A DNA stretch of 64,000 nucleotides. It comes from Desulfobulbaceae bacterium (GTDB lineage: Bacteria; Desulfobacterota; Desulfobulbia; Desulfobulbales; Desulfocapsaceae). The notes beneath the pieces are model-generated. The model did not search any database. It was not told the DNA's origin and saw only the letters and a list, made by a program, of their open reading frames with translations. The DNA lies in assembly GCA_008933635.1 (NCBI GenBank), contig WBUQ01000003.1:1-64000 (forward strand). Reading direction: 5' to 3'. The position numbers were made by a program, and so were the translations under genes. Shown piece by piece: positions 1-64,000 of the stretch (position 1 is its first letter; each line of letters opens with the position of its first letter).

Positions 1-62
1 GTGTGTGTTCAATCTTGAGAAGGAAGATCGTTCATTGAGCATTTTTCAGGCTGCAGAATCGA

Positions 63-362
63 TCAGATCTGCATCCGCATGATCTCCTCATAGGCTGTCA
101 GGGCCTTGTTGCGCATCTGCACCAGCATCCTGAGGGATATCTCCGCCTCTTCGACGGCAATCATCACCTCATGCAGGTGCTTGGCCTCGCCGCTTTCCAG
201 TTTCCGGATTGCCGTTTCGCTATCCAGTTGCCCCTGGTTGACCTGGGCGATGGTCGACGACAGGATATCGCCGAAACCCTTCGCCGCCCTGGAAACGGGG
301 CCGGTGTCAGGCTGGCGCAGGGGCAGCGGCGTGGTGGAGCCAATCGGGCCGAGGCTGTCCAT
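63..362 (-). CDS. fliE: Flagellar hook-basal body protein FliE
   Basis: FliE is the small adaptor between the MS ring (FliF) and the rod of the flagellar basal body. The 99-residue product has the usual family length. Its C-terminal half carries the conserved helical pattern EEAEISLRMLVQMRNK followed by AYEEIMRMQI, the diagnostic FliE end. The ATG is preceded by a strong GGGAGGT ribosome binding site, and the start lies 6 bases after the flgC stop, so the two are co-transcribed. fliF would be expected next in the same direction but lies beyond the left edge. Identification is secure from the C-terminal motif and the flgB-flgC-fliE order. Confidence 0.95.
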   Translation of the reverse strand: MDSLGPIGSTTPLPLRQPDTGPVSRAAKGFGDILSSTIAQVNQGQLDSETAIRKLESGEAKHLHEVMIAVEEAEISLRMLVQMRNKALTAYEEIMRMQI

Positions 363-368
363 CTGGTG

Positions 369-800
369 TTACCTCCCTATTTCCAAAGCCTTGAGGGCCA
401 TTCTCTTGGCGGATTTAATAGTGGTGACATTGGCCTGGTAGGCCCTGGTTGCCGACATCATGTCGACTGTCTCCTCGAGGACATTGATATTGGGCATTTC
501 GACATAACCGTCTTCGGCGGCATCCGGATGGGAAGGATTGTAGATCTTGCGCGGAGGTTCCTGATCCTCGAGAATCTGCGTCACTTCAACCCCCTGCACC
601 GAATCCCTGATGTTGTTTTCCAGCTGTTCCTTGAAGGAGACCGGCCGGCTTTCGAAGTAGACCGATTTCTTCTTGTAGGGCCCGCCTTCGGGCGTCGAGG
701 TCGTCTCGATGTTGGCGAGATTGGAGCTGATGGTGTTCAGGCGGATGCTGTTGGCCTTCAGGGCCGAAGCACTGACCTGGAATGTCGTCAGGATGTCCAT
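369..800 (-). CDS. flgC: Flagellar basal-body rod protein FlgC
   Basis: FlgC is a proximal rod subunit of the flagellar axle in the periplasm. The 143-residue protein has the N-terminal rod motif (SNLANIETT, residues about 27-35), the middle signature YNPSHPDA followed by DGYVEMPNIN, and the C-terminal helix MMSATRAYQANVTTIKSAK shared by axial proteins. The ATG at 800 has a GGAGA ribosome binding site 6 bases upstream. It sits between flgB and fliE in the canonical order. Nothing looks truncated or unusual. Confidence 0.96.
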   Translation of the reverse strand: MDILTTFQVSASALKANSIRLNTISSNLANIETTSTPEGGPYKKKSVYFESRPVSFKEQLENNIRDSVQGVEVTQILEDQEPPRKIYNPSHPDAAEDGYVEMPNINVLEETVDMMSATRAYQANVTTIKSAKRMALKALEIGR

Positions 801-854
801 AGTGTCTCCTCAGGTGTTTCTGCAGCTAGCGCCGGAGGCGGTCTGCCGTGATCG

Positions 855-1265
855 TTACTCGCCGGCGATGACGAATTTCATCAGCGTGAGCTTCTTCTTC
901 AGCAGCTGGGCCGAGGTCTCGTACAGCAGCTCGTTCTCCGTCAGGGCGAGCATCTCCTCTTCCACGCTCACCCCGTTTTCATCCCCGATGCCGGTCTGGT
1001 CCGGCTCCCTGAGGATCGTCCCCGTCACCGAACCGACAGTGCGGGGTCCGAGGGGGATGTGCCCGGGGTGGGACGTGGCCAGCGGCATGCCGGTCTGGTT
1101 GATCGCCTGACTCAGTTCTTCCGCAAAACTGAAACGTGCGGGGGAGTATCCCGGTGTTTCTGCATTTGCAATATTCGAGCCTATTACCTTCTGGTTTTCG
1201 GCGCGCAGGTCGAGAACCTTGCTAAGCAGCTGCATGTTGGCATCGAAAGGGCTCAGTGGATTCAT
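855..1265 (-). CDS. flgB: Flagellar basal-body rod protein FlgB
   Basis: FlgB is the most proximal rod subunit. The 136-residue product has the family's N-terminal block with NQKVIGSNIANAETPGYSP (about residues 23-41) and the FAEEL segment after it. The C-terminal helix (ENELLYETSAQLLKKKLTLMKFVI) is the usual FlgB/FlgC-type coiled end. The start has a GGGGAG ribosome binding site. It opens the flgB-flgC-fliE run and follows, on the same strand and 59 bases downstream, a periplasmic TPR protein that may be co-transcribed. No clear sigma-54 or sigma-28 promoter was found directly upstream. Confidence 0.95.
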   Translation of the reverse strand: MNPLSPFDANMQLLSKVLDLRAENQKVIGSNIANAETPGYSPARFSFAEELSQAINQTGMPLATSHPGHIPLGPRTVGSVTGTILREPDQTGIGDENGVSVEEEMLALTENELLYETSAQLLKKKLTLMKFVIAGE

Positions 1266-1324
1266 CGCTGTTCTCCCCGTGGTCAGTATTTTGCCGGTCG
1301 TAGAGCTGGTTCATTCAACCGGCG

Positions 1325-3751
1325 CTATTCCATTTTCCGCTTCAGCCGCTCCATCGATTCGAGGTATTCAAGCTCCTTTGCCGCGAACCGCTGCCAGAGG
1401 CTGTTCTTTCCTTTTTCGACAATTTGCCGGTAGAATTTTAATGCTTCTTCGGTTTTGCCTTCTGCCTGTTCGATCTGGGCCAGGCGATAGAGGACCTGCT
1501 CGAAATGGAGACCGTCATCCTGCAGGGTCAGAAAGATCGCTCCGGCATCATCCAATTTCCCGGTCCGGAACAGGCTCTCTGCCTTCATAAACCTGATTTC
1601 CGGTGAAGAATTGTGTTTTTCCGTGTCGAGAGAGGCGATCAGCTCCAGAGTTTTCGGGTAATCCTGCTGATGAAAGGCAAGCGTGGCGGCGATGGTGCGG
1701 AGGGAGCCATCTTCCGGCAGCGGTTCGGGCAGCAGGGCCTGGGCTTCTCCGTATTTGCCGTCGAGGGCGAGGGCCTCGAGATGGAGCCTGAGAATCGTGC
1801 TGCGGTCCGTGCCCGCAGGGTAGGTGTTGAGATACCGCTCCGCCAGGTTGGCTGCAAGGCCGGAATCGCCCTGGGCCGAAACCGTTTCGATCAGCGGCAG
1901 GTAATACTGCTCCCGTTCGGCAGTGCTGACGATATCCATGATATAGAGGTAGACATCCTTGGCATGCTCAAAAAGTCCGATCTGACCGTAGGAGTAGGCG
2001 ATGTCGCCGAGAATACCGATATCGATCCACTTTTTCTGAAAGACCTCCTTGTTCTGCTTGGCCAGCACCAAGGCCTCGGGAAAGTTGTCGCTTTTTACCA
2101 GACGGTTGATTTCCTCTGGCAGGATCTGGATCAGGAGGGCCTGGGCGGTCGGTCGCAGTTCCCCGCTGCGGAACTCCCGGAGGAACTGCATCAGCAGCTG
2201 CAGCGCCTCGTCATTTCTTCCCATCAGGTGGTTGACCAGGGCTTCCTTGAACCTTGCCTCGGCAGCCAGGTAACGTGTTTCTGTCCTCTCGGCAAGGCCC
2301 CGGTAGGCCCGGATAGCATCTTCCCCCCAGGTCTTGTCGGCAAGATAGCGCAGGTCGGTTTTCTTTATCGCCGCGCGGAATGCCGCCTCGGTGTGGGGAA
2401 AGGCCTCTTCGATCAGGGTAAGCTGATCGAGCTGGGACCGCTGCGGATCAAGGTGTCTCTCCGCCATGGCCTTGCGGAAGCTGATCAGGCCGGCCGACTC
2501 CTTCTCTTCAACCATCGGGATGAGTGCCGTATAGCATTCACCCGCCTCTTTGTATTTCCTGTGAAAGTAGAGGGTTTCGCATTGGGCCTTCAGGCTGTGC
2601 GGGCAGGTGGCGACGACGGCCGGGTTCTTGAGCAGCCTGAATGCCGCATACGCCTTCAGCGGCAGGCCGAGACCGGCGAAGACATCGGCCCGCCGCATCT
2701 CGACAATGTTCTGCAGTGATTCCGGATAGGCAACATCCTGTCGCTCGAGCAGCTTCCTGGCCTTGTCGTACCAACCGGCGGAGATGGCGTTTTCAATCTC
2801 GAGGAGGGCGAGGTAGGGCTCAAGGGGGCTGGCAGGACCGAGCGCCTCCCGTATTTCCTGGAGTCCCGGGTCGACTGAGAAATCCTGCCGGGTGCCGGCG
2901 TGGAGGAGCAGCAGGAGGAACTTTGCGGAGATGCCGACAGGGTCGTCGGGAAATGTTTTAATCATATGTTCCAGCTGCTTTGCGGCGTCTTCTGTGGAAT
3001 TGCCATGCAGCAGGGCGTCGCCGAGGCTCAGGGCCAGCAGTTTCTGCCGCTCGGGGTCCTGTTCCGCCTTCAGCAGCCCAAGCAGCATCGGCTGCATTTC
3101 CTTCCAGGCATTCAGTCTGCCAAGTTCCTTGATTTCCAGCGGCAAGGCATCGGGGCTCGTCTTGCCGGCCGATGGGAGCAGGTCGATGATCGGGAAAGGC
3201 GGCAGGGTGTATCTGAGAGGTGGTGAATAGGAGAGTTTCGATTCGTAATCTGTGAAAAACCGGTCCCAGTCGGCGGCATACCGGCTGCTGAGCAACGGGT
3301 TTGATCCTTCGGCCTGCGGTTCGGCGGGGGCCTTGATATCAGAGAGCTGTCTGTTGACAAGAGAAGTTGCAGGCAGCGGGGCATTACCGGCCTGGATGTC
3401 GATCAGCAGTTTTTCGCCTGCGAGCTGCTCTGTCTGGTATTTTTCCGGTTTGTGGCGGAAAAACAATGAAATGACCATCCGGTTGTCATTGATGATCGGC
3501 AAAACCTTGACGATCCTGGCATCGGTATCGAAATACTTCAGGGAGGTGGTCGGACGGGTTTTTTCCAAGGTGATGTCGAGCCGTTTTTCCCGGACGTCCA
3601 CAGTGAAATACGGCAGGGAATCAAAGGAAAGGTAGATCTGGGTCGATTCCCGGTCGTCGGTCCTGGCGATCTCCTTAAGCAGTGAGCTGGCCAGCGCCGA
3701 ACTGCAGGAAAGCAGCACTATGAGGAAGATGCAGTAGGGGTAGTATCTCAT
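1325..3751 (-). CDS. Periplasmic TPR-repeat protein with N-terminal AMIN-like domain
   Basis: The product is about 808 residues from the ATG at 3751. A TTG 36 bases further out also keeps the frame but has no ribosome binding site, and the signal peptide (MRYYPYCIFLIVLLSCSSALA) fits the ATG. After it comes a beta-rich region (about residues 25-125) that looks like an AMIN-type domain, and then many TPR-like helix pairs to the C-terminus (for example ALKFYRQIVEKGKNSLWQRF near the end). Such proteins usually scaffold periplasmic or peptidoglycan-associated assemblies. The position just upstream of flgB on the same strand suggests a motility role. That is inference; no catalytic motif is visible. 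Confidence 0.8.
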   Translation of the reverse strand: MRYYPYCIFLIVLLSCSSALASSLLKEIARTDDRESTQIYLSFDSLPYFTVDVREKRLDITLEKTRPTTSLKYFDTDARIVKVLPIINDNRMVISLFFRHKPEKYQTEQLAGEKLLIDIQAGNAPLPATSLVNRQLSDIKAPAEPQAEGSNPLLSSRYAADWDRFFTDYESKLSYSPPLRYTLPPFPIIDLLPSAGKTSPDALPLEIKELGRLNAWKEMQPMLLGLLKAEQDPERQKLLALSLGDALLHGNSTEDAAKQLEHMIKTFPDDPVGISAKFLLLLLHAGTRQDFSVDPGLQEIREALGPASPLEPYLALLEIENAISAGWYDKARKLLERQDVAYPESLQNIVEMRRADVFAGLGLPLKAYAAFRLLKNPAVVATCPHSLKAQCETLYFHRKYKEAGECYTALIPMVEEKESAGLISFRKAMAERHLDPQRSQLDQLTLIEEAFPHTEAAFRAAIKKTDLRYLADKTWGEDAIRAYRGLAERTETRYLAAEARFKEALVNHLMGRNDEALQLLMQFLREFRSGELRPTAQALLIQILPEEINRLVKSDNFPEALVLAKQNKEVFQKKWIDIGILGDIAYSYGQIGLFEHAKDVYLYIMDIVSTAEREQYYLPLIETVSAQGDSGLAANLAERYLNTYPAGTDRSTILRLHLEALALDGKYGEAQALLPEPLPEDGSLRTIAATLAFHQQDYPKTLELIASLDTEKHNSSPEIRFMKAESLFRTGKLDDAGAIFLTLQDDGLHFEQVLYRLAQIEQAEGKTEEALKFYRQIVEKGKNSLWQRFAAKELEYLESMERLKRKME

Positions 3752-4309
3752 GGCGCGGGAAGGTAGAGGTTTCGTCTTCCTTTGCAAATGAAATGCCAGG
3801 CCAGCGAAATGGTCAATTTCTTCGACAAAGGCTGCGCGATCAGTACTCTACCTGGCGATGGAAGACTGGACTCCCCGCAAACTGGTGTCGGAAATTTGAC
3901 TCAAGCAGGGGTGCAGGAAAACCGCAGGAGATCCTTGTGGTCGGGTGTATCCTGGTTTGGATGCCTCCCGACAGGCGAATGTCAGTGTGGCCCGCGTGAA
4001 CGAGTTGCTGCCGGACTTCTTGGATGAATCCGGATCTGGGACGCCTGTTTCAGGCGATCGGTTCCAGGCTGATGCGACCAGCCCGCCGGCTGCGGGGACT
4101 GGGGGACGGCCGGTTGAGGAAGGGAGGCAGAAATATTCACCCGGTATTTGATTTTTTTCAGCGTTAACTGGTATTATTTCCTCTGCATCAGGTAGGCTGG
4201 AAGTCAGCAGATGACAAGGTGATCCGTGGTGCATCGGAAGCCGCAGGAGAGTTTGGCCGGTGCAGAGAACAAGCCGGATCTGAATACATTTTTCAAACAG
4301 GAGATCGGA
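3752..4309. other. Intergenic region upstream of cheY, with GC-rich hairpins
   Basis: This 558-base stretch separates the divergent TPR gene and cheY. Reading frames across it have no family-like sequence or ribosome binding sites, so I call no gene. From about 4040 to 4115 there is a cluster of short inverted repeats: CGCCTG/CAGGCG with a TTT loop at 4042-4056, then CAGCC/GGCTG, then CCGGC/GCCGG. These could form a structured RNA or leader. A sigma-70-like promoter lies at 4148-4177. The rest shows nothing I can name. Confidence 0.5.
4148..4177 (+). promoter_or_regulatory. Putative sigma-70 promoter for cheY-cheX
   Basis: TTGATT (4148-4153) and TATTAT (4172-4177) are separated by 18 bases in an AT-richer patch of otherwise GC-rich sequence. 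The -10 matches consensus at 5 of 6 positions and the -35 at 4 of 6. Transcription would start near 4184 and leave a leader of about 125 bases before cheY. Called by eye, so moderate confidence only. Confidence 0.4.
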
Positions 4310-4681
4310 ATGGGAAAAAACGTGCTGTTGATCGATGATTCTTCAACCATGCGGAAGATAATCGGCAGGTCATTGCGCCAGGCTGGGATCGAGTTCGATA
4401 ATATTTTCGAGGCCGGCGATGGCATAGAGGCCCTTGCTCTGCTCGAGAACGAGAAGGTCGACATCATCCTGAGCGATATCAACATGCCGAACATGGATGG
4501 CATCTCTTTCCTCCGCGAAAAAGCCAATCGTCCGGCGATCAAGAACATTCCCGTCCTGATGATTTCGACGGAGACGGGTGAAGACATCATCGGCGAGGCG
4601 AAGTCGCTCGGCGCCGTCGGTTCGATCAAGAAACCTTTCACCCCGGATAAGGTGAACGAGGTGCTTGGACCGTTGCTGTAA
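4310..4681 (+). CDS. cheY: Chemotaxis response regulator CheY
   Basis: Single receiver domain of 123 residues. The acidic pair D9-D10, the phosphoacceptor D56 in SDINMPNMDG, the Thr/Ser switch in MISTE and the Lys in the IKKPF loop are all present, so it should be phosphorylated by CheA and signal to the flagellar motor. The ATG at 4310 is chosen because it has an AGGAG site 5 bases upstream and begins the domain exactly; a longer frame starting at 4226 adds residues with no homology. Two CheX-type phosphatase genes follow directly, which supports a role in fast CheY dephosphorylation. Confidence 0.92.
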   Translation: MGKNVLLIDDSSTMRKIIGRSLRQAGIEFDNIFEAGDGIEALALLENEKVDIILSDINMPNMDGISFLREKANRPAIKNIPVLMISTETGEDIIGEAKSLGAVGSIKKPFTPDKVNEVLGPLL

Positions 4682-4704
4682 CAGACAACAGAAAAGGTGA
4701 ATCC

Positions 4705-5163
4705 GTGCAAATACGCGACAAGATAATCGAATCGACACAGGAGATCTTTTCGACGATGGTGATGATGGACGTCACCGCCTCAGAAGAACTGCCCGAAAAC
4801 AAGAGCATCCATTGCGAGAGCATTACCGGCCTGATCGGGCTGGCAGGGACGTACAAGGGAGTGCTGGCGATCCATATGCCGAATGCCGTCGCCTTGGCCG
4901 TGACCGGCAGTTTTCTCGGGATGGACGTCGAAGAAATCAATGCCGATGTCGAGGACGCGATCGGCGAGCTGGCGAACATGCTCGGCGGCAATATCAAGAC
5001 CATCCTTTCCGAGAACGGAAAGGATATCAACCTTTCCCTGCCATCGACCATCTCCGGCAAAGAGTATAATTTCCAACTGGCCAGTGACGCGGCCGAAAGG
5101 ACGGTCATCGGGTTTGATGCCGAATCGGGCCGGTTTCACGTTGAGCTGCAGCTGGAAAAGTGA
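4705..5163 (+). CDS. cheX: CheX-family CheY-P phosphatase (first copy)
   Basis: 152-residue CheX/CheC-type protein starting at GTG with an AAAAGGTGA site upstream. CheX removes phosphate from CheY-P. The diagnostic phosphatase helix is AIGELANMLGGNIK, with the E-x2-N pair at E88 and N91. The N-terminal part (GLIGLAGTYKGVLAIHMP) is the usual CheX beta sheet. It lies 23 bases after cheY, and a strong terminator follows, so cheY-cheX form a compact unit. A second copy lies just beyond the terminator. Confidence 0.88.
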   Translation: MQIRDKIIESTQEIFSTMVMMDVTASEELPENKSIHCESITGLIGLAGTYKGVLAIHMPNAVALAVTGSFLGMDVEEINADVEDAIGELANMLGGNIKTILSENGKDINLSLPSTISGKEYNFQLASDAAERTVIGFDAESGRFHVELQLEK

Positions 5164-5186
5164 TGGGATACCTATAGGCGTGGACA

Positions 5187-5219
5187 GGCGGGGCGTATTG
5201 ACAGCCCCGCCTTTTTTTT
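5187..5219 (+). terminator. Rho-independent terminator after first cheX
   Basis: Perfect 8-bp stem GGCGGGGC (5187-5194) and GCCCCGCC (5204-5211) with a 9-base loop, followed by eight T residues (5212-5219). It starts 24 bases after the cheX stop codon and should end the cheY-cheX transcript, at least in part, before the second cheX. Confidence 0.92.
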
Positions 5220-5244
5220 GATTTCTGACTGACGACAGGCAGCG

Positions 5245-5712
5245 ATGGCACTTCTCGATGTAGTCGATGAACTGGTGCTGGGCACGAAGGACGTATTCAG
5301 CACCATGCTGATGATGGATTTGGAGGCAGCGGAGTCCTCTGACCGGCCTGAAGACATCATTGCAAATGTTTCTGGAATGATAGGGCTCGGAGGCGATCTG
5401 CGCGGCATGCTGTCCGTACATTGTCCGGCCGAGGCGGCAAAAGAGATCACCGGCGCCCTTGTCGGGATGGAGGTCACCGAACTCGATGACGACGTCAAGG
5501 ACGCCATCGGCGAGATTGCCAATATGGTCGCGGGGAATATCAAGATTTCTTTCGACAGGGCCGGGATTGCCGTCGAGCTGGCGATTCCATCGTCGATCAT
5601 CGGCAAATCCTTCAGGATCTGCGGATTTTCCGGGGCGACGAGGTGTCTGGTGAAATTCTCCACTCCGGCATGCGTCTTCTGGGTGGAGTTGCTGTACGTG
5701 CTGAATAAATAA
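5245..5712 (+). CDS. CheX-family phosphatase (second copy)
   Basis: 155 residues, clearly a paralogue of the preceding CheX: shared FSTMLMMD/FSTMVMMD near the N-terminus, the GMIGLGG segment, and the phosphatase helix AIGEIANMVAGNIK with E90 and N93. Both key residues are intact, so it should be active on a CheY-like receiver. It lies beyond a strong terminator, so its expression may come from read-through or a promoter I could not see. The C-terminus has Cys-containing strands not seen in the first copy, which hints at a different partner. Confidence 0.85.
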   Translation: MALLDVVDELVLGTKDVFSTMLMMDLEAAESSDRPEDIIANVSGMIGLGGDLRGMLSVHCPAEAAKEITGALVGMEVTELDDDVKDAIGEIANMVAGNIKISFDRAGIAVELAIPSSIIGKSFRICGFSGATRCLVKFSTPACVFWVELLYVLNK

Positions 5713-5805
5713 AACATCCCGATCCGTATAAAGAAATTGCAGCCGATACCGATATGGATCTGAGTGATGGAAGTGTACTGCAGGCGATAACACGGTAAAA
5801 TCCTT

Positions 5806-7641
5806 ATGGCGGACCGCATGGAAGCGCAGAAACGATTGGACAAGGTACTCGCAGCTGCCCAGAAAAAGACTGAAACTGAAGTCGGGGCACTTCTCGGTGT
5901 GCCATTTTCGCTCAGCGGTTCACTGTTCCAGCCGGTATCGAAGGGGCAGTTCTTCGAGAACCTCAGCGGCAGGCAGATTGTCGCCAGGATGGATATTACC
6001 GGTGACATCAATGCCCAGGGAGCCCTGGTGGTCAGTCTCAGGGACGCCGTCCGTCTCGGCGGCACCCTGATCATGCTGCCGCCATCGGAGATGGAAGAGG
6101 TTGTCAGCCGTGAGGAATATAACGAGGATACGGAGGATTCCTACGGCGAGATCGCCAATATCATTGCCGGTTCCTACACCAAGATGTTCGAGGAAATGTT
6201 TCCTCAGAACTGCCGCTTCATCCGCAAGGAACAGGAGTCGATCCAACCGTTGAAGGTGGATGTCGAGTCCGATCAGCCGCTGCCGAACAAGGTCTATTAC
6301 CAGGTGTCCGCCACGATGAGTCTGGGGGACAAGCAAATGGGCGATATGTTCATGCTTCTGCCGGCTGCCGATTTTGGACTGGAGTGGGGATCGGCAGCGG
6401 AAGGAAGCGGACAGGCCCCTGCGGATCAGGCCCAGCCGTCGCCGGGTTGGCCCGCGCAACCGGAGCGGCAGGAGACTGCAGCCGAAGGAGCGGCCGATAC
6501 GGAGAACGCGCCCATTCCTGACGAAACGCAGCCGCCGCAGGGTGAGCAGCAGGTCGCCGCTGAGCCTGCCGAGCCGGTCAGGAAACCTGCGTCACCGCCG
6601 TTGGATGTCGAAAAACACCGGAAGCTGGTTGATCGGCTGTTGGAGGAATGCCGGGAAAAACTGGAGGAAGAGGTCGGGGCCCTGCTCGGTTGCGAGGCGA
6701 AATTCCAGCATGTCGAAAACCGACTCATCTCCAAGGAGGATTTCTTCTTCGAGGAGGTCACCGGCAAACAGGTCATGGCCAACATGGATGTGGTTGGCGA
6801 AGTGGAAGGCTCCAGCTATTTTTTTGTCGGTCTCAAGGATGCCATCCATATCGGCGGTACCTTGATCATGCTGCCTCAGAGTGAACTCGAAGCGGTGGTA
6901 GCGGATGAGGAGTTCGGTGACGATACCCAGGACGCATACAGCGAGATCGCCAATATCATTGCCGGAGCATATTCGAGTGTGTTCGAGGATCAGTACGTAC
7001 AACACCTCCGGTTCGTGAAGACCGGCATTGAAACGATTGTTCCGATGAAGGTGGTGGTCGACTCGGACCAGCCGATTGCTGACCGGCAGTATTATATGAG
7101 TTCGATGGCCCTGACGATTTCAGGGAGGAAGCTGGGGGTGGTGCGCCTGCTGGTCCCCGGCAGTCTGCTGCAGATTGAAATGCCTGAAGCCCCTGTGACG
7201 CAGCAGGAAGAACCGGTTGTATCAGTTCTGGCCGGGAAGAAACCGGAAGCAGATGCAGGGGCGGACGTTGCAGCGGCTCAGGCCGATATCCTGCTTATAG
7301 GCGATGATGAGGTGGAAGCCGCCAAGCTTGCAGCAGTCCTTGAAGAGCTGGGGTACCGGGTGTCCAGGCTCGGCTACAAGGATAATGTTCACAGGTATCT
7401 GAACAGGGAATTGAAGGCGGTCTATCTGGTGATGCGGGAGGTCAGCGAGCAGGGTTTCGGCATAGCCATAAAAATCAACGCGAGCTGTCGGGTCCCGCTC
7501 ATCGCCGCCGGTCCCGGGTGGACCAGGAGCAAGGTGTTCAAGGCTGTCAAGTACGGCGTCAGCGACATTCTCCTGACCCCGGCTTCACGCGAGGATATCG
7601 AGGAAAACATCCGGAACAATATGATCAGGCTCGCCGCCTGA
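5806..7641 (+). CDS. Tandem CheX/CheC-like protein with degenerate receiver domain
   Basis: 611 residues in three parts. Residues about 1-195 and 265-455 are two copies of the same domain, sharing EVGALLG, GGTLIMLP and the helix GEIANIIAG or SEIANIIAG, which keeps the E-x2-N arrangement of CheC/CheX phosphatases. A Pro/Glu/Gln-rich linker joins them. Residues about 480-611 resemble a receiver: ILLIGDDE supplies an acidic pair, but the strand that should hold the phosphorylated Asp reads AVYLVMREV and the Lys loop reads LLTPAS, so phosphorylation looks impossible. It follows two cheX genes, so a chemotaxis or motor-adaptation role is likely. The precise function is not known to me. Confidence 0.7.
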   Translation: MADRMEAQKRLDKVLAAAQKKTETEVGALLGVPFSLSGSLFQPVSKGQFFENLSGRQIVARMDITGDINAQGALVVSLRDAVRLGGTLIMLPPSEMEEVVSREEYNEDTEDSYGEIANIIAGSYTKMFEEMFPQNCRFIRKEQESIQPLKVDVESDQPLPNKVYYQVSATMSLGDKQMGDMFMLLPAADFGLEWGSAAEGSGQAPADQAQPSPGWPAQPERQETAAEGAADTENAPIPDETQPPQGEQQVAAEPAEPVRKPASPPLDVEKHRKLVDRLLEECREKLEEEVGALLGCEAKFQHVENRLISKEDFFFEEVTGKQVMANMDVVGEVEGSSYFFVGLKDAIHIGGTLIMLPQSELEAVVADEEFGDDTQDAYSEIANIIAGAYSSVFEDQYVQHLRFVKTGIETIVPMKVVVDSDQPIADRQYYMSSMALTISGRKLGVVRLLVPGSLLQIEMPEAPVTQQEEPVVSVLAGKKPEADAGADVAAAQADILLIGDDEVEAAKLAAVLEELGYRVSRLGYKDNVHRYLNRELKAVYLVMREVSEQGFGIAIKINASCRVPLIAAGPGWTRSKVFKAVKYGVSDILLTPASREDIEENIRNNMIRLAA

Positions 7642-7668
7642 AAACGTGGCCAGGCAGGGTTCGCCGGG

Positions 7669-9123
7669 TCAGTCGTCCCACAGTTGCCGCAGTTCCTTTT
7701 TCTTTATCTTCTCCAGCAGGGTGGTCCGCTTCAGGTTGAGAAGGCGGGCGGCTTCCTTCTTGTTGCCTGCCGTCATCCGCATGGCCTGCAGAATCATCTG
7801 GGTTTCAAACTGATCGATAAGGGCGTTGAAATCGATCGGCCCGTCCTGCAGGTCGACGACCGGCGGGCGGGTTGTCGAATCTGTTCGCTCAAGGCCTTGC
7901 CGCGATGCGTCGATTGCCGTCTGTTGATCGGTAACAGCGGCGAGTTCGTGGAATTTTTCCGGCAGATCGGGGAGGTCCAGGCGCCGGCCGCTGTAGAGAA
8001 CCGACATGTGCTGGATGAGATTTTCCAGCTCACGGACATTGCCTTTCCACTCGTAATTCATCAGCGCCGAGAGGGCGAGGGGGGAGAGGCTGAACCTCTC
8101 TCTCCCGCGTTTTTCGGTGAACGTGTCGATGAAGGCTTCGATGAGCAGCGGGATATCCTCCCTTCGATCCTTCAGCGGTGCGATCGTGATCGGGATGACG
8201 CTCAGACGGTAGTAGAGGTCTTCCCTGAACCGCCCCTCCCTGACCATCTGTTCGAGGTCGCAGTGCGTCGCGGCGAGAATCCGGGTATCCACCGGAATCG
8301 CCTTGAACGCACCGACCGGCTCGAACTCCCTCTCCTGGATCACCCGCAGCAGCTTGGCCTGCAGCGACGATTTCATGTCACCGATCTCATCGAGGAAGAG
8401 CGTGCCGCCGTCTGCATACTGGATCCGTCCTGGCTTGTTGGCGGCGGCGCCGGTGAAGGCTCCCTTGGTGTAGCCGAACAGCTCGCTCTCGAGGAGATCG
8501 TCGGGGATAGCCGCGCAGTTGACCGGCACGAAATTTTTCGATTTTCTCCGGCTCTGGGTGTGGATCGCCTTTGCCACCAGTTCCTTGCCGGTTCCTGATT
8601 CGCCGCGGATCAGAATGGTGGAGGAATCGTCGTCGGCTACCTTGGTGATGAGATCGAATAGCCTGCGCATCGAATCGCTTCTGCCGATGATGCCGTGAAA
8701 GGAGTGACGTGGTTCTTCGTCCTGTTCTGTCGGGGCAATGGGCTCGGGGAGGAGGTTGCCTGTGGCCCTCTTCAGCATCAGTGAGATTTCTGCCAGTTCG
8801 AAGGGCTTGTTCAGGAAATAGAAGATATCGAGGTCGATGGCTTTTTTCAGCAGATCCCTGCGACCTGCGGGTATGGCGGGCAGGATGACCATTTCCGGGT
8901 AGCTGCGGCGAAGATTGCCGATGAGTTCAAGCGAGTTTTCCGGTGCCAGGAAAGCGAGGTCGATCAGCAGGATGTCAACCCTCCTCTGCAGGCAGGCGTG
9001 CAGGGCGAGGGCGTCGTGGGCCCTGAGCGGTGCGCAGTCGAAGGTGCGGATGAGGAAGTCGTCAACGAGGGACAAATCCTCTTTGTCGGCGAGGGCAAGG
9101 AGTATTGTCGGTTGTGGTTGCAT
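7669..9123 (-). CDS. Sigma-54-dependent response regulator (FleQ/FlrC-like)
   Basis: 484-residue enhancer-binding activator. It has an N-terminal receiver (residues 5-120; D55 in LLIDLA; Lys loop LNKPF), a AAA+ core with Walker A GESGTGKE, the sigma-54 contact loop GAFTGA, Walker B TLFLDEIGDM, and a C-terminal Fis-type helix-turn-helix (GNKKEAARLLNLKRTTLLEKI). Such proteins open sigma-54 promoters; in polar flagellates they drive flagellar genes, which fits the neighbourhood. The upstream cyclic-nucleotide-binding gene is 47 bases away on the same strand and may share a transcript. The acidic pocket before D55 (ADKED) is unusual, so phosphorylation is plausible but not certain. Confidence 0.88.
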   Translation of the reverse strand: MQPQPTILLALADKEDLSLVDDFLIRTFDCAPLRAHDALALHACLQRRVDILLIDLAFLAPENSLELIGNLRRSYPEMVILPAIPAGRRDLLKKAIDLDIFYFLNKPFELAEISLMLKRATGNLLPEPIAPTEQDEEPRHSFHGIIGRSDSMRRLFDLITKVADDDSSTILIRGESGTGKELVAKAIHTQSRRKSKNFVPVNCAAIPDDLLESELFGYTKGAFTGAAANKPGRIQYADGGTLFLDEIGDMKSSLQAKLLRVIQEREFEPVGAFKAIPVDTRILAATHCDLEQMVREGRFREDLYYRLSVIPITIAPLKDRREDIPLLIEAFIDTFTEKRGRERFSLSPLALSALMNYEWKGNVRELENLIQHMSVLYSGRRLDLPDLPEKFHELAAVTDQQTAIDASRQGLERTDSTTRPPVVDLQDGPIDFNALIDQFETQMILQAMRMTAGNKKEAARLLNLKRTTLLEKIKKKELRQLWDD

Positions 9124-9170
9124 TATGTCTTTCGATAACCGAGCGCGTGAAGACCCGCAATTGCAGGCTG

Positions 9171-9659
9171 CTATTTGTTTTCCCGGAGAAGGTCTGCCAG
9201 CCGGCTTGACGTTCTTCTCATGTTCAGGCTGAGCAGTCTGGCGATTTTCTGGATAACTTTGACACCGAGCTGGGGAGATTTTTCCATAAGCAGATCAAAA
9301 CCTTTCTCAGTGAGCGTAACCAGCGTTGTCGGCTGTTTCGCCTGCACCGATGCCGATCTGGGGGATTTGTCGATCAGCGCCATTTCCCCGATCGGACTGC
9401 CTTTGGTCAGCCTGGCGATGACGACGCTCTCTCCTTTCTCCGTTGTCTTGAAGACCTCGAGCAGCCCGAAAAGGACGAATCCCATAAAGGTGCCGGGATC
9501 TCCCTCTACGAACAGGAATTCACCTTTGTTGAGTTGGACGTAGCTCATGTGTTTTGCCAGAATACAGAGCTCGTCTTCGTCGAAGCTGCTGAATACCGGA
9601 AGATTCAAGAGGAAATTCCTGGTGTTTTCCTCGGTTGCGGTGAGAGACTCAGTTGGCAT
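9171..9659 (-). CDS. Cyclic-nucleotide-binding domain protein
   Basis: 162 residues from the ATG at 9659; a longer frame upstream has no family-like sequence. Residues about 13-130 form a CNB/CAP effector domain. The phosphate-binding cassette GEMALIDKSPRSASVQA keeps the conserved Glu and Arg that bind the cyclic nucleotide, and a helix follows. There is no DNA-binding domain, so this is a stand-alone sensor rather than a Crp regulator. It probably passes cAMP or a related signal to a partner, possibly the sigma-54 activator encoded immediately downstream. That link is inference from gene order. Confidence 0.82.
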   Translation of the reverse strand: MPTESLTATEENTRNFLLNLPVFSSFDEDELCILAKHMSYVQLNKGEFLFVEGDPGTFMGFVLFGLLEVFKTTEKGESVVIARLTKGSPIGEMALIDKSPRSASVQAKQPTTLVTLTEKGFDLLMEKSPQLGVKVIQKIARLLSLNMRRTSSRLADLLRENK

Positions 9660-9890
9660 ATTCGGTGGGTATGGGATGACCGCGCATGGTCCTGAAACGA
9701 TTATTCTGAGAAATCCCTGTGATCCTCTGCGACCAGGAGACCGACCGATACGTGAATGATATCTGTATGATCTGCAGGATACACTATTTAAATATGGTAT
9801 CATATGCAAAGAAGAATTAACAATAGTGTTTTTCCACGTCACCCCTTCCCGTCTCAGGCCTTGACGGCGATCCATTCTTTCCTGAAAGCC

Positions 9891-10406
9891 ATGCGCTGCA
9901 AACAGATGTGGTTCTGCCTCCTCTTCCTTGCCTCCGCTCCTCTTCGCTTGCCAGATGCCGGGGCGGCCGGCAGCGAAGAGGCCGTTGTCGCGCATGTCAT
10001 CGACGGAGATTCGCTGGAACTGAGACAGGGCGGCAGAACTTGCCAGGCCCGCTTATGGGGAATCGACACCCCTGAATATGACCAGGATTTTGCAGAAATG
10101 GCGAAGAACTACACCCGGCGGATGGCTGAGGAGAAGACGATTGCCATTTCCAGGAAATACACCGACCGTTTCGACAGGGTAGTGGTGTTGGCGTGGGTGA
10201 ACGGGATCCTGCTGAACGAGGAACTGGTGAAAAACGGCCTGGCCTGGGTCCATGTCCGCTACTGCCATGAGGAGATCTGCAGATCCTGGCGCCAGCTCGA
10301 ACAGGAGGCTAGAAAGCAACGCATCGGGATCTGGGGGGGCGATCGTCCGGTGCCACCCTGGCAGTGGAAAAGTCGCCAGCGTGGCAAGAAAACCCGGCGG
10401 GACTGA
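9891..10406 (+). CDS. Secreted thermonuclease-family (SNase-like) nuclease
   Basis: 171 residues from the ATG at 9891. A hydrophobic signal peptide (residues 1-22, KQMWFCLLFLASAPLRL) is followed by a staphylococcal-nuclease fold. RLWGIDTPE matches the active-site strand RLxGIDxPE, and DRFDRVVV holds the second catalytic-type Arg region; VNGILLNEELVKNGLAWVH is the usual following helix. The protein should be exported and cleave nucleic acid with calcium. Two Cys near residues 116-121 may pair in the periplasm. The C-terminus is short and basic. No functional link to neighbours is visible. Confidence 0.87.
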   Translation: MRCKQMWFCLLFLASAPLRLPDAGAAGSEEAVVAHVIDGDSLELRQGGRTCQARLWGIDTPEYDQDFAEMAKNYTRRMAEEKTIAISRKYTDRFDRVVVLAWVNGILLNEELVKNGLAWVHVRYCHEEICRSWRQLEQEARKQRIGIWGGDRPVPPWQWKSRQRGKKTRRD

Positions 10407-10526
10407 TGGAAAATATTCCGGGGATGCTGTATTCTCGTCTGAATCTGAGAAATGATCCGTTCCGGGTGAGAGTCCTTGGACAATTTTCTGGTCGTCTCCA
10501 CTTCCAAATCAGAACAAGGTGAAACG

Positions 10527-11924
10527 ATGAGTAGCGCACATTTCGTGTCGGTCATTCTGGCAGGCGCAATTGCATTTGCTTCAGCTCTTCCCGTGCAGGC
10601 GGCAAGTCCTGAGGAGAACAAGGCGCAGCTGCTGAAGACGAAGAGCTGTCCCGGCTGCGATCTCGCCGGCGTGAATCTGAACAGGGCGGAACTGGCGGGG
10701 GCGGATCTCCAGGGAGCAGACCTCTCCGACGCCAAATTGATGCTGGCCAATCTTGCTGGGGCGAATCTGCAGAAAGCGAACCTGAAAGGCGTGAAATTCG
10801 GTGGAGCCGATCTGGCTAACGCCGATCTCAGGGGAGCGGCGATAGATGCCTCGGCTCTGAACGGTGCCTATTACAAGGGAGCGTCCTTCGATGCGACGGT
10901 TGCGGAGGCGCTGAATGTCGAAGTGTCAGATACCGTTCTGGAAAGCGCTGAACCGGCAGTGACCGATGCAGCTGTCACGCAGTCCGTCGAGCAACAGACA
11001 CCCGGAGACCAGCCAGACGTCGCCGAAGCGAAAGAACCGCCGGTCGCGCTTGCGTCACCCCAGGATCCGGCAGAGGTCCCGGTGGTCCAGGAGGCTGCTG
11101 AACCCACCCATCAGGATTTTGCTGCCGGTGAACAGTCCCCGGTCAGCGAATCGGTGCCGGTGGTTTCGGAGGAGGAAGCTGGGGAGACACCGATGCAGCA
11201 GGCCGCAGATGCTGAATTACAGCCCGCTGCTTCTGCAAAGGCCGCAAACGATGACAATCCGGGGCAGGCTGCAGAAAGTGAGATGTCTGCGGGAGATGCC
11301 CCGGCGGTGAAGACAGTTCGGCCGATGGGGGCGATTGTCATCGCCGAACCGGCGCCGGTACAGGAAACAACGGATACGTCGGGGCCGGAGCCGGCTGAGG
11401 AGGCGGCTGCCGAGTCACCGCGGGGGGAAGGCATTGAAGAACCTGCGGCCCAGTCAGAGCCGCCGGCTGAAAACGCAGGAGAGGCAGCCGTCGTCGAACC
11501 GGCTCCCGCTCTGGTGGCCGAGACTGCCCAGGTGGATACCGCCGAAGCAGGGCAACCCGCGGTACCCGCAGATACGGCAAAGACGGAGAGGCTGGCCCGG
11601 CTGATCAAGACCAAGCGCTGCTATGGCTGTGATCTGTCAGGCCTGGATCTTTCGGATATGCGATTGAAGAGGGCTGATCTCGAAGGGGCCGACCTGTCCG
11701 GCTGTAACCTGGAAGGGGCCGTGCTGGATGCAGCCAACCTCAAGGGCGCCATATTGCGGCAGGCCAATCTGAAGAAGGCCAGCATGAAAGGGGCGGATCT
11801 CTACAGGGCGGATCTGACCGCAGCTGATCTGACGGATGCGAAGATGGATAAGGCACTGATCGACGATGCCGTCTTCACCGATGCGATTGGTCTGAGCGAG
11901 GAGATCAGGAGCAAGCTGAAATAG
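10527..11924 (+). CDS. Exported dumbbell-shaped pentapeptide-repeat protein
   Basis: 465 residues from ATG 10527, which has an AAGGTG ribosome binding site. A signal peptide (FVSVILAGAIAFASALPVQA) precedes two pentapeptide-repeat blocks of the A(D/N)LxGA type, one at about residues 45-125 and one at the C-terminus (about 370-455). Each block is introduced by the same cap: KTKSCPGCDLAG in the first and KTKRCYGCDLSG in the second, both with a CxxC pair. Between them is a roughly 220-residue Ala/Pro/Glu-rich, probably disordered linker. The repeats would form two right-handed beta helices. The function is unknown; periplasmic spacing or bridging is a guess. Confidence 0.8.
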   Translation: MSSAHFVSVILAGAIAFASALPVQAASPEENKAQLLKTKSCPGCDLAGVNLNRAELAGADLQGADLSDAKLMLANLAGANLQKANLKGVKFGGADLANADLRGAAIDASALNGAYYKGASFDATVAEALNVEVSDTVLESAEPAVTDAAVTQSVEQQTPGDQPDVAEAKEPPVALASPQDPAEVPVVQEAAEPTHQDFAAGEQSPVSESVPVVSEEEAGETPMQQAADAELQPAASAKAANDDNPGQAAESEMSAGDAPAVKTVRPMGAIVIAEPAPVQETTDTSGPEPAEEAAAESPRGEGIEEPAAQSEPPAENAGEAAVVEPAPALVAETAQVDTAEAGQPAVPADTAKTERLARLIKTKRCYGCDLSGLDLSDMRLKRADLEGADLSGCNLEGAVLDAANLKGAILRQANLKKASMKGADLYRADLTAADLTDAKMDKALIDDAVFTDAIGLSEEIRSKLK

Positions 11925-11998
11925 GGCGAGGATATCCGGGCACGCTGCTTGCGCTGCAACGTCCGACTGGTTCGGAAGAGAGTCCGACCGTCGGCGTT

Positions 11999-12568
11999 TC
12001 AGCGCTTGGCAAGCAGTGCCAGGGCCTTGGCAATTCGTACGTCCTCGTCTTCGTCTGTGTTCGTCAGGCTGGTTTCGACGGCGTCCAGCAGTTCGTCCAG
12101 CCTGGCCACGCGCATTTCTAAATCCTGGATGGTCTGGGATGCCACATTTTCGGTGGTATCCATGGCCTGCTGCAGGTCCTGGGCATTGCGCAGGATAGTC
12201 TTGAGGTTGGCTATCTTGTCGAGTTTGAGAAAGAGCTCATCGAAATTGACCGGTTTTTCCAGATAATCGGCCGCCCCTTTCTTCATCGCCTCTACCGCGG
12301 TATCGACCGACGAATGGGCAGTGATCAGCACGACTTCCGTGTTGCTGTGAAGGGCCTTGGCGATTTCCAGCACCTCGATTCCACCTATGCCTCCAGGCAT
12401 CATCAGATCGGTGAGGACGACGTCGTAGTACTTGCTGTTGAGCAAATCGCTGGCCTCTGTGCCGTCCTTGGCAACCTCGACCGGGTAGTTCGCCTTTTCC
12501 AGTCTCTGCTGGATAAGCCGCCGAATGACCGGATCGTCATCAACCACGAGAATGGAGAGGTTTTTCAT
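11999..12568 (-). CDS. Response regulator with C-terminal coiled coil
   Basis: 189 residues. The N-terminal receiver has acidic residues D10-D12, phosphoacceptor D54 in LTDLMMPGG, Thr in LITAHSS and Lys in EKPVNF. After about residue 125 the chain is helical and charged with a coiled-coil look (IQDLEMRVARLDELLDAVET), and it has no DNA-binding or enzymatic domain. It is the last gene of the cheA-cheW-cheB-cheR run, 11 bases after cheR, so it is probably a chemotaxis output or adaptor. It differs from CheY by the C-terminal extension, which may mediate oligomerisation. Confidence 0.85.
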   Translation of the reverse strand: MKNLSILVVDDDPVIRRLIQQRLEKANYPVEVAKDGTEASDLLNSKYYDVVLTDLMMPGGIGGIEVLEIAKALHSNTEVVLITAHSSVDTAVEAMKKGAADYLEKPVNFDELFLKLDKIANLKTILRNAQDLQQAMDTTENVASQTIQDLEMRVARLDELLDAVETSLTNTDEDEDVRIAKALALLAKR

Positions 12569-12579
12569 CGAATCACCTT

Positions 12580-13419
12580 CTAGTTGTTTTTCTGATAAAA
12601 AATTGCCCTGAGATGTCGTTTCGGCACAAAGCGGGGGCAGACGCCGGAGAGAGATTCGGTGGATCCGATGATCAGAAAACCGTCATCGGCGAGACTGTCG
12701 GCGATCCTGTTGAACAGCTTTTTCCTGTCTTCCAGGGTGAAATAGATGGCGACATTCCGGCAGAAGATGATGTCGAATTTGCCAAGGGAGGTGAAGGGGG
12801 CCATGAGATTCAGTTTCCTGAAGTTGACCATTGCCCTGATTTCGTCCTTGATCTTCCATGAGTCGCCGAAGAGGGAGAAATATCGCTGCAGGTACCGCTG
12901 GTCAAGGCCTCGCTCTATCTCGAACTTATTGTATTTCCCATAACTGGCCTGGGAGATCGCGCTGTCCGATATGTCAGTGCCGAGCAGGGTGATCGCATAG
13001 CGGGAGAGATCCCGCAGCAACTCCTTGATGATGATGGCGATGGAGTAGAGTTCCTGTCCGGTTGATGCGGCGGCGCTCCATATCCTGATATTGGTTTTCA
13101 GGTTCGGGGCCTTAGGCGTTCTGCGATCGATGATCTCCGGCAGCAGCTTGTGCTGGAGCAGTTCGAAGGGGCCCTTATCACGGAAAAACAGGGTTTCATT
13201 GGTGGAGATGGCATCGATGATCTGACGTTCGATGTTCCTGGTCAGATCCCTCTTCGCCTTGTTGTAAAAATCCTGGTAGGATTTGCAGCCCAGTCGTTCG
13301 GCTATCGCCCCCAGGCGCGTCTCGAACAGGTAGGACTTGCTCTGATCCAAATATATCCCTGATATTTCATGAATATATTGTGCGATCAGATTGAGCTCGC
13401 TGGGGGTTATCTTGATCAT
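12580..13419 (-). CDS. cheR: Chemotaxis protein methyltransferase CheR
   Basis: 279 residues, normal for CheR, which methylates glutamates of chemoreceptors using S-adenosylmethionine. Seen motifs are the N-terminal helical domain, the SAM-binding segment IWSAAASTGQELYSIAI, and FDIIFCRNVAIYF followed by the C-terminal GSTESL. The gene lies between cheB and a response regulator on the same strand. There is no VAR1-type pentapeptide tether or TPR extension. Identification is secure. Confidence 0.94.
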   Translation of the reverse strand: MIKITPSELNLIAQYIHEISGIYLDQSKSYLFETRLGAIAERLGCKSYQDFYNKAKRDLTRNIERQIIDAISTNETLFFRDKGPFELLQHKLLPEIIDRRTPKAPNLKTNIRIWSAAASTGQELYSIAIIIKELLRDLSRYAITLLGTDISDSAISQASYGKYNKFEIERGLDQRYLQRYFSLFGDSWKIKDEIRAMVNFRKLNLMAPFTSLGKFDIIFCRNVAIYFTLEDRKKLFNRIADSLADDGFLIIGSTESLSGVCPRFVPKRHLRAIFYQKNN

Positions 13420-13469
13420 GTTGTGCAGATCACCAGGGGTGAAGGAGAAGACAGACGCTGAAGCAGGGT

Positions 13470-14603
13470 CTATCTGACGCTTTTGACAATCTCATCAGCT
13501 ATCTTGTTCAATGGTGCGACAACATGGACATACCCGAGGTCGGTCGGGGCCTTCGGCATGCCGTAGACGACACAGGAGGCCTCATCCTGGGCGATGATAT
13601 GGGCTCCTTTTTCCTTGAGGCTGGCCAGTCCTCTGGTGCCGTCAGAGCCCATCCCGGTCATGATCACCGCAGTTGCCCGGCCGACGTAATAGTCGGCGAC
13701 CGAACGAAAGAGATAATCTGCCGAAGGCTTGCAGGAATTCTCCGGCGGATCGTTGGTCAGTTTGATCAGCCTGTTTTTCCCATCGGCACCAGCCACCAGC
13801 TTCATCTGCTTGCCACCGGGCGCGATATAGACGACATTCGGCTGGATGGGCTCGCCTTCTTGAGCTTCCTTGACCTTCAGGGCGCATTTTTTGTCGAGGC
13901 TTGCAGCCAGGGATTTGGTGAAAACCGGAGGCATATGCTGGACGATGACCACCGGGACACCGAGATCGCCGGGAAGCCTCGGCAGCATCTGCGACAGGGC
14001 GTTAGGGCCGCCTGTTGAGATGCCGATGGTGACGATCTCTGATTTTCCGCGTTTCATCAGGGAGGCCGGGGACAACCGGGGGGGAGCGTCCTTTTTGTCG
14101 GCGAGTCCCCGTGCCAGGCTGGTTGTCCGGACGAGGGGCTGGGATTTCGCGGTGAATCCTTTCCGGCTCAGGAGACTGGGTGCGATCTTCGACCGGGCAA
14201 AGGCCTCCAGCATGGGCTGGAGCTGGCGCTTGATCTCCTGCTTGCCTTCCGCTGTCGATTTGGTCTGGGGTTTGAGGATGAAATCGAAGGCGCCGAGTTC
14301 AAGGGCGCGCATCGTCATTTCGCTGCCATCGGAAGTCAGTGTCGACAGCATGATGGCACCGATGCCGGGGAAGCGCTGCTGGATCTCGGCCAGTACTTCA
14401 ATGCCGTTCATAACCGGCATTTCGATGTCGAGGGTCAGTATATCCGGCTTGAGCGTTTCGATCTTGGCGATCGCAATCTTGCCGTTATGGGCAACGCCGG
14501 CAAGCTCAACTCCAGGAATTTCATCGATAATGTCCGATACGGCCTTACGGTAGACGATAGTGTCATCGACGACCAGAACCCGCAGGTTTTTCTTGCTGAA
14601 CAT
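13470..14603 (-). CDS. cheB: Chemotaxis methylesterase/deamidase CheB
   Basis: 377 residues with a receiver (D13-D14, phosphoacceptor D59 in LTLDIEMPVMNG) and a C-terminal esterase domain. The catalytic triad is visible: S196 in GISTGGP, H223 in VQHMPP and an Asp near 319 in MTGMGSDGTRG. CheB demethylates and deamidates chemoreceptors when phosphorylated by CheA. The linker (about residues 140-190) is basic and somewhat long. The gene is 10 bases after cheW and precedes cheR. Confidence 0.95.
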   Translation of the reverse strand: MFSKKNLRVLVVDDTIVYRKAVSDIIDEIPGVELAGVAHNGKIAIAKIETLKPDILTLDIEMPVMNGIEVLAEIQQRFPGIGAIMLSTLTSDGSEMTMRALELGAFDFILKPQTKSTAEGKQEIKRQLQPMLEAFARSKIAPSLLSRKGFTAKSQPLVRTTSLARGLADKKDAPPRLSPASLMKRGKSEIVTIGISTGGPNALSQMLPRLPGDLGVPVVIVQHMPPVFTKSLAASLDKKCALKVKEAQEGEPIQPNVVYIAPGGKQMKLVAGADGKNRLIKLTNDPPENSCKPSADYLFRSVADYYVGRATAVIMTGMGSDGTRGLASLKEKGAHIIAQDEASCVVYGMPKAPTDLGYVHVVAPLNKIADEIVKSVR

Positions 14604-14613
14604 GGTTTCCTTT

Positions 14614-15069
14614 CTAGTCGTCGAAACTCAGTACCTTGTCGATGTCGAGCAGACCGATGAGGTGGGCGTCGGTTTTGTAGACTCCGGTGAAATACTCTCC
14701 CTGGATGCCGCCCATGTTGGCAGGCGGCCGTTCTTTGCGGTTCATGTCGGCCTCGACGACGTCGCTGATCCTGCGGACCAGCAGACCGACATGGCCTCCG
14801 GAAGAATTGACGATGATGTTGCGCGGGTCCTGGCCGATGTCCGTTTCCCCAAGGCCAAGTTTTTTGCTGAGATCGATGATGGTGACGATCTGGCCCCGGA
14901 GATTGAGGATGCCCATCACGTAATCGGGGGCCTGGGGAACCTTGGTCATCTGGGTTAATTTGTTGATTTCCTGAATTTTGAGGATATCCATGCCGCATAG
15001 CGCATCACCGACGTAAAAGGTTGCCAGTTCGATGATGTTGGTATCGGCTGTCCGTGTCGATTCTTTCAT
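14614..15069 (-). CDS. cheW: Chemotaxis coupling protein CheW
   Basis: 151-residue CheW coupling protein linking chemoreceptors to CheA. Recognised from the SH3-like fold segments ATFYVGDALCGMDILKIQEI and APDYVMGILNLRGQIVTIIDL, the latter being the classic CheW signature. It lies 161 bases downstream of cheA and directly ahead of cheB. The gap after cheA shows no clear terminator, so one operon is likely. Confidence 0.93.
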   Translation of the reverse strand: MKESTRTADTNIIELATFYVGDALCGMDILKIQEINKLTQMTKVPQAPDYVMGILNLRGQIVTIIDLSKKLGLGETDIGQDPRNIIVNSSGGHVGLLVRRISDVVEADMNRKERPPANMGGIQGEYFTGVYKTDAHLIGLLDIDKVLSFDD

Positions 15070-15230
15070 GGTGAACCTGTTCGGGGAAAGCGCGTTATCG
15101 GTTGATACCGGAGCCTGCCGGGTCCGGCATCAAGGTTGTCACCGAGCAGCGGCCGCAAGCGGCAGGGGTTCGGTTGCATATGACGGAGAACCTTTCATGC
15201 ATCAGCAAGCAGGTGATGGAAGCAGGTCGG

Positions 15231-18137
15231 TCAGTGCAGCTTTTTCATGTAATTGTGCACGGCGGCCATCAATCGTTCCTTGTCAAGCTTGATATGGTAT
15301 TCATCGATCCCGACGGCCTTGCCCCGCGCCACATCCTCTTCGCCGGCAAGTGTCGTCAGCGCGATGATCGGCAGGTTGGCGAAACGGGAGTCCGCCCTGA
15401 TGGTCTGTGTGAGTTCGAAGCCATTCATGTTCGGCATTTCGATGTCGGTAACCAGCATCGAAATGCTGTCCTTGTTTTGCTGGAGAACATCCCAGGCGAC
15501 CCTGCCATCCTCGCCCTCGAGAACGTTGTAGCCGGCCTCCATCATGTAGCCTTTGACCTGGTTCCGGAAAAAATTCGAATCCTCAGCAATCAGGATAGTC
15601 GGAGCTTCTCCCGAATCGGATTGATCCGCCCCGAAAACGTCCTTGCCGGCAAACCAGTCGGGGAACAGGGTATTGACCATCTCATAGATATTGACCAGCA
15701 TGGTCGTGTGCTTGTCGATGATGACAGACCCCATGATGCCGTTCTGCTTGAGGGTCACATCATCGATCTCGACGCCGATTTCGAGGGCGTCGATCGGACC
15801 GATGGCGAGAAGACCGACCGAATGGGAGGCGATGTTGAAGACGATGACCAGAAGGTTGTCATGGTCGGCGAGGGGGTGGACCATGGCGACATCGTCGACG
15901 CTGATCAGTGAAAGGCTGCCGCCGCGATACTGCATGACCCTTTTGCCGCCGAGTTCCTCGATGTCCTGCCGGTGGATCTTCTCGATCCGTTCGACCTGGT
16001 TGAGCGGTACGGCGAAGTGTTCGGTTTCGGAACTGCGGAAGATGAGCAGGGCCTGTTTGTCCTTTTTGGCCCGTATCGCCTCTTCTGCCGACAGGGCAAC
16101 CTCGGACGCTCGGTCAGTGCCGTCGAGCGAGGTCAGATTGGCCATCCGGGCTATATTGCTGACGTCGAGGATCAGGGCGATGCGGCCGTCACCCATGATG
16201 GTCGCGCCGGCATAGCCTTTACACTGCTGCAGGTGTCGTCCCAGGGGTTTGATGACGATTTCCTCGGAATCCTGGAGCCGATCGACGATCAGGCCGTATT
16301 TCATCGCACCTGTTGAGACCACGACAATATTGAGGGCGCTGGAGGATGCATAACGGCGATCGAGAACGGACCGCGGCTGCTGGTCCTGGCTCTCTCCCTG
16401 CTTTCCCTCTGCAGAGGTGGCGCCGGAGTTGAAATACGGTGAATGTTTTCCCCGTCGGTCAGAGATCTGTTCGCGCCGGTCAGGTTTCAACGCCTGCTCG
16501 TTGGCATCCCAGTAGGTACGTTCGATTCCGAGGACATCGGCGAGGCGGATCAGCGGCAGCAGGTTGCCGCGCAGACGGACCACCTCGGCATTGCCGACGC
16601 GCTCAATCCGTTGCTTGACCTGGCTGGCAGGGATGCGCAGCAGCTCCTCGAGGTTGACCTGGGGGATGGCGTACCGTTCGCCGCCGGTCATGATGATCTG
16701 GCACGGAATGATGGCGAGGGTAAGCGGCAGCTTGATCGAGATGGTCGTGCCCCTGCCGACTTCGGATATGATGTCGACATGGCCGCCAAGCTGGTCGAGG
16801 TTGGTTTTGACGACATCCATGCCGACACCGCGGCCGGAGACGTCGGTGACCTGTTTTGCCATGGAGAACCCGGGCAGGAAGATCAGATTGATCTTCTCCT
16901 TTTCCGACATCACCTGGGTCTGTTCAACGGTCAGCAGGCCCTTCCTCACGGCGCTGGCGGCCAGGGCATCGCCGTCGATACCCTTGCCGTCGTCGCTGAT
17001 TTCGATCACCACCTGGCCCGCTTCATGATAGGCCTTGAGGATGACCATGCCGGTTTCCGACTTGCCGATCCGTTTGCGCTCCTCGGGTGGTTCGATCCCG
17101 TGGTCGACGGAGTTGCGCACCAGGTGGGTCAGCGGGTCGTTGATCGCTTCGATGATGGTCTTGTCGAGTTCGACATCCTTGCCGACGATGGTCAGATCAA
17201 TGGTCTTTTTCAGTTTCTTCGACAGATCGCGGACGACCCGGGGAAATTTGTTGAAGACGTTGCCGATCGGCTGCATGCGTGTCAGCATGATCGCCTCCTG
17301 CAGTTCGGAAGTGATCAGGTCAATCCGCTGACCGACGGTCTCGGCATTGCGGAAATCTTCTGAGGCTATGGTCTGCAGCAGCTGGTTGCGACTCAGAACC
17401 AGTTCGCCGGCAAGGTTCATCAGCGAATCAAGGAGGCTGACATGGACCCGGATCGAGGTTTCGCCCTTTGACTGGGTCGTCTTCGATGACTCCTTGACTG
17501 AGAGAGCGGAGGATTTCAGTGATCCGACGTGCAGTCCTTCGCTGCTGATTTCCGCCTCAGACTCAGATTCGGCGTCAAGGTCGGCATCATCCTCGGAAAA
17601 ATCATATTTCTCTTCTTCGGCGAATTCACGCTCTTCCGGAAGAACATCTGCGGGTTCTGCAGGGAACTGTTCGGCGTGTAGCGGTTCCGGCACGTGGGGC
17701 GGGGGAACCGGGGCGGCCGGTGTGGCTCTTTCAACGGCCGGTTTTGCCTGCCTGCCCTCGGCGATGGTATTCAACGGTTCGATAAACGATGATATGTCCG
17801 TTTCGTTGCTGTTCTGGACATCTTCGATCATCCGCTGGAGCTGATCGGCGGCGAGCAGCAGGATGTTGACGATTTCGGGGGTGGGGACCAGTTTCTTGCT
17901 GCGGATCATTCCGAGGACATTTTCGGCTGCATGGGAGAGTTCCTGAATGGCAGTGAGACCCATGAATCCGGCGCCGCCCTTGATCGAATGGGCGGCGCGG
18001 AAGACCTTGTTGACAAGGTCTTCGTCGATATTTTCACCCGCTTCCTCAATGGCGAGAAGATCGTTTTCAATATCGGCTAGATGCTCCAGGGATTCTTCGA
18101 TAAAACCCTGCAATATTTCATCGTCTTCGATCTGCAT
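15231..18137 (-). CDS. cheA: Hybrid chemotaxis histidine kinase CheA with two CheW domains and a receiver
   Basis: 968 residues, much longer than classical CheA. Order: HPt domain with phospho-His H50 (AAHSIKGG), an acidic linker (about 105-235) with no clear P2 domain, dimerisation helices, HATPase (HLVRNSVDHGIEPP; ISDDGKGI), a CheW-like domain interrupted by a hydrophilic insert (about residues 560-600, GKQGESQDQQPRS), a second CheW-like region (from about 685), and a C-terminal receiver with ILIAEDS and the phospho-Asp in VTDIEMPNMNG. It autophosphorylates and feeds CheB, CheY and probably its own receiver, which may act as a phosphate sink. First gene of the operon. Confidence 0.93.
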   Translation of the reverse strand: MQIEDDEILQGFIEESLEHLADIENDLLAIEEAGENIDEDLVNKVFRAAHSIKGGAGFMGLTAIQELSHAAENVLGMIRSKKLVPTPEIVNILLLAADQLQRMIEDVQNSNETDISSFIEPLNTIAEGRQAKPAVERATPAAPVPPPHVPEPLHAEQFPAEPADVLPEEREFAEEEKYDFSEDDADLDAESESEAEISSEGLHVGSLKSSALSVKESSKTTQSKGETSIRVHVSLLDSLMNLAGELVLSRNQLLQTIASEDFRNAETVGQRIDLITSELQEAIMLTRMQPIGNVFNKFPRVVRDLSKKLKKTIDLTIVGKDVELDKTIIEAINDPLTHLVRNSVDHGIEPPEERKRIGKSETGMVILKAYHEAGQVVIEISDDGKGIDGDALAASAVRKGLLTVEQTQVMSEKEKINLIFLPGFSMAKQVTDVSGRGVGMDVVKTNLDQLGGHVDIISEVGRGTTISIKLPLTLAIIPCQIIMTGGERYAIPQVNLEELLRIPASQVKQRIERVGNAEVVRLRGNLLPLIRLADVLGIERTYWDANEQALKPDRREQISDRRGKHSPYFNSGATSAEGKQGESQDQQPRSVLDRRYASSSALNIVVVSTGAMKYGLIVDRLQDSEEIVIKPLGRHLQQCKGYAGATIMGDGRIALILDVSNIARMANLTSLDGTDRASEVALSAEEAIRAKKDKQALLIFRSSETEHFAVPLNQVERIEKIHRQDIEELGGKRVMQYRGGSLSLISVDDVAMVHPLADHDNLLVIVFNIASHSVGLLAIGPIDALEIGVEIDDVTLKQNGIMGSVIIDKHTTMLVNIYEMVNTLFPDWFAGKDVFGADQSDSGEAPTILIAEDSNFFRNQVKGYMMEAGYNVLEGEDGRVAWDVLQQNKDSISMLVTDIEMPNMNGFELTQTIRADSRFANLPIIALTTLAGEEDVARGKAVGIDEYHIKLDKERLMAAVHNYMKKLH

Positions 18138-18305
18138 AAACCACCCCTGCTGTAAAAGGAATAATGGTGTTAACTTACTTAATTAATACATAAGGGTCGG
18201 CTAATGTACAGGGCTTTTTCAGGTGACACGGCCCGTATCAACGATAGCTCTGAAGGTGGCGAAACCCAGCTGACCTGCGATCGAAATTGCTGTTGATCTG
18301 CGTAG
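18138..18305 (-). promoter_or_regulatory. AT-rich leader upstream of cheA
   Basis: The region between slyD and cheA contains a 25-base AT-rich run near 18172-18196, striking against GC-rich surroundings. A promoter for the cheA operon is expected here. I could not align a good -35/-10 pair or a sigma-28 or sigma-54 site, so only the location is proposed. Confidence 0.3.
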
Positions 18306-18740
18306 TTACCGATCAATCCCGATAATTGTGACAGTATAGGTAAGATGGTGACCGGCCAGGGGGTGGTTGTAGTCTACCTCGATCTCGGAATCGGTAACTC
18401 TGAGGACGGTTGCCGGGACAACATGTTCCTGTCCGTCCTTTTCGGTCTTCAGGGAGAGGACCATGCCGGGTTTCGGGCTGAGCTTCTCGATCATCTGGCT
18501 GTTTTTGATAACCTGGACGAGGTCCTTGTGGCGAGGTCCGAAACCTTCATCGGGAGAAAGCCTGACGGTTTTGCTGTCGCCGATCGCCATGCCGAGCAGG
18601 GCTTCTTCGAGTGTGGGTGGCAATTCCAGCTTGCCGATAGTGACGGTCAGTGGATCGTCCTTGCCGACTTCGGTGAAGATATCGCCGTTGTCAAGTCTTC
18701 CGGTGAAAGCAAGGGTGACAGTATCGTTCTGTTGTATCAT
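18306..18740 (-). CDS. SlyD/SlpA-type FKBP peptidyl-prolyl isomerase
   Basis: 144 residues. The FKBP strands (VTLAFTGRLDNGDIF, then TLEEALLGMAIGDSKTVRL and PDEGFGPR) flank an insert-in-flap domain (LSPKPGMVLSLKTEKDG), and the C-terminal strands include VDYNHPLAGHHLTYTV, the hallmark of the SlyD/SlpA group. It catalyses proline cis-trans isomerisation and chaperones folding in the cytoplasm. It lacks the metal-binding His-rich tail of E. coli SlyD, so it is closer to SlpA. AAGGAG precedes the ATG. It is monocistronic and divergent from hisI. Confidence 0.9.
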   Translation of the reverse strand: MIQQNDTVTLAFTGRLDNGDIFTEVGKDDPLTVTIGKLELPPTLEEALLGMAIGDSKTVRLSPDEGFGPRHKDLVQVIKNSQMIEKLSPKPGMVLSLKTEKDGQEHVVPATVLRVTDSEIEVDYNHPLAGHHLTYTVTIIGIDR

Positions 18741-19045
18741 GGAAAATCTGGCTCCTTGGAATATGCAGATATCTATCGGTCGGTGGTATTGTCAGCCGTT
18801 GCCTGGGACAGCGGGATCCCATCCCGATCAGGGAGATGGATTCTACCTTTTTTCAGCCGAGAATAGCAAGTTCTATGAAGGGCTTGGTTGCCGTCAGGCG
18901 CCATTTCTTGACAGAAATTTCATAAGCGATTAGAATGTCAAATTTTTCATGTTGATTGATGAAGTTGTCCCGAATCAAGGCCCAGCTGTAGGGGAGTGCG
19001 ACTCACGATGCTGACCGAGGAAAAGGGCGAGGAAGGTGGAAAGAG
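18741..19045. other. Divergent intergenic region between slyD and hisI
   Basis: About 305 bases between two outward-facing genes. It holds the ribosome binding site of slyD at one end and a strong sigma-70-type promoter for hisI at 18908-18936. No gene is visible; a short frame starting at 18949 (21 codons) has no ribosome binding site and no run of His codons, so it is not a convincing his leader peptide. Confidence 0.6.
18908..18936 (+). promoter_or_regulatory. Sigma-70 promoter for hisI-hisG
   Basis: Exact consensus -35 TTGACA (18908-18913), 17-base spacer, and -10 TAGAAT (18931-18936, 5 of 6). The predicted start near 18943 gives a leader of about 100 bases before hisI. This is the best promoter match in the window. 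Confidence 0.68.
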
Positions 19046-19438
19046 ATGGTGCGACTCAATTTTGACAAATCGGCGGATGGGCTCATTCCTGCCATCGTCC
19101 AGGAATACGGTACCGGTCTGGTACTGATGCTCGCCTATATCAACAGGCTATCCTGGGAGAAAACCCTTGAAACCGGCAAGGCTCATTTCTGGAGCAGGTC
19201 GCGGCAATCGCTGTGGCTGAAAGGTGAGTCTTCCGGGCATGTCCAGCTCGTGCGGGAAATCCTGGTTGATTGCGATGAGGATACAGTGATTTTCCAGGTC
19301 GAGCAACTCGGTGGGGCGGCGTGCCATACCGGTCATATATCCTGTTTCTTCCGCAGAGTAGTGGGAGATGACCTGGAGATCGAGGGAAAGCCGGTCTTTG
19401 ACCCGGCACAGGTGTATGGAAGCAAAGGGAACAAGTAA
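19046..19438 (+). CDS. hisI: Phosphoribosyl-AMP cyclohydrolase HisI
   Basis: 130 residues, the stand-alone HisI form without a fused HisE. It opens the purine ring of phosphoribosyl-AMP in the third step of histidine synthesis. Zinc and magnesium ligand motifs are visible: DCDEDT and [11 protein letters not shown], along with [28 protein letters not shown] site precedes the ATG. The gene lies 51 bases before hisG with a strong promoter upstream; the remaining his genes are not in the window. Confidence 0.94.
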
Positions 19439-19489
19439 CCACTATGTATCGCCCGGCGAGGGCTGAGAATGTTTGATGGAGAGTATGCG

Positions 19490-20362
19490 ATGACCCAGTT
19501 GAAGCTCGGTCTGCCGAAGGGCAGCCTGGAAAATGCAACGATCAGTCTGTTCGAGAAGGCCGGATGGCTGATCAAGCCCGCAGCACGGAATTATTTCCCG
19601 GAGATCGATGACCCGGAGCTGGCGTGCTCGATCTGCCGCCCGCAGGAAATGTCGCGCTATGTCGAAAGCGGCATGCTCGATGCCGGTATCACCGGCAAGG
19701 ACTGGACCATGGAGAACATGTCCGACACGGTCCTCGTCTGCGACCTGGTGTATTCGAAAGTCAGTCGCCGGCCGACCCGCTGGATAATCGCGGTTGCCGG
19801 CAACTCAGACATCCGGACCATCGAAGATCTCGAAGGCAAGAAGATCTCGACCGAGCTGGTCAATGTGACCCGCAGGTTCTTTGAAGAGAAGAACATCAAC
19901 GTGGACATAGAATTTTCCTGGGGGGCGACGGAGGCGAAGGTGGTTTCCGGCCTTGTCGATGCAATTGTCGAGGTGACCGAGACCGAGAGCACCATCCGCG
20001 CCCATGGTTTGCGCATTATCCACGAACTGATGACCTCCAATACCCAGTTCATCGCTAACAAAGAGTCGTGGAATGACCCGTGGAAGCGGGAGAAAATAGA
20101 GAACATCGCGATGATGCTGCAGGGGGCGTTGCGGGCCGATCGCATCGTCGGAATGAAAATGAATGTGGCCAAGGACAACCTCGAGGCGGTAGTGAGCCTG
20201 CTCCCCAGCCTCAACGCACCGACCATCGCCGGTCTGTATAATCAGGACTGGTACTCGGTGGAAACTGTCATTTCCGAAGATGTGGTGCGCGATCTCATCC
20301 CGAAGCTGCGGAAAAACGGGGCGGAAGGGATAATTGAATACTCGCTCAACAAGGTTATCTGA
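19490..20362 (+). CDS. hisG: ATP phosphoribosyltransferase HisG (long form)
   Basis: 290 residues. HisG catalyses the first committed step of histidine synthesis. The length and the C-terminal segment ([18 protein letters not shown] to [11 protein letters not shown]) show the long form with a regulatory ACT-like domain for histidine feedback, which does not need HisZ. N-terminal LGLPKGSLE and the PRPP-binding-type region [19 protein letters not shown] are typical. ATG 19490 is preferred because the family begins there; an in-frame ATG at 19469 adds seven residues. A strong terminator follows. Confidence 0.94.
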
Positions 20363-20400
20363 AATGTCTTTGGGCGGGGTCTTCCCCTGAATTACTCTGA

Positions 20401-20441
20401 GAAACGGCTGCCGGGTCATCCAGCAGCCGTTTCTCATTTTT
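20401..20441 (+). terminator. Rho-independent terminator after hisG
   Basis: Perfect 11-bp stem GAAACGGCTGC (20401-20411) and GCAGCCGTTTC (20423-20433) with an 11-base loop, followed by a T-rich tail at 20436-20441. It lies 38 bases past the hisG stop and only 16 bases before engB. Confidence 0.9.
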
Positions 20442-20456
20442 CAACCAGAAAAAGCC

Positions 20457-21053
20457 ATGAATTTTTCCGATGTACAGTTTATCCTGAGCGCTCACAGCCT
20501 CAAACAGCTGCCTGATACGGGACTGCCGGAGATCGCCTTCGCGGGCCGGTCGAATGTCGGGAAATCGAGTCTCATCAATTGCCTGATTGGCAGAAAGGCA
20601 TTGGTGAAGGTCAGCAGTCGCCCCGGAAAGACTCAGGCGCTGAATTTTTTTCAGTGCGGTGACGAACTTTATCTGGTTGACTTACCGGGGTATGGTTTCG
20701 CCCGTGTGGCCAAGACGACACAGGATAGCTGGCAGGATCTGATCACCGGCTATCTTGAAACCCGGTCAACGTTGAAATGTGTGGTGGTGATCATCGATCT
20801 CCGACACCCTCCCAAGAATCCCGACACCCAGCTGATTTCCTGGCTCAGGCTCAAAGGGATCCCAACTTTGCCGGTATACACGAAAATGGACAAGCTTTCC
20901 GGTAACGAGCGGAATAAGAACGCGAAATTGCTGGACAGCGGACATGATATTCAGGCAGGTGGCAGGATTTTATTCTCTTCGAAAACCGGGCAGGGACGGG
21001 ACGAGTTGCTCAAGGCAATGGCAGCTTTCCTGGCAGATGGGGGGCCGGGTTGA
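20457..21053 (+). CDS. engB: Ribosome biogenesis GTPase EngB/YihA
   Basis: 198 residues, the normal length for the small essential GTPase that helps assemble the large ribosomal subunit. G motifs are clear: GRSNVGKSSLIN (G1), DLPGYGFA (G3), YTKMDK (G4, where TKxDK is typical) and SSKTGQG (G5). The start ATG lies just after the hisG terminator, and the ribosome binding site is weak (AGAAAAAG). It is not functionally linked to its neighbours. Confidence 0.94.
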   Translation: MNFSDVQFILSAHSLKQLPDTGLPEIAFAGRSNVGKSSLINCLIGRKALVKVSSRPGKTQALNFFQCGDELYLVDLPGYGFARVAKTTQDSWQDLITGYLETRSTLKCVVVIIDLRHPPKNPDTQLISWLRLKGIPTLPVYTKMDKLSGNERNKNAKLLDSGHDIQAGGRILFSSKTGQGRDELLKAMAAFLADGGPG

Positions 21054-21124
21054 ACAGAGGCGGAGAATCCGTAACGTTCCATTCTATGGTCTCTTGACAA
21101 AAGGGGCGGCTGTAAAGGGCGACA

Positions 21125-21376
21125 ATGACGCTTATTGCAGAGTGGCGGTGCTGGCAGATAATGCAGTGCGATCCGGAAACCAGGTGTCCGGTGAGAGACA
21201 ATCAGGCAGAGGAATGTTGGGAAATCATCGGTTCGCATGATCCCTGCGCGTTCAACATCTGCAGGGATTGCCTGGTATATGTGGCGAAAATGAAGGATTC
21301 CTGCCTGACTCCTGAGGAACTGATCGAAATTCTCAACAAGAAGGGGCTGTGCCGGGCAGCTGAACTCCTGAAATAG
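21125..21376 (+). CDS. Small cysteine-rich two-CW-type protein
   Basis: 83 residues with seven Cys plus paired Cys-Trp motifs: RCWQIMQC, then ECWEIIG and CAFNICRDCLVY. This repeated CW arrangement resembles the two-CW family found in deltaproteobacteria, often near chemotaxis or signalling genes. The Cys pattern suggests metal or cluster binding, not shown. The start at 21125 is chosen because it precedes the first CW motif; the ribosome binding site (AAAGGGCG) is modest. It sits just upstream of, and convergent with, the motB-linked response regulator. Function unknown. Confidence 0.65.
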   Translation: MTLIAEWRCWQIMQCDPETRCPVRDNQAEECWEIIGSHDPCAFNICRDCLVYVAKMKDSCLTPEELIEILNKKGLCRAAELLK

Positions 21377-21410
21377 GGAGGCCGGAAGAAAGAGGATATC
21401 CCGGCAGGGA

Positions 21411-21782
21411 TCATCCGCAGACGCTTCGGATAGCCTCGGCCAGCACGGCGAGGTCAGGCAGAGGCTTGTGGAAGACAGCCCCTGGATCAACCCCGATGTC
21501 GCTGAGCGCTGCCGGGGGATGGTAGTCCGTCGAACCGGTATGGATGATAAAACGGAGGGACGGTTGCAGCCGATGCGCCCTGACGATGGTCTCGTTTCCG
21601 TCCATGCCGGGCAATCGCATATCGACAATGGCTGCGTCAACTTTCGTGCGCTGCAGGATTTCCAGGCCCTCCTCTCCTGACGTGGCCCCGATCACGTCGA
21701 AATCCTCATCTTCCAGAAAGGCGCTCAGGCTCTTCAGCAGACTGATTTCGTCATCGATGATCAGTACCCTGAAGGCCGGCAT
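21411..21782 (-). CDS. Single-domain response regulator at the end of the motAB run
   Basis: 123-residue receiver: acidic D10-D11, phospho-Asp D54 in IVDMRLPGMDG, Thr in IHTGST and Lys in FHKPL. ATG 21782 has a GGGGAGGAAG site; a longer frame reaching into motB has no family-like sequence. It follows motB on the same strand by 80 bases, so it may be co-expressed and could act on the motor or on another output. There is no output domain. The GSTDYHP segment after the Thr is unlike CheY, so I do not call it CheY. Confidence 0.85.
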   Translation of the reverse strand: MPAFRVLIIDDEISLLKSLSAFLEDEDFDVIGATSGEEGLEILQRTKVDAAIVDMRLPGMDGNETIVRAHRLQPSLRFIIHTGSTDYHPPAALSDIGVDPGAVFHKPLPDLAVLAEAIRSVCG

Positions 21783-21862
21783 GGTCCGCTTCCTCCCCGC
21801 CGTATCCTGACTGTCATAAACATCCCTGCCAATTTTGCTTTTGCGGCTGGATCTGCCAGCCG

Positions 21863-22792
21863 TCACTCCTCCGCTCTCGGGCCACTGGTCGGTTCTCCCT
21901 GTTCGCCGATCGCCGAGAGGATGACAATGTCGACACGCCGGTTTTTCTGCCGGCCTTCCGGGGTGCTGTTGTCGGCAATAGGCCGGTACTCCCCGTAGCC
22001 GATGGCAGAGAGCTTCTCCGGGGCGAAGGCGTGGGTTCCGATCAGATACTGGACAAGGTTGGTGGCCCTGGCCGTCGAAAGTTCCCAGTTGGAAGGGAAG
22101 GAGGGCGTCCTGATCGGGACGTTGTCGGTATGCCCCTCTATGCGGATGGCGTTGGTGTAGTCGTCGATCGCGGCGGCGATATCCTTGAGCAGCGGTTTCG
22201 ATTCCGCCCTGACCGTGGCGCTGCCGGAATCGAAGAATTCCGTGTCCTTGAGGCTGATGACGAGCCCCCGCGAATCGACCGTCAGCTTGACTTTCTGTTC
22301 GGCCCCACGCTCTTCGAGAAAGGCAGTGATCTTTTCCTTGATCTGCCGGAATTCTTTGCTGTCAGCCTTTGTTTTGGCAGCATCTTTCTTCGGGTCGGGC
22401 GGGGGGATGTCCTTGGCGGGATCCTCCAGCTGGTCCTGCTGCTCTTGACCGGCATCCTTCTTTTCGCCGGTTTTCTGTTTCTCTTCCTCCTTTTTTCCCA
22501 GTTCTCCCGCCTCAGGGACAGTCATCCTTCTCCGTTTTTCCGGGACAATGCCCGGTACCGGCATGATCTCGTTCGACTGGATGACATTGAAGGCGGGCGA
22601 GGAACTGCTTTTCGTCATGCCGAATGCGGCGTTGTAGGAGGCGATAACCTGCTCGACCTTCTGCTTGTCGACGTAGGACATGGCATAGAGGGTCACGAAA
22701 ACGGCAAAGAGCAGGGTGATGAAATCGGCGTAGGAAACCAACCAGCGTTCATGGTTCGGTTCCTTTTCGTGTTCCTGCTTTCTTTTGGCCAT
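21863..22792 (-). CDS. motB: Flagellar motor stator protein MotB
   Basis: 309 residues. One N-terminal membrane helix carries the proton-conducting Asp (D23 in SYADFITLL). A long charged linker of about 65 residues, rich in Lys, Glu and Gln (residues about 85-150), leads to an OmpA-like peptidoglycan-binding domain with FFDSGSATVR, IEGHTDNVPI and GYGEYRPIADNSTPEGRQKNRRV. It pairs with MotA to form the stator ring; motA lies 2 bases upstream. The extended linker is longer than in E. coli and may be the plug or tether region. Confidence 0.93.
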   Translation of the reverse strand: MAKRKQEHEKEPNHERWLVSYADFITLLFAVFVTLYAMSYVDKQKVEQVIASYNAAFGMTKSSSSPAFNVIQSNEIMPVPGIVPEKRRRMTVPEAGELGKKEEEKQKTGEKKDAGQEQQDQLEDPAKDIPPPDPKKDAAKTKADSKEFRQIKEKITAFLEERGAEQKVKLTVDSRGLVISLKDTEFFDSGSATVRAESKPLLKDIAAAIDDYTNAIRIEGHTDNVPIRTPSFPSNWELSTARATNLVQYLIGTHAFAPEKLSAIGYGEYRPIADNSTPEGRQKNRRVDIVILSAIGEQGEPTSGPRAEE

Positions 22793-22794
22793 GT

Positions 22795-23565
22795 TCAGCT
22801 TTCCGTCGTCTTGCGTTTTTCAGGCGGGAGGAAACCCTGGAGCTTTAAGGTCATCAGGCGCGGATTCATCCCGGACTGGATGTCGAGCAGACCTTCAATC
22901 AACAGGGTCTTCAGCAGGACCTGGGTCTTCAGCCGCTTCTTGAGTTTGGAGCTGGCCGGCAGGCAGACGATATTGGCGATGACCAGACCGTAGATGGTGG
23001 CAACGAAGGCAACGGCAATACCGGCACCCAGTTTCGTGGGGTCGGAGAGATTCTGCATGACATGGATAAGGCCGAGCACCGCGCCGATGATGCCGATTGT
23101 CGGGGCAAACCCGCCAGCCGCTTCGAAGACTTCGACGCCAGCCTTTTCGCTGGATTCGTAGGCGGCAAGCTCGATTTCCATGAAGGTGCTGAACTGCTGC
23201 GGGTCGGTGCCGTCAACGATGAGTTGCAGGGCCTTGGCCTTGAACGGGTCGTTGCTCGCTTCCTGGACCATTGGCTGCAGGGCGAGCAATCCGTTATGGC
23301 GGGCCATGTTGCCGTAGGAGGCGAGATCGGCGATGACCTGGTCCATGTCCTCTTTCGGCGGGAGGAAGATCTTCTTGAGGTCTTTCAGGGCCTTGATCAG
23401 GTCGCCCATCGGGAAGGAGACGAAGGTGGCTCCCATCGTGCCTCCGGCGACGATCAGGAAAGCGGTGGGCTGAATCAGCGAACTCGTATGCCCACCCTCG
23501 AGGATATTGCCGCCGAGGATGCCGGCGAGGGCAATCAGAAGACCGAGAATTGTTGCGATATCCAT
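22795..23565 (-). CDS. motA: Flagellar motor stator protein MotA
   Basis: 256 residues with four membrane helices. The N-terminus (MDIATILGLLIALAGILGGN) and the FLIVAGGTMGATFVSFP segment are typical of the MotA/PomA family; the cytoplasmic loop holds charged residues for FliG contact, and FAPTIGIIGAVLGLIHVM with TIYGLVIANIV forms helices 3 and 4. With MotB it builds the ion-driven stator. The ion (H+ or Na+) cannot be told from sequence alone. It is located between flbD and motB, co-directional. Confidence 0.94.
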   Translation of the reverse strand: MDIATILGLLIALAGILGGNILEGGHTSSLIQPTAFLIVAGGTMGATFVSFPMGDLIKALKDLKKIFLPPKEDMDQVIADLASYGNMARHNGLLALQPMVQEASNDPFKAKALQLIVDGTDPQQFSTFMEIELAAYESSEKAGVEVFEAAGGFAPTIGIIGAVLGLIHVMQNLSDPTKLGAGIAVAFVATIYGLVIANIVCLPASSKLKKRLKTQVLLKTLLIEGLLDIQSGMNPRLMTLKLQGFLPPEKRKTTES

Positions 23566-23617
23566 ATATTACCTTGAAAAAAAGCCTGCAGGGACACGGG
23601 AGGAAGGGCGATCACAC

Positions 23618-23839
23618 TCATTTCCCGTCCTGCGGAAGCAGGGACTGATACCCTGCACGCCGCATGACCTCGGCGCTGAATTCGATGATCTTTTCCCTGA
23701 TCACTTCCCCCGATTCGAGCACAATATACCTGTTGCCGTTGCTGAGGGTGATGCAGGTGTCGGGAGACTCCTCGATAATCTCTATCAGCGTATGGTTCAG
23801 CAGACATTCGTGGCCGTTCATCTTTGTCAGCTTGATCAT
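23618..23839 (-). CDS. flbD: Flagellar FlbD-family protein
   Basis: 73 residues from ATG 23839, starting MIKLTKMNGHECLLN as in the FlbD family of small proteins encoded next to motA. LIEIIEESPDTCITLSNG and YIVLESGEVIREKI fill the short beta-rich domain. The biochemical role of this short family is not established (it is distinct from the Caulobacter sigma-54 regulator of the same name). The upstream in-frame extension is not family-like. It is 52 bases before motA and likely heads the flbD-motA-motB operon. Confidence 0.88.
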   Translation of the reverse strand: MIKLTKMNGHECLLNHTLIEIIEESPDTCITLSNGNRYIVLESGEVIREKIIEFSAEVMRRAGYQSLLPQDGK

Positions 23840-24181
23840 GGGCAGGGGACTGGACAGGGCGTTCCTTGGTCCGGGCAGAAGAATGGAGTAGAGGCCTTTG
23901 GCCGATAACGTTTTCAGTTTAGCGTGGAAGTCGGCCCCAGGCAAGAAATTTTAGCTACTTATCTCCACCGCGGGCGAGGACCGGCGACGATTCTGCAGCC
24001 AGAGATCTTCCACTGCCGGCACTGCGGGGGGAAGAGCAGGAAAATTTCGGGAAATATTCCGGCAAACTGGTACAATACAACAGAAAACCTTGTAATCAGC
24101 CGGTCCGCTGTCCTCCCTTGCGAATGTGTCCGGCCGGCTCAGTGCAGGGGCCCATCCGCCACTCTGACGACAGGAACGACC
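23840..24181. other. Divergent intergenic region between flbD and DUF6909-like gene
   Basis: About 340 bases between outward-facing genes. It contains an exact sigma-28-type -10 box on the plus strand at 23901-23908. A TACAAT at 24071-24076 resembles a -10, but no -35 aligns with it. No gene is supported here; in-frame extensions of the flanking genes into it look non-coding. Confidence 0.5.
23882..23908 (+). promoter_or_regulatory. Possible FliA (sigma-28) promoter
   Basis: GCCGATAA at 23901-23908 matches the sigma-28 -10 consensus at all eight positions. The -35 window with an 11-base spacer (23882-23889, AATGGAGT) matches TAAAGTTT poorly. On the plus strand it would transcribe the DUF6909-like/kinase operon with a long leader of about 270 bases. 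The exact -10 beside a motor operon is suggestive but not proof. Confidence 0.3.
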
Positions 24182-25885
24182 ATGCAGGAGCTTTCGAAAT
24201 CACAGAAGGCGAGAAACGCCATTCGCACCTTCAAGACCCTCGCCGACGCCCTCACCATCCAGGGGGTGTACAAACCTTCAGGCAAGGCCGGAGAAAAGCT
24301 GGCCGAGGCCATGAAAATGTTCAGTCCGGAGATCTATGGCTCCATGCCCGATCCGCGGATCGTCGAGCTCAAGGGACTGGAGTACGTCATCGACCGGATG
24401 CCGCGGGGCATCGAGAAATGCAACCGGCTCATTCTCACCGCCCAGGAGGATTTCCAGGACACCTCGTTCGAAGAGATCATCCCGCTGAAGAGGCGCCGGG
24501 TCTCCTACGCGGTGTCGGAGAAGGAGATGTGCTTCGTCATCACCCATGGCCAGAGCGAGATCTATGATATCCTGACCCACATCACCTTCCTCACCATCGA
24601 ATCGCAGAAGATCTACCAGCAGATCTGCAACCGGGTTGACGGGACCAGCACCGAGTGGGTCGAGCTGGAGCGGATCACCAGGATGGAGTCCGACCTCAAG
24701 GGCGAGGAACTCGATCAGGCGATTTGGAACCTGTCGATCATCCTCGGCCGGACGTACCGGGAGACGAGGAGCACCTACGAATACCTCGAGGAGAACCGGC
24801 GACTGCACCACTCCAACAACGGCCTGTTCAACATCGTCCACTCCCTCGGCAGGCGGATGATCGAGGAACAGGTCTCGGAGAAGGAGGAGCTGACGATCTA
24901 CTTCACCCCATCCCTCCATGACATGATCGGCCACCACAAGTATGCCTCCCTGTGGGCCGACTCGATCAAGGAGCGGCTCTATGGGCTTGGTTTCCAGGAC
25001 AGGCCCGTCCACGTGATCAGCGCCAACATGCATTCGGTGCGCAATATCATCTACGGATCGGGTATGCTGGTCGAAAGAGGGGAAACGATTCCAGACGACC
25101 TCTATGACATGGTCCGCCAGCTGCGCAGCCAGGGCAGGAAGATCAGTGAATACGCGGAGAAGCACGGATACATTTTTCACAAGGACACCTCGGGATCGAA
25201 TATCGATGTCAATATCGTCGATACCGCCCGGATCGATTTCGCCACCCTCCACCCCGCCCTCCGTTTCAACGTCCACCTGATCAAGGAGCAGCAGCCCGTT
25301 CTGCTGGTGATGGATTACGCCTTCGGCACCCAGGCCTTCGAACTAATGGACGAACTGCTCTGCCCCTGCCAGATCCAGGACAAGGTCATCGCCTTCAGCA
25401 TCGAGTCGATTTCGATCATGGGCAAGGCTGGGATCCTCCCCGGCAAGAAGGGCGACATCATGCTGGCGACGGCCCATGTGATGGAGGGGACGCCGCACAA
25501 CTATATCGTCAACAACGACCTCGCCGTCAACGACTTCGATCCCGGCGTCAACGTCTACTGCGGCCCGATGGTCACCGTTCTCGGCACCTCGCTGCAGAAC
25601 CGCGATGTCCTCGAGCGGTTCCATTCGTCGAGCTGGAAGGCGATCGGGCTGGAAATGGAGGGAGGGCACTACCAGCGAGCGATCAGTGCCGCCATCATCC
25701 AGGGCCACATCCCGATGAACATGAAGACCCGCTATGCCTATTACGCCTCTGACAATCCGCTGGTGAGCGGCCAGACCCTGGCTTCCGGTCCGATGGGTGA
25801 AGAGGGCGTGGTGCCGACCTACATGATCACCAAGGTCATCCTGCAGAAGATCCTCAACTACCAGGACGAGACACCAGGCCGATGA
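24182..25885 (+). CDS. DUF6909-like protein with nucleoside-phosphorylase-like C-terminus
   Basis: 567 residues from ATG 24182 (MQELSKSQKARNAIRTFKTL). I recognise it as resembling the DUF6909 family; no experimental role is known to me. There are no signal peptide, membrane helices or common ATPase motifs. The C-terminal part has KGDIMLATAHVMEGTPHNYI, YCGPMVTVLGTS, and GLEMEGG (about residues 489-495) followed by YYASDNPL, an arrangement reminiscent of PNP/UDP nucleoside phosphorylases, whose EME-type motif binds ribose. Its stop overlaps the next start (ATGA), tying it to a membrane histidine kinase. A nucleotide-related signalling role is speculative. Confidence 0.6.
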   Translation: MQELSKSQKARNAIRTFKTLADALTIQGVYKPSGKAGEKLAEAMKMFSPEIYGSMPDPRIVELKGLEYVIDRMPRGIEKCNRLILTAQEDFQDTSFEEIIPLKRRRVSYAVSEKEMCFVITHGQSEIYDILTHITFLTIESQKIYQQICNRVDGTSTEWVELERITRMESDLKGEELDQAIWNLSIILGRTYRETRSTYEYLEENRRLHHSNNGLFNIVHSLGRRMIEEQVSEKEELTIYFTPSLHDMIGHHKYASLWADSIKERLYGLGFQDRPVHVISANMHSVRNIIYGSGMLVERGETIPDDLYDMVRQLRSQGRKISEYAEKHGYIFHKDTSGSNIDVNIVDTARIDFATLHPALRFNVHLIKEQQPVLLVMDYAFGTQAFELMDELLCPCQIQDKVIAFSIESISIMGKAGILPGKKGDIMLATAHVMEGTPHNYIVNNDLAVNDFDPGVNVYCGPMVTVLGTSLQNRDVLERFHSSSWKAIGLEMEGGHYQRAISAAIIQGHIPMNMKTRYAYYASDNPLVSGQTLASGPMGEEGVVPTYMITKVILQKILNYQDETPGR

Positions 25886-27714
25886 AACTTCGTCTCGTCA
25901 ACGTCTCGCCCTGGATACTGGCCGCCGCATGTTCACTGCTGGCCGTTATCATCGCTGTCTTCGCCGTCAACAACTATCGCCGCGAGAAGCAGCTGATGAC
26001 CGAGGTGCTGCTGCAGAAGGGCGTCACCATCATCCGGTTCGTCAATGCCGGGCCGCGCATCAGGTTCCGCACCAATGCCGAATCCTATGCCGCGATGGAG
26101 CTGCAGTGGAGGGAGCAGGTGCAGCAGATCCTCGACCACGCCGCAGAACAGCCAGACATCCATATGGCGATGATGGTCGACAGGAGCGGCAAGATCCTGG
26201 CCTGCTCCGACAGCGGCCATGCCGGGCAGATGGTCGAGCGGGAGACCGCTGCGTTTTTCAGGACCCTGGAAAACGAACATGCCGGCAATGTCGCGTACCG
26301 GATAGGCAGAGAGGCGAGGGGCAACGGCAGCGTCTTCCAGGCCGCAGCCTACTATGCGCCCCTGGGTCCGAGGGAGCTGGCAGAGGGCGGGCTGTCGCCG
26401 ATGATGCAGCATATGCGACGCGGAAACGGGCCCATGCGGGACCATATGATGCAGATGCAGCAGGGTTTCCAGCGATGGCGGGAGCTGGCCGCAAAGGTGC
26501 AGGGGGCCAGGTATGTTCTGCTGGTCGAGCTGGAAATCGATCAGTACAACGCCGCCGTCAAACGACAGCTGCTGCAGATTGTCATCCTCTCCATCGTCCT
26601 GCTGCTGGTCGGCATCGGCGGCTGGCTGTCTCTCCTCACCCTGCAGGGATACAGAGGATCCCAGGTGAGTCTGAGACGGATGCGGGCCTTCAACGATCTT
26701 CTGGTCTCCTCGCTGCCGCTCGGGCTGGTCGCCACCGACAGCGAAGGCAAGATCCAGATCTGCAACAGGACAGCGGAAGAAATTCTGGCGAGCCCTGAGA
26801 AGGACCTGGCAGGTAAACGGCCAGGAGAGATCCTGCCGCCGCCGCTTGCCGAGCTGATCGCCCAGTCGGAGGCGCAACCCGAACGTCCACGGAAACAGGA
26901 ACTGGTTCTCGAGCAGGAGACCGGGCGCCCCAGATCGCTGCTGCTTGCCGCACTGGCGGTGCTCGATGGGGAGAATCGCCATGTCGGCACGATGCTGCTG
27001 ATGCAGGATGTTAGCGAGGTGAAGCAGCTCGAGGAAGAGCTGAAGCGCAACGAGCGACTGGCGGCCCTGGGTGAAATGGCGGCAGGCGTGGCGCATGAGC
27101 TGCGGAATCCGCTCAGCTCGATCAAGGGGCTGGCGGTATTGCTGAAGTCCCGTTTCAGTGAAGGCGGGTCAGACCGTGAAGCCGCCGATATCCTGGTGCG
27201 CGAGGTGGAGCGGCTCAACCGCAGCATCAGCGAACTGCTCGATTACGCCAGACCAGACCGGCTGGTCAAGGAAATGGTCTCGCTCAATGATGTGCTGCGG
27301 AAGGCGATCACACTCATCCGGGTCGATGCCGATGCCGCAGGGGTCGTGATCGAGACGGACCTCTGCCCGCCACCGGATCTGGTCCATGCCGATCAGGACA
27401 AGCTCAGCCAGGTCTTTCTCAACCTCCTGCTCAACGCCATTCAGGCCATGAATGGCGGCGGCAGCCTGAAAATCACCACCCGGACCGGCCAGGGCCAGCT
27501 GTCATGCCGGGTCGAGGACAGCGGCTGCGGCATCGCGGCGGATCTGCTGCCGAAGGTCTTCGATCCCTACATGACCACCAAGAGCGGCGGCACCGGGCTT
27601 GGTCTGGCGATGTCGGTGAAGATCATCGAGGAGCACGGGGGGCGCATCGATATCAGCAGCACGGCCGGGCAGGGGACGACCGTAGTGGTGACATTGCCAG
27701 CGGGGCAGCCATGA
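25882..27714 (+). CDS. Membrane sensor histidine kinase, ZraS-like, with PAS domain
   Basis: 610 residues. A first membrane helix (about 10-29), a periplasmic sensor of about 195 residues, a second helix (about 227-249, IVILSIVLLLVGIGGWLSLL), a PAS domain (about 270-375), HisKA with phospho-His H405 (GVAHELRNPLSSIKGL), and HATPase (NLLLNAIQAM, EDSGCGI, GGTGLGLAMS). The sensor holds a Met/His-rich stretch (SPMMQHMRRGNGPM, then DHMMQMQ) that could bind metal. No partner regulator is adjacent; instead it overlaps a DUF6909-like gene and a glycosyltransferase by four bases on each side. Confidence 0.9.
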   Translation: MKLRLVNVSPWILAAACSLLAVIIAVFAVNNYRREKQLMTEVLLQKGVTIIRFVNAGPRIRFRTNAESYAAMELQWREQVQQILDHAAEQPDIHMAMMVDRSGKILACSDSGHAGQMVERETAAFFRTLENEHAGNVAYRIGREARGNGSVFQAAAYYAPLGPRELAEGGLSPMMQHMRRGNGPMRDHMMQMQQGFQRWRELAAKVQGARYVLLVELEIDQYNAAVKRQLLQIVILSIVLLLVGIGGWLSLLTLQGYRGSQVSLRRMRAFNDLLVSSLPLGLVATDSEGKIQICNRTAEEILASPEKDLAGKRPGEILPPPLAELIAQSEAQPERPRKQELVLEQETGRPRSLLLAALAVLDGENRHVGTMLLMQDVSEVKQLEEELKRNERLAALGEMAAGVAHELRNPLSSIKGLAVLLKSRFSEGGSDREAADILVREVERLNRSISELLDYARPDRLVKEMVSLNDVLRKAITLIRVDADAAGVVIETDLCPPPDLVHADQDKLSQVFLNLLLNAIQAMNGGGSLKITTRTGQGQLSCRVEDSGCGIAADLLPKVFDPYMTTKSGGTGLGLAMSVKIIEEHGGRIDISSTAGQGTTVVVTLPAGQP

Positions 27715-28790
27715 GGCGGTGGCAGCCGGTTGACGGAGGGTTCCCCGGAACAGACGGAAACCGAGGCAAGCATACCTTGCGGATCGTCCAGTTCATGGCC
27801 TCCGAAGGCTACGGCGGAGCGGAGAAGGTCTTCATCGAACTGTCGAATGCCCTGGCGGCAGAGTATGAGGTCATCGCCCTGCTGCTCCGCAACGCCATCA
27901 TCAGTGGCAGATTTTCGCCGCAGGTCAGGCAGGTCGTGCTGCACTCCAACCCGACCAGCAACAACCCCTTGCTCCACCTCGAACTTTATTCCCGTTTAAA
28001 GGAGCTCGCTCCCGATCTCATCCATACCCATGCGGCCAAAGGGACGACCCTGGTCGCCAGGGTCAACCGGCTGCTCGGTTTGCCCCATCTCGGCACCAAG
28101 CATAACGATCGCAGGGGCCGGATATTCAACCATCTCCGCTGGGTCAGCGCGGTTTCGGAGAAGTCGGCGCGATCGGTGGTCGCTGCCAGAGGGGCGGAAG
28201 TACGGGTCATCCACAACGGGGTCGCCGCTGAAGACCCCGGTCCGGAAGAGAAAGACAAAGCCTTTACCATCGTTGCGGTCGGCCGCCTGGATGCGATCAA
28301 GGGCTTCGATATCCTGATCGACCAGGTTGCGGCGCTGCCCTTCGACTTCAGGCTGAAAATTATCGGCGAGGGGCCGGAGAAGGCCCGTCTCGAACAGCAG
28401 ATCAGGAACAGGAAGCTGTCGGAAAAGGTCGTCCTCGAAGGCTTTCGCGACGATATTCCCCGCCTTATGCGCAGGGCACACCTTGTTGTCATCTCCTCGC
28501 ACCAGGAAGGGGGGCCGAAGGTGATGATCGAATCCCTCTTCCATGCCGACATGCTGATCGCCACCCCCGTGGGGGCAGTGCCCGAGGTGCTGCCGGATAG
28601 GTTCCAGGCCAGGCAGGAGGAACTGGCGGCAAAGATCTCCCAGGTCTATTTCGAATATGACCGGTACCGGGAGGACTTCGCAGCGGTCGCCGCAAAAAGA
28701 CGTCCTGATTTCTCCCTGCCGGAGATAGTCGAAAAATACCGGGACTTCTACCGCCACATTCTGGGGCAGAAAGGTCAGTCCGGCGGGTGA
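27711..28790 (+). CDS. Glycosyltransferase family 4 protein
   Basis: 359 residues, starting within the kinase stop (ATGA overlap). The N-terminal Rossmann fold has FMASEGYGGAEKV, and the C-terminal one has IVAVGRLDAIKGFDILI, IIGEGPEKARLEQQI and SSHQEGGPKVMIESL, a GT-B fold with the E-x7-E type donor site (EGGPKVMIE). It should add a sugar from a nucleotide sugar to a surface glycan or LPS core. It is convergent with, and overlaps by 16 bases, an O-antigen ligase. The exact acceptor and sugar cannot be told. Confidence 0.88.
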   Translation: MRRWQPVDGGFPGTDGNRGKHTLRIVQFMASEGYGGAEKVFIELSNALAAEYEVIALLLRNAIISGRFSPQVRQVVLHSNPTSNNPLLHLELYSRLKELAPDLIHTHAAKGTTLVARVNRLLGLPHLGTKHNDRRGRIFNHLRWVSAVSEKSARSVVAARGAEVRVIHNGVAAEDPGPEEKDKAFTIVAVGRLDAIKGFDILIDQVAALPFDFRLKIIGEGPEKARLEQQIRNRKLSEKVVLEGFRDDIPRLMRRAHLVVISSHQEGGPKVMIESLFHADMLIATPVGAVPEVLPDRFQARQEELAAKISQVYFEYDRYREDFAAVAAKRRPDFSLPEIVEKYRDFYRHILGQKGQSGG

Positions 28791-29959
28791 TCCTGCGGCG
28801 GGGAGGCGAGGAGCAGGGCCGAGAGGAAGGCGAAGAAGTGGCCCTGGTGGGAATCGAAGAGAAAGGAATTCATCAGGCAGCCGGCAGCCATTGTCAGCAC
28901 GATGCCCTGCATGACAAACCTGCGATGCCGTTTCAGCCGCGAAGCGGAGAGCCACTGGCTGACCAGCAGCGCCACGAACAGCGCAAGGCCGGACAGGCCG
29001 AGCTGGACGCCGATGAACAGGTATTCGTTGTGCGGATTGTCGGTGGGCATGGTATCGCTGCCTTCGATCAGTTCCTGCTGCCTGAAGGCGAAGGAACCGG
29101 TGCCGTGGCCGAAGACGGGGCGTTCCCGGATCAGGTCGATGCTGTTGCCCCACCAGTCCAGCCGCATGCCCAGCGATGAACGGGACGCCCCCGGTTCATA
29201 ATGGATGATATCCTGCAGCGCCTGCTGGACACGCGAGGAGATGTTGCCCGAGACGGTGAAGCCGGCCGGGATCGCGAGCAGGAGGATGAGGCAGCCGGCG
29301 AGCCTGTTCCGCAGGCTGAGACGCTGCAGGATGGCAAAGCCGATCAGCACGGTATAGGCGAAGAGGCCGGTTCGTCCGGGCGAGACAAAGACGATGTTGG
29401 CGGTGGCGAGCAGAAAAACGACACACCAGGCAATCCGGTAGCGGCGATGGTCGATCGCCCGCTGGAAGGCCCAGAACGCCAGCATGGCCATGAAAAAACT
29501 GTGGGTGATGTGGAAAAGCAGCGAGTTGCCGTACTTGGCTGATGGGATCAGCGAGAAGTGCATGCCGAAGGAGATCAGCATCAGGATCGCGGTGCCGGCC
29601 AGGAAACCGTTTTCCGCCCGGCCTATCAGCACCTCGTCGTCCCAGGCGAATGACATGACCAGCGGCAGGATGAGCAGCTCACGGTATTTCATCAGCACCG
29701 ACAGGGATCTCTCCGATGCCGCAGGCGAATAGAGGACAGCGGCGGCGAAGTAAACAAAGAGCAGAGTGGCGAGGATGGCCACGGGATGGCGGCGCAGCAG
29801 CCGGCCCAGGATCCTTGCCCTTCCGGAACCGAACCAGAACAGGAGGACGAAGGCGGAGCTGATATCCATCAGCGCCGTGGAGAGCGGTATCCAGAAACAG
29901 GTGGCGATGATCGCGTAGCCGCCACACCGCCGGCTTATGGTCTGTATCCGGTCAATCAT
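28775..29959 (-). CDS. O-antigen ligase (WaaL/Wzy-C family)
   Basis: 394 residues with about ten to twelve membrane helices. The large periplasmic loop before the last helices holds DLIRERPVFGHGTGSF and DNPHNEYLFIGVQLG, the Wzy_C motif with the functionally important His. It joins undecaprenyl-linked O-polysaccharide to lipid A core, or polymerises it. It lies 24 bases after msbA on the same strand, a natural pairing of LPS export and assembly. Polymerase and ligase members of this family cannot be separated by sequence alone. Confidence 0.85.
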   Translation of the reverse strand: MIDRIQTISRRCGGYAIIATCFWIPLSTALMDISSAFVLLFWFGSGRARILGRLLRRHPVAILATLLFVYFAAAVLYSPAASERSLSVLMKYRELLILPLVMSFAWDDEVLIGRAENGFLAGTAILMLISFGMHFSLIPSAKYGNSLLFHITHSFFMAMLAFWAFQRAIDHRRYRIAWCVVFLLATANIVFVSPGRTGLFAYTVLIGFAILQRLSLRNRLAGCLILLLAIPAGFTVSGNISSRVQQALQDIIHYEPGASRSSLGMRLDWWGNSIDLIRERPVFGHGTGSFAFRQQELIEGSDTMPTDNPHNEYLFIGVQLGLSGLALFVALLVSQWLSASRLKRHRRFVMQGIVLTMAAGCLMNSFLFDSHQGHFFAFLSALLLASPPQDHPPD

Positions 29960-29983
29960 GTCTGCTGGTCTTCCGTCCCGCCT

Positions 29984-31711
29984 TTAGCGGTACTGCATGT
30001 TGTAGAGCAGTTCATATTCCTGGCCGAGCGCCAGGAGCTCCTCGTGGGTGCCTTCCTCGACGATGGCGCCATCCTTGACCACGATGATCCGGTCGGCATT
30101 GATGATGGTCGACAGTCTATGGGCGATCACGAAGGTGGTCTTTCCCTTCATCAGATTCTCCAGAGCTTTCTGCACCTCCCTCTCCGATTCGGTGTCAAGT
30201 GCCGAGGTCGCCTCGTCGAGGATCAGGATCGGGGCGTTCTTGAGGATCGCCCGGGCGATGGATACCCTCTGCCGCTCGCCGCCGGAAAGCCTCGCCCCGC
30301 CCTCGCCGATCACCGTGTCGAAGCCCTGGGGCAGGTTCCTGATGAAATCGAGGGCATGGGCGGCTTCGGCAGCGCGGATCAAGTCCTCTTCGCTGCACTC
30401 GAGGTCGCCGTAGGCGATGTTGTTGCGGACGGTGTCGTTGAACAGGATGGTCTGCTGGGTGACCATCGCGATCTGGCTGCGCAGCGACTGCAGGGTGACG
30501 TCGCGGATGTCGTTGCCGTCGATCAAAATCGCCCCGACCTCGAGATCGAGGAAGCGGGGGATCAGGTTGGTCAGCGTCGTCTTGCCGCCGCCGCTCGGGC
30601 CGACGATGGCCAGCGCCTGGCCGGCCGGGACGGTCAGCTTGATCCGGCGCAGCACCGGTTCCTCTTCGTTGTAGCGGAAGGTCACGTCCCTGAACTCGAT
30701 GGTCTCTTTGAAAGGCGGCAGCGGAATCGCCCCGGTTTTGTCGGCAATGGCCGGCGTGATATCGAGCAGGGCGAAGACCCGGGTGGCGGCGGCCATGCCC
30801 TGCTGGATCACGGAGTTGATCCGGCTGACGCCCTTGACCGGTTCGTAGGCGGCGATCAGGGCGGTGAGGAAGGCGAAGAAGGTGCCGGGGGTGGCCCCGC
30901 CGTGGATGACCTCGTTGCCACCGAACCAGATGATCAGGGCGATGGCGACGCCGCCGATGAACTCCATCAGCGGATGCTGCATGCTGCGGAAGCGGGCGTC
31001 CTGGATGATGACGGCGAAGAGGGTGCCGATCTGGTCGCGGAAGCGGCGGCCTTCATATTCCTCGCGGCCGAAGGCCTTGACGATGCGGTTGCCGGTGATG
31101 GTCTCGTAGAGGATGTTGGTGAGGTGGGCGGTCTCCTCCTGGGTCTTGGTGCTCAGCTTCCTGAAGATCCGTCCGAATTTGACGATCGGGTAGCCGGCGA
31201 TCGGCAGGATGATGAACGAGAACATCGCCAGCTTCCAGTTCATGTGAAAGACCACGCCCAGCAGGATGATGACCTGGAAGAAATCGCGCAGGGTACCGAC
31301 CAGGGCATTCGAGACCGCCTGCTGCATCAGGGTGATGTCGGACATGATCCGCGAGATCAGGGTACCGGTGGGCATGTCGTGGAAAAACGACAGCGGCTGG
31401 CGGTGGATGTGTTCGAAGACCGCCGTCCGCAGGTCGCGGATGACCGACTGGCCGACCTTCTCCAGCAGGAAATAGTAGGTGTAGTAGAAGCTGCTCTTCA
31501 AGAAGAAGATCAGGACGATGATCAGCGGCAGGACGTTGAGGAAGAAGACGTTCTTCTCCATGAAGATCTTGTCGAGCAGATCCTTGACCAGGTAGGCCTG
31601 GGAGCCGGTCAGACCCGCCACCAGCACCATCGCCACCATGGCGATGAACAGCCGTGACTGGTAGGGGCGGATGACCGCATAGATTCTGAAGAGGATTTCC
31701 TTGTTTGTCAT
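29984..31711 (-). CDS. msbA: Lipid A export ABC transporter MsbA
   Basis: 575 residues, the normal length for a half-transporter that flips lipid A-core across the inner membrane. Six membrane helices in the first 310 residues, then an ATPase: Walker A GPSGGGKTT (near 370), Q loop VTQQTILFN, signature LSGGERQRVSIARAI, Walker B ILILDEATSALD and H loop IAHRLST. The membrane domain segment DMPTGTLISRIMSD is typical of MsbA. It heads a minus-strand pair with the O-antigen ligase and is divergent from rlmH. Confidence 0.92.
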   Translation of the reverse strand: MTNKEILFRIYAVIRPYQSRLFIAMVAMVLVAGLTGSQAYLVKDLLDKIFMEKNVFFLNVLPLIIVLIFFLKSSFYYTYYFLLEKVGQSVIRDLRTAVFEHIHRQPLSFFHDMPTGTLISRIMSDITLMQQAVSNALVGTLRDFFQVIILLGVVFHMNWKLAMFSFIILPIAGYPIVKFGRIFRKLSTKTQEETAHLTNILYETITGNRIVKAFGREEYEGRRFRDQIGTLFAVIIQDARFRSMQHPLMEFIGGVAIALIIWFGGNEVIHGGATPGTFFAFLTALIAAYEPVKGVSRINSVIQQGMAAATRVFALLDITPAIADKTGAIPLPPFKETIEFRDVTFRYNEEEPVLRRIKLTVPAGQALAIVGPSGGGKTTLTNLIPRFLDLEVGAILIDGNDIRDVTLQSLRSQIAMVTQQTILFNDTVRNNIAYGDLECSEEDLIRAAEAAHALDFIRNLPQGFDTVIGEGGARLSGGERQRVSIARAILKNAPILILDEATSALDTESEREVQKALENLMKGKTTFVIAHRLSTIINADRIIVVKDGAIVEEGTHEELLALGQEYELLYNMQYR

Positions 31712-31876
31712 GCGGAACTTTGATGATAAGGTTGTACGGCGCAGAAGGCCGGGGACGGGCGAGCAAATTCGCGACTAGTAATACACTACCCGGATGCAAT
31801 TCAAAAGTGAATTTTCCCCGAAACCCCACGATCAGGAGGCGTCGGGGCAACCCCTTGCACGGAGAAACCTCCTCCC

Positions 31877-32344
31877 ATGATCCATGAGCTGCCGCTGCTC
31901 GGCAAGACCAAGGACCCTGCGCTCGGTGCCGGCATCGACGACTACTGCCGGCGCTTGCGGCATTACACCACGCTGTCGCTGAAGACCCTGAGGGAGCCGG
32001 CTAGAACCAGGGCGAGGGAGGAGGACCTGACGCTGGACGAAGGGCGCCTGCTGCTGAAAAACCTCCCTGCCGGCGCGCTGGCTGTGGTGCTCGACGCCGG
32101 CGGCGGTCAGTATACATCGGAGCAGTTCGCCGGGTTGATCAGCAGCTGGGAGCAGAAGGGGATCAAACAGGTCAGCTATCTGATCGGCGGTCCCAGCGGC
32201 CATTCGCCCGAAGTGCTCCGGCGGGCGGACCTGCTCCTGTCGCTGTCGAAGATGACCTTCACCCACGACATGGTCAGGCTGCTGCTGCTGGAGCAGCTCT
32301 ATCGCGCCTACACCATCAAGGCCGGCGAGAAATATCACAAGTGA
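31877..32344 (+). CDS. rlmH: 23S rRNA pseudouridine-1915 N3-methyltransferase RlmH
   Basis: 155 residues of the SPOUT methyltransferase family. RlmH methylates a pseudouridine in helix 69 of 23S rRNA. The N-terminus (LPLLGKTKDP) aligns with the family start; the knot region holds LIGGPSGHSPEVL and SLSKMTFTHDMVRLLLLEQLYRAYTI, the diagnostic motif, and the tail GEKYHK replaces the usual GxPYHR. The last ten bases overlap the convergent rsmJ. Confidence 0.92.
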   Translation: MIHELPLLGKTKDPALGAGIDDYCRRLRHYTTLSLKTLREPARTRAREEDLTLDEGRLLLKNLPAGALAVVLDAGGGQYTSEQFAGLISSWEQKGIKQVSYLIGGPSGHSPEVLRRADLLLSLSKMTFTHDMVRLLLLEQLYRAYTIKAGEKYHK

Positions 32345-33123
32345 CGGGTGAGATAGACGTCGAAGCGGCTGTTCTTCATCAGCACCTGGTGGCTGGGGCG
32401 GCGTCCGCCGAGCAGGGGGGCGCCCTTGGGCCGTTTGACCACCACCCGGTCGGCAGCAGCTGTCAGCGCCACGTCCAGCAGTGCCGGACTGTCATCGTCG
32501 TCGCCGACGATGGCGCGGATGATCCGCATCTCCTTGCTGTTCAAGGCGGAAGTGCGGCGATGCGGGTACATGGGGTCGATATAGACGGCATCGGCTGGTT
32601 CGGCCAGCTGTTTCAGGACCTCGGCGGCATCACCGATGATGAGGCGGACCATGTCGCGGAAGATGTCGGCGAGCGGTTCGACCAGCAGGGCCCGTTCGAC
32701 GGCGTCGGCCAGCAGGGCGCCGATGACCGGCGAGCGTTCGAACATCACCACCCGGCAGCCGAGGCAGGCCAGGACGAAGGCGTCGCCGCCCATTCCGGCG
32801 GTGGCGTCGAAGACGAAGGGTCTGAAGCCGGGCCTGATGCCGACCGCCCTGGCCAGCGGCTGTCTGGCCGTGCAGTTGCGGGCATGCCTGAAGGCCGCCT
32901 TGCCGCCTGCGAAATCGATGAACAGGACGCTGGCGCGGGACGTGTCCGACCCAGGCAATTGCAGGCGCAGCTCCAGGCCACGTTCGGTATAGACCAGCTG
33001 CGGCGTTGATGCCGGGGCCGGCAGACAGGGCAGGCCCAGCTTTTTCGCCAGCTCCTCGGCTTTTTGGTGCAAAGCGGCAGAGGTTGCGGTACATGAGAGC
33101 TCAAGAGAAGGCGCTGCGGTCAT
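32335..33123 (-). CDS. rsmJ: 16S rRNA guanine-1516 N2-methyltransferase RsmJ
   Basis: About 262 residues from ATG 33123; a longer frame to 33183 is possible but its extra residues are not family-like. The class I SAM fold shows FDATAGMGGDAFVLACLG, and the family signature YIDPMYPHRRTSALNSKEMR is present, with VVVKRPKGAPLL near the C-terminus. It methylates G1516 of 16S rRNA. It is convergent with rlmH (10-base overlap) and divergent from kdsB. Confidence 0.88.
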   Translation of the reverse strand: MTAAPSLELSCTATSAALHQKAEELAKKLGLPCLPAPASTPQLVYTERGLELRLQLPGSDTSRASVLFIDFAGGKAAFRHARNCTARQPLARAVGIRPGFRPFVFDATAGMGGDAFVLACLGCRVVMFERSPVIGALLADAVERALLVEPLADIFRDMVRLIIGDAAEVLKQLAEPADAVYIDPMYPHRRTSALNSKEMRIIRAIVGDDDDSPALLDVALTAAADRVVVKRPKGAPLLGGRRPSHQVLMKNSRFDVYLTRHL

Positions 33124-33195
33124 TGTCCCCCAGAATCGCCGAAAACTCCCGGTCCGGCACCGGCACGAAAACCACTCGAGCAACGGATATCAGAT

Positions 33196-33954
33196 ATGCA
33201 CAATGCGAATACCCAAGTCATCGCCATCATCCCCGCCCGCTATGAATCAAACCGTTTCAGGGGCAAACCGCTGGCCAGAATCGCCGGTAAACCGATGATC
33301 CAGCACGTGGTCGAACGGGCGCAGCGGGTACCGCTGCTCTCCAGGGTGATCGTCGCCACCGATGATAGCCGAATTTGCGACTGTGTACAATCCTTCGGCG
33401 GCGAATACGTCATGACCCGCAACGACCACGTGTCCGGCTCGGACCGGCTGGCCGAGGCGGCCGAACTGCTCGGGATCTCCGAGCATGACGTGGTTGTCAA
33501 CATCCAGGGCGATCAGCCGCTCTTCCCGCCGGAGGTGGTGGAGCAGGTGGCCAGGCCGCTGCTCGACGACCCCTCGCTGCCGATGTCGACGCTGATCTAC
33601 AAGATCGTGCGGAAGGAGGAGATCAGCGACCCGAACCACGTCAAGACCGTGTTCGACCGCAATCACAACGCCCTTTACTTCTCGCGTTCACCGATCCCTT
33701 TCCAGCGCAACCCCGAGGAGGGTATCTCGCCGACCTATTACAAGCACCTCGGCCTGTACGCCTACCGCAAGGGGTTTCTGCTGACCTTCGTCGCCCTGCC
33801 TGAGGGGGAATGGGAACGATTTGAAAAGCTCGAACAGCTGCGGGCCCTTGAATACGGGTACAGGATTAAGGTAATCTTGACCGAGCACGATTCCATCGAG
33901 GTGGACACCCCCGAGGACCTGGCAAGGGTGGAGGCGTATCTCAGCTGCAAATAA
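33196..33954 (+). CDS. kdsB: CMP-KDO synthetase KdsB
   Basis: 252 residues, typical of 3-deoxy-manno-octulosonate cytidylyltransferase, which activates KDO for lipid A-core synthesis. Seen motifs are AIIPARYESNRFRGKPLA (nucleotide-binding loop), VATDDSRI, VVNIQGDQPLFP and YFSRSPIPFQRNP, followed by HLGLYAYRKGFLL. Its presence shows a KDO-containing LPS. It precedes the YvcK-family gene by 28 bases on the same strand. Confidence 0.95.
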   Translation: MHNANTQVIAIIPARYESNRFRGKPLARIAGKPMIQHVVERAQRVPLLSRVIVATDDSRICDCVQSFGGEYVMTRNDHVSGSDRLAEAAELLGISEHDVVVNIQGDQPLFPPEVVEQVARPLLDDPSLPMSTLIYKIVRKEEISDPNHVKTVFDRNHNALYFSRSPIPFQRNPEEGISPTYYKHLGLYAYRKGFLLTFVALPEGEWERFEKLEQLRALEYGYRIKVILTEHDSIEVDTPEDLARVEAYLSCK

Positions 33955-33982
33955 CAATGCGGTCCACCGCAGGACGTAACTG

Positions 33983-36370
33983 GTGACCATGGAACAGCAC
34001 AAAGAAATTCAGGATGCCGGAGCTGCCGAGCTGCAGCGGCGCCTGGCAGATCTGTCCGGACGCCGGATCTCCCCGCTCGAACTCTTTCCCCATGAGGATC
34101 TGCGCGAAAAAATGGTCGCTCTCGTGCTCAGTGGCCAGCCGCGGGGCAGCGACCAGGAAACCTCGACGCTCTTCAGCCAGTTGCGCAAATCCCTTCTCGA
34201 TCATTCTGTCGATGAGACCAGGGTGGTGGTTTTCGGAGGCGGTTCCGGGCTGTCGAACATCATCGGCGGCGACAGCCGGAGCGAGGCCTGGACCCGCCGG
34301 CCATTCTATGGCCTGAAGGAGATCTTTCCGCTGACCCGGTCCATTGTCTGCGTCACCGACGACGGGGGATCCACCGGAGAACTGATGAAGGACATCCCCC
34401 TGGTCGCCCTCGGCGACCTGCGCCATGTGCTGCTGTCGTCGATCCAGATCGAACGCCTGCAGCGGCTGTACACCCTGTCGATCCACGAAGCGTACGAGAC
34501 CGTTGCGGCCCTGGCTGCCATCTTCAACTACCGTTTCGACAGGCGGCCGGCTGCCGCCGGAGACCTGCTCGAAAGGTTCGGCCAGTCGCTCTCCCGCCTG
34601 CCGCCGTCCATCAGGATCTTCCTCGAGGATCTGATCACCCGGCTCTTTGCCGATGAGAGGCTGGCGTGCACGCTCGCCCGCCCTCATTGCCTTGGCAACC
34701 TGCTGCTGGCCTCGGCGGTGTATCGGGAAATAGACCCGGCGGTCGGCAACGACCAGCTGAGCGGTCGCCAGGATCTGGTGCACCAGGCCCTGCGCACCGG
34801 CCTGAATACCCTCTCCTCCCGAATTGGTGCGGCCCGGCAGGCGGTGCTTCCATGCACATCGACGCCGGCCCGGCTTCGGCTGCTGTACGCCAACGGCGTG
34901 CAGATCACCGGCGAAAGCAAATCGAGCCAGGCCCGGAGGGGAGTGCCGGTAGACCAGGTATTTGTCGATTATCACGATGAACCGAGAACATATGAGGATG
35001 TCCTGGATGCAATCCGTGAGGCCGATATCCTCATCCTTGCACCTGGCAGCCTGTACAGTTCGATCATCCCGATCTTCTCTGTTCCGGGTCTGGCCGAATG
35101 TGTCAGGCAGAACCGGCATGCCTTGAAGATCCTCGTCTCGAACCTCTGGGTGCAGGCCGGCGAGACCGATTACAGCATTGCCGATCCGGAAAGAAAATTT
35201 CATGTCTCGGATATGATCCGGGCGTACCAGCGCAACATCCCGGGCGGCATTGCCGGCCTGTTCCGCGAAGTCCTCTGCCTGTCGCTGCGGGATGTCCCGG
35301 CGTCGGTACTGCAGCGGTACGCGGTGGAAGGCAAGGTGCCGATCTACCTCGATCGCGACGTCGTCAAGGAGCAGGGGCTGCTTCCCCTCGAATGCGGGAT
35401 ATTTTCCAAGGAGGCGCTGGCCGAACGCGGCGTCATCCAGCACGATCCGGCGATCCTGGCACAGGCGATCAAGACCATCCATCTGACCCATCATTACATT
35501 CAGGGGAACGAAGAGACCCAGACGATTCTGCCGGGTGACGGATCGGCAGTCGTTGCCAGATCGGCTGAACGGCCACTGATGCCATGTGAGAAATACCGCA
35601 AGATACATGAGATACTGCGGGATATTGAAGTCCATTGTGAAAAAAACGACGACTGCGGACTCGACCCGCGGCATATCCGGTCCGCGATCGGCGACATCAT
35701 CTGGAGGCATGCAGACATCCCCCTCTCCCATCTCCGCTATGTCAGGGCCATCCGCTGCATCCATGAAGAGCAGTGGCGGCGGGATCAGCGCTGGGACAAC
35801 GTCTATTCATTCTTCGAGCCGGACAACTGGAGCATCATGATCAGGCACGATCAGTTCGCTGACCCGAAACGCCTGGAGATTGCGTTCCTGATTGCGCTGG
35901 GGGAGTCCCTGCTCGGCGATTATGCCCTTGAGAAACGGATGGAGGAGGTGGTAAAGGATGGCCTGCGGCTCGGCAAGGTCTACCATCTCCGGTTGCGGAC
36001 GGAAACAGAGCGGACCTGCCATATCGGCGCCGACGACCTGAGCCGCTACCTGATCCTTGCCCGGATGCAGCAGACAGGAGACCCCTACCATTTTACCCGA
36101 CTGATCAACGGCGAGGAGGGGTTCACCCCTCCAGGCCTGTTTCTGGGGCTGATGTATGCCTGGTATCTGGACAACCAGCTGGCCAGCCATATTGAATACA
36201 AGATGAGCGTGATGAAGATCAGGAAATCGGACCTGATTCCTGAGCAGCAGAAGATGATGGGGCGGCGGAAGAATTTGATCACCTTTTTCCGGGAGGTGAT
36301 TTTTTCCACAGCGGCGGAACAATCCCCCGCAGGCAGGCCGCAGGGCCACGGGCAGGCTTCCGCTGTCTGA
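33983..36370 (+). CDS. Extra-long YvcK/CofD-family protein
   Basis: 795 residues, far more than the roughly 320-450 of usual YvcK proteins. The GTG at 33983 is chosen because AGGA lies 8 bases upstream; ATG 33989 is two codons later. The core (about residues 78-480) holds VVVFGGGSGLSNII, VTDDGGSTGEL, LGDLRHVL and APGSLYSSIIP, the YvcK/CofD sugar-nucleotide-binding fold that binds UDP-sugars and influences carbon metabolism or cell-wall synthesis. An N-terminal helical extension and a C-terminal region of about 270 residues (from EKYRKIHEILRDI on), with no motif I recognise, make it unusual. Co-directional with kdsB. Confidence 0.75.
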   Translation: MTMEQHKEIQDAGAAELQRRLADLSGRRISPLELFPHEDLREKMVALVLSGQPRGSDQETSTLFSQLRKSLLDHSVDETRVVVFGGGSGLSNIIGGDSRSEAWTRRPFYGLKEIFPLTRSIVCVTDDGGSTGELMKDIPLVALGDLRHVLLSSIQIERLQRLYTLSIHEAYETVAALAAIFNYRFDRRPAAAGDLLERFGQSLSRLPPSIRIFLEDLITRLFADERLACTLARPHCLGNLLLASAVYREIDPAVGNDQLSGRQDLVHQALRTGLNTLSSRIGAARQAVLPCTSTPARLRLLYANGVQITGESKSSQARRGVPVDQVFVDYHDEPRTYEDVLDAIREADILILAPGSLYSSIIPIFSVPGLAECVRQNRHALKILVSNLWVQAGETDYSIADPERKFHVSDMIRAYQRNIPGGIAGLFREVLCLSLRDVPASVLQRYAVEGKVPIYLDRDVVKEQGLLPLECGIFSKEALAERGVIQHDPAILAQAIKTIHLTHHYIQGNEETQTILPGDGSAVVARSAERPLMPCEKYRKIHEILRDIEVHCEKNDDCGLDPRHIRSAIGDIIWRHADIPLSHLRYVRAIRCIHEEQWRRDQRWDNVYSFFEPDNWSIMIRHDQFADPKRLEIAFLIALGESLLGDYALEKRMEEVVKDGLRLGKVYHLRLRTETERTCHIGADDLSRYLILARMQQTGDPYHFTRLINGEEGFTPPGLFLGLMYAWYLDNQLASHIEYKMSVMKIRKSDLIPEQQKMMGRRKNLITFFREVIFSTAAEQSPAGRPQGHGQASAV

Positions 36371-36395
36371 GCTGATTGTTTCAACACACGGCAGA

Positions 36396-36435
36396 AGGCC
36401 GCCGGCGAGAGGCCGGAGCAGTCCGGAGGCGGCCT
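36396..36435. terminator. Possible hairpin between convergent yvcK-like gene and hrpA
   Basis: AGGCCGCC (36396-36403) and GGCGGCCT (36428-36435) form an 8-bp stem enclosing a smaller CCGGA/TCCGG hairpin. It lies between two convergent genes, where a bidirectional stop is expected, but there is no T tract on either strand, so intrinsic termination is doubtful. Confidence 0.3.
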
Positions 36436-36504
36436 GTGAAGGCATATTCCTCTGAAAACCTGAGATAGGGGACTCTGCCGGCGTGGAGAGTGTGCTGCAG
36501 GCCT

Positions 36505-39500
36505 TCAGCAGAGTTGCCGGATTGCCCGCCACTGCTGCTCGAGTTTTTTCGCCGAGACCGCTATCCTGGTTTTGATTTCCGGTGAGAACAACGAGATACG
36601 GAATTCTTCGACCATCACTTTATAATCGTGGGCCAGCGGGACAAGCTCCTCTGGCGACGTCGGCGACAGCAGGTTCGCCAGTTCATCCAGATGTGCCGTG
36701 TGCGGCCGGATCTGGGCCGCCTTGGCCTCGTCCTTGGCGGGATTGTTGTGCAGTCTTTCCAGGCGGATCTGCAGGCTGCGCAGATAGCGGTCGCAGTCCT
36801 CAAGCCTGCGGCCGTCCATGCCATAGAGGAATCCCGTGGGCAGGATCGCGGCGATCAGTCCCTGCAGTTCCTGCAGCCTGGGCGGGGTGAAGACTGTGCG
36901 TCGGCTGTCGAGGGCGACCAGCCGCTGCAGCTGCTCCTGCACCTCGCGCCGGCGTCTCAGCAGCGCCATGACCCTGCCGCAAAGTTCCTGTCCCTTCCCG
37001 TAGAGCCCTTCCTGCTTCACCCTGGCAACTGTCGCAAAGAACCTCTCCCTGTCAGGGATGGTGCCGTCCAGGGGGCCGAAGATCTCGCGCAGGATGAAGG
37101 ACAGCAGGCCCTCGACGGCTTCCCTGCGGGTGGGATAGTGGCTGACCAGCCACAGCGCCGACGGGCCGGAAAGCGTTGATGTACAGAAGTTCTTCAGCGA
37201 TTTGCTGTGATCGGGGAACTGCAGGCGATAGAGGATGAGGACCCCTGCGTCGTTGAGCTGGCGGACCTTTTCCGGGTTGGCTTCGAAGCTGATTTCGACG
37301 GCATTGCCGGAGGCGACCAGGGTCGGGTAGAGGTGGCCGGCGATGGCATGGCCAGGTGACTGCAGGGTCAGCGATTCCGGCAGGTTGTCAAAATCCCAGG
37401 TGGTGAAGGTTCTCTGTCGCCAGTCCTCCACGATTTTCTTGTCATCCGCCGAAAGGTTCGCTGTACCGGGACTCTTTGCTGAAGCTGGAACCGGTGAGAC
37501 GAGCAGGGCCAGGTCGCGGCCGGCGGCGATCTCGCGGCCGGCGGTATCGACGATGGAAAAGCGCGGCTGGAGATGGACCGGCAGCGGCGAGGGCCAGTCG
37601 GAACGCTGGACGCTGAAGCGGAAGAGTTTCAAGATAGCAGCCTCCAGGGCCGGGAGATACGCTCCTTTCTTGTTGGCGAGCTCGTCGAGGATGCTGTCGA
37701 TGGCTGTACTGATCGGGACCAGGCGTTTGCGCAGCGACTTCGGCAGCCCCTTCAGCAGAAAGGCTGTCTTCTCTTTCAGCAGGCCCGGCACGAGCCACTC
37801 GAAGGGCTGGACCGGCAGGCTGCCGGCGAGGTCGACCGGGATCGATATGGTCATCCCGTCGCTGTCGGCACCAGGTTCGAATTGGTAGGAGAGCGGCAGT
37901 TCATAGGAACCGACCGCAAGGGTCGGCGGGAAATCGGCCAGTTCGCGGCCCTCAGGCCGGCGGCGGACGACATCGTCCTCGGTCATCATCAAAAAGCGCT
38001 GGTCCCGCCGGGATTTCAGCAGTCTGTTCAGCGAGCTGCGGTCGAAGACGTCGTCGGGCAGGCGGTCGAGGTAGAACTGCCGCAACGTCGTCTCGTCGCA
38101 GAGCAGGTCGCGCTTGCGCAGCCGGTGTTCGGCATCCTGCCATTGCTCGACCAACTGCAGGTTGTGGCGGAGAAAGGGATAGTCGCCGATGATTTCCCCC
38201 GTCAGCAACGCCGACTCGATGAATATGGCCTGGGCCTCAGCCCGGTTTTTCGTGCTTCTCCGGGCAAAGTCGACCCTTCGGCCGGAAAGGATAGGCAGGC
38301 CGAACAGCGATACCCGCTCCTCGGCCATGACCCGGCCGCTCTTCTTCTGCCAGTGGGGATTGCTCCAGGAATAGCTGCAGAGCTGGCCGGCGATCCCCTC
38401 CAGCCACTCCGGCTCGATGGTGGCGACTGTCAGGGCGTAGAGGCGGCCGGTCTCGAGGAAGGATGCGGCAACGATCCACTGACCGCCCTTGAGGAACTGG
38501 TGCGATCCGGGGAAGATCATCAGTTCGCGGTTGCCGGCCCCCTGGTACAGCCTGTCCTTCTTCTTCATCGCGATATTGCGGAGAAAGCCGGAAGCAAGCG
38601 ACTTGTGGATGCTGTCATAGGAGGCATCGTTTGCGTTGTCGACAAAGCCGCCGTGCCGGTCGACAAGACGACCGAGCTGCTCGTGCAGGTCGAGCCATTC
38701 GCGCATTCTCTGGAACGAGAGGTAATGGGTGGCGCAGAATTTCTTCAGCCTCGACCACGATTTGATCTTGTCCTGGACCTCGTGGAAGAGGTTCCAGATG
38801 TTGAGCAGGGCGAGGAAGTCGGAATGGGGGTGGGCGAAGAGCTTGTGCGCCGCGTCGGCATCCCTTTCCTTCTCCGCCGGACGGATGCGGGGGTCCTGGA
38901 TCGCCAGGGCGCTGGCGATGACCTTGATCTCCCTCAGGCAGTTGTTGCCGGCAGCCTCGATGATGATCCTGGCGATGCAGGGATCGATCGGCAGTTCGGC
39001 CATGATCCGGCCGTGGGCGGTGAGCTGGTTGCGGTCGCTGATCGCCCCGAGTTCCCGCAGCAGGGCGTAGCCGTCGCGGATGGCGCTGCGATGCGGGGGA
39101 TCGATGAAGGGAAAGGCTGCCGGGTCGCCGAGGCCGAGCGCGATCATCTGCAGGATGACCTCGGCAAGGTTCGAGCGCTGGATCTCAGGCAGGGTGTAGT
39201 CAGGCCGCCCGAGGTAATCCTCCTCCGAGTAGAGACGGACGCAGACGCCGGGGCCGATTCGGCCGCAGCGGCCCTTGCGCTGGTCGCAGGCGGCACGGGA
39301 GATTTTGCTGACCGGCAGGCCGATGGTCTTGGCCCTGGCGTTGTAGACCGAGATTCGTGCCAGGCCGGTATCGACGACATAACGGATGCCTGGGACGGTG
39401 ATCGAGGTCTCGGCGACGTTGGTGGCGACAACGATCTTGCGCTGACGGAAGGTCTGGAAGATCTTCTTCTGGTCGGCTGCCTGCAAACGGCCGAAGATCG

Positions 39501-40257
39501 GCAGCACCACCGCCTGCTTGAGCTGTTCGCCAAGCAGTCCGCAGCAGAGGCGGATGTCTTTTTCGGTCGGCAGGAAGGCCAGGATGTCGCCAGGGCCTTC
39601 CCCGTGATGCAGCTCGCTGATCGCCCGCACCGCGTGCTCGATATAGCCGTCCTTTTCCTCGATCAGGTCTTCCTCCAGCGGCTGGTAGCGTACGGTCACC
39701 GGGTAGGTGCGGCCGGCGATGCGGACGATCGGGGCGTCGCCGAAATGACGGGAGAAGGCGGCGGTGTCGATGGTCGCCGAGGTGACGATAACCCGCAGAT
39801 CTGGACGGGACGGCAGCAGCTGCCTGACGTAGCCGAGGAGGAAATCGATATTGAGGCTGCGTTCGTGGGCCTCGTCGATGATGATCGTCCGGTAGCGGCG
39901 CAGCTGCGGGTCTGTTTTTGTCTCGGCGAGCAGAACACCGTCGGTCATGAACTTGATCCGGGTGTCGCGGCTGGTTTCATCGTGGAACCGGATCTTGTAG
40001 CCGACCATGCCGCCATCGTCACCCAGTTCCTCGCTGACCCGCTCGGCGACCGTGATTGCAGCGATCCGTCTCGGCTGGGTGCAGCCGATGAGACGGCTGT
40101 CGTCCCCGCTGGATTCGAGGCAGAATTTCGGGATCTGGGTCGTCTTGCCGCTGCCGGTGTCGCCCTCGACGATGATTACCTGGTGGGCGGCGAGGAGGTC
40201 GATGATCTCGCGCCGGTGGGCGGTGACCGGCAGGTTGTCCGGGTAGTGGATCTGCAT
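36505..40257 (-). CDS. hrpA: ATP-dependent RNA helicase HrpA
   Basis: 1250 residues, normal for HrpA, a DEAH-box helicase that clears stalled ribosomes. Walker A GDTGSGKTT lies at residues 32-40, followed by IIIDEAHERSLNIDFLLGY, SATIDTAAFSRHF, and motif VI CDQRKGRCGRIGPGVCVRLY. The helicase core and helicase-associated domains (to about 620) are followed by the long DUF3418 C-terminal region. No ribosome binding site is evident before the ATG. It is divergent from priA and convergent with the YvcK-family gene. Confidence 0.93.
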   Translation of the reverse strand: MQIHYPDNLPVTAHRREIIDLLAAHQVIIVEGDTGSGKTTQIPKFCLESSGDDSRLIGCTQPRRIAAITVAERVSEELGDDGGMVGYKIRFHDETSRDTRIKFMTDGVLLAETKTDPQLRRYRTIIIDEAHERSLNIDFLLGYVRQLLPSRPDLRVIVTSATIDTAAFSRHFGDAPIVRIAGRTYPVTVRYQPLEEDLIEEKDGYIEHAVRAISELHHGEGPGDILAFLPTEKDIRLCCGLLGEQLKQAVVLPIFGRLQAADQKKIFQTFRQRKIVVATNVAETSITVPGIRYVVDTGLARISVYNARAKTIGLPVSKISRAACDQRKGRCGRIGPGVCVRLYSEEDYLGRPDYTLPEIQRSNLAEVILQMIALGLGDPAAFPFIDPPHRSAIRDGYALLRELGAISDRNQLTAHGRIMAELPIDPCIARIIIEAAGNNCLREIKVIASALAIQDPRIRPAEKERDADAAHKLFAHPHSDFLALLNIWNLFHEVQDKIKSWSRLKKFCATHYLSFQRMREWLDLHEQLGRLVDRHGGFVDNANDASYDSIHKSLASGFLRNIAMKKKDRLYQGAGNRELMIFPGSHQFLKGGQWIVAASFLETGRLYALTVATIEPEWLEGIAGQLCSYSWSNPHWQKKSGRVMAEERVSLFGLPILSGRRVDFARRSTKNRAEAQAIFIESALLTGEIIGDYPFLRHNLQLVEQWQDAEHRLRKRDLLCDETTLRQFYLDRLPDDVFDRSSLNRLLKSRRDQRFLMMTEDDVVRRRPEGRELADFPPTLAVGSYELPLSYQFEPGADSDGMTISIPVDLAGSLPVQPFEWLVPGLLKEKTAFLLKGLPKSLRKRLVPISTAIDSILDELANKKGAYLPALEAAILKLFRFSVQRSDWPSPLPVHLQPRFSIVDTAGREIAAGRDLALLVSPVPASAKSPGTANLSADDKKIVEDWRQRTFTTWDFDNLPESLTLQSPGHAIAGHLYPTLVASGNAVEISFEANPEKVRQLNDAGVLILYRLQFPDHSKSLKNFCTSTLSGPSALWLVSHYPTRREAVEGLLSFILREIFGPLDGTIPDRERFFATVARVKQEGLYGKGQELCGRVMALLRRRREVQEQLQRLVALDSRRTVFTPPRLQELQGLIAAILPTGFLYGMDGRRLEDCDRYLRSLQIRLERLHNNPAKDEAKAAQIRPHTAHLDELANLLSPTSPEELVPLAHDYKVMVEEFRISLFSPEIKTRIAVSAKKLEQQWRAIRQLC

Positions 40258-40416
40258 GGGAAAAAAATGGCTGTGGACGTGGAACTGTGGTATCTCTCGT
40301 GTGGTCGAAACCGGCTTGTCTTACCATATCCGCCACTCTGCCGCCACCGCAAAGGCACGGACTGGCGGTGCCATAGCCGGCAGCAATAAACCGTCGCCCC
40401 AGGAAATGCCAGGAAG

Positions 40417-42936
40417 ATGATTCGTGCCGAAGTCGCCGTTGCCGCCCCCCTTGACCAGTCTCTGCTCTACGATCTCGACGAGGACCTGCTGCAGGCCGCC
40501 ACAGGCGGTGAGGATCCAGTCGGGTTGCGGGTGATGGTCCCGCTCGGCCGGCGCAGTGTGACAGGATATATCCTGGCGGTCTGCGAACCTGCCGACCTTC
40601 CCTACACCGTCCGCCGCATCGGCCGGATCCTTGACCGCGAGCCGCTCTTTCCCGCCAACCTGCTGCCGTTTTTCCGCTGGGCTGCGGCCTATTACCACTA
40701 TCCCCTCGGTCTGGTGATCAAGGCGGCGCTGCCGGCCGGTCTGGCACCGAAATCCGTCCGGGAAATCGCCCTGGTAGCCGGCAAGGATCAAATCCTGCAC
40801 GATTACTTCGCCTCTGCACCGTCTCCACCGGCCTGGGCGATCAGGCTGCTTGACAGCGGGCAGCTGCCGGCAGCGGAGAGCAAGGCGGTACTGGCCCGGA
40901 AATCGTCGCGACAGAATGTCGATGCGCTCATAGAGCTGGGAGTGCTCGAGATGCACGAGACCCTCCTGAGGGACGCGGTCACGGAAAAGAGGGAAACGTG
41001 TTTCGAACTCTTGCCGGATCTCCGTGAGCGTCTCGGCCTGAACGTCAGCGAGGGGAGTTTCCCTTTCCCCGACCCGGGCCGGCTGCCATCAGGACTTGCG
41101 CGGAGCGAATGCAGGACGCTCAAGGAGATGCTCTCCCTGATGGCCGAGGACGGCATCACCGACGTGCCGGCGCGGGAATTGTTCAGGCGCTATGCCGGAG
41201 CCCGCAAGGCGGTCGTTTCCCTGGTCGCGCAGGGACTGCTCGGGCAAAGGGAATACCGGATCTATCGCAGCCCCTTCGGCGAACCTTTGCCGGCCCAGGC
41301 TGGGCCGCCGCTTCTGACCCCCGGCCAGCGTGCGGTGCTGGCACAGATCGAACCGGCCCTTGCCGCCCGGTCGTACCGCACCTTCCTGCTCCATGGCGTG
41401 ACCGGCTGCGGCAAGACCGAGGTGTATCTGCGGGCGGCCGAAAAGACCCTGGCCCTTGGGCGGGACGTACTGGTCCTGGTGCCGGAGATCGCCCTGGCAA
41501 CCCAGCTTGAGGCCCAGTTCCTGTCCCGCTTCGGCGATGCGGTGGTGCTGCTCCATTCCGGGTTGTCCGGGACGGAACGATTCGATCAGTGGCACCTGGC
41601 GCTGAGCGGCAGGGCCAAAGTCGTCATCGGCGCCAGGTCGGCGCTGTTTGCGCCGCTGGCGGACCCCGGCCTGATCGTCGTCGACGAAGAGCACGACAGC
41701 GGGTACAAGCAGGACGACTCCTTCCGCTACCATGGCCGTGATCTGGCGGTGCTGCGCGGCCGTTTTCACGATGCCGTCGTCCTGCTCGGCTCGGCCACCC
41801 CGTCGGTGACCAGCTACCACCATGCCGTCACCTGCAAGTACACGCTGTTGAAGATGACGGAGCGGGTGGGCGAGAGGGCCCTGCCTTCCGTGACCGTCGT
41901 CGACCTCAGCCGGAAAAGGCAAGGCGGGGAAAACGGCCTGTTTCGCCTGGAACTGCGGCAGGCGCTGGCCGACAATCTGGAAAAGGGCCAGCAGAGTCTG
42001 CTGCTGCTCAACCGGCGGGGCTTTTCACCGGTGATGCTGTGCCAGGACTGCGGATCCCCGGTGGAATGCCTCCATTGCCGGGTCTCGCTGACCCTGCACA
42101 AGGCCAAGGGCCAGCTTGTCTGCCATTACTGCGGTTACACGGTGGATCATCGGGTCGTCTGCAGCCGCTGCCATTCCACCGGCTCGATGGTGCCGGTCGG
42201 TTTCGGGACCGAACGGGTCGAAGACGAGATCAGGCTGCTGCTGCCCGGCGCCAGGATCGCCCGGCTGGATTCCGATTCCGCCGCCGACCGCAGGGTGTTC
42301 CTGAAAATCCTGCGGGCGATGCACGAACGGGAAATCGACATCCTGGTCGGCACCCAGATGATCGCCAAGGGGCATCATTTCCCCCATGTCACCCTGGTCG
42401 GCGTGGTGTGGGCGGACGGCGGGCTGAACATGCCGGACTTCCGCGCCGCGGAGAAGACCTTCCAGCTCATCACCCAGGTCACCGGTCGCGCCGGTCGGGG
42501 AGACGATCCGGGTAGGGTGATCATCCAGACCATGCGCCCGGACCACTACTCGATACGCCTGGCCCGGCTGCACCAGTACGAGGAACTGTACCGGCATGAG
42601 CTGCAGCTGCGGCGCAGTCCGGTTTTTCCTCCCTTTGTCAGGCTGGTGGCGCTGCACATCCAGGGGGAGGACGAGGGGGAGGTCAGGGTGTCGGCACAGC
42701 GGCTGGCCTGCCGTTGCCGTGAGAAGAAAAAAAAGGGTTCCTCCGTGGAGATCCTGGGGCCGGCGCCGTCGCCGATCGAGCGGCTGAACAGGAACTATCG
42801 CTGGCAGATCCTGCTGAAGGCGGCCGATCTCGAGGAGTTGCATCTGCTCTGCCGGCAGGTGCAGGAGGCAAGAGCGGAACTGGTGTCTTCAGGCTGCCGG
42901 ATGATCATCGATGTCGATCCGGAAAACATGATGTGA
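40417..42936 (+). CDS. priA: Primosomal replication restart helicase PriA
   Basis: 839 residues. An N-terminal DNA-binding domain (PLGRRSVTGYIL) precedes the helicase core with Walker A GVTGCGKTE (near 326-334), DEEH box VVDEEHDSGYKQDD and GSATPSV. A zinc-binding insert with eight Cys (about 541-590: CQDCGSPVECLHC, then CHYCGYTVDHRVVCSRC) is intact. The C-terminal half has GTQMIAKGHHFPHVTLVG and QVTGRAGRG. PriA reloads the replisome at stalled forks. AGGAAA precedes the ATG by 10 bases. Confidence 0.95.
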   Translation: MIRAEVAVAAPLDQSLLYDLDEDLLQAATGGEDPVGLRVMVPLGRRSVTGYILAVCEPADLPYTVRRIGRILDREPLFPANLLPFFRWAAAYYHYPLGLVIKAALPAGLAPKSVREIALVAGKDQILHDYFASAPSPPAWAIRLLDSGQLPAAESKAVLARKSSRQNVDALIELGVLEMHETLLRDAVTEKRETCFELLPDLRERLGLNVSEGSFPFPDPGRLPSGLARSECRTLKEMLSLMAEDGITDVPARELFRRYAGARKAVVSLVAQGLLGQREYRIYRSPFGEPLPAQAGPPLLTPGQRAVLAQIEPALAARSYRTFLLHGVTGCGKTEVYLRAAEKTLALGRDVLVLVPEIALATQLEAQFLSRFGDAVVLLHSGLSGTERFDQWHLALSGRAKVVIGARSALFAPLADPGLIVVDEEHDSGYKQDDSFRYHGRDLAVLRGRFHDAVVLLGSATPSVTSYHHAVTCKYTLLKMTERVGERALPSVTVVDLSRKRQGGENGLFRLELRQALADNLEKGQQSLLLLNRRGFSPVMLCQDCGSPVECLHCRVSLTLHKAKGQLVCHYCGYTVDHRVVCSRCHSTGSMVPVGFGTERVEDEIRLLLPGARIARLDSDSAADRRVFLKILRAMHEREIDILVGTQMIAKGHHFPHVTLVGVVWADGGLNMPDFRAAEKTFQLITQVTGRAGRGDDPGRVIIQTMRPDHYSIRLARLHQYEELYRHELQLRRSPVFPPFVRLVALHIQGEDEGEVRVSAQRLACRCREKKKKGSSVEILGPAPSPIERLNRNYRWQILLKAADLEELHLLCRQVQEARAELVSSGCRMIIDVDPENMM

Positions 42937-42958
42937 TCCGTAAGCTCAGGAAAGCGGA

Positions 42959-43645
42959 TCAGCAGAAGAGGGGCCGCAGGGTCTCGAGGTTCTCGTCGAC
43001 CTCCATGCCGAGGATCTGGGCGAGGCTGTTGAGGATCACGATGGCGTTGCGATCGGCATCGAGCACCGTCGCATACCGGATCCGCTCGAGCATGCCGTGA
43101 TTGACCCTCTCGATCCTGAGATAGTGCTCCTTGATCCGTTCGAGGGAAAAATCCGGCTGTTTTCCCAGTTGCACCTCGAAATACTGCCGGAGCAGGTAGG
43201 TCGAGGCGGAGCGGAACAGGGATTCGTCGACACTGGCGAACGGCAGGTGGAACCAGGCCATCGGTCTCAGGATGTCCAGCGTGGGGCAGCCGCTGGTGGC
43301 CATGATGATGCCCATGATCGAACTCAGGCCGTCCTGCACGATGGTCTTCTTGCTGACGATCCGGTCGGCGCTGACGCAGGAGACGGTGCAGTCCTTGTAG
43401 GAGGCGATATCCTGGAAGGAGGCGACGAGGTCGGCGATATTGACGGCGATCGGGCAATGGCTGGAGTCTTCCCCGCGCAGCCTGCAGTGCGGACACTGCT
43501 GGTGCAGAAGCCTGGTCCATTCCGGCCATGGCCCGCTGCCGCTGTTGCAGTAATGGGCCGTGTGATCCAGGGTGATGCGGAAGATCTTGCGCAGGCCGTC
43601 CGGAAAGATGAAATTGTAAATATAGGTCTTGTCGTTCTGATCCAC
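42959..43645 (-). CDS. Cys-containing hypothetical protein, DUF6901-like
   Basis: 228 residues. The N-terminal part (YIYNFIFPDGLRKIFRITLD) is followed by a Cys cluster HQQCPHCRLRGEDSSHCPI, suggesting a metal site, and later by SCVSADRIVSKKTIVQDGLSSIMGI. I associate this pattern with the DUF6901 family; no function is established. There is no signal peptide or membrane helix. It is convergent with priA and about 50 bases downstream of the HDOD-GGDEF gene on the same strand, so it may act with cyclic-di-GMP signalling. Confidence 0.6.
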   Translation of the reverse strand: MDQNDKTYIYNFIFPDGLRKIFRITLDHTAHYCNSGSGPWPEWTRLLHQQCPHCRLRGEDSSHCPIAVNIADLVASFQDIASYKDCTVSCVSADRIVSKKTIVQDGLSSIMGIIMATSGCPTLDILRPMAWFHLPFASVDESLFRSASTYLLRQYFEVQLGKQPDFSLERIKEHYLRIERVNHGMLERIRYATVLDADRNAIVILNSLAQILGMEVDENLETLRPLFC

Positions 43646-43698
43646 GTCCGTCCCTTTCCATTCACCCCTCGCAGCCGAAGGGATGGCTGTGTCTGCTG

Positions 43699-45267
43699 TT
43701 ATGCGTTACGGCTGCCGGAGAACGGGAACCATTTCTTCTTCGGCGTATAGGTGACGACTCTGTTGCGGCCTTTCTCCTTCGCTTCGTACAGGGCGAGGTC
43801 GGCCTTGCTGATAAAGCCGCTCTTGGTGAAATTGTCTTCCACGGCCGGCGTGGCGCAGGCATGCCCGAAGCTGGCGGTGACATGGTAGGTCTCGCGACGG
43901 TCGTCGAAGACCGAGGTGTCGACCAGCAAGCGCAGTTTTTCGGCGACGGTCAGCGCGTCTTCGGTGCCGGTTTCCGGCAGGATGACGACAAATTCCTCTC
44001 CGCCGTAACGGGCGAGCGTGTCGTATTTGCGAAGGTTATCTTTCAGGATGCGGGAGAACTCCTGGAGGACGAAATCGCCCACCTGGTGGCCGTAGGTATC
44101 GTTGAATTTCTTGAAGTGGTCGATATCGATCAGCAGAATCGATATCTGCGACTGGTGGCGGTTCGCCCTGCTGATCTCCTGGTCGAGGACCGTCTGGAAA
44201 TAGCGGTGGTTGTAAATGCCGGTCAGCCCGTCGATATTGGCGAGGTTGTCAAGGATGCGGTTCTTGGCCTCCAGTTCGCGGGTGAGATTCTCCAGCGCGA
44301 TCTTGGCCTGGATCAGCTGCTTGTTCATCTGGTCATAGTCCAGGTTGATCAGGCTCAGGCGGATGTTCGCCTCCTGCAGGATTTCCTGGACAGATTTGGT
44401 GTTCTTGATCTTCAGGTCGAAATACTTGCCGGCCTCGTCGACTTTGGAGTGGAGGGTGCCGAGGATCGACTCGATGTCCTCGGGGTTCAGGCCGAGCAGG
44501 GATTTGGCCTCCCTGCGGAACTGCTTGTGGTATTCCTCCGGCTTGTCGGAAAAGAGGATGCCTGTCAGCAGATCGGAGAGGTAGACGGCCTTGATGGTCA
44601 TGGCGATCTTCCTGTCCTTGCCGGTGTAGCCGGCCGGATTATGCCCGTGCAGGATGGGCAGCAGCAGGACTTCGGGGAAACCCCAGCTCTTTGCCACCTC
44701 GTAGCCGACGATGCAATGATCGACGCCGAATATCTTCTCCTCGGCGGCCAGGCTGGTGCTCTCCTTTTTTTCGACCGCCTCGAGCACCCTGTCGTAGTCA
44801 TCGGCGAAGGTGCGGGCAAAGATCAGTTCGCCGAGATTCTGCAGCAGGCCGGAGATGAAGACCTCCTCTGTGTCGGCATCCTTGACTTTCTCCAGAATCA
44901 GCCTGGCGGCAACCGCCGAGGCCAGGGATCTCTCCCAGAACCGCTCGAAATTGAAGAGGCTTTCTTTCCTGCCGTTGCGGATCGTCAGGAAGGAGAAGGA
45001 AAGGACGAGGCTGCGGACGGCGTTGGTGCCGAGGATGGAAACCGCCTGCTTGATCGAGCCGATCTTCTGCTGGAAGCTGTAAAAGGCCGAATTGGAGACC
45101 TTCAGGATCCTGGTGGACAGGGCGATATCCTGGGAGACCAGGTCGGCGATGTCGGCCAGGGTGGTGTCGTCTTTTGAAGTCAGCGAAATGATCTGGGAGG
45201 CGACGGTCGGCAGCGTCGGCAGCTCATCCGAGGCGAGAACGGCCTTGAGCAGGGCAACTTTTTCCAT
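43699..45267 (-). CDS. HDOD-domain diguanylate cyclase
   Basis: 522 residues. An N-terminal HDOD domain (about 1-215: LPTLPTVASQIISLTSKDD, LVSQDIALSTRILKVSNSA) is joined by a coiled coil (about 295-340) to a GGDEF domain with GGEEF near 420, so it should make cyclic-di-GMP from GTP. The I-site RKYD sits five residues before GGEEF and should allow product inhibition. It is soluble, with no sensor membrane domain. Cyclic-di-GMP output fits the motility and polysaccharide genes nearby. The downstream DUF6901-like gene is co-directional. Confidence 0.9.
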   Translation of the reverse strand: MEKVALLKAVLASDELPTLPTVASQIISLTSKDDTTLADIADLVSQDIALSTRILKVSNSAFYSFQQKIGSIKQAVSILGTNAVRSLVLSFSFLTIRNGRKESLFNFERFWERSLASAVAARLILEKVKDADTEEVFISGLLQNLGELIFARTFADDYDRVLEAVEKKESTSLAAEEKIFGVDHCIVGYEVAKSWGFPEVLLLPILHGHNPAGYTGKDRKIAMTIKAVYLSDLLTGILFSDKPEEYHKQFRREAKSLLGLNPEDIESILGTLHSKVDEAGKYFDLKIKNTKSVQEILQEANIRLSLINLDYDQMNKQLIQAKIALENLTRELEAKNRILDNLANIDGLTGIYNHRYFQTVLDQEISRANRHQSQISILLIDIDHFKKFNDTYGHQVGDFVLQEFSRILKDNLRKYDTLARYGGEEFVVILPETGTEDALTVAEKLRLLVDTSVFDDRRETYHVTASFGHACATPAVEDNFTKSGFISKADLALYEAKEKGRNRVVTYTPKKKWFPFSGSRNA

Positions 45268-45359
45268 GGCATCACGTCTAAGTGGTTGGAGAAAATAAAA
45301 TTATGCTGGCATTATAGCGTCAACCCCGTACTGGAGGCAAGAGAATGCGCAAAAAACTG

Positions 45360-46448
45360 TCAGCATGGGTCGCCGGATTCGGGATAGGTGCAGATCTCCC
45401 CGCAGTAGTTGGAAAATACCAGGTTGTCTCCGTATTCCAGGACATATTCCGGGGTCAGCGGGATCTTTCCCCTGCCGCCGGGGGCATCGAGGGCGAAGGT
45501 GGGGACGGCGAGCCCGGAAAGGTGGCCGTAGAGGCCCCGCATGATCTCAAGCCCTGCCCGGACCGGTGTCCGGAAGTGGTTCGTTCCCCGGGTCAGGTCG
45601 GCCTGGAAGAGATAATAGGGCTTGACCCGGATCCGGAGCAGGGCGCGCATCAGGGTCCTGATGGTTTGAAGATCGTCGTTGACCCCGCGCAGCAGCACGG
45701 TCTGGGAGCCGAGCGGGATCCCCGCATCGGCCAGCCGACGACAGGCCTCCTCTGACTCGGGCGTGATTTCCGCGGGATGGTTGAAATGGGTGTTGATATA
45801 GAGGGGGTGATGTTTTTTCAGGAGGTGGACCAGTTTGTCGGTGACCCGCATCGGCAGGGTGCAGGGGACCCTGCTGCCGATCCGGATCACCTCGACGGAA
45901 GGGATCGCCCGCAAAGCGGTGAGGATCGCATCGATCCTCTCATCCGAGAGCAGCAATGGGTCGCCGCCGGAAACCAGTACCTCGCGGATTGCTGGGTGAT
46001 TGCGGATATAGTCGATACCTCGGTCTATCAGTTCATCGGTGATCCGCATCGCCGGGGTGCCGACCAGCCGCTTGCGGGTACAGAAGCGGCAGAACATGGC
46101 GCACTGGTTCGACACCAGGAAGAGGACGCGGTCCGGGTACTTGTGGACAATCAGGGGGACCGGGCTGAGACGCTGTTCATCGAGCGGGTCGGCGGGACAG
46201 ACCTCGTCGGCCAGTTCGCGCCAGTCGGGAACGGCCTGTTTCCAGAGTGGGTCGCCAGCGTGCCGGATCAGGTCGAGATAGTAGGGATTGATCCGCAGCG
46301 GATAGACGGCGGCCACCTGGTCGAGGCCATGCATGTCGCCTCCGAAATGCATTTGCAGGTCGGGAATGGCGGTAATGCTCCGGTGCAGTATCTTCTGCCA
46401 GTCTTCCATGGTCGGGGTGCAGGGGATGAACCGGTGTGCGGCGGACAA
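45360..46448 (-). CDS. Radical SAM lysine 2,3-aminomutase-family enzyme
   Basis: 362 residues. The cluster motif CAMFCRFC (near 116-123) matches CxxxCxxC, and the PLP Lys sits in DAPGGRGKIPLTP (near 327). Asp residues matching the substrate pair of lysine 2,3-aminomutase appear in QADLTRG and ALDAPGG, pointing to lysine rather than glutamate. It would convert L-lysine to beta-lysine, as used for an osmolyte or translation-factor modification. It is nearer EpmB in length but KamA-like in motifs; no beta-lysine acetyltransferase or efp is adjacent. Confidence 0.8.
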   Translation of the reverse strand: MSAAHRFIPCTPTMEDWQKILHRSITAIPDLQMHFGGDMHGLDQVAAVYPLRINPYYLDLIRHAGDPLWKQAVPDWRELADEVCPADPLDEQRLSPVPLIVHKYPDRVLFLVSNQCAMFCRFCTRKRLVGTPAMRITDELIDRGIDYIRNHPAIREVLVSGGDPLLLSDERIDAILTALRAIPSVEVIRIGSRVPCTLPMRVTDKLVHLLKKHHPLYINTHFNHPAEITPESEEACRRLADAGIPLGSQTVLLRGVNDDLQTIRTLMRALLRIRVKPYYLFQADLTRGTNHFRTPVRAGLEIMRGLYGHLSGLAVPTFALDAPGGRGKIPLTPEYVLEYGDNLVFSNYCGEICTYPESGDPC

Positions 46449-46477
46449 AAAAAAAGGACCCTGCTGGAGCAGGGTCC
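46447..46477 (-). terminator. Rho-independent terminator of the cold-shock gene
   Basis: Perfect inverted repeat GGACCCTGCT / AGCAGGGTCC (46456-46477) with a 2-base centre, followed on the minus strand by nine T residues (46455-46447). It lies 25 bases past the cold-shock stop codon and just before the kamA-like start at 46448. Confidence 0.95.
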
Positions 46478-46501
46478 CTTGTGTTACCGATTACTTACAG
46501 A

Positions 46502-46702
46502 TCATATCTTGACGACATTATCAGCTGCGGGTCCCTTCGGGCCATCAACAATCTGGAAACTGACCCGGGCGCCCTCTTCAAGGGACTTGAAACCTTCAGA
46601 TTTAATGGCGGAGTAATGGACGAAGACGTCCTGACCTCCATCCTGCTCGATAAAGCCGAAACCTTTCGCGTCATTAAACCACTTTACTGTTCCTTCTGCC
46701 AT
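46502..46702 (-). CDS. Cold-shock domain protein (CspA family)
   Basis: 66 residues from ATG 46702, which has AAGGAG 7 bases upstream; a longer frame is not family-like. [17 protein letters not shown] carries RNP1 and DVFVHYSAI carries RNP2, so the protein binds single-stranded RNA or DNA as an RNA chaperone. It has its own terminator and a structured leader of up to about 250 bases, as is usual for cold-shock genes. Monocistronic. Confidence 0.96.
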
Positions 46703-47000
46703 GCTACTACTCCTTTTGTACTCAGTTCCTCTCCGGAACCGTATGATGTTTCCCAACCATGACCGGTTGGATTTCAGCTTGCCGTATTTCAGGTGGATGA
46801 TTCAGCCGTCTAGGGCGTGTCATGGGAGATGGCACGCCTGCAGAAACAAGCCGATAGATACACGGCAGCAACGACTCACTTTATCCCATTGTGAGAGAAA
46901 AGCAACGAATTATTCAGCCTGTTCACGGTGAAAAGGATCAAGAAAATGCTCTGTTAGACCTCGGTGTGGGCAGCGACAGGGCGCAGGCCGGGCAAAAGGA
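46703..47000. promoter_or_regulatory. Structured leader of the cold-shock gene and upstream region of oleB
   Basis: Read on the minus strand this is the probable 5' leader of the cold-shock gene. Two hairpins are visible: GGCGTG/CACGCC with a continuing stem (46814-46838), and CCAACC/GGTTGG with a six-base loop (46753-46770). A -35-like TTGCTT and TAAAGT 16 bases later, near 46880-46910, could be the promoter. On the plus strand it is also the upstream region of oleB, for which I found no convincing promoter. Confidence 0.45.
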
Positions 47001-47984
47001 TTGACAGCCGGAAGATCTCGGGTATCATTCTGCGCTGTAAAATGGTATAAAGACACGGAATCGGCAGACGGCCGGTGCCCTATCCCCTTCCGAGCATATC
47101 CAGTGTACCCTGATTATCCATTCACCTCCCGGTTCGTTTCGCTCTCCGGTCACCGTCTCCACTATATCGACGAAGGGCGGGGTCCTGTCGTGGTCCTGGT
47201 TCATGGCAACCCGACATGGTCGTACTATTTCCGCAAGGTCATCAGCCTGCTGATGGCAACCCACCGGGTTATTGCCGTTGATCACATCGGCTGCGGCCTG
47301 TCCGACAAGCCGCAGAACTATCCCTACACCCTCGGGCAGCACATGGACAACCTGCAGGGGCTGCTCGACCATCTCCGGGTTGACCGCTATTCCCTCATCG
47401 GCCATGACTGGGGCGGCGCGATCGGGATGGGCTGCGCCGGCCGCCAGCCGCAGAGGATCGACAGGATGGTGATGATGAACACCGCCGCGTTCAGGTCAAC
47501 GAGGATCCCGCTGCGCATCCGGGTCTGCCGCTGGCCAATCGTCGGTCCGCTGATCGTCCGCGGGCTGAACGGTTTTGCCCGGGCGGCGCTGTTCATGGCC
47601 GCCGAAAAGAGGCTGCCCCGCGACGTGGCCCGTGCCTATCTCGCCCCTTACGACAGCTGGCGCAACCGGGTCGCCGTCTACCAGTTTGTTCGCGACATCC
47701 CGCTGCAGCCAGGTGATCGCAGCTATCAGACCTTGGTTGAAGTGGAGAGGGGGTTGGACGCTCTCCGCGACCGGCAGGTGCCGCTGATGCTGGCCTGGGG
47801 GGGGAAGGATTTCTGTTTCGACGAGGTCTTTTTTCGGGAATGGTGCCAGCGCTTTCCCCGGGCCGAACGGCATTTCTTTGCCGACGGAGGCCACTACATC
47901 CTGGAAGATAAATTCAACGAGATCGCTCCGCTGCTGGCCCGGTTTTTCAGTGAAGGCGCAACCTCGGGGAGCACGGTGGGCTGA
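47001..47984 (+). CDS. oleB: Alpha/beta hydrolase OleB (beta-lactone decarboxylase)
   Basis: 327 residues if the TTG at 47001 is used. The start is uncertain: AAGGA abuts it directly, and GTG 47103 gives a length closer to family members. The fold is haloalkane-dehalogenase-like: HGNPTWSYYFRK, nucleophile D136 in GHDWGGAIGMG and H298 in GGHYILED. OleB decarboxylates a beta-lactone to a cis-olefin in head-to-head hydrocarbon synthesis. The call rests on the overlapping oleC and oleD genes downstream; alone it could be a dehalogenase. Confidence 0.8.
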   Translation: MTAGRSRVSFCAVKWYKDTESADGRCPIPFRAYPVYPDYPFTSRFVSLSGHRLHYIDEGRGPVVVLVHGNPTWSYYFRKVISLLMATHRVIAVDHIGCGLSDKPQNYPYTLGQHMDNLQGLLDHLRVDRYSLIGHDWGGAIGMGCAGRQPQRIDRMVMMNTAAFRSTRIPLRIRVCRWPIVGPLIVRGLNGFARAALFMAAEKRLPRDVARAYLAPYDSWRNRVAVYQFVRDIPLQPGDRSYQTLVEVERGLDALRDRQVPLMLAWGGKDFCFDEVFFREWCQRFPRAERHFFADGGHYILEDKFNEIAPLLARFFSEGATSGSTVG

Positions 47985-49612
47985 TGGCGGGGAATATCGC
48001 CGAGACCCTCGACCAGGTTGCCCTGCGCCAGGGGGAACGGATCGGCCTTGTCGAAGTGAAAAGCGGCCGGAGCCTGACCTTTGCCGAACTGAGCCGGAGA
48101 TCCTCGGCCTATGCCCGGTATCTCGCGGACAGCGGCGTTCGTCCGGGCGACCGGACCATGCTGATGGTGCGGCCGTCCGCCGATTTCATCTGCCTGACGT
48201 TTGCGCTTTTCAAACTTGGGGCGCCGGTGATCCTGATCGACCCGGGGATGGGATACGCCAACCTGCTGCGCTGCATCGAAGGAGTCAGACCCCGGGCCAT
48301 GATCGGCATTCCGCAGGCCATGGTCTTTGCAGGACTGTTCCGGGGACCCTTTGCCAGTGTCGAGCACCGTTTCTGCTGCGGTTTTTCGGCAGGTCTGTTC
48401 GGGCCTGATATCCGGCGGGCGATCGATGACGTCCCTGACGCCTTTCCCTGCCACAGCCCGTCTGACGATGACCTGGCGGCGATCATCTTCACCACCGGTT
48501 CGACCGGTCCGCCGAAAGGGGTGCGGTTCGAGCACTCGATCTTTGCCGCCCAGCTGCGATTGATCAAGGAGTATTATGGCATCACCGGGGACGATATCGA
48601 CCAGCCGGCGTTTCCGCTCTTTGCCCTGTTTTCCACCGCGCTCGGGGCCCGCGCCGTCATCCCCGACATGGATCCGACCCGACCGGCCAGGGTCGACCCG
48701 CGGAAATTCATCGCCTCGATCATGGAGCATCAGGTCAGCTATTCCTTCGGATCGCCGGCAATATGGAACGTGGTCAGCCGCTATTGCGTCAGTAATGAAA
48801 TCGTATTGAAATCCCTGAAAAAAGTGCTGATGGCCGGGGCGCCGGTGCCGGGAGATCTTCTTGAAAGGGTCCGTGCCATCCTGCCGGAGAGCGCCGTCAT
48901 CCATACCCCGTACGGGGCAACCGAAAGCCTGCCCATCGTCTCCATCGAGGGTGCGGAAGTGCTCTCCAGTACCTGGCCGCTGAGCAGGCAGGGCAAGGGT
49001 ACCTGCGTCGGCAGGGCGCTGCCAGGAGTCGAGATCAGGGTCATCCGTCTGGTTGACCAGGAGCTGCCGGATTTCTCTGCAGTGGAGGAGCTGCCGCCGG
49101 GCGAGATCGGCGAAATCATCGTCCGGGGGGATGTCGTCACCCGGGCCTATGAAAACAACGAACGCGAGACAAGGATGGCAAAGATCCGCGACGGTAAGCG
49201 CTTCTGGCACCGGATGGGCGATGCCGGCTACCTCGATGGGGAGGGGCGGTTGTGGTTCTGCGGCCGCAAGGCGCACCGGGTGATAACCGCCGGCGGCACC
49301 ATGTTCACCATTCCCTGCGAGGCGGTCGTCAACGAGCACCCCGACGTGTACCGCTCGGCACTGGTGGGTGTTACGGGCGATGCAGGCTCAGGCTTCAGGG
49401 AGCCGGTGATGATTGTCGAACCGCACCGGGGAGTGCAGTCAAAGGCGAAGATTCTGCAGGAGGTGCGGGAAATCGCCGGACGTCACCCGTTGACCAGGGA
49501 TATCCGCCATTTCCTCCTGCATGATGACTTTCCCGTCGATATCCGTCATAATGCCAAAATATTCAGGGAAAAGCTCGCCGTCTGGGCCGAGCGGAAGGTG
49601 AAAACGGCATGA
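47984..49612 (+). CDS. oleC: Beta-lactone synthetase OleC (AMP-ligase superfamily)
   Basis: 542 residues. ANL adenylate-forming fold with P-loop IIFTTGSTGPPKGV, YGATESLP and the hinge region MGDAGYLDGEGRLWFCGRK. OleC activates a 2-alkyl-3-hydroxy acid and closes it to a beta-lactone; it was formerly annotated as an acyl-CoA ligase. The start overlaps the oleB stop by one base (TGATG), and the stop overlaps the oleD start (ATGA), so translation is coupled. Confidence 0.85.
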   Translation: MAGNIAETLDQVALRQGERIGLVEVKSGRSLTFAELSRRSSAYARYLADSGVRPGDRTMLMVRPSADFICLTFALFKLGAPVILIDPGMGYANLLRCIEGVRPRAMIGIPQAMVFAGLFRGPFASVEHRFCCGFSAGLFGPDIRRAIDDVPDAFPCHSPSDDDLAAIIFTTGSTGPPKGVRFEHSIFAAQLRLIKEYYGITGDDIDQPAFPLFALFSTALGARAVIPDMDPTRPARVDPRKFIASIMEHQVSYSFGSPAIWNVVSRYCVSNEIVLKSLKKVLMAGAPVPGDLLERVRAILPESAVIHTPYGATESLPIVSIEGAEVLSSTWPLSRQGKGTCVGRALPGVEIRVIRLVDQELPDFSAVEELPPGEIGEIIVRGDVVTRAYENNERETRMAKIRDGKRFWHRMGDAGYLDGEGRLWFCGRKAHRVITAGGTMFTIPCEAVVNEHPDVYRSALVGVTGDAGSGFREPVMIVEPHRGVQSKAKILQEVREIAGRHPLTRDIRHFLLHDDFPVDIRHNAKIFREKLAVWAERKVKTA

Positions 49613-50613
49613 AGAGGGCACTGGTTACCGGAGGCGGCGGTTTCGTCGGCAAGGTCATTGTCAGGATGCTGACCGGACGGGGGATCAGCTGCCGGGTCGT
49701 CGGCCGTCATCGCTATCCTGAGGTGGAGGCGATGGGGGCGGAATCGGTTCCCTGCGACATCCGCGATTTCGAAGGGTTGACGAAATGCTTCGCGGGGATC
49801 GATACGGTCTTTCACGTCGCCTCGCTGGCCGGCATCTGGGGCAGGCGGGAGGAATACCACGCGGTCAATGTCACCGGCACAGTGAATGTCCTCCAGGCCT
49901 GCCGGGACGCTGCCGTAACCAGCCTGGTCTACACCTCGACGCCCTCCGTGGTCTTTGATCGCCGGGATATCGCCGGCGGCGATGAAAGCCTGCCCTATGC
50001 CGAGAACTTTCTCTGCCACTATGCCCGGACCAAGGCGGAGGCCGAGCGCCTGGTGCTCGCGGCGAACAGTCAATCGCTCAGGACCTGCGCGATTCGCCCG
50101 CACCTGGTCTGGGGCCCCGGTGATCCTCACCTCGTACCCAGGCTCGTTGCCAAGGGCAGGGCCAGGCAGCTGAAGCGGGTAGGGGGCGGCGGCAACCTGG
50201 TCGACATCTCCTACGTCGACAATGTCGCCCATGCCCATCTCCTGGCTGCGGACGATCTTGCCGGGCCCGGGAATGCCGCCGGCAAGGCGTATTTCATCAG
50301 CCAGGGAGAGCCGGTCAGGCTGTGGGACTGGATCAACGGCCTTTTCGCGCGTCTGGGCATCCCCGCAGTCGACGAGGCGGTGCCATTTCCACTTGCCTAC
50401 GGCGCAGGAGCCGTCCTCGAGCTGCTGCACGGCGCCTTGCGACCGTCCCAAGAACCGCGGATGACCCGTTTTCTTGCTGAACAATTGGCCAAATCGCATT
50501 ATTTTTCCATCGAACGGGCGAAAAATGATATCGGCTATGTCCCTGTCGTCACCGCGGCGCAGGGACTCGAACACCTCGTTTCCTGGTTGTCTGAACATGA
50601 GAACACACTTTAA
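49609..50613 (+). CDS. oleD: 2-alkyl-3-oxoalkanoate reductase OleD
   Basis: 334 residues of the short-chain dehydrogenase/epimerase (3-beta-HSD) type. The N-terminal nucleotide site is TGGGGFVG, and the YxxxK catalytic pair is YARTK. TVFHVASLAGIWG and SLVYTSTPSVVF are typical of OleD. It reduces the beta-keto acid from OleA with NADPH before OleC acts. Stop and start overlaps join it to oleC and to the downstream M48 protease gene (17-base overlap), so these four genes form one operon. oleA is not in the window. Confidence 0.84.
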   Translation: MKRALVTGGGGFVGKVIVRMLTGRGISCRVVGRHRYPEVEAMGAESVPCDIRDFEGLTKCFAGIDTVFHVASLAGIWGRREEYHAVNVTGTVNVLQACRDAAVTSLVYTSTPSVVFDRRDIAGGDESLPYAENFLCHYARTKAEAERLVLAANSQSLRTCAIRPHLVWGPGDPHLVPRLVAKGRARQLKRVGGGGNLVDISYVDNVAHAHLLAADDLAGPGNAAGKAYFISQGEPVRLWDWINGLFARLGIPAVDEAVPFPLAYGAGAVLELLHGALRPSQEPRMTRFLAEQLAKSHYFSIERAKNDIGYVPVVTAAQGLEHLVSWLSEHENTL

Positions 50614-52006
50614 CCGGCTGGTGGCCGTCGTCGTCATTGCCGCCCTTGTCATCCTGACCCCGGTACCCCGGGTTGCCGCCTTCAGTATCGGCGAAGAGCG
50701 TGAAGTCGGCGAGAAACTGCTCTATACCGTCCGCTCGGCCTTCGAGCTGGTGGACGATCCTGATGTGATGCAGTATATCAACGGTCTTGGCCGGGGGGTG
50801 CTCAAGGTATCCGGCGGCCAGTATTTCGAGTACCGTTTTTTTGTCATCAACGACAACGAATTCAATGCCTTTGCCGCCCCGTCAGGGTTGATCTTCTTCT
50901 ATACCGGCCTGATCTCGATGATGAATTCCGAGGATGAACTGCTGTCGGTCATGGCCCACGAGATCGGTCACATCTCCAAGCGGCACCTGGCGTCGCGAAT
51001 GGAGAAGAGCAAGATCGTCGGCATCGCCTCGATCGGCATGGCCATAGCGGCCCTTGCCTTCGGCAGCGGCGCCGCCGCCGGGACTCTTGCGATGGGCTCC
51101 CTGGCCGCAGGCCAGAGTGCAGCGCTGCACTTCAGCCGGCAGGACGAGGAGGAGGCGGACCTGCTGGCCTACGGCTGGATGAAGGAGATGGGGCGCAATC
51201 CCGAAGGCCAGGAGAAAATGCTGCAGACGATGCGGCGGGTCGCCAGGTATCGCAGCGAGAGGCTGCCGCAATACCTGCTCACCCACCCCGAGACGGAGGC
51301 CCGCCTCGATTATGTCCAGTCGCTGCTTGACAACGAACAACACGCCGCCGTTGCGACCCGGACCGATGAGTTCGAGTTTTTCCGCTTCAAATACCGGCTG
51401 ATGTCGCAGGTGCAGGACAAGGCGGCGTTCAGGACCTTGCTGGCCGGGGTGATCAGCAATGCGCGTTCGACGCCATTCGCCGTCAACATGGCCAAATTCG
51501 GCCTGTCGCAGGTCGACAGGATGGAAAACAATTTCGACAGCAGCCTGAAACTGATCGATGAGGTCATTGCCGCCTTTCCTCAGCATACGATGCTGCAGGC
51601 CGACAAGGCGGTGATCGAGCTGGCGGCCGGCAGGATCGCCGACGCCAGGAAAAGGCTCGAGCGGGTGGTGGCGAATGACAGGACGAATACCTACGCGCTG
51701 TTTTACCTGGCCAAGGCCCTGATTCAGCAGGGTGAGCAGCGGGCGGCCGAATCGTATCTGCAGGAAGTCGCCATCGACATGCCCGAGTACCCGAAGGTCT
51801 ATTTCGAACTGGGGCAGATCGCCGCCAACCAGGGAAAGAACGGCCTTGCCGCCGCCTATCTCGGGAAGCACTATCTCTATGCGGGAAAAATAGAACTGGC
51901 CGAAAAAAGCCTCGAAGATGCCATCGGCAACGGCTCGACGCCGCCGGAGACGAAACGGCAATGCGAGGACTTGCTCGAGACCATCAAGCGGATCGAGAAC
52001 TTGTAG
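50597..52006 (+). CDS. Periplasmic M48 metalloprotease with TPR domain (BepA-like)
   Basis: 469 residues from ATG 50597, inside the last codons of oleD. A signal peptide (about 1-28, LVAVVVIAALVILTPVPRVA) precedes an M48 domain with HEIGH (near 121-125) and the third ligand in RQDEEEADLLAYGW. A C-terminal TPR-like helical region follows (about 270-465). BepA-type proteases act on outer-membrane protein assembly and LPS transport. Its link to the olefin operon is by translational coupling only. Confidence 0.87.
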   Translation: MRTHFNRLVAVVVIAALVILTPVPRVAAFSIGEEREVGEKLLYTVRSAFELVDDPDVMQYINGLGRGVLKVSGGQYFEYRFFVINDNEFNAFAAPSGLIFFYTGLISMMNSEDELLSVMAHEIGHISKRHLASRMEKSKIVGIASIGMAIAALAFGSGAAAGTLAMGSLAAGQSAALHFSRQDEEEADLLAYGWMKEMGRNPEGQEKMLQTMRRVARYRSERLPQYLLTHPETEARLDYVQSLLDNEQHAAVATRTDEFEFFRFKYRLMSQVQDKAAFRTLLAGVISNARSTPFAVNMAKFGLSQVDRMENNFDSSLKLIDEVIAAFPQHTMLQADKAVIELAAGRIADARKRLERVVANDRTNTYALFYLAKALIQQGEQRAAESYLQEVAIDMPEYPKVYFELGQIAANQGKNGLAAAYLGKHYLYAGKIELAEKSLEDAIGNGSTPPETKRQCEDLLETIKRIENL

Positions 52007-52103
52007 AGGTTGGCCCGGACTCGCGCTCAATCCCGGACTGCTGTCCGCTGAACACGTCAGGTCACGCCCGGACATCGTGCTGGAGTGCTGCCGAACAGAA
52101 TAT

Positions 52104-52907
52104 ATGATCTCAGAGACACTATCATTTTTTATACCGATCTGGCAGAAGCGCCGCCTGGTCCTGCTGATGGCCAGGCGCGAGGTCGTCAGCCAGTATGTCG
52201 GGTCAGGCCTGGGTTCGCTGTGGATGCTCATTCAGCCCGTGGTGATGATCACCGTATTCTGGTTCGTCTTCAGCATGGGTTTCAAGGTGAAACCGACCAA
52301 TGACGTACCCTTTGTCGTCTGGCTGACGGCAGGACTTGCCCCGTGGTTCCTGTTCTCGGCGATTGTCAACGGTTCGGCTGCCGTGGTCGTTCATCACAGT
52401 CACCTGATCAAAAAGACCATCTTCTTTTCACAGCTGCTCCCAGTGGTGAAAATCTTCTCGAGCCTGGTGGCCCACGCGGTCTTTCTCGTCATCCTGTTCT
52501 GTCTCATCGTCCTGCAGGGGATAGCGGTCAATATCTGGTTTCTACAGGTGCTGTATTACCTGTTCTGTCTCGTCGTCCTTTCCCTGGGGATCTCGTGGCT
52601 GTTCTCGGCGCTGTACGTGTTCCTGCGCGATATCGGGCAGATTGTCGGGGTCATGCTGCAGGTCGGTTTCTGGCTGACACCGGTCTTCTGGGATATCGAG
52701 ATGATGCCGCCGAGGATCCAGCTGCTGCTGAAGCTCAATCCGGTCTACTACATTATCCAGGGATATCGGGATTCTTTCCTGGCCGGCATGCCTTTCTGGC
52801 ACCGCCCGGTGTACTCGCTCTATTTCTGGCTGTTCGCAGTATGTCTGTTCTGCCTCGGCGCCTTCGTTTTCAACAGGATGAAGCCGCAGTTCTCCGATGT
52901 CCTGTGA
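52104..52907 (+). CDS. wzm: O-antigen/polysaccharide ABC transporter permease Wzm
   Basis: 267 residues, an ABC-2 type permease with six membrane helices. The N-terminal cytoplasmic helix LVLLMARREVVSQYVGSGLG and the last-loop segments GFWLTPVFWDIEMMP and LNPVYYIIQGYRD are typical of Wzm/KpsM/TagG exporters. It forms the channel that exports a finished polysaccharide on its lipid carrier. It is followed by its ATPase 14 bases downstream. The ATG at 52104 is chosen because the family begins there. Confidence 0.9.
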   Translation: MISETLSFFIPIWQKRRLVLLMARREVVSQYVGSGLGSLWMLIQPVVMITVFWFVFSMGFKVKPTNDVPFVVWLTAGLAPWFLFSAIVNGSAAVVVHHSHLIKKTIFFSQLLPVVKIFSSLVAHAVFLVILFCLIVLQGIAVNIWFLQVLYYLFCLVVLSLGISWLFSALYVFLRDIGQIVGVMLQVGFWLTPVFWDIEMMPPRIQLLLKLNPVYYIIQGYRDSFLAGMPFWHRPVYSLYFWLFAVCLFCLGAFVFNRMKPQFSDVL

Positions 52908-52921
52908 AGCCCCGGTGCGCA

Positions 52922-54220
52922 ATGACTGATCACGCGATCTCCCTCCAGAACGTCCGCAAGAAATACTGCCTCTACACGAGGAACGTGCACCGTGTCCTCG
53001 AACTGCTGTTTCCCTGGGGAAGGACGTATCACACGCCGTTCTTCGCCGTCCAGGGCATAGATCTTGAAGTGCGGCGGGGAGAGACGGTGGGCATCATCGG
53101 CCGAAACGGCAGCGGCAAGTCGACGATGCTCCAGCTGATCTGCGGCATCCTCCAGCCGACAGCGGGAAAGGTCGAGATCAATGGCCGGATTTCGGCGCTG
53201 CTTGAGCTCGGCGCCGGTTTCAACCCGGAGTTCACCGGCCGCGACAATGTCTACATGACCACCTCGATCATGGGTCTGTCCAAGGCGGAAACCGACAGCC
53301 GGTTTCAACATATAGCCGACTTCGCCGAGATCGGCGATTTCATCGACCAGCCGGTGAAGATGTACTCGAGCGGCATGTTCGTGCGCCTCGCCTTTGCCAC
53401 GGCGATCAGCGTCGATCCGGAGATCCTCATCGTCGACGAGGCGCTGGCGGTCGGCGACATCTTCTTCCAGCAGAAGTGCATGAACTACATGAAGCAGATG
53501 ATGCAGTCGCGCACCATCGTTCTCGTCTCGCACGACATGCATGCCGTCTCCAATCTCTGCGACCGGGTGGTCGTCATGGAAAACGGGCAGAAACTGTATG
53601 ACGGCGATACCGCGGAGGGGATCTCCCTCTACACCCGGCTGGTCCACAATGAACTGTTCGACCGGGCCAAGGAGAGCGTCCCGGAAAACCAGATCATCCC
53701 GGCAGAGGTTGCGGCCGCCATTGCGGTATCGGAGCCTGATTTCGAGAGCTGGATCCCGGTCGGGGAAGGTGTGCGCGGCGGGGCGAACGACGTCGTCATC
53801 CATCGGGTTGCCGTGACCAGGGGCGGTGAGATCTTCAAGACCGTCGAGCAGGGTGAGACCGTCGACGTCCGGATGCTGATCTGGGCACGGCGGCCGGTGC
53901 AGGAAACGATCTTCGGCTATACCGTCAAGGATCGCGTCGGCGTGGCCGTTTTCGGCGAAAACAGCGTCTCCCTCCTCGCCGTACCGCCGCAGCTTGCTGA
54001 AGGGTATACCGTTGTACGTTTCTCCTTCACATGGCCGGAGGTGTATTCGCAGGAATACACCCTGACCTTTGGGATCGGAGAAGGAAGCCACCCCTATGAT
54101 CACCGCATCCAGTGCTGGGCCCACAACATCTTCTCGTGCGTCGCCGTGACTCCGGGCCGGTTCGTTCACGGTCTTTTCAACAACCCCCTGAAAACCCTGT
54201 CCCTCACCCCGGTGCAGTAG
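52922..54220 (+). CDS. wzt: Polysaccharide ABC transporter ATPase Wzt with C-terminal domain
   Basis: 432 residues. The ATPase has Walker A GRNGSGKST (near 60), signature YSSGMFVRLAFATAI and Walker B ILIVDEALAVGD, with the VSHDMHAV H loop. From about residue 270 an extra beta-rich domain (VVIHRVAVTRGGEIFKTVEQ, VRFSFTWPEVYSQEYTLTFG) resembles the carbohydrate-binding module of Wzt proteins that recognise capped O-antigen. It powers export through Wzm. A glycan capping step would be expected, but no capping methyltransferase is seen here. Confidence 0.9.
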   Translation: MTDHAISLQNVRKKYCLYTRNVHRVLELLFPWGRTYHTPFFAVQGIDLEVRRGETVGIIGRNGSGKSTMLQLICGILQPTAGKVEINGRISALLELGAGFNPEFTGRDNVYMTTSIMGLSKAETDSRFQHIADFAEIGDFIDQPVKMYSSGMFVRLAFATAISVDPEILIVDEALAVGDIFFQQKCMNYMKQMMQSRTIVLVSHDMHAVSNLCDRVVVMENGQKLYDGDTAEGISLYTRLVHNELFDRAKESVPENQIIPAEVAAAIAVSEPDFESWIPVGEGVRGGANDVVIHRVAVTRGGEIFKTVEQGETVDVRMLIWARRPVQETIFGYTVKDRVGVAVFGENSVSLLAVPPQLAEGYTVVRFSFTWPEVYSQEYTLTFGIGEGSHPYDHRIQCWAHNIFSCVAVTPGRFVHGLFNNPLKTLSLTPVQ

Positions 54221-54234
54221 TGGCTCCTCCGGAA

Positions 54235-56340
54235 ATGGAAGCATGGAATGTCGACCTTGACCGACCGGAGAAGGTCGCAGCTCATATCTCTGCGCTGGCC
54301 TCCCGCGCCACTGGGCCATTCATCGTCTGCATCGACTATTTCGATACCATCGCGATCCGCAGGGTTGCACCCGAGCACACCAAGAAAATGGCCTGTGCCG
54401 TCTTAAGCCAGCTGCTTGGCGGGGTATTTTCCGGGGCGGAGCTCTATGCCCGCCGGCAGGAACTCGAGCTTGCCCTCACTACCAGAAACGGCGAGGAAAA
54501 CGGCGAACTTGACTTCTCGCTCGATGTTTTTTCCTCTCAGTACTGGGAAGTCCTCAATGGATTGCAGCCCGGCTGTCTGCGATGCGACCCTGATAGCTTC
54601 ACCGGACTGCTCTTGCGGATCGAAGTCGCCGTCGAGCAGGCGGTCCAGGGAATCTGCCCGCAGATGCAGCGTTTGCTCGAACTCCTGCAACAGAAGGGTT
54701 TTCCGCTGGTGCTTGTTTCCGATTTCTACCTTCCCGAGGAGTTCTTCAGGGCGATCCTGCGGTCGCTGCAGGTCGAGCACTTTTTCGAGAGGATCTGTAT
54801 TTCCTCGTCTCTCGGCTCCAGCAAGGGATCGGGTCGGGTCTACCGGCGGATTGCCGAGGAATATCACTGCACCCCCCGTCAGATGCTGATGATCGGCGAC
54901 AACCTGCATGCCGACATCCACATGGCCCGCCAGTTCGGCATGCCGACCCTGCACGTCCAGCGGCCGGCACAGCAGGAATTGTACGCCGCCTTCGCCAGAC
55001 AGAGGGCAGGGGGAAAGCCGGTCGGCATGGCCGACTACCTCGACGATCTGCCGTTGCAAGGACATTTCAGCGAGATGGCCTGCAGCCTGTGGCTGTTTAC
55101 CCATAGACTGTTTCATTCCCTGTGGAGTCGAGGGGAAAGGAATGTCTTCTTCCTCTCCAAGGAAGGGGAATTCCTCAAGAGGCTCTTTGTCCGCTACCAA
55201 CAACTGATTTTCGGCACCGAGCTGATCCGTTCCCACTACCTGCTGGCATCGCGAAAGGCGACCTTCCTCGCCTCGCTGCGGGAACTCGCCGATGAGGACT
55301 TCCGCAGACTGCTGGCCCATTACCGCGATATCTCCCTCGATGATTTCCTGCGCAGCCTCAATTTCCCCGAAGCCGTCATCGAGGACATCAGCCGGTCATT
55401 TCCCGGTGATTTCACCGTACGGAAAAATGATCTGGGCAACACCCCCGAGTTCGCCCGCCTGCTGACGTTGCCGGAATTCCGGCAATGCTATGCCGACTGC
55501 CGCCGGCAGCAGCGGAGCAATTTCAGGAGCTATCTCGATTCCTTCGGGGTCGACTATCGAGCGCATGGCCTGTCCCTGGTCGATGTCGGTTGGAAGGGGT
55601 CGATCCAGGACAACATCTATCACATCCTCGATGGCAAGACCACCGTAGAGGGCTATTTTGTCGGCATCTTCCATGCCACGGAAAGGCATGCGAACAACAG
55701 GAAGAGGGGACTGCTGTTTGACAATACCGACGGGACGACTCCCTATTACGCCGTCTACAACAGCAACCGCTCCCTGTATGAAATGCTGCTCGGGGCTACC
55801 CACGGGAGCGCGGATCATTACCTCCTCGGCGCGGAATTCCTCCAGGCATCAGGGGCGAACCGGTATGAGGAATATATCGGGATAGAGACCGAGGCCGGCA
55901 GGCTGCGGGTGATGGTGCTCGACCTGCCGGAAGAGCGGAAGCTGTACCGCCAGGTCATCCAGCCTCTGCAGGAGAACATGATGCTGCACTTTGAGCGGCT
56001 CACCGCAGGTTATCTCCTCGGGGACTGCAATGCGGCATCCGCGGAGTGGTTTGCCCGGCGCCACGCCAGGATGGTCTTTTCCCCGAGGAAGGAAGAAATC
56101 GATTTCTTTGCCGGGCTCTTTCACCTGGAAAATTTCGGCATCTTCGAATACACCAGTTTCCAGTCGGATTCGCGCCTCTCTTTGGGCAATCGCTGGAAGA
56201 ATCTTCTGGCGCTGGCGAGGGACAGGTCGATCCTCGAGAGCGGCATCTGGCCCCCGATCATCCTCCGGCGCTTGGGCCTGGGATTTTTGCAGCGCCTGGA
56301 TGGGAGGCGGAGGCTTGCCCGTGAATTTCCCGGCAACTGA
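54235..56340 (+). CDS. Large HAD-superfamily protein of the polysaccharide locus
   Basis: 701 residues from ATG 54235; a GTG at 54220 overlapping the wzt stop is an alternative start. Residues about 25-255 are a HAD-type hydrolase: motif I CIDYFDTIAI, motif II LVSDFYLP, and the acidic motif IGDNLHADIHMA. The remaining 440 residues (FFLSKEGEFLKRLF, VDVGWKGSIQDNIYHIL, YFVGIFHATERHANN) match a domain I have seen attached to HAD modules in surface-glycan clusters but cannot name. No membrane segments. It may be a phosphatase acting on a sugar phosphate, fused to a transferase-like domain. Confidence 0.65.
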   Translation: MEAWNVDLDRPEKVAAHISALASRATGPFIVCIDYFDTIAIRRVAPEHTKKMACAVLSQLLGGVFSGAELYARRQELELALTTRNGEENGELDFSLDVFSSQYWEVLNGLQPGCLRCDPDSFTGLLLRIEVAVEQAVQGICPQMQRLLELLQQKGFPLVLVSDFYLPEEFFRAILRSLQVEHFFERICISSSLGSSKGSGRVYRRIAEEYHCTPRQMLMIGDNLHADIHMARQFGMPTLHVQRPAQQELYAAFARQRAGGKPVGMADYLDDLPLQGHFSEMACSLWLFTHRLFHSLWSRGERNVFFLSKEGEFLKRLFVRYQQLIFGTELIRSHYLLASRKATFLASLRELADEDFRRLLAHYRDISLDDFLRSLNFPEAVIEDISRSFPGDFTVRKNDLGNTPEFARLLTLPEFRQCYADCRRQQRSNFRSYLDSFGVDYRAHGLSLVDVGWKGSIQDNIYHILDGKTTVEGYFVGIFHATERHANNRKRGLLFDNTDGTTPYYAVYNSNRSLYEMLLGATHGSADHYLLGAEFLQASGANRYEEYIGIETEAGRLRVMVLDLPEERKLYRQVIQPLQENMMLHFERLTAGYLLGDCNAASAEWFARRHARMVFSPRKEEIDFFAGLFHLENFGIFEYTSFQSDSRLSLGNRWKNLLALARDRSILESGIWPPIILRRLGLGFLQRLDGRRRLAREFPGN

Positions 56341-56406
56341 TGCTCTCCAGACTGAGAGGGCCGCATGCCGGGAAAAAGTAGCCGGTGAAATTTTGGAGCA
56401 CACATC

Positions 56407-57414
56407 ATGAACCCCTGCAGATCCTTTTCCATCCCTGCGTTCTTGAAATCCTGCAGGCCCATGTTCTGGCTTGCGGCCTTCCTGCTGCTGTGCGGATCAG
56501 GCTGCGTTTCCGGGACAAGGCCTGCGCCTCAGGTCATTTTCGATACGGACATATCATCTGATGTCGATGATGTCGGGGCGGTCGCCGTTCTCCATGCCCT
56601 GGCCGACAGGAATGAAGTCGGCATCCTGGCTATGGCGGTTTCCTCCGGCGACCCGTGGAGCGTGCCGTGTCTTCACGCCCTCAATGCGTGGTTCGGCAGG
56701 GAGGATATCCCGGTCGGAAAGGCTCGAGAACCGGCAGTAACCCATGAATCTCTCTATACAATGAAAATAGTCGAGGAATTCGGCGGTCAATCGACAGTAG
56801 AGAGACCTTCGGAGGATGCGGTCGACTTGTACAGAAGAATTCTGGCATCTCAGCCGGACGGGAGCGTGACGATCGTCACCGTCGGCTACCTGACCAATCT
56901 GGCGGATCTGCTCCATTCTTCCGCCGATTCCTATTCGAACATGGAAGGTCATGCCCTGGTTCGTCAGAAGGTGAAAAGGCTGGTGTGCATGGGCGGGGAA
57001 TTCCCGAGCGGGCGGGAGTGGAATCTTTACCAGGATGCCGTATCGACCAAGGCAGTGGTTGACGGATGGCCAACGCCGATCGTTTTCTGCGGTTTTGAAA
57101 TAGGCAAGGACATCATGACCGGCGCAGATCTGCGGAAGGGCGGAAAGGATAATCCCGTCAGAAGGAGCTATGAGCTGTACAATGCCGTGCAGAACCGGCA
57201 AAGCTGGGACCAGGTGACGGTACTGTATGCAGTACGGATGGCCGGTGACCCTGACGATCCGACTTTTGCCATGCAGCCCGGAAAAATCATGGTTTCCGAC
57301 GATGGCACCAATTCCTGGCAGGCAGGCGAACCCGCCTTGCAGGCCTACCTGAAGCTCAGGATACCGGCTGGCGAACTTGCTTCCGATATCGAACAACTCA
57401 TGACCGCCCGGTAA
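56407..57414 (+). CDS. Nucleoside-hydrolase-like exported protein, possible lipoprotein
   Basis: 335 residues, with GGAG before the ATG. The N-terminal hydrophobic segment (FWLAAFLLLCGSGC) ends in a Cys that could be lipidated, though the lipobox is weak. The mature part opens with FDTDISSDVDD, the calcium-binding Asp cluster of inosine-uridine nucleoside hydrolases, and continues with TIVTVGYLTNLADLL and LVCMGGEFPSG as in that fold. It would cleave ribosides or a similar substrate in the periplasm. Its place inside a glycan locus is odd; the natural substrate may be a glycosyl ribose or something else. Confidence 0.75.
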   Translation: MNPCRSFSIPAFLKSCRPMFWLAAFLLLCGSGCVSGTRPAPQVIFDTDISSDVDDVGAVAVLHALADRNEVGILAMAVSSGDPWSVPCLHALNAWFGREDIPVGKAREPAVTHESLYTMKIVEEFGGQSTVERPSEDAVDLYRRILASQPDGSVTIVTVGYLTNLADLLHSSADSYSNMEGHALVRQKVKRLVCMGGEFPSGREWNLYQDAVSTKAVVDGWPTPIVFCGFEIGKDIMTGADLRKGGKDNPVRRSYELYNAVQNRQSWDQVTVLYAVRMAGDPDDPTFAMQPGKIMVSDDGTNSWQAGEPALQAYLKLRIPAGELASDIEQLMTAR

Positions 57415-57485
57415 CACGCCATGTCAGATCACCTGAAATCTCCAGGGGTATTGGCGCACTATTTGCGCAGGGATCCGGTGAAGTT

Positions 57486-59663
57486 GTGAATACAGCAGCC
57501 GAGCGAACGACGCGCTGGGAACACCGGTCTGCCCTCCTTGACGGATTGCGGAAGCTGCTGGCCAGACCCAAAATCCCACTTGCCGCCGTATTCTGCCTTG
57601 TACTGGCGTATCTGTTTTTTGCCAACCCCTGGTACCCCGCTGCCAAACTGCATATCAGTGGCAGAATTTCCGAACTGCCTGCCCGGGTGATGATCAACTG
57701 GACTTCCGGGCACGGACTCAACGGCTACGAGATGTACCGGTATCAGCTTCAGCCCATGCCGACGGCGACATCGTCGCCTGTCCCTGTCTCGATCACCCGG
57801 ACAGGGAACAGACATAACGCCGCGAATGACTCGCAGGTCGTGCTGAGCAGGATCGTCGTCGACGGCAGCGATTACCGCCCCCCCGCCGGAGCCCTTGCCG
57901 ATGCGATCAGAAGCGATGGCGATATGCTGGTCTTCTCCAAGGTCAATGCCACCCTGAACCTGGCACTGCAACCCAGGCATCACCTGCGGTTAGAGTTCCT
58001 CGCCTACAACTATGCAGGTGAAGTGGAGATCGATTTCGCAGGCAAGAAATCGCGGCATCTGCTGTATTCCGCCTGGGACAGGACCCCCTGGACCAGGGAC
58101 AGCGTTGTGGTCGTCGATTACTGGCTCGTCCAGCCGGACGGCACCTTTGCCGTCAGCATGGATATGCCGCGCTATCCGGTCAAGGACCTGAAGATTTCGG
58201 CGAAACGGAAACTGAGCGATATTGACCTCTCGTTGGTCGTTGCCGATGGCCAGAGACTGCATATCGACAATCCGATCCCGACGCCGGATGGTGTTGTCTA
58301 CCAGATCGGCACACTGGATGACCTGAGAACACGCCTCTTTCACCCGCATCGCTTCGCCTTCCAGATCGTCTTCGCGGTGCTGACGACCTGGATGCTGCAT
58401 GGTCTCGCACACTTCATCGCCCGTTTCCGGACTCTGCCGGACCTCTTTCTGGCGAAAAAAAGGTACCTCTTCTGGAGCATGCTACTGACCGGCGTGATCG
58501 CCTTCGCCTTCTGGCATATTTCCTTCTGGCCGGGTGTCACCTCGACGGACTCGCTGAAGATATGGCGTGCCGCCCATATACCGGGCATGTATCTGGGCGA
58601 TCATCCGCCGCTCAACGTCGTTCTCTATATGTACTTGGCGATGCTGTGGGACAATGTGGCGGTGGTGCCTGCCGTTCAGAACATCTTGACCTCCGTCTTG
58701 ATCGCCTGGATCTTTTTTTCGATGTACAGGTGGGGTGTGCCGCTGATCCTGGTCCTCCCGTTCTTCCTGATGGTTGCGGCCTCCGTCCCCCTGGGCATGT
58801 ACACAACCATCCTCTGGAAGGATGTCCCTTTTGGCCTTGGCATCGTTTTCCTCGGATTCCGGCTCGCCGACATGTACTTCACGAAAAGATACGGCGACCT
58901 GAAAATATCCTGTCAATCCTGGCTGGTGATGTCCCTGATCATCCTCGCGCTGGCGGGGCTGCGTTATAACGGCGCTGCGTATCTGGTCGTTTTTCCATCC
59001 CTTCTTTTTCTGCTGGGGATTGTCCGGGTGGGGCGGCGCACGGCAGTCGGGATCTGCTGCCTCATTGCCGCCGCGGGGCTGTTCTATGCCGTTTCGCAGC
59101 ACGCCGGTCTTTCGGCCGCAAGGTACTTCACTGAGCAGAGCAGGATATATCTCGGCCAGCTCGGTGACCAGCTTTCCGGACAATTCCTGCGGGAGAGGGC
59201 GAAGCAATATCTCGGGATTTTCGATATCAACCAGACCGCGATGCAATGGGACCATGTCGGCAATTGCCTGTATGGCCGCTATGATAACAACATGTTAAGG
59301 AGGTTGCGCTGGAACGATGTCTATCAGTATCAGCCGCTGCCCCGCAACGCTCTCCAGAAAAAAATGGCTCGAACGGCGTTCGCACTCTACGAGAAGTCGT
59401 ACCAGAGGCCGTGGGTGTATTTTTCCTGGAACCCGGCATACATGCTGCTCCTGCTCCCGTTATTGCCGCTGCTGATCCGAAAACTGCCGATGTCGGCGGT
59501 GTTTGCGTCATTCATCCTGGTCGAGGTGATCGCGTTGGTGCTCATCGGCATATTCAACTGGAGATATTACTTTTTCGCGCATTTCGGCACCTATTTCCTG
59601 ATCCCGCTGATCTGTGCGGATTTGCTGCGCAGAAAAGCCTCGCTCCACCACCGGCGATCATGA
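57486..59663 (+). CDS. Large membrane protein, GT-C-like
   Basis: 725 residues from GTG. One membrane helix near residues 28-46 is followed by a roughly 230-residue soluble, probably periplasmic domain and then about ten membrane helices. PGVTSTDSLKIWRAAHIPGM and YLGDHPPLNVVLYMYLAMLW sit at the start of the helical part, where polyprenyl-phosphate glycosyltransferases of the GT-C type keep their catalytic Asp; TTILWKDVPFG resembles a conserved loop. Likely it transfers a sugar from a lipid carrier on the outer face. It overlaps the next gene by four bases. Confidence 0.6.
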   Translation: MNTAAERTTRWEHRSALLDGLRKLLARPKIPLAAVFCLVLAYLFFANPWYPAAKLHISGRISELPARVMINWTSGHGLNGYEMYRYQLQPMPTATSSPVPVSITRTGNRHNAANDSQVVLSRIVVDGSDYRPPAGALADAIRSDGDMLVFSKVNATLNLALQPRHHLRLEFLAYNYAGEVEIDFAGKKSRHLLYSAWDRTPWTRDSVVVVDYWLVQPDGTFAVSMDMPRYPVKDLKISAKRKLSDIDLSLVVADGQRLHIDNPIPTPDGVVYQIGTLDDLRTRLFHPHRFAFQIVFAVLTTWMLHGLAHFIARFRTLPDLFLAKKRYLFWSMLLTGVIAFAFWHISFWPGVTSTDSLKIWRAAHIPGMYLGDHPPLNVVLYMYLAMLWDNVAVVPAVQNILTSVLIAWIFFSMYRWGVPLILVLPFFLMVAASVPLGMYTTILWKDVPFGLGIVFLGFRLADMYFTKRYGDLKISCQSWLVMSLIILALAGLRYNGAAYLVVFPSLLFLLGIVRVGRRTAVGICCLIAAAGLFYAVSQHAGLSAARYFTEQSRIYLGQLGDQLSGQFLRERAKQYLGIFDINQTAMQWDHVGNCLYGRYDNNMLRRLRWNDVYQYQPLPRNALQKKMARTAFALYEKSYQRPWVYFSWNPAYMLLLLPLLPLLIRKLPMSAVFASFILVEVIALVLIGIFNWRYYFFAHFGTYFLIPLICADLLRRKASLHHRRS

Positions 59664-60457
59664 AATTTTCTGTCATTACACCCAATTTCAATGGCGAACG
59701 TTTTCTCGAGGAGACCCTGAGAAGCGTACTGTCACAGAGAATGGAAGGTGTCGATCTTGAGTACATCGTCATCGACGGCGGCAGCACCGACGGTTCGCTT
59801 GCCATTATCGAGAAGTATCGCAGCGAGATAAGCCATCTGGTCGTTGAACGAGACACTGGGCCTGCAAACGCCATCAACAAGGGCTTTGCACTGGCCACCG
59901 GTGATGTCGTCGCCTGGCTGAATGCCGATGACCTGTATCAGCCGGGTTGTCTGAAACGGGTGGAAAAATGCCTTGCTGATGACGGCAGTGCGGCCTTTTG
60001 CTTCGGCGGTTGCCCGATCATAGATGCAAACGGTGGGGAGATACGCAGAGGGATAACCAGCTTCAAGGCCGCTTTTTTCCCTTTCTCGTCTCGCTTTTTG
60101 CACCAGTCGATCAATTACATCTCCCAGCCGGCGCTCTTTTTTCGCAGGTCTGCCAGAGAGAAGGCAGGCCTGCTGAGAGAAGATATGGTTGCGGCGTGGG
60201 ATTACGAGTTTACTTTGCGGTTGTGGAAAGAGGGGGAGGGGAGATATATTCCCGGAGCCCCGCTCGCTGCCTTCCGCTGGTATGAAGGTTCGATCAGCGG
60301 AAAGAATTTCTCGGTTCAGTTCAAGGAGGAGTTCGAGGCAGCGAGAAACGATGCAGGTCTGTTGTCTTCGGCGACCATCCTGCATTATGGTGTCCGCTGG
60401 GGTATTGTCTCGATCTATTATGGCATGCTGTGTATGCGGAAGCTCAGAGGGTTATAG
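59660..60457 (+). CDS. Glycosyltransferase family 2
   Basis: 265 residues. GT-A fold starting FSVITPNFNGERFLEETL, with IVIDGGSTDGS and the metal-binding WLNADD (DxD-type). It adds sugar residues from nucleotide sugars to the growing polysaccharide on the cytoplasmic side. The start overlaps the stop of the GT-C-like gene (ATGA). No membrane anchor is evident. The neighbouring family-4 glycosyltransferase and dehydratase support a role in building the exported glycan. Confidence 0.88.
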   Translation: MKFSVITPNFNGERFLEETLRSVLSQRMEGVDLEYIVIDGGSTDGSLAIIEKYRSEISHLVVERDTGPANAINKGFALATGDVVAWLNADDLYQPGCLKRVEKCLADDGSAAFCFGGCPIIDANGGEIRRGITSFKAAFFPFSSRFLHQSINYISQPALFFRRSAREKAGLLREDMVAAWDYEFTLRLWKEGEGRYIPGAPLAAFRWYEGSISGKNFSVQFKEEFEAARNDAGLLSSATILHYGVRWGIVSIYYGMLCMRKLRGL

Positions 60458-60458
60458 A

Positions 60459-61646
60459 ATGGCTGTGAAAGGTGGGTTCCGACTCGGTGTCAATACGCTG
60501 TTTCTCGTTCCCGGCGACGTCGGGGGCACCGAGACCTTCCTCAGGGAAACCCTGAAAGCCCTTGCCGATTGCGAGGGCGTCACCCTTGTCGTGTTCACCA
60601 ACAGGGACAATGACCGCGTTCTCCGGCAGGACCTGCAGGGAAAGGGGAACGTGGAGTTCGCTCAACTCGGTTTTTCCGCTGCCAGTCGCCCTCTGCGGAT
60701 AATTCTCGAACAGGTGTGGCTTCCGCTTGCCGCCATCGGCAAGCGGCTGGACTGCCTCTGGTCGCCAGGCTATACAGCCCCTTTCTGGGCGCCCTGCCCC
60801 CAGGCGGTGACCATACCTGATCTCCAGTACAAGAGCCATCCGGAGGACATGAGCCGGGTCGAACGCCTGACCCTTGATATCCTCGTACGCATGGCATGCA
60901 GGCGGAGCCGGCTGGTGTTCACCATCTCCGATTTCTCGAAACGCGAGGTCGTTCGCTACGGTTTTGCCCCGGCTGAGAAGGTGCATGCCGTCCTGTTGGG
61001 AGTTGATCAGGGTTTCGCAAACGTGGTGGATAACGAGCAACGCAAGGTGGCGCTGGGCGAATATATCCCGGCTGACACGCCATATATCCTCTGCGTCGCC
61101 CATTCCTATCCGCACAAGAATATACACCTGGCCATCGAGGCTTTCAGCCGCCTCGAGGACGTGATCCCCCATAACCTGGTCGTTGTCGGAAAGCCGAGAA
61201 GGGGGGAGGACGCGGTAACCGAGGCGGTGGGCCAACTGAAGCATCCCGAGAGGTATTTCCGTTTCAGCAGCGGGCTTCCATACCATGTACTGCAGATGCT
61301 GTACCAGGCGGCGGATGTCTTTGTACTGCCTTCCGCATACGAGGGGTTCGGCCTGCCGGTGATCGAGGCGATGATGGCCGGAGTCCCCGTGGTGACGACA
61401 CAGGCAGGATCCTTGCCGGAGGTTGGCGGCCGGTGGGTTGCCTATGCCGCCTCGATCAGTGCGGCCGACGTTGCTGCAGAGATCCGCGCGATAACGGCAC
61501 TGCCGATGGAGGAGAGAAAGACTCTGACTGAAGGGGCGCGCGAGTGGGCAGCGGTATTCACCTGGCGCCGTTCCGCAACACAGTTGTTTGATATTGTCCT
61601 GCAGCAGTGCGGGGAGGATCGTTCGCAAGCGATGAGGGATGCATGA
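60459..61646 (+). CDS. Glycosyltransferase family 4
   Basis: 395 residues, GT-B fold. The C-terminal domain shows ILCVAHSYPHKNIHLAIEAF, VVGKPRRGEDAV and PSAYEGFGLPVIEAMMAGVPVV, the canonical donor-binding region with E-x7-E. The N-terminal domain has PGDVGGTETFLRETL. It follows the family-2 enzyme by one base. With a GDP-mannose dehydratase next to it, the donor may be a GDP-sugar. The linkage cannot be told. Confidence 0.9.
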   Translation: MAVKGGFRLGVNTLFLVPGDVGGTETFLRETLKALADCEGVTLVVFTNRDNDRVLRQDLQGKGNVEFAQLGFSAASRPLRIILEQVWLPLAAIGKRLDCLWSPGYTAPFWAPCPQAVTIPDLQYKSHPEDMSRVERLTLDILVRMACRRSRLVFTISDFSKREVVRYGFAPAEKVHAVLLGVDQGFANVVDNEQRKVALGEYIPADTPYILCVAHSYPHKNIHLAIEAFSRLEDVIPHNLVVVGKPRRGEDAVTEAVGQLKHPERYFRFSSGLPYHVLQMLYQAADVFVLPSAYEGFGLPVIEAMMAGVPVVTTQAGSLPEVGGRWVAYAASISAADVAAEIRAITALPMEERKTLTEGAREWAAVFTWRRSATQLFDIVLQQCGEDRSQAMRDA

Positions 61647-62605
61647 AGGCTTTGATATGCGGTGTAACCGGGCAGGACGGGGCCTATCTCGCTCAGCTTC
61701 TGCTGACCAGGGGATATGAGGTGTTCGGGACATCCAGGGACGCCCAGATGTCGTCGTTCGCCAACCTGAGGCAGCTCGGTATTTTTGACAACGTTGTCAC
61801 ATTGTCGGTGGCAATCAACGACTTCCGCAGCGTATTGCAGGCGATCCAGCGGGTTGAGCCTGACGAGATTTACAACCTTGCCGGTCAGAGTTCGGTGGGG
61901 CTTTCCTTCGAGCAGCCTGTGGAAACGCTTGAGAGCACCAGCATCGGCGTGTTGAGTCTGCTTGAGGCCATCCGTTTCACCGGGCGATCGATCAAATTCT
62001 ACAACGCCGGTTCCAGCGAGGTGTTCGGGGACACCCATGGCATCGCCGCCAACGAACAGACACCCTTTCATCCAATGAGCCCGTATGCGGTCGGCAAGGC
62101 CTCGGCGTACTGGATAGTCGCCAATTACCGGGAGGCCTACAATCTATTCGCCTGCACCGGAATTTTGTTCAATCATGAATCGCCACTACGGCCAACTCGC
62201 TTTGTAACCAGGAAGATCATTGCAGCTGCATACAGGATTGCAGCAGGCAGCAAGGAAAAACTGCGGCTCGGCAATATCGCGATATCTAGAGACTGGGGAT
62301 GGGCGCCGGAATATGTCGAGGCGATGCACCGTATGCTGCAGCGCGATGAGCCTGAAGATTTCGTAGTCGCAACCGGCAGGCCGAGGAAACTGGAAGAATT
62401 CATTTCCCTGGCCTTTGATGCGGTTTCCCTTGACTGGCATGATCACGTCGAAATCGACCCGGATCTTTACCGGCCATCGGATATCCTGGTCGGCTTTGGC
62501 GATTCAGCGAAAGCGCACGCCGTTTTAGGTTGGAAGGCTGAATACGGGTTGGAACAGATTGTCGAAAAGATGATGGCAGCTGAAATGGATGCTGCCCGCC
62601 GGTAA
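61643..62605 (+). CDS. gmd: GDP-mannose 4,6-dehydratase
   Basis: 320 residues, a little short for Gmd (usually about 340-370). GVTGQDGAYLAQLLL is the NADP-binding loop; GSSEVFG and YAVGK hold the catalytic Ser/Glu and Tyr/Lys; FNHESPLRPTRFVTRKI is a Gmd signature. It forms GDP-4-keto-6-deoxymannose, the precursor of fucose, rhamnose and related sugars. The start overlaps the stop of the preceding glycosyltransferase (ATGA). The reductase or transaminase needed to finish the sugar is not in the window. Confidence 0.87.
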   Translation: MKALICGVTGQDGAYLAQLLLTRGYEVFGTSRDAQMSSFANLRQLGIFDNVVTLSVAINDFRSVLQAIQRVEPDEIYNLAGQSSVGLSFEQPVETLESTSIGVLSLLEAIRFTGRSIKFYNAGSSEVFGDTHGIAANEQTPFHPMSPYAVGKASAYWIVANYREAYNLFACTGILFNHESPLRPTRFVTRKIIAAAYRIAAGSKEKLRLGNIAISRDWGWAPEYVEAMHRMLQRDEPEDFVVATGRPRKLEEFISLAFDAVSLDWHDHVEIDPDLYRPSDILVGFGDSAKAHAVLGWKAEYGLEQIVEKMMAAEMDAARR

Positions 62606-62881
62606 TATCCGCTTCGCAGGGTCAGCAGCATCGTCCTGTACGATGTTCGCTGGGGATAGGTGCTTTGCACGGCTGGGCTGCTCACAGTGCCGCAGTGGCA
62701 GTGAGTGAATGACATGGGGTCGTTTTCCGGTCTTCTCCATAAAAGCATCGACATATCTGAAAAGCGGGCATAATGTGGACCTTGCCCTGCAGGCTGCATG
62801 GAAAAACAGCGGGAAAGGGTAATATAGGACAGGGCGCCTCATTGGTGGCCGGATAATCTGTTCCTGAACAATTGAGAGGAA
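62606..62881. other. Intergenic region after gmd
   Basis: About 275 bases between gmd and the small ORF at 62882. A possible promoter lies near 62749-62775 (TCGACA, 15-base spacer, CATAAT), weak because of the spacer. Short imperfect repeats around 62687-62706 could fold but lack a T tract. No gene is supported here. Confidence 0.35.
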
Positions 62882-63025
62882 ATGATGGAAATTCTGAGAC
62901 AATGGCTGCAGCGATTGCTTGCCATCCTGCTGGGGAAAAAACAGGCTCCTGCAGCCAAAGGCGAAGGCAAAAAGAAGGATGAGAAAGGCAGAAAGCCCTC
63001 CGATGAAGTCTATCCGCTTTTCTAG
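62882..63025 (+). CDS. Small 47-residue protein with amphipathic N-terminus
   Basis: Reads MMEILRQWLQRLLAILLG then a Lys/Gly/Glu-rich tail ending DEVYPLF. It has an AGAGGA ribosome binding site 6 to 9 bases before either of two tandem ATGs, and it lies 18 bases before the SGNH gene on the same strand. The N-terminal 18 residues could insert in or lie on the inner membrane; the tail is charged and probably disordered. I know no family for it. Evidence of coding is the ribosome binding site, the operon position and a sensible hydrophobic-then-charged design; it could still be chance. Confidence 0.55.
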   Translation: MMEILRQWLQRLLAILLGKKQAPAAKGEGKKKDEKGRKPSDEVYPLF

Positions 63026-63043
63026 ATGCCGCAAGGGTAGGCG

Positions 63044-64000
63044 ATGTCCGAACTGACCGCAATTCTGATCATCCTGAGTATCCTGTTTCTCCCCCCTCTC
63101 CACAGGGCTGCATTTTCGCTTGAGTGGGGAGCGGATCGTGGCGAGAGTGTATTCAGGTGGGCGGTATTTCTCGTCCTGCTGCTCTTGCTGGTATTTGCAT
63201 TCGACAATTCCGACCGCAACAGAATCGGGTCGCTGCTGATCGTACCATGGGGTATCGTGCTGGTCTGCTCCCTGGAGATAGCCGCAAGGGGATTGTCAAG
63301 ATACCTGTTGCCGGTCCTGGGACGCAGGTATCCGGTATTTCAAAAAATATATACATATATCACTGAAAATCCGGACAATTTGTACTATTCCAGGTATGTG
63401 CCCCATCCATTCCTCCAGTTCACGGGACCACGCGGATCCGTCGAAGGAGCGAAAGATGACAGCTATCTCGGGTTCAGGGAGATCAAGCTGTCCGACAGGG
63501 CAAAACCGGCAGGCGTCATCCGTGTCGCGTGTCTTGGAGGATCGACAACGGCTGATGGCTATCCCGAAATGCTCCAGGATTACCTGCAACGTCAGATGCC
63601 GGAAAGAAGGTTTCAGGTGCTGAACTTCGGCATGACCTGGTGGTCTTCAGTGCACTCGACAATCAACTATGTGTTGAATGTCATTGACTTCAGACCTGAT
63701 TACCTGGTTCTCCACGACAGCTGCAACGATCATCACTACCGGGGTTTTCCCGGATTGAGGGGGGATTGCGCCCATGCGTATCGACTGTTTCTGATACCGC
63801 AGACAGTCGGTGAGGCCCTGTTTCGGTTCAGTCTGCTCTATCGACTCGGCAGGATTGTGCTGACCTGGAAATTCCCGCGCCTGTTTCGCCCGCAATTCGA
63901 GATGAAGGACATCGGTCTGCATCAGGGCAAAACATTTCACTACCAGGAGGCGGAACTCTATATTATCGAACGGAATATCGACACGATATGCACCCTGGCA
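63044..64000 (+). CDS. Membrane-anchored SGNH/GDSL-like hydrolase (cut by window edge)
   Basis: The ATG at 63044 opens a frame with no stop through the last base, at least 319 codons. Two or three membrane helices occupy about residues 5-85 (FLVLLLLLVFAF; LIVPWGIVLVCSLEI). The rest has SGNH-fold blocks: ACLGGSTTADGYP (block I, nucleophile Ser), LNFGMTWWSS (block II Gly) and LVLHDSCNDHHY (block III Asn and Asp). The block V His would lie beyond the edge. Such proteins commonly remove or move acyl groups on surface polysaccharides. Partial at the 3' end. Confidence 0.75.
   Translation, partial: MSELTAILIILSILFLPPLHRAAFSLEWGADRGESVFRWAVFLVLLLLLVFAFDNSDRNRIGSLLIVPWGIVLVCSLEIAARGLSRYLLPVLGRRYPVFQKIYTYITENPDNLYYSRYVPHPFLQFTGPRGSVEGAKDDSYLGFREIKLSDRAKPAGVIRVACLGGSTTADGYPEMLQDYLQRQMPERRFQVLNFGMTWWSSVHSTINYVLNVIDFRPDYLVLHDSCNDHHYRGFPGLRGDCAHAYRLFLIPQTVGEALFRFSLLYRLGRIVLTWKFPRLFRPQFEMKDIGLHQGKTFHYQEAELYIIERNIDTICTLA

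Follow-up and report, generated by a model that had tools for sequence, protein, structure and literature searches.

The described enzymes that come closest to the DUF6909 protein analysed here are the long AMP nucleosidases (Amn; TIGR01717; E. coli b1982; PDB 1T8S/1T8R/2GUW; Klebsiella 7UWQ), which likewise join an extra N-terminal domain to a nucleoside phosphorylase-I (NP-I) domain, share the EME/DME and SD-P-L motifs and are of comparable length (484 versus 567 aa). They differ in that the N-terminal domains give no significant alignment and that the phosphate contacts R381/K436 of Amn correspond by alignment register to Q472/T532 in DUF6909. Base and sugar are held in Klebsiella Amn by N205, W383, M404, E405 and D428, and the phosphate by R381 and K436 together with H188/Y189 from the neighbouring chain (PMC9584410). 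The short AMN-like nucleosidases (TIGR01721; Bacteroides 1YBF) are strongly alike to DUF6909 in their GK-x-GG...EGT..NY and SD-x-PL motifs, but they are ~260 aa long, have no N-terminal domain and keep the R-x-W plus K phosphate site. E. coli DeoD and uridine phosphorylase have the fold (Z ~18) and the catalytic Glu/Asp positions in common with DUF6909, although at 10-15% identity; DUF6909 shows no visible GDPxR-type phosphate motif and carries an extra 250-residue N-terminal domain. On the signalling side, the ZraS/HydH and AtoS kinases (NF007688, NF008468) have the same build as the histidine kinase of the present locus, namely a TM-sensor-TM arrangement, PAS, a HisKA domain with HELRNP, HATPase and a Met/His-rich sensor stretch. 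The latter kinase differs from them in scoring below the family cut-offs, in having no NtrC-type regulator adjoining it and in its position behind DUF6909.

The window, by which we mean the whole 64,000-nt stretch of contig WBUQ01000003.1 that was analysed (GCA_008933635.1, Desulfobulbaceae bacterium), belongs to a genome whose closest public relatives are Desulfoprunum, with 87% identity in DUF6909 to D. benzoelyticum DSM 28570. The first of three joined genes encodes a protein matching PF21850 in two stretches (209.9 bits, E 7e-62; curated Pfam cut-off 27 bits), the second a protein with PAS, HisKA and HATPase domains and the third one with GT4 domains (Pfam). The initial annotation had described the three as coupled by ATGA overlaps and the kinase as lacking a partner regulator, and this description is borne out: both overlaps are present (25882-25885 between DUF6909 and kinase, 27711-27714 between kinase and glycosyltransferase), and no response regulator adjoins the kinase on the same strand, either here or in the family members examined.

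Features of the window that bear on the DUF6909 locus
Feature	Position	Strand	Basis or remark
Single-domain response regulator	21411-21866	-	receiver domain only (Pfam); far end of the flbD-motA-motB minus-strand row
GCCGATAA 8-mer, claimed sigma-28 -10 box	23901-23908	+	281 bp before the DUF6909 ATG
DUF6909 (PF21850) protein, 567 aa, starts ATG, MQELSKSQ...	24182-25885	+	Pfam, AlphaFold, Foldseek, VIA-align
N-x-H-S motif (N282, H284, S285, N288)	25025-25045	+	invariant in 64 homologues; putative counterpart of Amn FTN(205)Y
G-K-A-G...G-D motif (G414-D425)	25421-25456	+	hhalign register; GHCGG...GD of Amn / GKCGG of AMN-like
GLEMEGG motif (M492, E493 = ribose/base-binding pair of NP-I enzymes)	25646-25666	+	aligned with Amn DMES
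YAYYASDNPL motif (D524 = catalytic Asp of NP-I enzymes)	25733-25762	+	aligned with Amn SDKPL
Membrane histidine kinase, ZraS/HydH type, 610 aa	25882-27714	+	Pfam, NCBIfam, 21-member alignment
GT4-type glycosyltransferase, 359 aa	27711-28790	+	Pfam; relatives within genus alone
Wzy-type O-antigen ligase and MsbA-like ABC transporter	28775-31711	-	convergent to the GT4 gene

The chance is, in our estimate, slightly better than even that DUF6909 is an NP-I nucleosidase, with AMP as the leading candidate substrate, that it is co-expressed in Desulfocapsaceae with an orphan ZraS-type kinase, and that the glycosyltransferase gene lies next to them as a member of an LPS cluster. Under this reading DUF6909 would be an uncharacterised NP-I subfamily that presumably splits a purine nucleotide or nucleoside at its N-glycosidic bond and may adjust the adenylate or purine pool. 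In Desulfocapsaceae its gene would stand first in a conserved two-gene operon with an envelope-facing ZraS-type kinase whose response regulator would be encoded elsewhere, and the two proteins would be made together to serve one shared physiological response. An uncharacterised family found in ~15% of sampled Bacteroidota genomes and in nearly all Desulfocapsaceae would thereby gain a testable enzymatic role. If AMP is the substrate, the family would join Amn as a second line of long AMP nucleosidases, found in bacteria that turn AMP over in the course of their sulfur metabolism. With the kinase fixed behind DUF6909 in one family, a connection between envelope sensing and the nucleotide pool can be tested directly.

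The assignment of the fold rests on a predicted structure. The AlphaFold model of DUF6909 (pLDDT 87.6, pTM 0.85, from an alignment of 17 homologues) divides into a helical part with a small beta-sheet (residues 1-252) and a nucleoside phosphorylase-I fold (residues 253-562). NP-I enzymes were the sole matches among the 50 listed by Foldseek (best E 2.5e-7; 309 matches at E <=0.001), and superposition of residues 253-562 by VIA-align gave Z 18.6-17.5 and rmsd 2.6-3.8 over 204-238 residues with NP-I enzymes, the best being Z 18.6 at rmsd 2.7 over 213 residues. PNP, UP and AMP nucleosidase all figure among the Foldseek and VIA-align matches, the AMP nucleosidase structures 2guw and 1t8r at Z 18.0 and 17.7. 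Profile comparisons, an independent line, agree though they are fainter: PF21850 hits a 246-aa nucleoside-phosphorylase-like frame in another genome (E 4.9e-4), PF01048 is weakly matched by 3 of 17 DUF6909 members (best E 0.012), and hhalign aligns DUF6909 with AMN-like profiles at P 0.005 and a probability of 6-7% (P 0.4 in a reversed control), with GK/H-x-G, EGT..NY, EME/DME and SDNPL/SDKPL in register. Given so low an hhalign probability, it is the fold evidence that carries the NP-I claim. Judged by the model, the C-terminal domain is rightly placed in the nucleoside phosphorylase-I (PNP/MTAN/AMP nucleosidase) fold, and the earlier remark that the C-terminus recalls nucleoside phosphorylases is upheld, as GLEMEGG and YYASDNPL lie inside the 253-562 domain (Z ~18). 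The N-terminal ~250 residues, although confidently predicted by AlphaFold, have no solved relative detectable by Foldseek or VIA-align (nothing above Z 3.6). A sequence search of the PDB with DUF6909 gave no match, and a literature search found no paper naming it.

Residues of the catalytic type are kept. N282, H284, S285, E491, M492, E493, S523, D524 and P526, as well as G414, K415, G421, D425 and R104/R106, are invariant in 64 DUF6909 proteins drawn from Desulfobacterota and Bacteroidota. The equivalence of N282 with Amn N205 was set by motif order and by eye, as the local alignment stops short of it. With the fold predicted and the catalytic residues retained, the proposal of the initial annotation that the first protein might bind nucleotides appears sound. 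This conservation makes NP-I nucleosidase chemistry likely, with AMP as a hypothetical substrate. Compared motif by motif, DUF6909 looks most like an AMP nucleosidase; the hhalign register nevertheless places Q472, R/K474 and T532 opposite Amn R381, W383 and K436, and a Trp at the W383 position occurs only in a distant DUF6909 subfamily (L088-L090). Since two phosphate-binding residues of Amn are not kept, DUF6909 is best regarded as a separate subfamily, and with Q472/T532 in place of R381/K436 a 5'-phosphate on the substrate is not secured. The N-terminal domains of DUF6909 and Amn give no significant hhalign alignment (P 0.73-0.83); a likeness noted by eye, an R..Y/F hairpin followed by a long helix, fell below significance. 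TIGR01717 has no match anywhere in the window's genome. Strong AMN-like matches were absent from genomes with DUF6909, but as the overlap expected in the phylum sample was below one, this does not amount to mutual exclusion of the two. No adenine phosphoribosyltransferase (apt) gene turned up in the window's 96%-complete genome, which thus shows no sign of adenine salvage; about half of the family has the gene, with no pattern.

Neighbouring genes place DUF6909 in several metabolic settings. It adjoins fructose-bisphosphate aldolase and pyruvate kinase in L058 and L095, 6-phosphofructokinase and pyruvate kinase (the latter judged by its sequence start) in L060, and follows shortly after phosphoglycerate mutase in four f1 loci (cluster C24; L033, L044, L046, L047). 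The glycogen gene glgB lies near it in ten loci (cluster C6), a formate-THF ligase gene follows it in L062, a purine nucleoside phosphorylase gene is nearby in L098, and in all three g76 genomes it comes directly after a PF00860 purine-type permease. The distant subfamily L088-L090, itself a full-length match to the Pfam profile, stands directly behind such a permease. Among the Bacteroidota (L148-L167), a GH3-family gene lies one or two genes upstream of DUF6909 in 10 of 20 loci, often with a 320-360 aa protein next (no Pfam match in the one member tested) and mostly with sugar-nucleotide genes thereafter, including GDP-mannose dehydratase-type ones; glutamine synthetase genes also occur among the Bacteroidota neighbours. 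Outside Desulfocapsaceae, DUF6909 has beside it genes of glycolysis or glycogen metabolism, a purine permease gene or genes for surface polysaccharide. These settings fit adenylate or sugar-phosphate metabolism, but as they vary by lineage the context singles out no substrate or reaction. The longest listed frame with a DUF6909 homologue is a Bacteroidota one of 897 aa (G464:C1:1571033-1572700).

The distribution of the kinase is far narrower than that of DUF6909. DUF6909 occurs in 21 of 25 genomes of family group f1 of the relatives, which we infer to be Desulfocapsaceae, and three of the four genomes without it are 70-87% complete; it is missing from all 13 genomes sampled in the order's other families. 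Of 296 genomes sampled across the phylum, 12 have it above cut-off, the window's genome counted, as do 43 of 296 sampled Bacteroidota genomes (~15%). In each of the 21 Desulfocapsaceae genomes with DUF6909 a homologous kinase gene comes next on that strand (two of these kinase loci end at contig ends, with the kinase start visible), usually at a gap of -34 to +19 bp and once of 139 bp, so that an overlap of precisely ATGA is largely peculiar to the window's genome. Outside the family 40 DUF6909 loci were surveyed: 10 from named MAGs and isolates (Desulfobacterales, Syntrophobacteraceae, Saprospiraceae, Flavobacteriia), 10 from the phylum-wide sample and 20 from Bacteroidota. None has an adjacent same-strand kinase; one (L097) has a convergent kinase. 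The pair is thus a lineage-specific operon, and DUF6909 at large works without the kinase. Of the signalling unit that the initial annotation proposed, the DUF6909-kinase pair stands within one family; as a general unit it falls to the neighbourhood survey for linked kinases that was set as its refuting test. Of the three joined genes, only this pair is conserved.

The kinase has two TM segments, a periplasmic sensor with a Met/His-rich insertion, PAS, HisKA (H405) and HATPase_c. Its best NCBIfam match is ZraS (326.4 bits, under the equivalog cut-off of 479 bits), and with H405, N514, N518 and the G boxes invariant in an alignment of 21 kinases it is apparently active. Around residues 165-190 the periplasmic Met/His-rich stretch MMQHMRRGNGPMRDHMMQM differs between species and is reminiscent of metal-binding sensors. 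Close relatives of the receiver-only gene of the window are found immediately upstream of DUF6909, in divergent orientation, in at least three other genomes: L049 (5511-5855), L052/L036 (L052: 7326-7544, where only the C-terminal half matches) and L054 (7382-7759). This recurrence makes the receiver-only protein a candidate partner of the orphan kinase, as a lead only.

Sequence likeness makes AMP the likeliest substrate of the putative enzyme. APS reductase makes or uses AMP in sulfate reducers and sulfur disproportionators, and this turnover would, speculatively, give a reason for an AMP-cleaving enzyme in such bacteria. Rather unlikely is a nucleosidase or phosphorylase with this fold that acts on something other than AMP, be it a nucleoside (unphosphorylated, modified or deoxy) or a different nucleotide. 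Such a substrate would suit the replacement of two of the Amn residues that contact the AMP phosphate, as well as the fact that the solved structures nearest by Foldseek include uridine and purine nucleoside phosphorylases no less than Amn. Against it, SD-x-P-L and GK-x-G...EGT..NY match Amn and the AMN-like enzymes but are not shared by the window genome's own two NP-I paralogues, which read SNM and SDEL, and the glycolysis and glycogen neighbours suit AMP, an allosteric effector of both pathways.

An NP-I-fold protein that lacks catalytic activity or serves as a sensor, binding a nucleotide and informing the kinase as in the signalling unit of the initial annotation, would account for a pair kept throughout one family (21 of 21 genomes), and the long unmatched N-terminal domain could carry the regulation; it is nonetheless improbable, as E493 and D524, invariant in 64 proteins, would be superfluous for a pure sensor, and as none of the 40 outside loci has the adjacent same-strand kinase. 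Distinctly improbable too is a novel type of regulator that hydrolyses a nucleotide: its NP-I domain would read or clear AMP, while the unmatched N-terminal domain would control that domain or connect it with the kinase of the same operon, linking envelope signals and energy charge. We regard as very improbable indeed a unit of all three genes in which kinase and DUF6909 control surface glycan through the glycosyltransferase. The ATGA overlap between kinase and glycosyltransferase speaks for it, but the latter has relatives only within the window's genus, convergent genes directly follow the kinase elsewhere in the family, and the glycosyltransferase adjoins the Wzy-type ligase and MsbA genes, as LPS genes would. 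The glycosyltransferase was accordingly rejected as a member of the unit and probably belongs to the downstream LPS/O-antigen cluster.

The earlier suggestion that the unit controls or senses surface glycan is thus not sustained, nor is that of an exact sigma-28 -10 box upstream. The 8-mer GCCGATAA is indeed present, but its two matches in the window compare with 1.28 expected (34 of 100 shuffles reach two), the -35 position reads AATG instead of TAAA, and the 8-mer is absent upstream of DUF6909 in three other species of the genus; the promoter was rejected on these grounds.

Two minor observations concern other genes of the window's genome. A futalosine hydrolase-like NP-I gene (SNM for SD) lies directly before an MqnD-like gene (G000:C150, L168), and menaquinone is probably made there by the futalosine route. 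The FlbD reading frame (23618-23944, minus strand), which adjoins motA and motB, is too long as listed from a TTG at 23944; FlbD homology and a MIKLTKMNG start suggest translation from about 23839.
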